DNA of 25,861 nucleotides, taken from IMG/VR virus record IMGVR_UViG_3300025889_000846, positions 1-25,861 of that record; one strand, written 5' to 3'. Position numbers and translations under genes: made by a program. Under the pieces are notes generated by a model that saw nothing but the letters and a program-made list of their open reading frames with translations, was not told the origin of the DNA and did not search any database. Below, in pieces: positions 1-25,861 of this stretch. Positions within the stretch are counted from its first letter, which is position 1; every line of letters begins with the position of its first letter. Source of the stretch: a virus.

Positions 1-139
1 CTCTAGATATTACAGCTATTTGCGCCGCTCCAGCTACAGCCGCCGCCGCCGCGGAAGCATAACGCGAGAAAGGAGCTACGCTATCTTTTGCGAGAGCGTC
101 TACTATCGCTTGAGCCGTTCCGATTACAGCCGTAGAGAT
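1..139. repeat. Left copy of 139-bp terminal direct repeat
   Basis: Bases 1-139 recur at 25723-25861 in direct orientation with one difference (C at 13, T at 25735). Such an end repeat is what an assembler leaves on a circular or circularly permuted genome, giving a unit of 25,722 bp. It lies inside the tape-measure gene, so it is not an intergenic att or cos site. Confidence 0.95.
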
Positions 140-1513
140 TCCGAGCGCTTTACGGATAGCAAAAGAGCGGCGAGCTCGCTTCTCTTCTCCAGACGTAAAA
201 AGCGTATTTAAGCTATTAACGATATCTAACGTCTTCGTCGTAAAAGCTCCTACTTGCTTTACGCGCTCGTTCATTATATCCGCGTAGCCTTGCGCCGCGT
301 TAAGGTTCATCCTCTGACGTTCCGTAAGTCCGTCGCTCTCTTGCTTATTTAGATTCTCTTGTATCCTTGCTCCTCCTTGTACTAGCGTACGCTCTTTCTC
401 GTCCGCTTGTTCTTGATACTTTGGAGTAAGGCGCTCTATAGCTTCGAATTCTTCTTGACGTAGACGGATCGCTTCCGATACTAGCCCGTTAAGCTTGTTT
501 TGTAGTGTAGTCTGGAGCTCTAACGATTCCGCCCGGAGATTATAAACTTCGGCTTCTAATTCCGCTTCCGCTTGTAGATCTTCCGCCGTGGATTCGCTTA
601 GGGCGTTTTGTTCCCTTCGGATACGTAAAGCCTCCTCCGCCTCCGCTCTTCTCCGCTCGAATAATTCCCTCTCTATACGTCCGGCTTCCTCCGCCGCGTT
701 AATTCGTTCCTCTACGCTTTTCGTAGTATCCTCCGCTATTAGATTTAATTGTTTAATCTCGCTTCTTTGCTTCGCTGTAAGTACGAGCGTTTCTCTTTGG
801 GAATCTATTAGAGCTTGTTGCGCCGCTTCCAGCTCCGCCGCTTTTTTAGCCGCTTCGCTCATCTCTTCAGCTACTTCGCTAAAAGCTCCGGCTATATCTT
901 TTCCTACTTCTATAAGATTTCCTACGTCCGTAACGTCCATAATAAAAGTCTCCGCGGCTTGCGAAGCGTCTTCTATAGCTCCGGAAAAGTCTCCGCTAAA
1001 TACTTTTTTAATAGACGATCCGAGTAGTCCGAACGTTTTTAATAATCCGTCTATCTTCTTCTGTACGTACGTCTCAATACTATTTCCGAAGTCTATAAAA
1101 ACTTGTTTCGGATTCGTGAAAGCGTTTAATATTTTCTCTCCTAGACTACTTACTAGATCTACGACTACGCTAAAAGAAGCCTTAAGTCCAGCCATAGCGC
1201 GAGACAAAAATTCCGCGCCGCGCTTCGTTTGTGTGAAGTAGGTTACTAGAGATCCGAGAGCTATTACGAGCGCTCCTATTCCCGTTCCGAGAATTGCAAC
1301 TTTCGTAAGATTCAATCCCTTGATAAAAGTTTGAACTCCTTTCGCCGTCTGGACGAAAGAAGAAGCAAGTCCTCCGGTTACTTTATCGAGCGCTCCTACG
1401 GCTTTTTGTCCCGAAGTAGAGAGATTCTTAATCGCATCGTCCGCCGCTTCGAGACTCTTATTTAAGTTTCCCGTATCCGCTTCGAGCTCTAGTACTATTT
1501 TCTCTTTTGCCAT
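1..1513 (-). CDS. Tail tape measure protein (N-terminal 504 codons; continues at the right end)
   Basis: The reading frame starts at ATG 1513, overlapping the preceding small membrane-protein gene by 19 nt, and is open to base 1. Through the terminal repeat it continues to a TAA at 25519-25517, for 572 residues in all. The start MAKEKIVLELEADTGNLNKS is a typical tape-measure opening. Residues 71-92 are a hydrophobic Gly/Leu/Ile stretch, and about 190-400 is Glu/Arg/Ala-rich and coiled-coil-like. The Ala-rich stretch near 480-498 resembles the membrane-active end of many tape measures. Tape measures fix siphophage tail length; at about 1.5 angstrom per residue this one suggests a tail of roughly 85 nm (inference). 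It lies between tail-tip and head genes. A plus-strand ORF at 588-1241 is its shadow. Confidence 0.85.
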   Translation of the reverse strand, partial: MAKEKIVLELEADTGNLNKSLEAADDAIKNLSTSGQKAVGALDKVTGGLASSFVQTAKGVQTFIKGLNLTKVAILGTGIGALVIALGSLVTYFTQTKRGAEFLSRAMAGLKASFSVVVDLVSSLGEKILNAFTNPKQVFIDFGNSIETYVQKKIDGLLKTFGLLGSSIKKVFSGDFSGAIEDASQAAETFIMDVTDVGNLIEVGKDIAGAFSEVAEEMSEAAKKAAELEAAQQALIDSQRETLVLTAKQRSEIKQLNLIAEDTTKSVEERINAAEEAGRIERELFERRRAEAEEALRIRREQNALSESTAEDLQAEAELEAEVYNLRAESLELQTTLQNKLNGLVSEAIRLRQEEFEAIERLTPKYQEQADEKERTLVQGGARIQENLNKQESDGLTERQRMNLNAAQGYADIMNERVKQVGAFTTKTLDIVNSLNTLFTSGEEKRARRSFAIRKALGISTAVIGTAQAIVDALAKDSVAPFSRYASAAAAAVAGAAQIAVISR

Positions 1514-1674
1514 ATTAGATAGATAACGAAAGCCCAAGTAGACGTAATAACGAAAGCAAGAAGAGCATCTAGAGCTTTAAGCTTCCATCCGCGGAGCTTC
1601 CTTTTCTTCGGCATAACGTCGATAGCATCGAGGATATAACGGAAATCGCGAATATCTTTTACTCTGAACTTCAT
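1495..1674 (-). CDS. Small single-pass membrane protein upstream of tape measure
   Basis: This is a 59-residue protein. I start it at ATG 1674 because that ATG overlaps the TGA of the large tail protein (ATGA), as is usual in this genome; a longer in-frame start at 1698 would overlap more. The N-terminal half is basic (MKFRVKDIRDFRY, then PKKRKLRGWKLK). Residues about 37-55 form one transmembrane segment (LLAFVITSTWAFVIYLIW), followed by QKRK. No family is recognised. Its place between tail-tip and tape-measure genes suggests a virion or assembly role; an extra lysis or inner-membrane factor is also possible. Confidence 0.7.
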   Translation of the reverse strand: MKFRVKDIRDFRYILDAIDVMPKKRKLRGWKLKALDALLAFVITSTWAFVIYLIWQKRK

Positions 1675-3803
1675 TCGATAATAACGGGCATGGTACAATA
1701 TCTACTATCGAAATCGTATACGTATCCGTAACGCTCGCAACAAGCCCGGCTAGCGCTTGTCGGAGTGAATTGTACGATCCCTCCTTTTCCCGTCGTAGGT
1801 AGTTGAGCGCAATCCTCGATATCTCCGAGAATCTTTAAGAGCTTTACTTTCGTTATTCCTTCGCTCGTCGCGTCGTAACTCTGTATCTCTAGGATTCTCC
1901 AGTAAGTAGAGAAGAGATAGATTCTATCGCTCCATTCGAAAGACTGGATATCGACGGGAGTAAGGTAAAAGAAGCCTTCGAAAATACGCGCATCCGGAGA
2001 ATAGAGCTCGTTAGCAAACTTCCTCCAGTAGTAGTAATAGAGACTATTAAGAGGAGTAGCTATAATCTCGCGTAAAGGGCGCGGATGCCCATAAAATAAA
2101 CTCTTATCCGCTACGTCCGTCGCGAAATCGTCCGATTCGCTAAAGAGAGGATATTTAATAAACGCGCTAACTCCGCTATCGTCCGTAGTATTAATATTTA
2201 TCGTAGTCTCTCCATTCCAATATGCTAACATGGGACGCGGATTCGCGATAGGATTTCCCTCCTTCGTAAGACGAAGTACTGGAAATTCTGTATCTGGAAT
2301 GTTCGTAACGAGAAAAGGAGCGAAAGGAGACTTTATCTCCATCGTTCCCGCGGCGAAATCCGAAGAAGGATCTACTATACGCTTCCTTCCGTGAACTTCT
2401 CCCGTTATATTTTGCGCGAGCTCGTTAGCGTAGTCTTCGCTTCCTTCATGCGTAAAGACGTATTCTCGTTTCTGGAGATCCGTAGTAGGGAGTACGGAGT
2501 AATCCTTATCCGTATCTAGTTTATTCGTCCAGTCTTTTACAGCTCCGCCGCTCATATAGTCCGAGAAAGGCTCTACGTAATAATGTGTCGAAACGTTTTT
2601 GTCCTGAATAAAGACGAGATTAAAACTCTTTTGTAGTCCCGCTACGAAATCTATCTTTTTAAGATCGGGAAAGTTGCTCGAAAGCTGTACGGGAATTCCT
2701 GTGTCTTCTTGGAAGTTATAGAGTACGACGCTAGTAGAAGCGTACGCGAGTCCATTAGCGTAAAGTATTGTCCCGCTATTCGCCGTAACTTCGAACGTTA
2801 CAGCTTCTCCAGCTACAAAAGGAAGCGTAATAGCGCTAAAGTTATCTCCGGATAGAGAGTTAAAGATAGTCGTACTTCCCGTCGTACTCCCTACGATATT
2901 AAACGTAGCCGCGGCGCTGGAGTTCATCCGTACAAGGAAAGTAAAAGTCCCCGATATAGTCGGAGTCCATTTATAAGTACTAGCGTTATAATCGTTCGCG
3001 TTATCGTAGAAAACTCCAGTATCCGCAAAAGGCGCTAGAATCGTTCCAGTAGAGGAAAAAGTATAATCCGAAGAGAGACCTATTCCGAAGCATTTACTAG
3101 ATACGGCGTAAGTACGTACTATCGCCTCCGAGCTTAAGCACATTAGATAAACTTCCTCGCCCGTAGTATCGAAAAAGTCAGAATCGAAAGTAAGTCCCGC
3201 CTCGCTCATAATTAACGAGAAGACGAATTTAATAGACGCGAACGGAGTTACTTCCGAATGCTTCAGGACGGCGGAAGAAGGAGAGACGGGAAAGGTAGTA
3301 GAGCTCCAATTAAAGCCCCTATCGACTAGCCCGAAGCGGATAGCTCCAGAGTACAGAGTTCCAGAGTTTCCGGAAACGATGTTAGCGTAATTGAGGCTAA
3401 AGTTATAAGCCGCCGTTGAGATTTCGGAAAGCTTCTCGTCTCCGATACTACGCGAAAGCGAAGCCGCATCTCCGAAAAAGGCTAGCTCGATATCTACGTA
3501 CTTTCCTTTCGTTACGTACCATTGTTTGACCTGAAGATATCCCTCTACTAGCGTTACGCCTTCGCGCTGAAAACGAGCGGGAAGCTTCCGCTTATAGTCG
3601 TATGAGGAGATAAGAGTAAGATCGAATATCCCGAAGATATCCGCGTTATGCGGAGTAAGAGGAACTCGAAACGTTTGGGAGTACGTAGCCGCTGGAGCGT
3701 TGATCTCTTGTATCTCCGTAAAGCGGAAATTTAGGTTTATCGGCTGGAAAGAGTAAAGCTCTACTTCGCTCCATCCGTTTACGTCAACGAATAAAATTAG
3801 CAT
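1671..3803 (-). CDS. Large tail-tip / baseplate protein with adhesin-like domain
   Basis: This is a 710-residue protein starting at ATG 3803, inside the last codons of the 410-residue tail gene. The N-terminus, with ATYSQTFRVPLTPHNADIFG near residues 39-58, resembles the opening of tail-tip proteins in Bacteroidota siphophages. Residues about 240-370 are Ser/Thr/Gly-rich and beta-predicted, like an inserted carbohydrate-binding or TNF/C1q-like sandwich. The C-terminus has a Cys cluster (ACCERYGYVYDFDSRYC). By size and position just before the tape measure it is probably the hub or tip protein of the tail, perhaps contributing to host recognition. Assignment rests on context and family resemblance; no enzymatic motif is seen. 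Confidence 0.65.
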   Translation of the reverse strand: MLILFVDVNGWSEVELYSFQPINLNFRFTEIQEINAPAATYSQTFRVPLTPHNADIFGIFDLTLISSYDYKRKLPARFQREGVTLVEGYLQVKQWYVTKGKYVDIELAFFGDAASLSRSIGDEKLSEISTAAYNFSLNYANIVSGNSGTLYSGAIRFGLVDRGFNWSSTTFPVSPSSAVLKHSEVTPFASIKFVFSLIMSEAGLTFDSDFFDTTGEEVYLMCLSSEAIVRTYAVSSKCFGIGLSSDYTFSSTGTILAPFADTGVFYDNANDYNASTYKWTPTISGTFTFLVRMNSSAAATFNIVGSTTGSTTIFNSLSGDNFSAITLPFVAGEAVTFEVTANSGTILYANGLAYASTSVVLYNFQEDTGIPVQLSSNFPDLKKIDFVAGLQKSFNLVFIQDKNVSTHYYVEPFSDYMSGGAVKDWTNKLDTDKDYSVLPTTDLQKREYVFTHEGSEDYANELAQNITGEVHGRKRIVDPSSDFAAGTMEIKSPFAPFLVTNIPDTEFPVLRLTKEGNPIANPRPMLAYWNGETTININTTDDSGVSAFIKYPLFSESDDFATDVADKSLFYGHPRPLREIIATPLNSLYYYYWRKFANELYSPDARIFEGFFYLTPVDIQSFEWSDRIYLFSTYWRILEIQSYDATSEGITKVKLLKILGDIEDCAQLPTTGKGGIVQFTPTSASRACCERYGYVYDFDSRYCTMPVIIE

Positions 3804-5029
3804 CGTAGAGATTGAGCGAGTTTAACGGAGAACGAGACTTGAAAGATTCTAGCGGATTCTTTCGTTATCTCTAGCGAGCTCTCTTCCGGGAGTACTGGAA
3901 GCCATGTATCCAAACGGAGATAAGCTTTCTTTGCCATGAATAGCGCTCGTAGTACTTGCATCTCTTCTTCGTTAAAGATTCCGCGTAACGTAAACTTTTG
4001 AGAGGCTTCCTTATAAAAGTATTTCTCTTCGGACGTAAAGTACGGGAGCGAAAACGTAGCCGCGTTCCAAGTTCCCGCCGCCGGTTTATAAGGCTTGTTT
4101 TCCGTTGTATACGTTTCGAGGCGCTTCCCTTCGAAGCTCAAGTAATCCCATCCTCCGCGAGAGTTATTAAAGGCTATTTGCGTCGCTTCTTGTCTTCGGC
4201 TCTTGCAATCCCGGACTATCCTTAACTCTCGTCCTTTTTGAGTAGATACAGCATCGCGAGGAAAGATCCGAATGTTCTCCCAATTAGTAAGAGTCCATCC
4301 TAGCGCCTCCAGAGTAGCGGGAAACGCCGCCGCATAGCAAAGAAAGCCGTTAGTAGGACTTGTAGCTGTAGGAAGTTGAGCGCCGTTAGTAGTATTAATA
4401 TCTACGGCTTGAGTAATCGTAACTCCTCCAGCGTAAGTAATGGTATATACTAGCTGCGTTACGGAGCTAATAGTATTACGAAGTAAGAAAGCTACGTATC
4501 CCTCGTCTTCGTCTCTAGCTTTTATCTCTATATGATCTCCCGTAAGCGGATAGTCTGTAAGCCAATACTTCTTGTCGCTTGCCGTTCCGTAGAAATCCGA
4601 AAAGTCTGGATGTAAGCCGCTGGAAGTTTGTTCTCTTCCGCCTATTAAGTAGATAGTCTTCGTCGCTTGCGCTAGCGTCTCGCTCGATCCGTCGTACTCG
4701 CCTATCTTAACTTCATACTTCTTTACGTTCCCGTTCGAGCGCGTAAGATATTTAGTAGTATAGGAAAAGAGGATAGAAGCACTATCTAAATAAGGAGACG
4801 TATCCGGCTCTACTCTATCCTTTGCGATAGTACCTAAATCGAAAAAAGCTTTTTCCGCTTCGTTCGGAGCGAGATAGTACTTCCCTATCTCCGTTCCATC
4901 CTCAAAGACTTGTACGATATAGCGAAAAGCGTCCGTAATCGTAGTCGAAGTAGATAATCCGTAGATAAGCCTCTGATTCGCTGGAAGAAAGGAGTTATCC
5001 GTAGGAGATCCGGCAAGAAATATAGCCAT
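3797..5029 (-). CDS. Tail protein, probable distal tail / baseplate component
   Basis: This is a 410-residue protein starting at ATG 5029, a few bases after the stop of the HK97-gp10-like gene and overlapping the next tail gene by 7 nt. It begins MAIFLAGSPTDNSFLPANQR and is beta-rich throughout, with no signal peptide or membrane segment. The C-terminal third (about 320-400) contains FTLRGIFNEEEMQVLRALF and LRLDTWLPVLPEESSLEITK. Its position between tail-completion and tail-tip genes fits a distal-tail protein linking tube and tip. I recognise no catalytic motif, and a fibre-support role cannot be excluded. Confidence 0.55.
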   Translation of the reverse strand: MAIFLAGSPTDNSFLPANQRLIYGLSTSTTITDAFRYIVQVFEDGTEIGKYYLAPNEAEKAFFDLGTIAKDRVEPDTSPYLDSASILFSYTTKYLTRSNGNVKKYEVKIGEYDGSSETLAQATKTIYLIGGREQTSSGLHPDFSDFYGTASDKKYWLTDYPLTGDHIEIKARDEDEGYVAFLLRNTISSVTQLVYTITYAGGVTITQAVDINTTNGAQLPTATSPTNGFLCYAAAFPATLEALGWTLTNWENIRIFPRDAVSTQKGRELRIVRDCKSRRQEATQIAFNNSRGGWDYLSFEGKRLETYTTENKPYKPAAGTWNAATFSLPYFTSEEKYFYKEASQKFTLRGIFNEEEMQVLRALFMAKKAYLRLDTWLPVLPEESSLEITKESARIFQVSFSVKLAQSLRC

Positions 5030-5031
5030 AA

Positions 5032-5625
5032 TTACGAGCGTATAGTTATGTTCTTAAAGCGAGCGCTTATCTCTTTAGACGCGGCTTCGGCGATATCCTT
5101 ACTTAAGCGCTTCTCGTTCTTTTTCCATGCGGAAGAATAGCCTCGCTCAAAGTAGAAGATTCCCGGAATCCCGTTCTTCTGTATGCTACGAGCGATAAGA
5201 AACGCGGGAGAGTTCATAGGATCTACTTTCTTTCCGGTTCTCTTGCTTATATACGGCTTCTGAGAGATAAAGCTTCCTTTCGCGTCGCGTAGTCGTACGG
5301 GCTTCTTTTTCATCCATCCTTTGATAACGTCTATAGGTGGCATCTTTGCACCATACGAGAACGGAGATCCGCGCCTTTTCAAAGTTCCGTTTACTCCGAA
5401 ATGGATATAAGCGGCGTATTCTTTAGGCTTGCCTTTTGCGTAGAGCTGGATAGCTCTTACTTGCCCATTACGATAGCGAAACTTATACGCGAGGCTCTTT
5501 TGTAGAGCTCTAGTAGCTACGCCGTAATTCTTATTCTTTCCGATTCGCTTTACTCCTAGCTCCCTTTTCGAAGCTAGTACTACCTCATCCGCGAAACGAA
5601 GTAAAGCCTTGTTATAATTGTCCAT
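5032..5625 (-). CDS. HK97 gp10-like tail completion / neck protein
   Basis: This is a 197-residue very basic protein. It begins MDNYNKALLRFADEVVLASK and contains EYAAYIHFGVNGTLKRRG around residues 69-86 and IDVIKGWMKKKP around 98-109. The pattern of an N-terminal helix, a Y-x-x-x-x-HFG turn and a distal segment (SPAFLIARSIQKNGIPG) is that of HK97 gp10-like proteins, which join the tail to the head or complete the tail. It overlaps the preceding 76-residue gene by 14 nt. Charge and fold resemblance support the call, though the family is divergent. Confidence 0.65.
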   Translation of the reverse strand: MDNYNKALLRFADEVVLASKRELGVKRIGKNKNYGVATRALQKSLAYKFRYRNGQVRAIQLYAKGKPKEYAAYIHFGVNGTLKRRGSPFSYGAKMPPIDVIKGWMKKKPVRLRDAKGSFISQKPYISKRTGKKVDPMNSPAFLIARSIQKNGIPGIFYFERGYSSAWKKNEKRLSKDIAEAASKEISARFKNITIRS

Positions 5626-5842
5626 CGTCTAAAGTCCATTCCGGAGTAATCATAAGAGCCGCGGCTTGCTCATGCGTTAAATACGTTCCGCCTCTTACAG
5701 AGATATTCCCTTTATACTCGACTATAGCTAGCGATCCGTCTACGCTCTTTCGAACGTAATCGTAAGAGATATCTTCCAAAGAATCGTAGTTAAGTTCTTT
5801 AGCCATATCCGAAGGGAGTACATAGTATAGTTTAGTAGCCAT
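5612..5842 (-). CDS. Small hypothetical protein in the tail operon
   Basis: This is a 76-residue acidic protein (MATKLYYVLPSDMAKELNY..., ending WTLDDGQL). It overlaps the LamG-like gene upstream by 11 nt and the gp10-like gene downstream by 14 nt, so it is translated as part of the tail operon. No membrane segment or known motif is seen. A small tail-assembly or connector role is inferred only from position. Confidence 0.65.
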   Translation of the reverse strand: MATKLYYVLPSDMAKELNYDSLEDISYDYVRKSVDGSLAIVEYKGNISVRGGTYLTHEQAAALMITPEWTLDDGQL

Positions 5843-6539
5843 AGCGAGATTTAGTAGAGTTATAGTTTTGTGTTATTTCCGTTTGGGAAAGAGGAGTAGT
5901 ATAAGCGTGAGCTTCTCCTATACTTCCGTCTACAGCGTAAGCCGAATCGCTCAAGGCATTATATACGCTTGTCATAGATGCGGAAGTATCTACTCCGGAA
6001 GCCGTTCCAGAAGAGGATAGAGCAAGTCCCGTTCCATCGTATACATATCCCTTTAAACTCTTGGAAGTGTTATCCCAAGACATCGCGAGATAGTACCATG
6101 TTCCAGTAACAAGAGTAAAAACAGGAATTAACGTAGAGAAATTTCCCGCGTTATCCTCTACTCTGAAGCTCATTCTCGAAGTAGCGCCGTTCCAGTAAAT
6201 CTGATAGCCTTTAAAGCCGCTCGAATTCCATAGAGTAAAAGTCATTCTAAGTCCTGTACTCGCGTCGAATTTAACCCATACTCCGAGCGTAGTATTCGGA
6301 AGAGATAGAGTATAGTTAGGGCTTTTTATTTGGTCGTTGATTCCGTCGAAATCAAAATAGCCGTTTCCGTTATACGTTGCTCCCGTTATAGTTAAATCTA
6401 CATTCCCTTGTAGATCGTAAAGCGTACTTCCGCTTCCGGGATAGCTATTCGTATTCTTTGGATTATAGCTATAGAGCAAATTACTTTGAATGATTCGCGT
6501 ACTAGCTGGAGTAGCGTTTACGGCGTGAAAGAAGTTCAT
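5832..6539 (-). CDS. LamG / concanavalin-A-like lectin domain protein, probable receptor binding
   Basis: This is a 235-residue protein if started at ATG 6539, which overlaps the TAA of the fibre gene (TAATG); another in-frame ATG at 6569 would add ten residues. After a short N-terminus (MNFFHAVNATPASTRIIQ), the pattern YSYNPKNTNSYPGSG, LYDLQG, GYFDFDG, LGVWVKFD, TWYYLAMSWD and KGYVYDGT matches the LamG/concanavalin-A-like jelly roll, ending in GSIGEAHAYTTPLSQTEI. Such domains in phage tails usually bind glycans. Lying directly after the fibre gene, it is probably a fibre tip or accessory adhesin. Confidence 0.7.
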   Translation of the reverse strand: MNFFHAVNATPASTRIIQSNLLYSYNPKNTNSYPGSGSTLYDLQGNVDLTITGATYNGNGYFDFDGINDQIKSPNYTLSLPNTTLGVWVKFDASTGLRMTFTLWNSSGFKGYQIYWNGATSRMSFRVEDNAGNFSTLIPVFTLVTGTWYYLAMSWDNTSKSLKGYVYDGTGLALSSSGTASGVDTSASMTSVYNALSDSAYAVDGSIGEAHAYTTPLSQTEITQNYNSTKSRYGY

Positions 6540-8455
6540 TACGGCTTGCGTTCTCCAGTTATTACCCATTCGTCCGCTCCTCCTACTTGCTTTAATCCTA
6601 TTACGGCGTATTGCTCCGCTGTAACGTTAGAGAAGCCGCTAGTATTTCGGATCGTTACTCCAGAAGCTCCCGTAATAGTTACGCTTCCCGTTCCTCCTTG
6701 ATATACTAGAATTTCCGCGTCTTTCGTTAGTCCCGTCTGAATCTCTAGCGTTATCGCTGAAGAAGAAGAAGCTATTACAAACTTTTGTTCGTAAGCTGGA
6801 GTTAAAGCTGTACTTCCCGTAACGGAAGTAGTAGGATAACTCGCGCTAGGAATAGTAGGAGTTCCGGATAGATCGCTATAAGCTCCGCTCGTAGCTACAG
6901 CCGCTAGAGTCGGCTTATTCAGAATTTGAGAATCTCCTGTAATTGAGTTCCAGTCCGCGTTCACGTTTACTTCCGCTCCCGCGGCGATTCCGGCTAGCTT
7001 GCTCTTTTCAGCGTCTGTAAAAGCGTTCGTATCCGCGTTCGATTCGTACGCCGTCTTTATCTCCGAAGCTGTAGGATTAACTTCCGCGCCCGTCTCGATT
7101 CCGGCTAGCTTCGTACGCTCTGCGCTCGTAATTATCGCTCCACTTCCCGCGCTTGTTACGTCCGTTAGATCAGTTACGCTCGCCGCCGCTATGAGAGTAT
7201 TTACGCGCGCATTCGTATGATAGAGATTCGATCCTTCCGGGATATCCGTAGTAGTTGCGTCTACAGCTATCGTAAGCGTATCCGTAGTCGCGTTCGTAGC
7301 TAGGTCTATTCCTGTCCCTGCGTTAATGTTTAGAGTATCGTTCCCGCTATCCGCGACAATATTGGATTGTCCCGGAACGGCTATCGTTCCGAATGAATGT
7401 CCGCCGCCGCCGCCTCCGCTGGAAGAAATTTCGATATCGTTTCCGACTTGCGTAAGAGTTACATTACTTCCCGCCGATAGCGTTACAGCTCCGGATAATC
7501 CGTTAAGCGTATTTACATAATTCGCCGCTTCGAGCGCGGCTATATCCGCCGCATTCGTAGCAATATCCGCCGCATTCGCTACTATACTTCCCGTAGCTGT
7601 ATTTATCTGCGTCTGTAGTCCGCTATCCGCGGAGATACGAGCGCTTTCCTCGTTGCCTACTTCCGTATCTACGTAGGTCGTAGTAGCTAGTCCGAGCGCC
7701 GTAACTCGAGCATCTACGCGAGCGTCCGTATAGTACTCGTTCGTCTCTCCTTCCGGGATATCGTCCGTATCTAGAGCTATGTTCCCGTTAATATCCGGCT
7801 CGATATCGTTTACGCTCGATACGCCTCCAGCGCCTCCAGAGATAGAAAGCGTTACGTCTCCGTTTCCGTTATCCGTTAGCGTCCCGTTAGGAACGCGAAT
7901 AGTATTCACCGATAGAACGTCCGTAGCTCCGTTAATAGTAAGCATCCGCAAGAGTCCGCGCCTCGCGTACGTGAATCCTCCGCCTTCCGGCTGTACTCCG
8001 TTTAAGGGAAGGTTACAAGCGCTACGATCGTAAGGAACGCTAATAGATATATCGAGGAGAGCTCCCGCGAGTACGTTCGCGTAGCTAGCATAGATAGGAA
8101 GTACGCTCCCGCTCGTTACTTCGTAATCTTCGTCGAAGATGAAAATATTTCCTCCGCTGGAGATATCCGCTAGTAGATCTTCTAAACATTGTTCCGAGTC
8201 CGATACGGCTTCTTTCCTTTGCTCGTTCTTCTCTTCCTTTTCTCCGGGAAGGTCTATTAGATAGAGCTCGAAGTTATACGTCTTCGTTCCTTCGTCGTAA
8301 TCCGCTCCGTTATAGACAAGATATAAAGCGGGATACGTTCCGAGCTTTTCTAAATCGAGCTCGTCCGCGCTCTTGCCGAAGCTGAACGTCTGTATAAAGT
8401 AGTGATTCTCCGCGAAGGATTCGATTCTACTTAGAATAGCGTTTAGAGAGATCAT
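6539..8455 (-). CDS. Tail-terminator-like domain fused to a long tail fibre
   Basis: This is a 638-residue protein. Residues 1 to about 150 (from MISLNAILSRIESFAENHYF to DISISVPYDRSACNLP) look like the small tail-terminator or tail-completion proteins of Bacteroidota siphophages. The rest is fibre-like: near-repeats around DIPEG-N-YYTDARV and DIPEGSNLYHTNARV, a Gly6 hinge (SSSGGGGGG), and the tail-fibre repeat KLAGI-GAEVN twice (SAERTKLAGIETGAEVN, DAEKSKLAGIAAGAEVN). The C-terminus (AEQYAVIGLKQVGGADEWVITGE) is typical of fibre ends. It overlaps the chaperone -1 frame by 29 nt and the LamG gene by one base. The fusion implies fibres anchored where the first domain sits, possibly the neck (inference). 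Confidence 0.7.
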   Translation of the reverse strand: MISLNAILSRIESFAENHYFIQTFSFGKSADELDLEKLGTYPALYLVYNGADYDEGTKTYNFELYLIDLPGEKEEKNEQRKEAVSDSEQCLEDLLADISSGGNIFIFDEDYEVTSGSVLPIYASYANVLAGALLDISISVPYDRSACNLPLNGVQPEGGGFTYARRGLLRMLTINGATDVLSVNTIRVPNGTLTDNGNGDVTLSISGGAGGVSSVNDIEPDINGNIALDTDDIPEGETNEYYTDARVDARVTALGLATTTYVDTEVGNEESARISADSGLQTQINTATGSIVANAADIATNAADIAALEAANYVNTLNGLSGAVTLSAGSNVTLTQVGNDIEISSSGGGGGGHSFGTIAVPGQSNIVADSGNDTLNINAGTGIDLATNATTDTLTIAVDATTTDIPEGSNLYHTNARVNTLIAAASVTDLTDVTSAGSGAIITSAERTKLAGIETGAEVNPTASEIKTAYESNADTNAFTDAEKSKLAGIAAGAEVNVNADWNSITGDSQILNKPTLAAVATSGAYSDLSGTPTIPSASYPTTSVTGSTALTPAYEQKFVIASSSSAITLEIQTGLTKDAEILVYQGGTGSVTITGASGVTIRNTSGFSNVTAEQYAVIGLKQVGGADEWVITGERKP

Positions 8456-9121
8456 CCGAATAATCTTTTAAAAATGCGATATGAGTTAGGACGTTTTCGA
8501 TAGGCTTCCGCGTAATCTCTTCCATACGTAAGTAATCTTCTCCCGCAAGCGCGAAGAGCGTCGCGTACCATCCCCATATTCCATAGAGTTCTGAACTTTC
8601 GCCGCCGCCGTTAGCAAGTCTTTCTGAATATTTACTATCGATTCGTTCCTTATAGTCCAAAAAAAAAGAAGCGCTCCGGAAACTACGTCCGCGGGAAGCT
8701 CGTAAAAAGGCTCGTAATCCTCTTTCGCTGTATACGGCTTTATCGTATACTTCTTCTTTCCGAGATAGTCTATCTCCCGATATAGAATACTCATTACGCG
8801 CGGAGCATTCGTCCAGAAGTCCGATAGATAGGATTCGAGATCTATATACTCTCCGGCTGTAAACTCCTCCCATTCTGGAATAAATCCGTAGCGCTTGCCG
8901 TCGAGCTCAAACGTACGTAAGTGTCTTCGCGTTTCTGGAATCTCGTTAAGATGTTCTATAGCCATCGATACGAGCTCTCGCGGAGCTTGTCGCAAGTCTT
9001 CGACGCTCTCTCCAGTTATTCCCGCGAGTTTCTCGATATCCGATTTCTCCGAGAGTAATACTTGCATCTCTCGAAGCGTAATATCCTTCCATGTTCTAGG
9101 GAGAGAAAGCCTCATATTCAT
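8427..9121 (-). CDS. Tail assembly chaperone, probable -1 frameshift fusion
   Basis: Residues 1-154 follow the 0-frame. A -1 slip on TTT TTT within the T9 run (8667-8659) continues in the other frame with LDYKERIDSKYSERL. It ends at 8427 after LYGIWGWYATLFALAGEDYL and RKPIENVLTHIAFLKDY, giving about 231 residues. The W-G-W-Y-x-x-L-F-x-L-A and L-x-x-x-A-F-x-K-x pattern is what I know from the C-terminal domain of this family. The -1 open stretch (8873-8427) has no credible start of its own. Frameshifted chaperones are standard in siphophage tail modules. The alternative is a single-base indel in the homopolymer. Confidence 0.6.
8486..9121 (-). CDS. Tail assembly chaperone, 0-frame product
   Basis: This is a 211-residue product starting at ATG 9121, 22 nt after the large-terminase stop. 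The N-terminal part (LPRTWKDITLREMQVLLSE, LRTFELDGKRYGFIPEWEEFTAGEYIDLESYL) is characteristic of tail assembly proteins found upstream of tape measures in Bacteroidota phages. The 0-frame tail beyond residue 154 becomes Arg/Ser-rich and unlike a folded domain. In the -1 frame from the T9 run the conserved-looking C-terminal domain appears. I therefore treat this frame as the unshifted, shorter product of a G/GT-type pair. Confidence 0.65.
   Translation of the reverse strand: MNMRLSLPRTWKDITLREMQVLLSEKSDIEKLAGITGESVEDLRQAPRELVSMAIEHLNEIPETRRHLRTFELDGKRYGFIPEWEEFTAGEYIDLESYLSDFWTNAPRVMSILYREIDYLGKKKYTIKPYTAKEDYEPFYELPADVVSGALLFFWTIRNESIVNIQKDLLTAAAKVQNSMEYGDGTRRSSRLREKITYVWKRLRGSLSKTS
8659..8667 (-). 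promoter_or_regulatory. Probable -1 ribosomal slippery site (T9)
   Basis: On the minus strand the 0-frame reads GCG CTT CTT TTT TTT TGG. A tandem slip of TTT TTT by -1 keeps perfect pairing and resumes at TTG GAC TAT. This run is the only obvious slippery sequence between the conserved halves of the chaperone gene. Confidence 0.6.
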
Positions 9122-9142
9122 AAAACTTGATTTCTTGCGAAT

Positions 9143-10291
9143 TTAGACTATCCTATATCTTCCGTAGTTAGGACGTAGAAGAGAATGAGACGCGGCGTAG
9201 CGCGTAGCGTCTATAGCATGATTAAAGCTATCTACGGGCTCGTTAAGTATCCTCCCGTTCTTGTCTTCCTTGTACTTGTAATTCCGGAGCTCCTTAAGAA
9301 GATTCACGCTATCCGAAGTAACGTAAAGCGGCTTCGATTTAAGATACTGAATCCCGGCGCGAACGCTATCCGCTCCCTTCTTCGCTGGATGTACGTTAAT
9401 GCCGTATCGATGTATCTCGTCTATACTTTTTGGCTCCGCACTATCCGCGATAACGATAGCTTTCCCTTCTATCTCTTCCTTCAGGAATTCGGCTAGCTCT
9501 TTATTACTCATCCCGTTTCTATATAGTAGCTCTTGTACGTAGAGCGCTTCTCCATCTGTAGAGAGTCTTATTATCGCGCTAGGATCGTTCGTATATCCGA
9601 AATCCAGTCCGTACGCTACGAGCTTTCCTTTCGGTTTCTCTACTTCCTGAAAATGCGTAAATATTCTCGCTTGAGAAGCTCCGCGCTCTCCGAGTCCGTA
9701 AACGCGCCAAAAGTTAGCGTCCGCGTTTTTTAGGCGTTCTATCTCTCGTATCGTAGCCTCATCGAGAAAGGGATTATCCTTGTACGTAGTCTGGAAAAAG
9801 TCCGCGTCTTCGCGAGGAATAACTTCCTCGTATATCCAGCTGTACTCATCCGAAGGGTTATAGTCTATTATCGCTCTCCCTGTAGTCCGGAGTAAAAGCT
9901 GTCTCCAGTCCTCTAAGCTTATCTCGTTACATTCGTTTACGTAGAGTACGTCGCGCTTCCTTCCTCTTACTTTTTGCGGCTGATCAACGGAAATAAACTC
10001 TATCAAGTTTCCGTACAACTCGTAAGTAGCTTCGCTCTTATTGTGAGCGTCTGGATTATAGAGTTCCTCCCGCTCCAGTATCTCGAAGAAATCGCGATAC
10101 GCCGTCCCTCGTAAAGCTGGAAACGTCTTCCGTACGATAGTAATTACTATCCCGGCGTTCTCGTTCTTATAACATAGCTCGATAAGTCCCGTAAGGATAG
10201 AGTACGTCTTTCCGGATCGCGTTCCTCCTTGATGGACTTGTATACGTTTCTCCGAGTTACAGAAATCGTAATAGCTCTTCGCGAGCTTCAT
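9143..10291 (-). CDS. terL: Terminase large subunit (ATPase and nuclease)
   Basis: This is a 382-residue protein, a little short for the family (usually 400-550). The Walker A motif is GGTRSGKT at residues 22-29, and Walker B is the DVLYVNE segment at 114-120, followed by C-N-E. The RNase-H-like nuclease shows DFGYTNDPSA (Asp230), IADSAEPK (Asp283) and DSFNHAIDATRY (His358, Asp361). This enzyme translocates DNA into the prohead through the portal and cuts the concatemer. Its ATG overlaps the TGA of the small subunit (ATGA), so the two are coupled. Unusually, the portal gene is not next to it but about 14 kb further along in transcription order. Confidence 0.95.
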   Translation of the reverse strand: MKLAKSYYDFCNSEKRIQVHQGGTRSGKTYSILTGLIELCYKNENAGIVITIVRKTFPALRGTAYRDFFEILEREELYNPDAHNKSEATYELYGNLIEFISVDQPQKVRGRKRDVLYVNECNEISLEDWRQLLLRTTGRAIIDYNPSDEYSWIYEEVIPREDADFFQTTYKDNPFLDEATIREIERLKNADANFWRVYGLGERGASQARIFTHFQEVEKPKGKLVAYGLDFGYTNDPSAIIRLSTDGEALYVQELLYRNGMSNKELAEFLKEEIEGKAIVIADSAEPKSIDEIHRYGINVHPAKKGADSVRAGIQYLKSKPLYVTSDSVNLLKELRNYKYKEDKNGRILNEPVDSFNHAIDATRYAASHSLLRPNYGRYRIV

Positions 10292-10632
10292 TCTTCATCT
10301 TTTGAATCTAACCAGCTTAACGGCTTGCGCTCCGTAATTTCTATCTCTTGCTTTTCTACGTAGCCTCTTCCCTTCCCTCGCGTCTTCATAAAGAACAGCG
10401 TAGCTTGCGGATTCTTCTCTTTAATAAGATGGAATAAAGCGCTCTCCGCGAAGTCTATCGCATATTCGTGTATATCGTTTACGGCTTGCGCGTATTCCTC
10501 GTCCTCCTTCATCCAGAGATAATGAGTAGCGCGGGAAATTCCCGCTACTTCCGCGGCTTTCGATACTATTCCTAGAGTACTCTTTAACGCTTCTAGCATA
10601 GCCGCTTTTAGTGTCGAATTTTGTTTATTCAT
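10288..10632 (-). CDS. terS: Terminase small subunit
   Basis: This is a 114-residue protein when started at ATG 10632, which overlaps the TGA of the ParB-like gene (ATGA); an upstream in-frame start at 10650 is less likely. Residues about 20-50 (LGIVSKAAEVAGISRATHYLWMKEDEEYAQAV) form a homeodomain-like helix-turn-helix of the phBC6A51 small-terminase type. They are followed by a helical region (AESALFHLIKEKNPQATLFFMKTRGKGRGY) typical of small terminases. It recognises the packaging site and stimulates the large subunit. The C-terminus (PLSWLDSKDEE) is acidic. Confidence 0.85.
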   Translation of the reverse strand: MNKQNSTLKAAMLEALKSTLGIVSKAAEVAGISRATHYLWMKEDEEYAQAVNDIHEYAIDFAESALFHLIKEKNPQATLFFMKTRGKGRGYVEKQEIEITERKPLSWLDSKDEE

Positions 10633-11060
10633 TTTCCGCAACATTCGCAAGTTTCGTTCTCTAGCTTTAACGGCTTATCCTCGTTTTCTTCCGGCTCTGG
10701 AAAGAAGAAAGGGATATTTAAGAACTCCAATATCTCCGGCTCGATCTCATTAGCTAGAATATCTATATCCCATTCTCCATAGTGCGAATTATCCAGAAGA
10801 GCGAAATACTCGTTATCCGCTTCGCTGTACTCGCTATAGATAACTGGAACTTCCTTTAATCCTATTTCTAGCGCGGCTCTGTAACGTTGATTCCCGGCGA
10901 TTATCGTTCCGTCTGGAGTAGCTTTAATAGGATTTAAGTTCAGGAGATGCGGCTTATCCTGAAGGCTCTTCTTGAGCTTCTGAAACTCCTTCTTACGAAT
11001 GTATCGAGGATTCTTCTCGTTCGTTTTTAGCTTCTGTATTTCTACTAGCTGGATACTCAT
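10629..11060 (-). CDS. ParB-N / sulfiredoxin-like domain protein
   Basis: This is a 143-residue protein with the ParB-like N-terminal domain: NPR at 17-19 and GNQRYRAA at 56-63, followed by E-I-G-L-K-EVPVIY. This is the nucleotide-binding core of ParB, sulfiredoxin and related phage proteins. No HTH DNA-binding domain follows, so it is not a full partition protein. The C-terminus is Glu/Pro-rich and ends in a Cys cluster (TCECCGK). It is coupled to terS (ATGA) and to the gene upstream (TAATG). Solo ParB-N proteins often sit beside terminases or DNA-modification genes in phages; the exact role is unknown. Confidence 0.75.
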   Translation of the reverse strand: MSIQLVEIQKLKTNEKNPRYIRKKEFQKLKKSLQDKPHLLNLNPIKATPDGTIIAGNQRYRAALEIGLKEVPVIYSEYSEADNEYFALLDNSHYGEWDIDILANEIEPEILEFLNIPFFFPEPEENEDKPLKLENETCECCGK

Positions 11061-11290
11061 TACTTTTTCCTTTTGAGTTCCGCGAGATCGTCTAGTTTCT
11101 TTGCTTCTTCGATAAGCCTTTTTCCTACCTCGCCCGTAATGCCTTTAACCTTGATCCCGTAAGTCCCTTTTTTGCGAAAGGAGAAATCCGTATAAAATTC
11201 TTCTTTTCCGTTCATTACGTATTCTCGGATATTTTGAGCCATAACAAGTAGCTCTTTCCGCGTATAAGCGTCCGTTTCTTTATAGCTCAT
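11060..11290 (-). CDS. Small basic hypothetical protein
   Basis: This is a 76-residue Lys/Glu-rich protein (MSYKETDAYTRKELLVMAQN..., ending DDLAELKRKK). Its ATG overlaps the TGA of the 58-residue gene and its TAA overlaps the ATG of the ParB-like gene. It contains KKGTYGIKVKGITGEVGKRLIEEAKKL, which could be a beta-hairpin followed by a helix. No family is recognised; it may bind nucleic acid, given its charge. Confidence 0.65.
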   Translation of the reverse strand: MSYKETDAYTRKELLVMAQNIREYVMNGKEEFYTDFSFRKKGTYGIKVKGITGEVGKRLIEEAKKLDDLAELKRKK

Positions 11291-11463
11291 AGTCTAGTGT
11301 TTCGAAATTCTTCTTTCAGCTTCTCCAGCTCCTCGCGAGATTGAGGATTATAATTAGAGCGGAATTCCTTCCAGTCTTCGAGAACTTCGTTCACGGAATG
11401 CCGATACTCTCTTTCTAGATAGAGAATAATAGCTACGGCTAAAAGTCCAGTAATAAGAATCAT
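11287..11463 (-). CDS. 58-residue membrane-anchored small protein
   Basis: A short ORF begins at ATG 11463 (overlapping the TGA of the preceding small gene) and ends in a TGA that overlaps the next ATG. It starts with one hydrophobic segment (MILITGLLAVAIILYL), followed by a charged helix (EREYRHSVNEVLEDWKEF, then SREELEKLKEEF). The topology is that of a signal anchor with a cytoplasmic or periplasmic helix, as in spanin- or holin-accessory-like proteins, but no family match is claimed. Overlapping starts and stops on both sides support it as real. Confidence 0.6.
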   Translation of the reverse strand: MILITGLLAVAIILYLEREYRHSVNEVLEDWKEFRSNYNPQSREELEKLKEEFRNTRL

Positions 11464-11603
11464 TTTTGCTTGTTTGTTAGGTACGATATTAAAAAGAGTA
11501 CAGAGGCTAAAAAAGGAGAGTAGAGAAAAAGCACTACGAAAGCTATCGTAGATCCGCTCTCTATTATCGCCTTCTTTAAGTTCTCTAGTAACTCTTCATT
11601 CAT
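11460..11603 (-). CDS. 47-residue membrane protein
   Basis: A short ORF runs from ATG 11603 to a TGA overlapping the next ATG. After a charged start (MNEELLENLKKAIIESG) it has a long hydrophobic stretch (STIAFVVLFLYSPFLASVLF, then LISYL) that could span the membrane once, or twice with a Ser-Pro turn. It ends TNKQK. Its ATG overlaps the TAA of the gene before (TAATG). No function can be assigned; it may act with the adjacent 58-residue membrane protein. Confidence 0.55.
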   Translation of the reverse strand: MNEELLENLKKAIIESGSTIAFVVLFLYSPFLASVLFLISYLTNKQK

Positions 11604-11749
11604 TAATCCCGCTCGATATCTATTAGGTCTTCGTTTCCTCTTCCTAGATGTTTCGCGTAGATCTTATCTCTTTGCTCCTTTAGGAAGGCTTGCCATTCAT
11701 TGAACGTTTGCGGAGCTGGATACGTGGAGGATTGAATTTTTAAGCCCAT
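11603..11749 (-). CDS. 48-residue hypothetical protein
   Basis: A short ORF starts at ATG 11749, overlapping the last codons of the nuclease gene by 10 nt, and its TAA overlaps the next ATG by one base. It encodes MGLKIQSSTYPAPQTFNEWQ followed by a charged segment ending DLIDIERD. It is probably helical and soluble. It fills the space between the nuclease and the two membrane genes with tight coupling at both ends, which is the main evidence for it. Confidence 0.5.
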   Translation of the reverse strand: MGLKIQSSTYPAPQTFNEWQAFLKEQRDKIYAKHLGRGNEDLIDIERD

Positions 11750-12459
11750 GGAGGAAGAGTTAGAGTTAATACTTTATCCGAATACTCGCGCGGCTCTCCG
11801 TCCCATTCCTTAAAACTCTCTACAAGTTGATAGAGCCTATCGCGTTCGCGCTTATAGCTTTCTTCGTCTTGTTCGTAGACTTGTACGTTAAAGGGATCGC
11901 TCGTCTCTACAGCTATCCAGCGGAAAGGAAGTCCTAGAAGCTCTCTATAGATAGCTCCTTGTAAATGATATTGAAGGCTCGCCGCGTCCCGCTGGAACTT
12001 ATTCGGGCTTGCATCCTGACAAGTTTTAAGATCGTAGATATAATTCTTCGAGAGAATATCCGCGTAACCTAGGAACGGAAAGCCGTTTATCTCTCCCTTT
12101 ACTTCGTACTCGAATTCCGTCGCGGAGGCTAGTACTTGCTTCGCTATAGGATGCTTCTTAATTACGTCCGCTATTACTTGCGCCTCTTGTACTTGCGATT
12201 CTAATACTACTTCCTTCTCTCCGGCTTCTTCTACGAATTTCGCGTAAGCTTCTTTCCCGGCTTTCGTTCGCTTGTTTACTTCTGGAGAAATCGCGTAGCG
12301 CTCCGCTAGCTTATCTTCTTCTAGTACGAGAATATGTACAAGGCTTCCTAGTTGCATCGCTGGAGAAGGTTTAAACTCCCTTCGCGTATATGCTAGATAG
12401 TGATTCGGACTCTTTGCGAACATTTTAAGAGCGGAATACGAGAGATAGTCCCTTTTCAT
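11740..12459 (-). CDS. PD-(D/E)XK exonuclease, RecE/Cas4-like
   Basis: This is a 239-residue protein with the ordered motifs of the RecE C-terminal / DUF3799-type nuclease: GSLVH (38-42), EFEYEVKG (115-122), GYAD (Asp134), DLKT (Asp143, Lys145) and QYHLQGAIY (163-171). Such enzymes degrade one strand of a DNA end to feed single-strand annealing recombination or process replication intermediates. Its ATG overlaps the TGA of the 121-residue gene. No RecT/Beta-type annealase is recognisable in the genome, so it may work with the SSB-like or NinG-like proteins, or with a host partner. Confidence 0.85.
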   Translation of the reverse strand: MKRDYLSYSALKMFAKSPNHYLAYTRREFKPSPAMQLGSLVHILVLEEDKLAERYAISPEVNKRTKAGKEAYAKFVEEAGEKEVVLESQVQEAQVIADVIKKHPIAKQVLASATEFEYEVKGEINGFPFLGYADILSKNYIYDLKTCQDASPNKFQRDAASLQYHLQGAIYRELLGLPFRWIAVETSDPFNVQVYEQDEESYKRERDRLYQLVESFKEWDGEPREYSDKVLTLTLPPWA

Positions 12460-12821
12460 TTTCTCTTGTTTTTTAGAATTTCCATAGCCTTCTGTCTATC
12501 CTCGAAAGCTCTCCGGCTCTCTTCCTCATCGTCGAAAGGCATTCTAGCCCGGAGATAGAAGAACTCCGCAAGCTCCCAAAAACAAACGTCCGAAAGAGCT
12601 ACTTCGATTAAATAACTTTGCATCTTGTCGAGCTCGAAGCTATATACTCGATCCTCGACGTATTGAGCTAGTCTATCTCCAGCTTCTAGAGTATTCTTCG
12701 CGCAAGCCTCGTCGTATAGTCCTAGCTCCGTTAGCTCCTCTTCTGAAAGATGTTCCAGCGGAAGAAAGAAGCGATTATAGATCGTAGAAAGTACGCTCGT
12801 TAATATTAATTCTTGATTCAT
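12456..12821 (-). CDS. Hypothetical acidic helical protein
   Basis: This is a 121-residue protein (MNQELILTSVLSTIYNRFFL..., ending AMEILKNKRK), mostly predicted helical and acidic, with no recognised family. It is coupled to the nuclease by an ATGA overlap, which suggests a recombination-related partner, but nothing in its sequence proves this. The start is preceded by a short A/C-rich leader (GGAAACAAACGTAGACG) and a possible weak promoter at 12841-12848. Confidence 0.65.
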   Translation of the reverse strand: MNQELILTSVLSTIYNRFFLPLEHLSEEELTELGLYDEACAKNTLEAGDRLAQYVEDRVYSFELDKMQSYLIEVALSDVCFWELAEFFYLRARMPFDDEEESRRAFEDRQKAMEILKNKRK

Positions 12822-12840
12822 CGTCTACGTTTGTTTCCGG

Positions 12841-12848
12841 CAAGTATA
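12841..12848 (-). promoter_or_regulatory. Possible weak Bacteroidota -7 box
   Basis: The minus strand reads TATACTTG, one mismatch from TAnnTTTG, 19 nt before ATG 12821. No TTTG -33 box is found at 19-21 nt spacing, so this is only a candidate internal promoter. Confidence 0.25.
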
Positions 12849-12854
12849 GGAAAG

Positions 12855-13343
12855 TTATTCCTCTTTACTATCCTTCGGCGTTGTTTTTTTTGTTTTTGGT
12901 GCGGGATGCTTCGCGGCTTCGTTCCTTGTTTCTTGTTCTATATCCTTTTCTACATCGCTCTGGATGAAAGCTATTAACTCCTTCTTCATCTGGAGAAGAC
13001 AAGAGCTACAGCCGGTCGGCTTCGCGTTCGCTCCTATAGCCTTGTTATAGACTTCTACTAGCTTCTTTACTTGTTCCGGATCAAGATTCCCGGAGTAGGA
13101 TATTACCTCGCGAAGCGCTTCTTTATCTTGTTCGGATACGATGCTTTCCCAATATCCATTCGGACAAGAGGAGAGTTTAAATTTCGCCTTCGCCGGGATA
13201 TAGCATCCGCACAATTTTACGCCGTTACGTAGCGTACGCGGCTTTAATAGATCGCCGCAAGAGCGAGTTTTTTCCTTGTAATACTTGCAAGCTTTACAGA
13301 CGTTTAGACGTTCCGTCCGCTTCTGGTGTGTTACTAATAGCAT
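12855..13343 (-). CDS. Cys-rich, probable zinc-binding protein
   Basis: This is a 162-residue protein with Cys at 16, 19, 29, 45, 47 and 60 in an N-terminal cluster (VCKACKYY, RSCGDLL, LCGCYIPAK), and a second C-x-x-C at 112-115 (GCSSC). This fits one or two metal sites; the first half resembles small phage zinc-ribbon proteins. The C-terminus is Lys/Thr/Pro-rich and probably disordered. It overlaps the sigma-like gene by 50 nt, and no later Met is available to shorten it. DNA or RNA binding is likely but unproven. Confidence 0.65.
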   Translation of the reverse strand: MLLVTHQKRTERLNVCKACKYYKEKTRSCGDLLKPRTLRNGVKLCGCYIPAKAKFKLSSCPNGYWESIVSEQDKEALREVISYSGNLDPEQVKKLVEVYNKAIGANAKPTGCSSCLLQMKKELIAFIQSDVEKDIEQETRNEAAKHPAPKTKKTTPKDSKEE

Positions 13344-13782
13344 CTTTTATTTTTTGTTTGCTTCGTTGGATTGATTGATACAGCGTCGCGGCTTCTATTC
13401 CGCTCTCTCTCGCTACTTCGGATATCTTGTATCCTTCGAGATATTTCCTAAAAAGTTCTCTATCGAAGAAGGCTAGCCTATCTATTAAGAGCTCTATCGT
13501 TTCGAGCTGGATAGCTCTCGTTAAATCGTCTACGGATTCAGGCTCGCGAAGTATAGGGAGATCCGGAATACGATACAGCTTTTTAAATTTCCCTCTCGTA
13601 GCTTCCGTAAACATCGCTTTATTGTAATAGGCTCGCGGCTTCTCTGGAAAGCGTTTATCTATACATCGTAAGTACGTATGAGATACTAAATCGTAAGGCT
13701 CTCTACAATACATCCGAGCAAGTCTAACGAGCGTATCGTATTCGCTTTCGATAAAGCTATTCCATCTTGTCCGATAGTTCAT
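13294..13782 (-). CDS. Sigma-70-like regulator (ECF-type fold)
   Basis: This is a 162-residue protein. The N-terminal half (MNYRTRWNSFIESEYDTLVR, then ARMYCREPYDLVSHTYLRCI) resembles sigma region 2, and the C-terminal part (about 105-150: FRKYLEGYKISEVARESGIE, then AATLYQSIQRSKQKI) is a region-4-like helix-turn-helix. It may redirect host RNA polymerase to phage promoters, for example those of the tail and head genes, or act as a related regulator. It sits in the replication block, a sensible place for a middle-to-late switch. I see no phage promoter pattern distinct from the host type, so the target is unknown. Confidence 0.65.
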   Translation of the reverse strand: MNYRTRWNSFIESEYDTLVRLARMYCREPYDLVSHTYLRCIDKRFPEKPRAYYNKAMFTEATRGKFKKLYRIPDLPILREPESVDDLTRAIQLETIELLIDRLAFFDRELFRKYLEGYKISEVARESGIEAATLYQSIQRSKQKIKDAISNTPEADGTSKRL

Positions 13783-14167
13783 CCCTTTTCTTCGTGTATT
13801 CTTCGAGCATCTCTTTAAGCTCCGGGATAGTAAAGTTCTTCAGCTCTTCGGACTTAAGATATACTTTATCCGCCGTTCCCGCTCCGTATTCCGCATCCAG
13901 TACGCGCGAGAATAGATAGCTTTCGCCGTTCTTAAAGATGTTACATCGTACGCATTGAGGCTTTACGTTCATCTCGTCCCATCTCGTACTCATTTTTGCT
14001 CGGCTCTGAAAATGCCCGGCGTGAATTTGAGTCCATTTATAGGGCGTTCCGCAAGTGTAACAAGATACGATCCCTCTATAATCCGCGTACTTGAGTCGAA
14101 TGTATTGAGAAAATACCTCATCGAGCTTCTTCTTTATTTGCGTCTTCGTAGGTCTCTTCTTATTCAT
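13757..14167 (-). CDS. NinG-like recombination protein (HNH-type zinc finger)
   Basis: This is a 136-residue protein. The N-terminus is strongly basic (MNKKRPTKTQIKKKL). The core shows C-x-x-C (36, 39), H-A-G-H (49-52) and C-x-x-C-N (72, 75, 76), the pattern of lambda NinG/Rap proteins, which favour resolution of recombination intermediates. The C-terminus is helical and acidic. It overlaps the sigma-like gene by 26 nt and the 67-residue gene by 8 nt. Rap-type nuclease activity is the family expectation. Confidence 0.8.
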   Translation of the reverse strand: MNKKRPTKTQIKKKLDEVFSQYIRLKYADYRGIVSCYTCGTPYKWTQIHAGHFQSRAKMSTRWDEMNVKPQCVRCNIFKNGESYLFSRVLDAEYGAGTADKVYLKSEELKNFTIPELKEMLEEYTKKRDELSDKME

Positions 14168-14363
14168 CGAATAGGCTTAATTGCTTCGAAGGCTTTACAT
14201 AGTCGGAAGGTACATCTTTAAGAAGCGAAGCGCCGAACCAACAAGAGCCGCTTTCCCATTTAACGAAATAAAGCGTATCTCCTGATATCGTAGTACTTAA
14301 AACTATCTCTCCTACGACTTGCTTCTTCTCGAAGCGAGCTAGTACGCGATCTCCCTTACGCAT
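14160..14363 (-). CDS. Small beta-barrel-like protein with C-terminal clamp-binding motif
   Basis: This is a 67-residue protein. Residues 1-55 (MRKGDRVLARFEKKQVVGEI, FVKWESGSCWFGASLL) look like a small SH3/Tudor-like barrel. The last residues, KQLSLFDE, contain QLSLF, which matches the established bacterial sliding-clamp-binding consensus QL(S/D)LF at a free C-terminus, where it would be exposed. The PP-loop enzyme encoded just upstream has QLSLL near its own C-terminus, and a 15-bp DNA identity (14170-14184 and 14437-14451) underlies both. A role at the replication fork is inferred. Confidence 0.65.
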   Translation of the reverse strand: MRKGDRVLARFEKKQVVGEIVLSTTISGDTLYFVKWESGSCWFGASLLKDVPSDYVKPSKQLSLFDE

Positions 14364-14387
14364 CGTAACAGCATTCGTATAACTTAT

Positions 14388-15233
14388 TCATAATCCGCAA
14401 TATCCGTCCTCGCATTCGCCGAAATCGTCTAAATCTAATAGGCTTAATTGCGTCTTATGATTCTGAATCTTTCTATACGTTGTATCGCTTCTCCAAGTTC
14501 CGTTACCTTCGACTTCTTCTTGACGCGCAAACCAATCCATCTTTTCGGGGTGCTTTTGGAACATGAGATTTAGAAGAATGGGGTTGCGATGGAAGCAGCC
14601 CACGCAGTTGTTCCGTTCCGCAAATCGTACCGGCTTATCCTTCCAAAATTCGTATACCTTGTCGCGGTGTACGCCGTCCCGAATCATCGGAAAAACTGGC
14701 TGCTGCCATGGAACTTCGCCCCACTTATTGCGCCCGTCTTTCAGCTTCCCTACTACCGCCTTCATCTCGATGAATCCGTCTTCGTTGCACTTGTCGAGCA
14801 TCTTGTTGGCTCTGCGCTCTTCGCCCGCTCTAAAGCCAATTTGCGTTTGCACGGGTTCGCCTATGTTCTCCAGCCACCAGTCAAAAATGGGCTTTAACTT
14901 CATTTCGGTGGTGCAGTACCTGTGCAGCATATTTGGAAGCCAGCCACCTTTTTCATTTACCACGCGGTCAAAAGTTAAGCCCGCCACCCAATGAATCGGC
15001 CTGCCTAAATACTGCTCAAGTTCAAGAATCGTATAAACTATCGTATCCTCCTCCAGCGTACCGATAAACTCCCTTCCTATTTTGTCGCTAACGACTTGAC
15101 GAAGCTTCGCGTCTGGAAAGATGCAAGCCTTATCGCTCGTAGTTACTAGAGCGAAAACGTTATAATCGGTCGGATAATTTGCGGCGATATACGCACTACT
15201 TTTTCCGCCGGAGATGCTCGTAATAGTCTTCAT
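14388..15233 (-). CDS. PP-loop enzyme, PAPS-reductase-like
   Basis: This is a 281-residue protein with SGGKSSA at 8-14 (the PP-loop of the N-type ATP pyrophosphatase/PAPS reductase superfamily), HRYCTTEMKLKP at 104-115 and NCVGCFHR at 209-216, resembling the Cys motifs of the group. Proteins of this superfamily activate a substrate by adenylation and act in sulfate reduction, thiolation or nucleic-acid modification. In phages their substrate is mostly unknown. The C-terminus holds TQLSLLDLDD, a clamp-binding-like motif. Its ATG overlaps the TAG of the gene upstream. About 500 bp in the middle (14525-15030) have composition unlike the rest of the genome. Confidence 0.8.
   Translation of the reverse strand: MKTITSISGGKSSAYIAANYPTDYNVFALVTTSDKACIFPDAKLRQVVSDKIGREFIGTLEEDTIVYTILELEQYLGRPIHWVAGLTFDRVVNEKGGWLPNMLHRYCTTEMKLKPIFDWWLENIGEPVQTQIGFRAGEERRANKMLDKCNEDGFIEMKAVVGKLKDGRNKWGEVPWQQPVFPMIRDGVHRDKVYEFWKDKPVRFAERNNCVGCFHRNPILLNLMFQKHPEKMDWFARQEEVEGNGTWRSDTTYRKIQNHKTQLSLLDLDDFGECEDGYCGL
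14525..15030. other. Compositionally foreign block inside the PP-loop gene
   Basis: Words otherwise scarce in this genome (GGGG, TGGC, CCAC, GTGC, CAGCC) are dense here. The opposite strand happens to stay open for 143 and 102 codons (14563-14994, 14589-14897). Both gene ends return to the usual phage composition. This suggests replacement of residues about 68-236 by homologous recombination with a different lineage. Boundaries are by eye. Confidence 0.6.
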
Positions 15234-15928
15234 CGAGCTAAACGTTTCCGGTCTTTTTCTTGGAGCTCCGCGCGTTGCTCCTTCGTGAGATTCGACTTTT
15301 TGCCGGAAATCCAGTCCGCTATATTCCGCTCTCCGGCTTCCTCGATTTCGGCTACTTCGGATACGGCTCGCATAACGAGACGTTGCCGATCTTGAGCCTC
15401 TGCGCGCTGGATATTTTGCGCTCGTAGCGCCGCCGCTTCGCTCTTCTTCTCGTCGTACTTCTGGAACTCCTTTACGAACTCTCCCGCCTTGAGGCGTTCG
15501 TAGTGAGTACCGGCTTTAACAGCGTCCGTACATAGCTTAAAGTCTTCGAGCGTGAAGCTCGGAAACTTCTCTAAGAGCGTATCCGCTGTAAAGGCGTAGT
15601 CCTCCGGCGATTCGAGGCGCTTCTTTGCGTCTACGAAATCGCTCGCGTCGATGAGGAGCGAGAGGATAGCGGCTTTCGTCGTCGCTGGATTCATTCGGAG
15701 AGCCGCTCGTACGTTCGTTCCTTCGAACGCTTCGAGGACGCTAGCTCGATATTTTCCCGGTTGCGATATACTCCGCAAACTTGCGTCGATCTTCCTCGCT
15801 TCTTCCGGGTTTCGAGCTCCGGGATAGCTCTCTTTTAGCTTCTGAAGAGATAAAGATTCCCTTCCATCCGTTCGCGATGCTATTTCCGATAGCGTCGATC
15901 GCGATTCGTTCGTTTCCTTGTACATCAT
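15230..15928 (-). CDS. Replisome-associated protein, probable helicase-loader type
   Basis: This is an up to 232-residue protein. The core (MNPATTKAAILSLLIDASDF, KFPSFTLEDFKLCTDAVKAG, then THYERLKAGEFVKEFQKYDE) resembles the phage replication proteins that follow initiator genes in Bacteroidota phages (the LTLEDFKLC-x-x-A-x-x-G pattern). The remainder is a long charged helix. The start is uncertain: ATG 15928 overlaps the initiator gene by 188 nt, whereas ATG 15694 leaves 154 residues and a short gap. The arrangement initiator then loader parallels lambda O-P. Loader function is inferred; no Walker motif is seen. Confidence 0.6.
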   Translation of the reverse strand: MMYKETNESRSTLSEIASRTDGRESLSLQKLKESYPGARNPEEARKIDASLRSISQPGKYRASVLEAFEGTNVRAALRMNPATTKAAILSLLIDASDFVDAKKRLESPEDYAFTADTLLEKFPSFTLEDFKLCTDAVKAGTHYERLKAGEFVKEFQKYDEKKSEAAALRAQNIQRAEAQDRQRLVMRAVSEVAEIEEAGERNIADWISGKKSNLTKEQRAELQEKDRKRLAR

Positions 15929-16523
15929 TGTGCAGTTTATGGAGCGCGGCTTGCTCCGTTTTCATCGCCTTGAACGTAAATCTATGCTCTTTCCGCTTGT
16001 ACTCCTTCCACTCGCTCCAGATCGTCCGGAACTCTTCACTCTCGAAAGGAAGTACGAGCTCTTCTTTTTTTGGGGAGACTACTTCTCTACTTACTTCTCT
16101 CTTCTCTTCTCTATTATCCTTCTCTACTTGGTAGACGTTCGACGGGATACAGCCTTTACGTTCGACGGGATGCAGGGTATACGTTTGGCGGGATGCAGTA
16201 TCTACGTTCGACGGGATAGAAGTTAAACGGGAGGCTTTACGTTCGACGGGATGCTTAACGTTTGACGGGATAACGGCTTTAATTATCCGTTGCCGTCCGT
16301 TTATCATACTCCAGTCAATAAAGCCAGACTTCCGGAGATTCGTAATCGCGCAAGAAATCGACTTCTCCGTTACGTTCAGAAGCTCCGCGAGCTGTCCGTT
16401 CGTACGATACGCCTTCTTGCCTTGCGCCTCCCAAGTATAAGCGTCCGCCCAAATAGCAAGCTGGACGGCGGAGAGCCGACTAACGTACGGGAGGATCTCT
16501 AAAGGGAGTTGAAAGTAGTTCAT
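15741..16523 (-). CDS. Replication initiator, lambda-O-like, carrying iterons
   Basis: This is a 260-residue protein. Residues 1-90 form a winged-helix DNA-binding domain (PLEILPYVSRLSAVQLAIWA, TNGQLAELLNVTEKSISCAI, NLRKSGFIDW). Residues 83-129 are a low-complexity linker in which IPSNV and HPVERK recur; this is the translation of the DNA iterons in different frames. The C-terminal part (EEFRTIWSEWKEYKRKEHRF, ANGWKGIF) matches the helical C-terminus of phage initiators. Its ATG overlaps the TGA of the RHH gene, so initiator supply is tied to that repressor's operon. By analogy with lambda O, the protein would bind the repeats inside its own gene. Confidence 0.8.
   Translation of the reverse strand: MNYFQLPLEILPYVSRLSAVQLAIWADAYTWEAQGKKAYRTNGQLAELLNVTEKSISCAITNLRKSGFIDWSMINGRQRIIKAVIPSNVKHPVERKASRLTSIPSNVDTASRQTYTLHPVERKGCIPSNVYQVEKDNREEKREVSREVVSPKKEELVLPFESEEFRTIWSEWKEYKRKEHRFTFKAMKTEQAALHKLHNDVQGNERIAIDAIGNSIANGWKGIFISSEAKRELSRSSKPGRSEEDRRKFAEYIATGKISS
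16135..16275. repeat. Iteron array, probable origin of replication
   Basis: Six copies of an 18-bp element close to ACGTTCGACGGGATGCAG begin at 16135, 16158, 16181, 16204, 16239 and 16258 on the plus strand. A degenerate half copy (AACGGGAG) lies at 16226-16233. The first four are spaced exactly 23 bp, which is not a multiple of three, so the repeat is conserved as DNA rather than as protein. Position within the initiator gene is the lambda ori arrangement. The pyrimidine-rich stretch 16081-16130 beside it could be the melting region. Confidence 0.85.
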
Positions 16524-16663
16524 CCTTCCAGTCCTTTCTGGATAAGTTCATACGCTATGCGCGAAGGCGCTTTCTTGCTAACCTTTCCCGCAAATTTCAG
16601 GCGCTCGAACTCTTCGCGAGTTAACCGAATGCCAATTAACTCCGTTCTTTTTGGCTCTTTCAT
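16520..16663 (-). CDS. Ribbon-helix-helix (Arc/CopG-like) DNA-binding protein
   Basis: A 47-residue protein, ATG 16663 to a TGA overlapping the initiator ATG. The strand RTELIGIRLT, then helix REEFERLKFAG, then helix APSRIAYELIQKGLEG is a canonical RHH fold. Such dimers bind palindromic operators. The gene lies directly behind a perfect 21-bp palindrome (16689-16709), and two further half-sites lie in its own coding sequence (16617-16624, 16636-16644). It is probably an autorepressor that also controls the downstream initiator gene. It has almost no 5' leader. Confidence 0.75.
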   Translation of the reverse strand: MKEPKRTELIGIRLTREEFERLKFAGKVSKKAPSRIAYELIQKGLEG

Positions 16664-16667
16664 AGGT

Positions 16668-16675
16668 CAAAGATA
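16668..16675 (-). promoter_or_regulatory. Bacteroidota -7 box of the RHH-replication promoter
   Basis: The minus strand reads TATCTTTG, a full match to TAnnTTTG. It ends four bases before ATG 16663, so transcription is expected to begin at or next to the A of the ATG. The usual TTTG -33 box is not evident; the region where it would be is occupied by the palindrome. Confidence 0.6.
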
Positions 16676-16688
16676 ACACGAATCTTAT

Positions 16689-16709
16689 TTAACTCCGATT
16701 CGGAGTTAA
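16689..16709. promoter_or_regulatory. 21-bp perfect palindrome, probable operator of the RHH protein
   Basis: Two 10-bp arms (TTAACTCCGA and its complement) flank a single central T. It covers the region roughly 25-45 bases upstream of the predicted start, where a bound repressor would block polymerase. The arm TTAACTCCG recurs exactly at 16636-16644, and a shorter inverted half (CGAGTTAA) lies at 16617-16624 in the RHH gene. Confidence 0.7.
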
Positions 16710-16724
16710 CATTAAGCAAGGGAT

Positions 16725-16757
16725 AAAAAGAAAGGAGCGCGTAGCTCCCTTCCTTTC
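16725..16757 (-). terminator. Intrinsic terminator after the early block
   Basis: On the minus strand a stem of about 10 pairs (two of them G-T) with arms around GGAAGGGAGC and GCTCCTTTCT and loop TACGC is followed by a T-rich run (TTTTTATCC). It begins right at the end of the 76-residue HTH gene and separates it from the RHH promoter. Confidence 0.65.
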
Positions 16758-16759
16758 GG

Positions 16760-16990
16760 TTACTTTTCTAGATATTCGATATTAGCTTTTACGCTATCCC
16801 ATAGCTCATTTACACTACCTCCAGTAAGATTGAGTATCTCCGGAGTATGCTTAAGAAGGTTATACGGCTTCTCGTCCCTCCAGACTTTAAGAGCTTGATA
16901 CGTTACGCCGATAGCCTCCGCCGCTTCTCCTAGAGTACTCCAGTACTTGAGCAAATAGAGCTCGATAGGCGCTTTTCCTTTATGCTCCAT
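16760..16990 (-). CDS. Small helix-turn-helix (Cro/XRE-like) protein
   Basis: This is a 76-residue protein. Residues 15-40 (KYWSTLGEAAEAIGVTYQAL, then KVWRDEK) form a helix-turn-helix, probably of the Cro/YdaS-like class, which sense a half operator with a basic recognition helix. The C-terminus is acidic (DSVKANIEYLEK). As the last gene of the early block, just before the terminator, it could be a second regulator opposing the RHH protein. No operator of its own is identified. Confidence 0.65.
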   Translation of the reverse strand: MEHKGKAPIELYLLKYWSTLGEAAEAIGVTYQALKVWRDEKPYNLLKHTPEILNLTGGSVNELWDSVKANIEYLEK

Positions 16991-16992
16991 AA

Positions 16993-17418
16993 TTAGAAGA
17001 GATCGTTACTAGAGTTATCCTCTTTCGTTTCGCCTTTTAAAGAAGCTACGATAGCGTTACGCGCATCGAGCAAGGCGAGTCCTTTACTTACTAGATCGTT
17101 ATGGTTCTTTGCTCCCATAGCTACAGCGTTCGTAATAGCCCAAGAAGCCTCTATACGATATCTTGTATCCGGATCTTCTTTGCGGCTGGAGTAGTTTCCG
17201 CCTCCGCCGTTATTCGATTGAGGAAGAGAGAGCTTAAACTTCGTCCCGTATTGAGTCTCTTTGCGCGTTACTTCTACCTCGTCTCCCTCCTTCCAGCGAT
17301 CCGCCGTTAGAGCGAGAACTTCTCCGCTCGTTCCATCGTCTAGAGTTACTTCGAATTTGTAGAAGTTCTTTCCTTGAATTTCTACGTTGCCGTTCGGCTG
17401 TACTTGCTTAATTCGCAT
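16993..17418 (-). CDS. SSB-like OB-fold protein
   Basis: This is a 141-residue protein. The N-terminal about 68 residues (QPNGNVEIQGKNFYKFEVTL, SGEVLALTADRWKEGDEVEV, YGTKFKLSLP) form an OB-like beta-barrel. They are followed by an Asn/Gly-rich linker (QSNNGGGGNYSSRKED) and a helical segment, and the protein ends in an acidic tail (KEDNSSNDLF). A flexible linker and acidic tip ending in Phe are hallmarks of single-stranded DNA-binding proteins that recruit partners. In this compact genome it likely coats replication and recombination intermediates. It differs from classical SSB, so the call rests on architecture. Confidence 0.6.
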   Translation of the reverse strand: MRIKQVQPNGNVEIQGKNFYKFEVTLDDGTSGEVLALTADRWKEGDEVEVTRKETQYGTKFKLSLPQSNNGGGGNYSSRKEDPDTRYRIEASWAITNAVAMGAKNHNDLVSKGLALLDARNAIVASLKGETKEDNSSNDLF

Positions 17419-17423
17419 AGCGT

Positions 17424-17594
17424 TTATTTAAAGGTTTCGTATTTATTGATAAGAGAGTTCAAGCTATCCAGTATACGCCGGAGCTCGAAGAGATGAAAGC
17501 GAACGCCGTAAGGCTCGTCCGGAGTTACTCGTTCCGCCCATTCGTAGAGCTCGCTAGTATCGTCCTTTAATTCGGGAAAGTTACTCGCGCTCAT
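17424..17594 (-). CDS. 56-residue hypothetical protein
   Basis: A short ORF starts at ATG 17594, overlapping the TGA of the gene before (ATGA), and stops 5 nt before the SSB-like gene. It encodes MSASNFPELKDDTSELYEWA, then a basic helix (GVRFHLFELRRILDSLNSLI), ending YETFK. It is helical and has no recognised motif. Tight coupling supports its reality. Confidence 0.6.
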   Translation of the reverse strand: MSASNFPELKDDTSELYEWAERVTPDEPYGVRFHLFELRRILDSLNSLINKYETFK

Positions 17595-17878
17595 TTTAAT
17601 TCCTCTTTAAAATGGATCTCAAGAAAGATTCGAAGCTTGCTAGCGGCTTCTCTTTGGAGCGCCCAAGAGTTACGAAGTAAATCCGCGTTCGTTGCTAAAT
17701 CCTTCGCCGTTAAACTCTCGTTAAAGAGACGCTCGCTTTCCGTTTGTAAGCTGTCTACTTCTTTAATACGCTCTTTCATAAGGCGTATACGATAGTCTTC
17801 GTCTTTTATTTCGCGGATGTTATATACAACTCCTTGATAGTTATTCGGCTTCATCGTTTCCGTTTGTTTGTTTGACAT
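17591..17878 (-). CDS. First early gene, helical protein of unknown function
   Basis: This is a 95-residue protein when started at ATG 17878, three bases after a perfect TAnnTTTG box; alternatives are TTG 17884 and ATG 17854. The product (KPNNYQGVVYNIREIKDEDY, LMKERIKEVDSLQTESERLF, LRNSWALQREAASKLRIFLE) is a charged, mostly coiled-coil-like helix. It is the first gene expressed from the strong promoter, so probably acts early on the host or on phage regulation. No family is recognised. Confidence 0.65.
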   Translation of the reverse strand: MSNKQTETMKPNNYQGVVYNIREIKDEDYRIRLMKERIKEVDSLQTESERLFNESLTAKDLATNADLLRNSWALQREAASKLRIFLEIHFKEELK

Positions 17879-17881
17879 GGA

Positions 17882-17912
17882 CAAATATAGCGAAGGAGTT
17901 TTATTCTACAAA
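17882..17912 (-). promoter_or_regulatory. Strong Bacteroidota promoter, early block
   Basis: On the minus strand, TTTG (17912-17909), a 19-bp spacer and TATATTTG (17889-17882) match the known consensus TTTG-N19-21-TAnnTTTG. An A9 tract just upstream may act as an UP-like element. The box ends three bases before ATG 17878, so the message may be leaderless. Confidence 0.8.
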
Positions 17913-17941
17913 CATTTTCAAAGTTTTTTTTTAATTGACCT

Positions 17942-17980
17942 AAAAAAGAACGCGCCGCCTCCATATAGAAAGCGACGCGC
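17942..17980 (-). terminator. Intrinsic terminator closing the lysis operon
   Basis: The minus-strand hairpin has arms GCGCGTCGC and GCGGCGCGT (9 pairs, two of them wobble), extends through a few weaker pairs to a TATAT loop, and is followed by TTCTTTTTT. It lies between the last lysis gene and the early promoter. Confidence 0.75.
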
Positions 17981-18022
17981 ATTACAAACAAGGAGCGATG
18001 AAACTCTACAAGGCGAAGATAA

Positions 18023-18244
18023 TTACTCGCGTTCAAAGAAAGATAGAGAGATAGGAATAATCGCTATCGCGCATAGAGCTACAGCTTCCCAAGTAGCGCC
18101 GCTCTCGACGATATCGTTACAAGCCGTTACAGCTATAACGCCTCCTATCGTCCTCTTCGCGCTCCAGCGCCTCGCGTCTCCTTTCGTCTTGAACGCCTCC
18201 GTAAGATCCAGTCCGGATAATATCGTAAGGAGCTTATTCTTCAC
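18023..18244 (-). CDS. Small membrane protein, holin candidate
   Basis: This is a 73-residue protein from GTG 18244, preceded by an A/G-rich stretch (AAGAAAGAAAG) and overlapping the previous gene by 11 nt. It is basic at the start (MKNKLLTILSGLD, then KTKGDARRWSAKRTIGGVIA) with one or two hydrophobic segments: GVIAVTACNDIVESGATWEA is weak, AVALCAIAIIPISLSFF is clear. The end is FERE. Location directly after the amidase and the 56-residue protein fits a holin or holin-like partner. Confidence 0.6.
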   Translation of the reverse strand: MKNKLLTILSGLDLTEAFKTKGDARRWSAKRTIGGVIAVTACNDIVESGATWEAVALCAIAIIPISLSFFERE

Positions 18245-18404
18245 CTTTCTTTCTTACGTCCGGTACGATAGCGTTAACTACCTTATCTAGATACTCGAAG
18301 ATATTTCTTGCTGGAGCATCTGAAGGAAGAAGATTAACGATAACCTTTACGAAGGCGAGAAGAGCTAGCGTAATCTCCGCCCAATTATTAAGAAGTATTT
18401 CCAT
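18234..18404 (-). CDS. 56-residue membrane-active protein, holin-like candidate
   Basis: A short ORF runs from ATG 18404 to TAA 18234. It encodes MEILLNNWAEITLALLAFVK followed by VIVNLLPSDA, one hydrophobic helix near the N-terminus. A charged C-terminal helix follows (ARNIFEYLDKVVNAIVPDV, then RKKGEE). It starts three bases after the amidase stop and overlaps the GTG of the next gene. A two-component holin with the 73-residue protein is plausible. Confidence 0.6.
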   Translation of the reverse strand: MEILLNNWAEITLALLAFVKVIVNLLPSDAPARNIFEYLDKVVNAIVPDVRKKGEE

Positions 18405-18406
18405 AG

Positions 18407-18820
18407 TTAAGTGTTTAAGAATCCGTATTTACTTTGAACATTGAATGAAGGACAAGCCTTCTTCGCGTACTCGTTGTGCCCGGTTATAGGCATATAGCCG
18501 AAGAGAGTACGTATCGCTTTAACGAGCTCCAGTAACGCGAGCTCTTGCGCCTCGCTCATGGTATCCGCTGGATCTCCGTTACGTAATCCTCCGATATAGC
18601 ATATGCCTATAGAATCTAGGTTATATCCTTTTACGTGAGCTCCTACCTTCTCGATATCTCTTCCGCGTTCTATAGTCCCGTCTATACGTATAACGAAATG
18701 ATATCCGATATCGCTCCAGCCGTTGCCGTCTATATGCCATCGACGGATAATATCCGCTCCTATATTTTGTCCTTCTTCCGTAGCTGAACAATGAAGGATA
18801 ATATTATTAAGTTCTCTCAA
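18407..18820 (-). CDS. N-acetylmuramoyl-L-alanine amidase (PGRP/T7-lysozyme type)
   Basis: This is a 137-residue endolysin started at TTG 18820, which overlaps the TGA of the XhlA-like gene (TTGA); the 157-residue reading frame from 18880 would overlap that gene by 64 nt. The zinc site is His10 (IILHCSAT), His115 (TGHNEY) and Cys123 (KACPSF), the T7 lysozyme arrangement, with WHIDGNGWSDIGYHF between. It cleaves the amide between MurNAc and the stem peptide. No cell-wall-binding domain is present. Confidence 0.9.
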   Translation of the reverse strand: MRELNNIILHCSATEEGQNIGADIIRRWHIDGNGWSDIGYHFVIRIDGTIERGRDIEKVGAHVKGYNLDSIGICYIGGLRNGDPADTMSEAQELALLELVKAIRTLFGYMPITGHNEYAKKACPSFNVQSKYGFLNT

Positions 18821-19002
18821 CCGAATAAAGACTTTACGTACGTAGCTATAGACAAAAAGAAAGCTCCTAGAGCCGTCCAAAACTTCTTCTCTAGCGTTCC
18901 TAGTCGGTTTCCGTGAGAATCGAGGCGCTCTTTATGAGCGTCTAACTTCGTCTCTATCCGCGCTACGGCTCGCGCGATCTCGTTTAATTTGTCCTCGCTC
19001 AT
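18817..19002 (-). CDS. XhlA-like lysis protein
   Basis: This is a 61-residue protein: an N-terminal coiled coil (EIARAVARIETKLDAHKERL, SHGNRLGTLEKK) followed by a C-terminal transmembrane segment (FWTALGAFFLSIATYVKSLF). This is the topology of haemolysin XhlA / DUF1640-like phage proteins, which help holins. It is coupled to the amidase (TTGA). Confidence 0.75.
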   Translation of the reverse strand: MSEDKLNEIARAVARIETKLDAHKERLDSHGNRLGTLEKKFWTALGAFFLSIATYVKSLFG

Positions 19003-19053
19003 TTTTGGAAAGCCATAATTTTAGAAGCTTCTCGTTATCCTTGCGCTTCGTTC

Positions 19054-19599
19054 TCATTTACTCGAATATATTTCTCCTGTATACTTTCCAGTTCTCCCGC
19101 CTATATGTAATCCGCCTATATGATAGGAGAAAGGACGCGCGGAGATTCGGTTACTTACGTTCGTTCCGTACTCCGGAAGACTGGAGCTATTATAGCTCAT
19201 GTAATTACACATTTGCGAGAGATAGAACTTCGCTTTATTACGAGCTCGATCTACTTCCCTCTGTAACTCCGTCTCCGTAATAGCTGTAGTTCCCTCCGCG
19301 CTACGTATAACGAGTCCTCCGTTTTCTACTTGTACGTACAGAGAAGGTAAAAGCTCCTCCATTACTAACCATGCTAGCGCCTTACGCAAGTAAACGTCTA
19401 GGAGCGTCTTATATGCGCCCGTAATAGTTCCGGCTTCTACTTCCTCTTTAATCTTATCGAGGAGATCGCTTCCCGTATAGAGCTGAATCGTTAAATCTTG
19501 AGCGGCGATAATAGCGGGAGGAAGATACGTATCGTCTACGCTTCCGTTAAGATTCGTAATCCGCTTAAGATAGTTAGAGTCTAGTAATAGGATTTCCAT
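19054..19599 (-). CDS. Head-tail connector, DUF6712-like
   Basis: This is a 181-residue mostly helical protein (MEILLLDSNYLKRITNLNGS..., YLPPAIIAAQDLTIQLYTGS, YLRKALAWLVMEELLPSLYV). It matches the pattern of head-completion proteins that follow the portal in Bacteroidota phages: an N-terminal helical gp6-like part and a Gly/Tyr-rich C-terminus (YHIGGLHIGGRTGKYTGEIY). It would bind the portal ring and gate DNA exit. It begins 10 nt after the portal stop. Confidence 0.65.
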   Translation of the reverse strand: MEILLLDSNYLKRITNLNGSVDDTYLPPAIIAAQDLTIQLYTGSDLLDKIKEEVEAGTITGAYKTLLDVYLRKALAWLVMEELLPSLYVQVENGGLVIRSAEGTTAITETELQREVDRARNKAKFYLSQMCNYMSYNSSSLPEYGTNVSNRISARPFSYHIGGLHIGGRTGKYTGEIYSSK

Positions 19600-19608
19600 A
19601 GCGTAGAG

Positions 19609-21282
19609 TTATCGAGGAGTAGTAAAGTTACGCGGCTCTAAGAATCCGCGATTAACCATATCCCGCGGACGTTGAGCTACTTCCTTCTCGTTTACTGGAA
19701 GTCTGTACGCGCTTCGTTCCGCTGGAGGAATGGAGTTAATAATACGTCGAGCTTCGTTTACGGATAGCTTCTTATTATCCCGGCGGAGATAGGTTCTCCG
19801 CTCCCAAAAATGCCGACAAGATCCGCCGCCTTTATACTTCCAGAGATCGTAAGTATCCGCTCCTCCCGCTCCCCATCCCGGATTGACAGCGCGAGAACTA
19901 GCCGCTACGATATCTTCTTTCCTATACACTTTCCCGGCGCTAACCATTTTTGTACAGAAGTCCCGGCTCTTATTGTCGGATACGGAAGGAGCGTAAGCGT
20001 AGCGTACTTTAATTAGCTCCGAATCTTGTTCGCTCTTGCCGTTAGGATTCGAGGAAGGAACGCGAGCAAAAGTAAAGAGAGCGTCTAATTCCGCTTCTTT
20101 CTCGTAGTCTACTTCCCGCGTATCGATAAGTTCCCATTCTTCGCCGATATCCTCTCCGAGCTCTTCTAGGAGCGTAAAAGCTTCCTCCGGAGTACGTTCG
20201 CTTATCTCTTTCGAGAGCTCCGTTTGTTGCGGCTGGAAAGCTGTAGAGATTCCTACGGCGTTATATAGCTTCTTACAAGCCTTTACGATAATCTCTTGAT
20301 ACGGCTTAATTACTTGCTTCTGGAATAGATCCGCCGATTCTCCCGCTCCAGCCGTTCCAAGTTTGCCGGGTACAGCTACGCCGAAGTTCTCCGGACTCGT
20401 AACGCGATGCCCTATCATAATCTTCGCCGTAGTTTCTTCGGAAAGGAACTCGTATTGCTTGTCCGCGTCTGAAAGCTGGAACGTATCTATAGACGGCTTT
20501 TGCTCTGGAAGATCCGAGAACGTAAGGAAGAACTTTCCCGCGTTATGAGCTCCGCTCGCTTGTTGTTCTATTTTGGCGCGAATCGCGGCTTGTTCTTCGT
20601 CGCTAGGATCGCCGTTAGCGAAATGGATAGCCATAGAAGGAGCGAGCCCGTTCTTAATGTTATTAATGTGGAAAGTAGAAATCTCTCTTTCTAGCTCGAT
20701 ATAGTTAATAGCTCCTACGTAATCGGGCTTCGGATAGTAATAGCTTCCCGGCGAGAACGGCTTAACGTACATAATCTGAACGGGATTCTCTAGTTTCGTC
20801 TCTACGTTAAATCGCGGAAACGCTGTAGGCTCTATAGCTTTATCCGTCCAGTCCCGCGAATAGTAGAAAGTCTCTACTTCTTCTTCCTCGTTAGCGCATC
20901 CGCTACGAACGTTCTCAAATGGAATATGAGATACGCGAGAGATCGTCTCCCTATCGAGACTCCAGTTAATTTCTAGAGCGAAGCCGGAGAATAGTTTGAG
21001 ATCGAGCGAAGCTTTACGAAGTTCTTCGTCGAAGTTCCAGCTATCATAAAGAAGCCGCGCGTCCAAGTCTTCCGGAACATAGCCGTCTCCGAAGATCATA
21101 AGCCCGATAGTAGTACATAAGGCTCTATGAGTAGGAGAATCGTTATACAGCTCTACGAGATAATTCGGAAAGCCGTTATCGTCTCCGAAATAAATTACGT
21201 TCTCCTCTTGCTTTTCCGCGTAGCTACGTTTCTCGTAGCCGGAAAGCTCGACGCTTTCTATCCTTGTTTTCTTATCCTCCAT
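19609..21282 (-). CDS. Portal protein with C-terminal extension
   Basis: This is a 557-residue protein. The start (ESVELSGYEKRSYAEKQEEN, VIYFGDDNGFPNYLVELYND, SPTHRALCTTIGLMIFGDGY) is typical of Bacteroidota phage portals; the crown and wing region follows (about 190-340), with VTSPENFGVAVPGKLGTAGA and ADLFQKQVIKPYQEIIVKAC. About 430-557 is an added domain (DNKSRDFCTKMVSAGKVYRK, EDIVAASSRAVNPGWGAGGA, DLWKYKGGGSCRHFWERRTY) that resembles a MuF-like or hydrolase-like tail seen in some phage portals. It forms the ring through which DNA is packaged. Its position next to lysis, not terminase, is unusual. Confidence 0.9.
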   Translation of the reverse strand: MEDKKTRIESVELSGYEKRSYAEKQEENVIYFGDDNGFPNYLVELYNDSPTHRALCTTIGLMIFGDGYVPEDLDARLLYDSWNFDEELRKASLDLKLFSGFALEINWSLDRETISRVSHIPFENVRSGCANEEEEVETFYYSRDWTDKAIEPTAFPRFNVETKLENPVQIMYVKPFSPGSYYYPKPDYVGAINYIELEREISTFHINNIKNGLAPSMAIHFANGDPSDEEQAAIRAKIEQQASGAHNAGKFFLTFSDLPEQKPSIDTFQLSDADKQYEFLSEETTAKIMIGHRVTSPENFGVAVPGKLGTAGAGESADLFQKQVIKPYQEIIVKACKKLYNAVGISTAFQPQQTELSKEISERTPEEAFTLLEELGEDIGEEWELIDTREVDYEKEAELDALFTFARVPSSNPNGKSEQDSELIKVRYAYAPSVSDNKSRDFCTKMVSAGKVYRKEDIVAASSRAVNPGWGAGGADTYDLWKYKGGGSCRHFWERRTYLRRDNKKLSVNEARRIINSIPPAERSAYRLPVNEKEVAQRPRDMVNRGFLEPRNFTTPR

Positions 21283-21661
21283 AATATACGATATCGTCCG
21301 TTAAAGTTACAGCGGGAGAGCTGGAGATAGCCGTTCCCGTTACGAAGAGAGTTCCTATTTCTACGCGAGCTAGCGCGTTCTCTGGATCGAGATTCGTACT
21401 AGAATTTTGTACGTATACGGCGTAGTCGTAATATCCGGTTTCCGTGAGGAGTACGTTATTCGTATCCGCTACGTTCGTCGCTACGTCTATTCGCGTATAT
21501 CGTGGGTTATCTTGGATAACGTATCCAACGAAATAATGCGCCTTCTTACTCATTCTATGAACGAGCTTAAAGAGATAATGCGTATAAGTCCAGTCTCGCG
21601 CCGCATCTTGCAAAGTAAGATAGATCGCTTGAGTTCCGCTATTTGGGTTAAGGCGTATCAT
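21272..21661 (-). CDS. Small beta-rich virion protein candidate
   Basis: This is a 129-residue Thr/Tyr/Asn-rich protein (MIRLNPNSGTQAIYLTLQDA, VGYVIQDNPRYTRIDVATNV, LFVTGTAISSSPAVTLTDDI) predicted all-beta, perhaps immunoglobulin-like. It overlaps the portal start by 11 nt and the glycosyltransferase stop by 4 nt (ATGA). Proteins of this kind occur just before portals in Bacteroidota phages. A decoration or fibre role is inferred. Confidence 0.6.
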   Translation of the reverse strand: MIRLNPNSGTQAIYLTLQDAARDWTYTHYLFKLVHRMSKKAHYFVGYVIQDNPRYTRIDVATNVADTNNVLLTETGYYDYAVYVQNSSTNLDPENALARVEIGTLFVTGTAISSSPAVTLTDDIVYYGG

Positions 21662-22311
21662 ATAATATAGGCTTCTGGAACGTAATCGTCTAGTAGTAAA
21701 TTCTCCTCCTTGTTTCGAAAGTAAGGAGTAATATTAATCTCTGTCTTTACGTCCGCGATAAATGCTCCCGGAATAATATCCGCTCGTCTTCGCGTAGTTG
21801 TATAGATACTTTCGGCGCTCATAGAATCTAATCCTTTATGCCTTTCGCCCCATAAGCGCGGAGTAATATCTATAATCTTTCTAGAGATATATCTTCCAGC
21901 TCCGCAAGGATAGCCTTCTAGCTTCCATCCTTTCCGCGTTTCGCGAGAGAAAAAAAAGAGCTCGTTAAATTGAGCGTAATCCGTCTTCTTCATAGAAGCT
22001 ACTATAGCTTTCGCTCCGCCCGGTAATAAGAAATCGTCGCTTCCTAGCTGTAATAAGTAATCCCATTTATCCCGCTTCATAAACTCTAGAAGCTCTTGAT
22101 TCTTGATCCCCATTATCCGGTTCTCTAGTCGCGTAACGTTATATCCGAATTCTTGCGCTAGTTCTTCTTGCTCGTCCTCGCTAGCTCCGATATATACGGA
22201 CGTAGAATAGCCTTCCTCCGCGAATTCTTTACGAGCTCTTTCGAGTCCTACGTAACAAGCTCGCGTAAGAGAAAGTCTTTTATAAACCGGAATATGGATA
22301 GCGATTCTCAT
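21658..22311 (-). CDS. GT-A glycosyltransferase-like protein in the structural operon
   Basis: This is a 217-residue protein. MRIAIHIPVYKRLSLTRACY is a GT2-type opening, and YLLQLGSDDFLLPGGAKAIV (Asp92, Asp93) carries the metal-binding D-x-D-like site of GT-A enzymes. The family transfers a sugar from a nucleotide sugar to an acceptor. It is the first gene after the strong terminator at 22346-22369 and the only obvious enzyme between capsid and portal, so a virion protein or the host surface is a likely target (inference). It is shorter than most GT2 enzymes and lacks a membrane segment. Confidence 0.7.
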   Translation of the reverse strand: MRIAIHIPVYKRLSLTRACYVGLERARKEFAEEGYSTSVYIGASEDEQEELAQEFGYNVTRLENRIMGIKNQELLEFMKRDKWDYLLQLGSDDFLLPGGAKAIVASMKKTDYAQFNELFFFSRETRKGWKLEGYPCGAGRYISRKIIDITPRLWGERHKGLDSMSAESIYTTTRRRADIIPGAFIADVKTEINITPYFRNKEENLLLDDYVPEAYII

Positions 22312-22345
22312 CTACAGAAATAACGCTATAACTCCATAAAATAAA

Positions 22346-22369
22346 CAAGGGAAGCTTTCGCCTCCCTTG
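22346..22369 (-). terminator. Strong intrinsic terminator after head and tail-tube genes
   Basis: On the minus strand a 10-bp stem with arms CAAGGGAGGC and GCTTCCCTTG closes on a GAAA (GNRA) tetraloop and is followed by TTTATTTTATGG. It separates the major capsid and tail-tube genes from the glycosyltransferase. Confidence 0.85.
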
Positions 22370-22402
22370 CTCAATCATACCAAACCAAACAAACGTATAT
22401 TA

Positions 22403-22918
22403 TTAGCTAATAGGCGTAAGCGTAATATTAGCTCCGATAGTTACGTGTGGACAAGGGAGCGCCTCTTGCGCCGTGAGATTAAACGTATATCCGCTTAAGT
22501 CTCCGTTAGCCGTTCCCGTTGCGATACTTCCTCCGCTAGCTTCTACGCCTCTATCGAGTCCCATAAGGAGATATTCTCCGTTATTGTCTTCGACGAGGAT
22601 AGAGAGCCGCGTTTTAAGCATAGCGTCGAATTCCGCCGTATCCGCCGCAACGAGAGAAGTAAGTACTACTTCTAGAGCTTGATCGTAGAAGAGAGTCCCG
22701 TTCTCGATGCTGGAGTTAATCGTTTGAGTTAAGTTCCCGGAATTTTTAGCGAGATCGTAGCCGTAAAATACGGCCGCTTGCGATGCGTCCGAAATAGCTC
22801 CCGCCGTTGGTTGCGGGAAATCGTCAGCGTCGAAAACTTTGACCCAAATTCGCCGGATTCCTCCTAGTCCCTTGTTACAAGGGAACGCGCGTCCCGTAAG
22901 AGTTAATGAACAAGGCAT
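22403..22918 (-). CDS. Probable major tail tube protein
   Basis: This is a 171-residue protein: MPCSLTLTGRAFPCNKGLGG with two N-terminal Cys, GGIRRIWVKVFDADDF, a Gly/Ser-rich middle (NSSIENGTLFYDQALEVVL), EYLLMGLDRGVEASGGSIAT, and an all-beta end (GYTFNLTAQEALPCPHVTIG). This sequence type lies downstream of the capsid in Bacteroidota siphophages, and no other candidate for the tube is present. It lies 11 nt after the capsid stop and before a strong terminator, which fits high expression. Another minor structural role is possible. Confidence 0.55.
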   Translation of the reverse strand: MPCSLTLTGRAFPCNKGLGGIRRIWVKVFDADDFPQPTAGAISDASQAAVFYGYDLAKNSGNLTQTINSSIENGTLFYDQALEVVLTSLVAADTAEFDAMLKTRLSILVEDNNGEYLLMGLDRGVEASGGSIATGTANGDLSGYTFNLTAQEALPCPHVTIGANITLTPIS

Positions 22919-22929
22919 AATAGGAAGAA

Positions 22930-23856
22930 TTAAGAAGCGCGACGAGCTACGCTCAACGAGTTAAGATCAACTACAGCACATCCAGCCGTAACAGCTACCA
23001 TACCTCGAACAACGTCCTCTAAAGTAGATTCGTTCAAGTCTACTACAGCCGCTGCTACATCTACATTGGTTCCGGTTAAGTCCGTTCCGAATACGAGATT
23101 ATTCCAAGGAGACAGAATAAAAGTATCGTCCGGCATTCCGCGAGGAGTAACGATCTTATATCCGGCGTAGCTTTCTACCATTTCTCCGAGTACAGCTCCA
23201 TAAGTAGCCGCCATTCCTTGATAGTAAAGAACTTTCATAGCCGGGCTCATGTAGAGATAAGTATTCTCATCTCCAGCGATAGCGCTAGGAGCTCCAGCTA
23301 CTACAGCCGAAAGGCGAGCCAAAATATTAGAAGCAGTAGTAGCGCCTCCCAACAAGGTTTCCGCGGTAGGAGATCCAGCTACGATAATGGAGTTAAAGCC
23401 TCCGAAAGCGGACGTAGACGTTCCGCCCGAAGTAGTTCCGTCCGTAGAGTTATAGCTTCCGCGCCACATATTCTTTTCGATATCTTGCGCCGCCGCTTTC
23501 GCGATATACTGGAGGAAAGCTTGGTTAGTATCCGCTGGAGCAAATTTGCTATTACGCATCAAATCCGCCTCCCAAGTAGCGGCGAGATCTTTTTGGCATA
23601 GCTCTAATTTAATTTCGAGCTTCGTAGTAGCCAAAGTAACTTCTCCGAGAGACGCTCCGGATTGACCCGTAAAGCCGCAAGTACGAGCGCGCAAAGTAGC
23701 GCCATCCCATTTACGGAGTACAGCCGTTCCGACTACGTTAGTACGTACGTCGCACCAATTATTTACGATCGTATCCGCCGCCATGATAGCGGGAGTTACG
23801 TAAGGAAGAGCGAGCTTCCCTTTATAGTTGCCTACAGAGGCGGTAATAGTTGCCAT
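22930..23856 (-). CDS. Major capsid protein, HK97 fold
   Basis: This is a 308-residue protein following protease and scaffold. It starts MATITASVGNYKGKLALPYV and ends with an HK97-like P-domain and A-domain pattern: AGDENTYLYMSPAMKVLYYQ, GYKIVTPRGMPDDTFILSPW, NNLVFGTDLTG, then VVDLNESTLEDVVRGMVAVT. Codon use is smoother than that of its neighbours, as expected for a highly expressed gene. No N-terminal delta domain is obvious; the separate scaffold gene supplies it. Confidence 0.85.
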   Translation of the reverse strand: MATITASVGNYKGKLALPYVTPAIMAADTIVNNWCDVRTNVVGTAVLRKWDGATLRARTCGFTGQSGASLGEVTLATTKLEIKLELCQKDLAATWEADLMRNSKFAPADTNQAFLQYIAKAAAQDIEKNMWRGSYNSTDGTTSGGTSTSAFGGFNSIIVAGSPTAETLLGGATTASNILARLSAVVAGAPSAIAGDENTYLYMSPAMKVLYYQGMAATYGAVLGEMVESYAGYKIVTPRGMPDDTFILSPWNNLVFGTDLTGTNVDVAAAVVDLNESTLEDVVRGMVAVTAGCAVVDLNSLSVARRAS

Positions 23857-23878
23857 AGTTAAATATTTAGGCGTTTAA

Positions 23879-24472
23879 TTATTGATTCATCATAGCCGCG
23901 ATACGCTCTTTAATAGGCATAGCGGCGAGTTCAGCTTGAGTAAAGCTCTTACGAGCTGGAGCTTCGAGGCGGTTAATCTTTCCGGCGGCTTGTTTGCTCA
24001 AGTTCTGGATTTCCTCGTTCTTAACTTCTAGGAGTTTATCTACGTGAGAGGCGAGCTCCGTTACGGCTTCTTTAATCATAGCCGCTACTTCCTCTTTACT
24101 CAAGTTAGCTTCTACTTCGTCTTTCGATTGCTCTACGGCTTCGGCTTCGGCTTCCGCTACAGCTTCAGCCATAGAAGAAATAACGCCTTCGGATACTTCG
24201 AACGTAGTTCCGTTATCCAGCGTATACGATCCATCCGGGAGAGGAATTTGTTCGCCGGCTTCGTTTACTACGAAAACGTCTACGCCTTCCGCGAAAGCGT
24301 CCGCGCTCGTCTGGATCTCTTGTCCGTTATCGAGCATAGCCGCGGCTAGTTGTACTTGCTCCGCTGGAGCTTCGCTTGTTTCCGCTTGCGCTTCCGCTTG
24401 CGGCTCTTCTACGGATAACTCTACTTCGTATTTCGCGAAGAGCTCCCGTACTTTTTCAATCATAGTTGCCAT
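23879..24472 (-). CDS. Capsid scaffold protein
   Basis: This is a 197-residue protein, very Glu/Ala-rich (EVELSVEEPQAEAQAETSEA, SSMAEAVAEAEAEAVEQSKD), coiled-coil-like in the middle, with a basic C-terminus (KINRLEAPARKSFTQAELAA, PIKERIAAMMNQ) that would bind capsid. Acidic middle and basic tip are the usual scaffold design. It lies directly between protease and capsid genes. ATG 24472 or ATG 24463 could be used. Confidence 0.8.
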   Translation of the reverse strand: MATMIEKVRELFAKYEVELSVEEPQAEAQAETSEAPAEQVQLAAAMLDNGQEIQTSADAFAEGVDVFVVNEAGEQIPLPDGSYTLDNGTTFEVSEGVISSMAEAVAEAEAEAVEQSKDEVEANLSKEEVAAMIKEAVTELASHVDKLLEVKNEEIQNLSKQAAGKINRLEAPARKSFTQAELAAMPIKERIAAMMNQ

Positions 24473-24489
24473 AAGGACTTATTTAGGGT

Positions 24490-25515
24490 TTAACGATTAT
24501 CGTTCTTGTTATTTGACAAAAGGCGCTCTAAATCTTCTAGAGCTGTAAGCTCCGCGTATTGATTGCATACGGCGTATCGTTGTTTCTCGTCTGGAAATTC
24601 GTTAACTAGTTCTCCCATACAGCGCGAAAGAAAGTCCTCTTTACTTTCTCCCGGTTGAGGCGTAGAGAGCTCGATAGCTCCTAACTCTTTTAGCTTCGCT
24701 TCGCTCCAGCGCTTCGCCGCCTTCCCTCCCCAAAGAAGATAAGAGATAGTCCCGCAAGCACTAGTATCGCTTTCGTCGTAATCTCCTTCGGCTCGCGAGA
24801 GATAAGAGTACATACGTTTAATAGTCTCCTCCGATATCGGTTCTCCGTTCGCTAGTTGTTGCGCTCGTACTTTTCCCGTTTGCGTAGCGCATTTATTCCC
24901 GTTCTTCTCGTTAAGCTCTATCCCTCTTTTCGCGTTATTCTTTACGCCTTCTGGATAGTCGGTATAACTAGCTAGCTCCGTTACTTCCTTCGAGAGATCC
25001 GTAGTCTCCTTATCCGATTCTTTGCGCTTAAAGAGTCCCTCGATACTGAATCCCTTTACTCGTCCTTCCTTTACGAGACTCCATACTTCCGGGCTATCTA
25101 CTTTCATCGTAGCTACCCAAGATCCGATAGGAAGCTTTAAACCATATAGAGCGCTCTTATCGTGTACGGAGTCCTCTACTATCCAGCTCTCTATAGTTGT
25201 TACGCCTTGTATCGCTAATTCATGCTCTAGCGTAGCTTGCTTATGATTCCCGCTCTTTGCGTATTTCTCTAGCGCCGCGCGGATTGTCTCTTTAGTAAAG
25301 TAAATATAGAACTCCTCGCCTCCTTGATTCCTGTATATAGGCTTGTCCGGAACGAGTACAGCTCCCATAATAAGCCGCTTCTCTTCGTCGATAGAACGAA
25401 AGGAATACTCTTCGGCTTTAAGAGCTATCCAATTTTCTTCTATCGCTGGATCATCTACGAGAGAGATAGCGCGTACGCCTTCGCTCTCTTCTTCTAGGAT
25501 TAATTCGTACAGCAT
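24490..25515 (-). CDS. Prohead protease, XkdF-like, with two extra C-terminal domains
   Basis: This is a 341-residue protein. ATG 25515 begins the conserved MLYELILEEESEGVRAISLV (XkdF-like N-terminus) and lies two bases after the tape-measure stop; the longer frame from 25578 overlaps that gene. His98 (LEHEL) and Ser157 (GFSIEG) are likely catalytic residues. After about 180 come a DUF-like segment (YPEGVKNNAKRGIELNEKNG, VRAQQLANGEPISEETIKRM, AWGG-like LLWGGKAAKRWSEA) and a final module (PQPGESKEDFLSRCMGELVN, EFPDEKQRYAVCNQ), both known from ends of other phage head proteins. It would cleave scaffold and capsid during maturation. Confidence 0.75.
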   Translation of the reverse strand: MLYELILEEESEGVRAISLVDDPAIEENWIALKAEEYSFRSIDEEKRLIMGAVLVPDKPIYRNQGGEEFYIYFTKETIRAALEKYAKSGNHKQATLEHELAIQGVTTIESWIVEDSVHDKSALYGLKLPIGSWVATMKVDSPEVWSLVKEGRVKGFSIEGLFKRKESDKETTDLSKEVTELASYTDYPEGVKNNAKRGIELNEKNGNKCATQTGKVRAQQLANGEPISEETIKRMYSYLSRAEGDYDESDTSACGTISYLLWGGKAAKRWSEAKLKELGAIELSTPQPGESKEDFLSRCMGELVNEFPDEKQRYAVCNQYAELTALEDLERLLSNNKNDNR

Positions 25516-25516
25516 T

Positions 25517-25861
25517 TTAAAAAGATAGTAAAGCTTGTTCGCGGAGTTTTTGATTCGCTTGTAAGCCGTTAGATACATCGTTAGAAAGAACGTAACTACG
25601 GAATCCCTCTTGCGGAGCGGATGGAATTTGCGGCGCTTGCGCTTGCGTTCTATTCTGATTCTGAAGAGCTACAGAAGGAAGAGAAGGAGCGGAAGGAGCG
25701 CTAGCGCCTCCCTCGAATTTCTCTCTAGATATTATAGCTATTTGCGCCGCTCCAGCTACAGCCGCCGCCGCCGCGGAAGCATAACGCGAGAAAGGAGCTA
25801 CGCTATCTTTTGCGAGAGCGTCTACTATCGCTTGAGCCGTTCCGATTACAGCCGTAGAGAT
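25517..25861 (-). CDS. Tail tape measure protein (C-terminal residues 459-572)
   Basis: This is the C-terminal part of the same gene, in frame with the left-end piece once the 139-bp repeat is merged. It repeats residues 459-504 and adds a 68-residue tail rich in Ser, Ala, Pro and Gln (around GGASAPSAPSLPS and QAQAPQIPSAPQ), ending in REQALLSF. The TAA is two bases upstream of the protease ATG (25515), consistent with coupled translation. Residue 501 is Ile here and Val in the left copy. Confidence 0.85.
   Translation of the reverse strand: MSTAVIGTAQAIVDALAKDSVAPFSRYASAAAAAVAGAAQIAIISREKFEGGASAPSAPSLPSVALQNQNRTQAQAPQIPSAPQEGFRSYVLSNDVSNGLQANQKLREQALLSF
25723..25861. repeat. Right copy of 139-bp terminal direct repeat
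   Basis: This matches bases 1-139 except T at 25735 against C at 13. On the minus strand the difference changes tape-measure codon 501 from GTA (Val) to ATA (Ile), a conservative change, so it may be a real population variant rather than an error. Confidence 0.95.

Follow-up and report, generated by a model that had tools for sequence, protein, structure and literature searches.

Initiator gene and source genome

The window, i.e., the whole 25,861-nucleotide stretch analyzed (IMGVR_UViG_3300025889_000846), carries a gene for an O-like replication initiator, the middle of which contains an array of short repeats (iterons) adjoined by an AT-rich tract (Table 1). Nearly all of the plausible genes of the window are on the minus strand, and terminase, portal, and endolysin genes were recognizable. 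Because the ends of the window (positions 1 to 139 and 25723 to 25861) share 139 bp with one mismatch and two near-identical contigs span the end-to-end join, it constitutes an effectively complete circular genome of about 25.7 kb. The closest isolated relatives included Bacteroides and Flavobacterium phages in a terminase comparison and Nonlabens phages P12024S and P12024L in a portal comparison; on the basis of these isolates, the host is likely a member of the Bacteroidota. GC skew showed no inflection over the window and was uninformative regarding the position of an origin.

Table 1. Positions of the initiator gene, its domains, the iterons, and the AT-rich tract in the window
Feature	Position	Strand	Basis or remark
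O-like replication initiator gene, 260 aa	15741..16523	-	phrog_678 match; family of 27 full-length homologs
N-terminal winged-helix DNA-binding domain, aa 1-84	16272..16523	-	AlphaFold2 and structural matches
Iteron 1	16258..16271	-	ATCCCGTCAAACGT, phase 0
Iteron 2	16239..16252	-	ATCCCGTCGAACGT, phase 1
Iteron 3, decayed	16220..16233	-	CTCCCGTTTAACTT, 10/14 matches; spacing of 19 bp to iteron 2 and 16 bp to iteron 4
Iteron 4	16204..16217	-	ATCCCGTCGAACGT, phase 0
Iteron 5	16181..16194	-	ATCCCGCCAAACGT, phase 2
Iteron 6	16158..16171	-	ATCCCGTCGAACGT, phase 1
Iteron 7	16135..16148	-	ATCCCGTCGAACGT, phase 0; adjoins AT-rich tract
Predicted disordered linker, aa 90-148	16080..16256	-	Coding sequence spans most of the array plus the AT-rich tract
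AT- and purine-rich tract (candidate unwinding element)	16074..16133	-	77% purine on coding strand over 60 bp
C-terminal helical domain, type I, aa 163-218	15870..16037	-	pLDDT mostly 90 or more

The profile of phrog_678 ("replication initiation O-like") matched residues 2 to 240 of the initiator (E = 6.9e-11), i.e., most of the protein, and matches to other replication initiator PHROGs and to DnaD-like helicase loader PHROGs were also detected. In Pfam, the protein scored below the curated cutoffs for Phage_rep_O (PF04492; 16.6 bits, cutoff of 28.7) and HTH_36 (PF13730; 15.0 bits, cutoff of 25), the latter of which matched the best homolog with an E value of 3.2e-10. Neither the Pfam matches of the protein nor those shown for its homologs included the RepA_N domain (PF06970). 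The AlphaFold2 model consisted of two ordered domains, with a winged helix-turn-helix (wHTH) at residues 8 to 83 (pLDDT mostly about 75 to 93), separated by residues with a pLDDT of <50 (90 to 92 and 94 to 148). Structural neighbors of the wHTH included MarR, LexA, DnaD-N, and the initiator N-terminal domain entries 4pql and 4pt7, with middling Z values that indicate a shared fold only.

The C-terminal domain is presumed to recruit the replisome. Searches with PHROGs recognized neither a P-like helicase loader nor any other partner in the window, and the downstream open reading frame (ORF) at 15230 to 15928 has no known function. By analogy with the pSK41 Rep protein, the C-terminal domain of which acts directly on DnaG (PMC5703833), the C-terminal domain encoded in the window, with no recognized P-like loader, may act directly on host proteins.

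Iteron array and AT-rich tract

Exact copies of the core ACGTTYGRCGGGAT start at positions 16135, 16158, 16181, 16204, 16239, and 16258, with spacings in coordinate order of 23, 23, 23, 35, and 19 bp, and no further core was found in the whole window at up to two mismatches. A decayed seventh copy occupies the 35-bp gap; with this copy included, the spacings are 19, 19, 16, 23, 23, and 23 bp along the gene. The first-pass annotation had described six 18-bp repeats, four of them at exactly 23-bp spacing, that are read in shifting frames. The number of copies and the 23-bp spacing (the four cores from 16135 to 16204) were reproduced; the length of 18 bp was slightly generous, with an invariant core of 14 bp and near-identity reaching up to 17 to 18 bp. 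The shifting frames were likewise recovered, since the coding-strand phases of the six cores (0, 1, 0, 2, 1, and 0) use all three codon phases and the repeats are read as IPSNV (three copies, phase 0), HPVER (two copies, phase 1), and ASRQTY (one copy, phase 2).

The array is not due to chance, because neither synonymous recodings nor base shuffles reproduced six copies. When the same peptide was recoded with the codon usage of the genome itself, six copies were obtained in 0 of 1,000 and five copies in 1 of 1,000 sequences, and base shuffles never gave more than two. Among the repeat arrays of the 25.9-kb window, it also ranks first by a wide margin, with a score of 22 versus 12 for the next-best array, a repeat inside an acidic, alanine-rich gene. 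Dyad symmetry of the iterons was not significant (3.33 of 6 arm positions versus a null value of 3.24), and they may be bound by a monomer or by an asymmetric dimer. No contig with two adjacent copies of this iteron was found among the viral contigs searched, which fits a rapid turnover of iterons.

Within the gene, AT content is highest (68% over 40 bp) at 16078 to 16117, starting 16 bp after the array. An AT content of 68% at best counts against the origin interpretation presented below.

A 99.9% identical contig (IMGVR_UViG_3300006916_001594) ends at window position 16305, 32 bp before the array, which may reflect an assembly break at the repeats or population variation.

Arrays conserved in place and diverged in sequence

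Searches with the terminase and the portal led to a set of 27 full-length family members including the window (about 23 distinct). An array, defined by at least two spacings of 16, 21, 22, or 23 bp, was present in 26 of the 27 homologous initiator genes and in none of 121 further genes of comparable size from the same loci, and it was located between the same two domains (wHTH and C-terminal) as in the window. The spacings in the family are 16 or 21 to 23 bp, mostly 21, 22, and 16 bp, with copies in all three phases. In the one exception (L072), the scan missed the array, and the motif of its sister L068 finds copies at 42 and 22 bp; the arrays of three further members (L132, L172, and L067) were barely above the synonymous null. 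In 17 of 22 genes, including that of the window, the most AT-rich 40 bp begin -10 to +30 bp from the end of the array. In two genes (L151:11745-12479 and L054:913-1650), the AT-rich tract after the array consists of 12-bp repeats that stay in frame (four TKQx and three TIEH units), unlike the frame-shifting iterons.

The repeat sequences themselves can be grouped into at least eight classes: TTGCGC-N6-GCGCAA; GTTCA-N4-TGAAC; GTTCC-N4-GGAAC; a GTTGTA variant; GCAAC-N4-GTTGC; TGGGGA..TCCCCA; TTTCGGGCAGnCCGAAA; AAAGGnCAAAAnGTCC; and ATCCCGTCGAACGTA of the window. Most classes have conserved palindromic arms and variable centers, and dyad symmetry was significant for the iterons of most relatives, as it was for those of lambda. 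The class C arrays (L059, L052, and L060) contain two kinds of sites, i.e., distal copies at 16-bp spacing with mixed arms (GCAAC...GGAAC) and proximal copies at 21- to 22-bp spacing that are symmetric (GCAAC...GTTGC).

The comparison of related phages, which the first-pass annotation had suggested, thus revealed that the arrays have kept their position, their spacing, and an AT-rich stretch next to them and that the repeat sequence and the linker protein have diverged. This pattern supports the first-pass proposals that the repeats are conserved for DNA rather than for protein and that they form a putative in-gene iteron origin like that of lambda.

With tblastn, the whole initiator had no match in isolated phages, and its N-terminal part had only weak matches, the best of which was a Staphylococcus DnaD-like gene; one of the weakly matching genes (E72) had no array. 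A scan of bacterial genome contigs revealed no relative, and phmmer recognized no initiator homolog in relatives identified through the downstream PAPS-reductase-like gene.

Apparent exchange of the winged helix together with the array

The homologs carry one of two unrelated C-terminal domains. The second (..DYYEANGWTQGRNKPIKDWKAAARGW..) replaces type I in seven members (L109, L052, L059, L060, L061, L064, and L072) and was modeled as helical after a disordered linker; together with the model for the window, this makes two AlphaFold models in which the linker is disordered. Both C-terminal domains occurred with each of iteron classes C, D, E, and F; in these seven pairs, the wHTHs were 67 to 84% identical and the C-terminal domains 14 to 27% identical. 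The initiator of the window itself is, by sequence comparison, a mosaic: its wHTH is only 16 to 27% identical to those of the homologs derived from the terminase and portal searches, whereas its C-terminal domain is mostly 40 to 59% identical to those of type I relatives (31% for L068), and the terminases of several of the same relatives are about 65 to 77% identical. Because four iteron classes pair with two unrelated C-terminal domains and the window is mosaic, the wHTH and the array appear to be passed between phages as a single cassette that does not include the C-terminal domain.

In a comparison of 23 members, similarity of the iterons tracked that of the wHTH (partial rho of 0.58; permutation P = 0.0005) but not that of the C-terminal domain (partial rho of -0.09, P = 0.83). 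This covariation supports joint movement and falls short of proving contact between wHTH and iterons, because shared ancestry and close linkage contribute; the two are adjacent, and linkage alone accounts for part of their shared history. A search with the wHTH of the window alone revealed one further phage (L205; 61% identical in the wHTH), in which joint inheritance predicts related iterons. Its gene contains seven, with spacings of 16, 16, 16, 23, 23, and 23 bp. They share ATCC....(G)AACGT with those of the window, and at four adjacent positions nearly all of the L205 copies have ACAT instead of the CGTC of the window. An intact copy is located 16 bp before the 23-bp set of L205, i.e., in the place of the decayed iteron 3 of the window. 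The first-pass view of origin and initiator as a single movable unit is supported for the wHTH with the array and not for the whole initiator, of which the C-terminal domain is exchanged independently.

Comparison with known in-gene origins

In lambda, O dimers, which bind DNA through the amino-terminal half of the protein (PMC4488673), occupy the iterons, after which the adjoining AT-rich region opens (PMC5043065; see also PMC7466680). When lambda O was included as a control in our scan, its four annotated iterons were returned in the middle of the gene (spacings of 20, 24, and 23 bp), as the first-pass annotation had stated, and the AT-rich maximum was placed 5 bp downstream of them; the scan of lambda P gave nothing. 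In both lambda and the window, iterons and an adjoining AT-rich tract lie in the middle of the gene, between the parts encoding DNA-binding and C-terminal domains, and the spacings (23, 23, and 23 bp in the window) are out of codon phase. The window differs from lambda in having iterons without significant dyad symmetry, six or seven copies instead of four, a protein below the Phage_rep_O cutoff, and no recognizable P gene. Similarity between the two iterons is at the chance level (7 to 10 of 18 positions), and we do not claim common descent of the repeats.

The origins of the lambdoid phages P27 and 933W have six iterons, of which the four proximal ones are bound well and the distal ones weakly, the extra ones still being needed (PMC7466680). 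The window likewise has extra iterons distal to the AT-rich tract, and its proximal set at 21 to 23 bp and distal set at 16 to 19 bp are comparable to the proximal and distal iterons of these phages; P27 and 933W differ from it in iteron sequence and protein family.

In RepA_N plasmid initiators, such as that of pSK41, the origin boxes occupy the center of the rep gene, where they code for a dispensable linker that joins a winged-helix N-terminal domain to a C-terminal domain (PMC5703833). In the window, the putative origin likewise lies in the part of the gene that encodes the linker between these two domains. The pPR9 initiator is a chimera in which a block of about 500 bp (N-terminal domain plus origin) was replaced and the C-terminal domain was kept (PMC5703833). 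This swap is of the same kind as that of wHTH plus array in the phage family, and the family of the pPR9 N-terminal domain (pfam13730) was matched by all 23 phage members (E values of up to 0.1). The principle of an in-gene origin, known from lambda and RepA_N plasmids, is not new, and a natural exchange of an N-terminal domain together with its origin is on record for pPR9 (PMC5703833). RepA_N systems are those of Firmicutes plasmids, whereas the present cases are phages with nearest isolates that infect Bacteroidota, and the swap recurs across several iteron classes. A search of an open-access subset of the literature found no report of this phage family.

The winged-helix N-terminal domain of the initiator is also structurally similar to DnaD-N of the primosomal proteins, and DnaD-like helicase loader PHROGs were matched. 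DnaD, by contrast, is not known to initiate replication at specific sites formed by iterons of its own gene.

Proposed origin and alternative explanations

As a whole, these observations are best explained by a phage replication origin resembling ori-lambda, composed of the array and the AT-rich tract and located inside the linker-coding part of the initiator gene, an explanation that we consider very probable. Besides the modest AT content, points against it are the lack of significant dyad symmetry in the iterons of the window, the Phage_rep_O score below the cutoff, the absence of a recognizable helicase loader or other partner in the window, and the family members in which the array is barely above the synonymous null (L132, L172, and L067) or was missed by the scan (L072). 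We infer from sequence comparison that the window holds a lambda-type in-gene origin to which its own initiator would bind. The N-terminal winged helix would bind the iterons; with copies about two helical turns apart, the bound protein would line up and, as in lambda, strain the adjoining AT-rich tract until it opens, and the C-terminal domain would then recruit the host replisome. The array could diverge because the encoded linker needs no defined fold; by sequence comparison, wHTH and array co-diverge and appear to be exchanged together.

Alternatively, the repeats could be operator sites through which the initiator or another phage regulator controls transcription of the operon, with replication starting elsewhere. 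Most iteron classes are operator-like palindromes, the initiator gene is in an operon, and another palindrome (16689 to 16709) lies upstream of the neighboring small gene. The sites are, however, 250 to 390 bp into the coding region rather than at a promoter, they number up to seven phased copies, and together with the adjoining AT-rich tract they show an origin-like anatomy that matches the lambda origin. We consider this explanation improbable; the repeats may have a dual role as operator and origin.

An expansion of coding or minisatellite sequence in the disordered linker, with no function in cis, is a highly improbable explanation of the repeats. Such a linker tolerates repeats, and slippage or gene conversion that homogenizes copies could mimic concerted change, but the different phases keep no peptide repeat, phasing at 16 or 21 to 23 bp is found in 26 of 27 homologs and in none of 121 control genes, most classes combine conserved palindromic arms with variable centers, and the iteron class follows the wHTH. 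Binding of the repeats by a host factor is extremely improbable, given that at least eight repeat sequences in related phages change with the wHTH of the phage itself and not with the rest of the protein. What speaks for a host factor is that AT-rich tracts adjoining repeats also occur in DnaA-dependent origins.

Building on the lambda-type origin, a broader proposal is possible but rather doubtful: in these uncultured phages, probably of Bacteroidota, the wHTH and in-gene origin might form an exchangeable specificity cassette, with iterons of at least eight types and two C-terminal domains that can replace one another; phages that co-infect a cell might gain from new iterons by escaping incompatibility or competition between their origins, which would drive the turnover, and the class of the window might have left palindromic for directional repeats and hence have an initiator stoichiometry unlike that of lambda. 

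The family adds related initiators that form a natural series, with at least eight different iteron sequences cognate to them. Such a series could reveal how DNA is chosen by these winged helices and could serve to test the exchange of origin and DNA-binding domain as one cassette. The family also provides a base-precise origin prediction in phages that have never been cultured.

Neighboring genes

A gene for a ParB-like nuclease domain is located at 10629 to 11060 (minus strand), adjoining that for the terminase small subunit. The minus-strand ORF downstream of the initiator gene, which has distant homologs in related phages, would overlap it by 188 bp if its first ATG were used; a later start is likely. 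On the other side, an ORF of 47 amino acids (MKEPKRTELIGIRLTREEF...; 16520 to 16663, minus strand) shares the bases ATGA with the start of the initiator gene and resembles, by eye, a ribbon-helix-helix protein. The palindrome just upstream of this ORF has perfect 10-bp arms (TTAACTCCGA-T-TCGGAGTTAA) and could be its operator.
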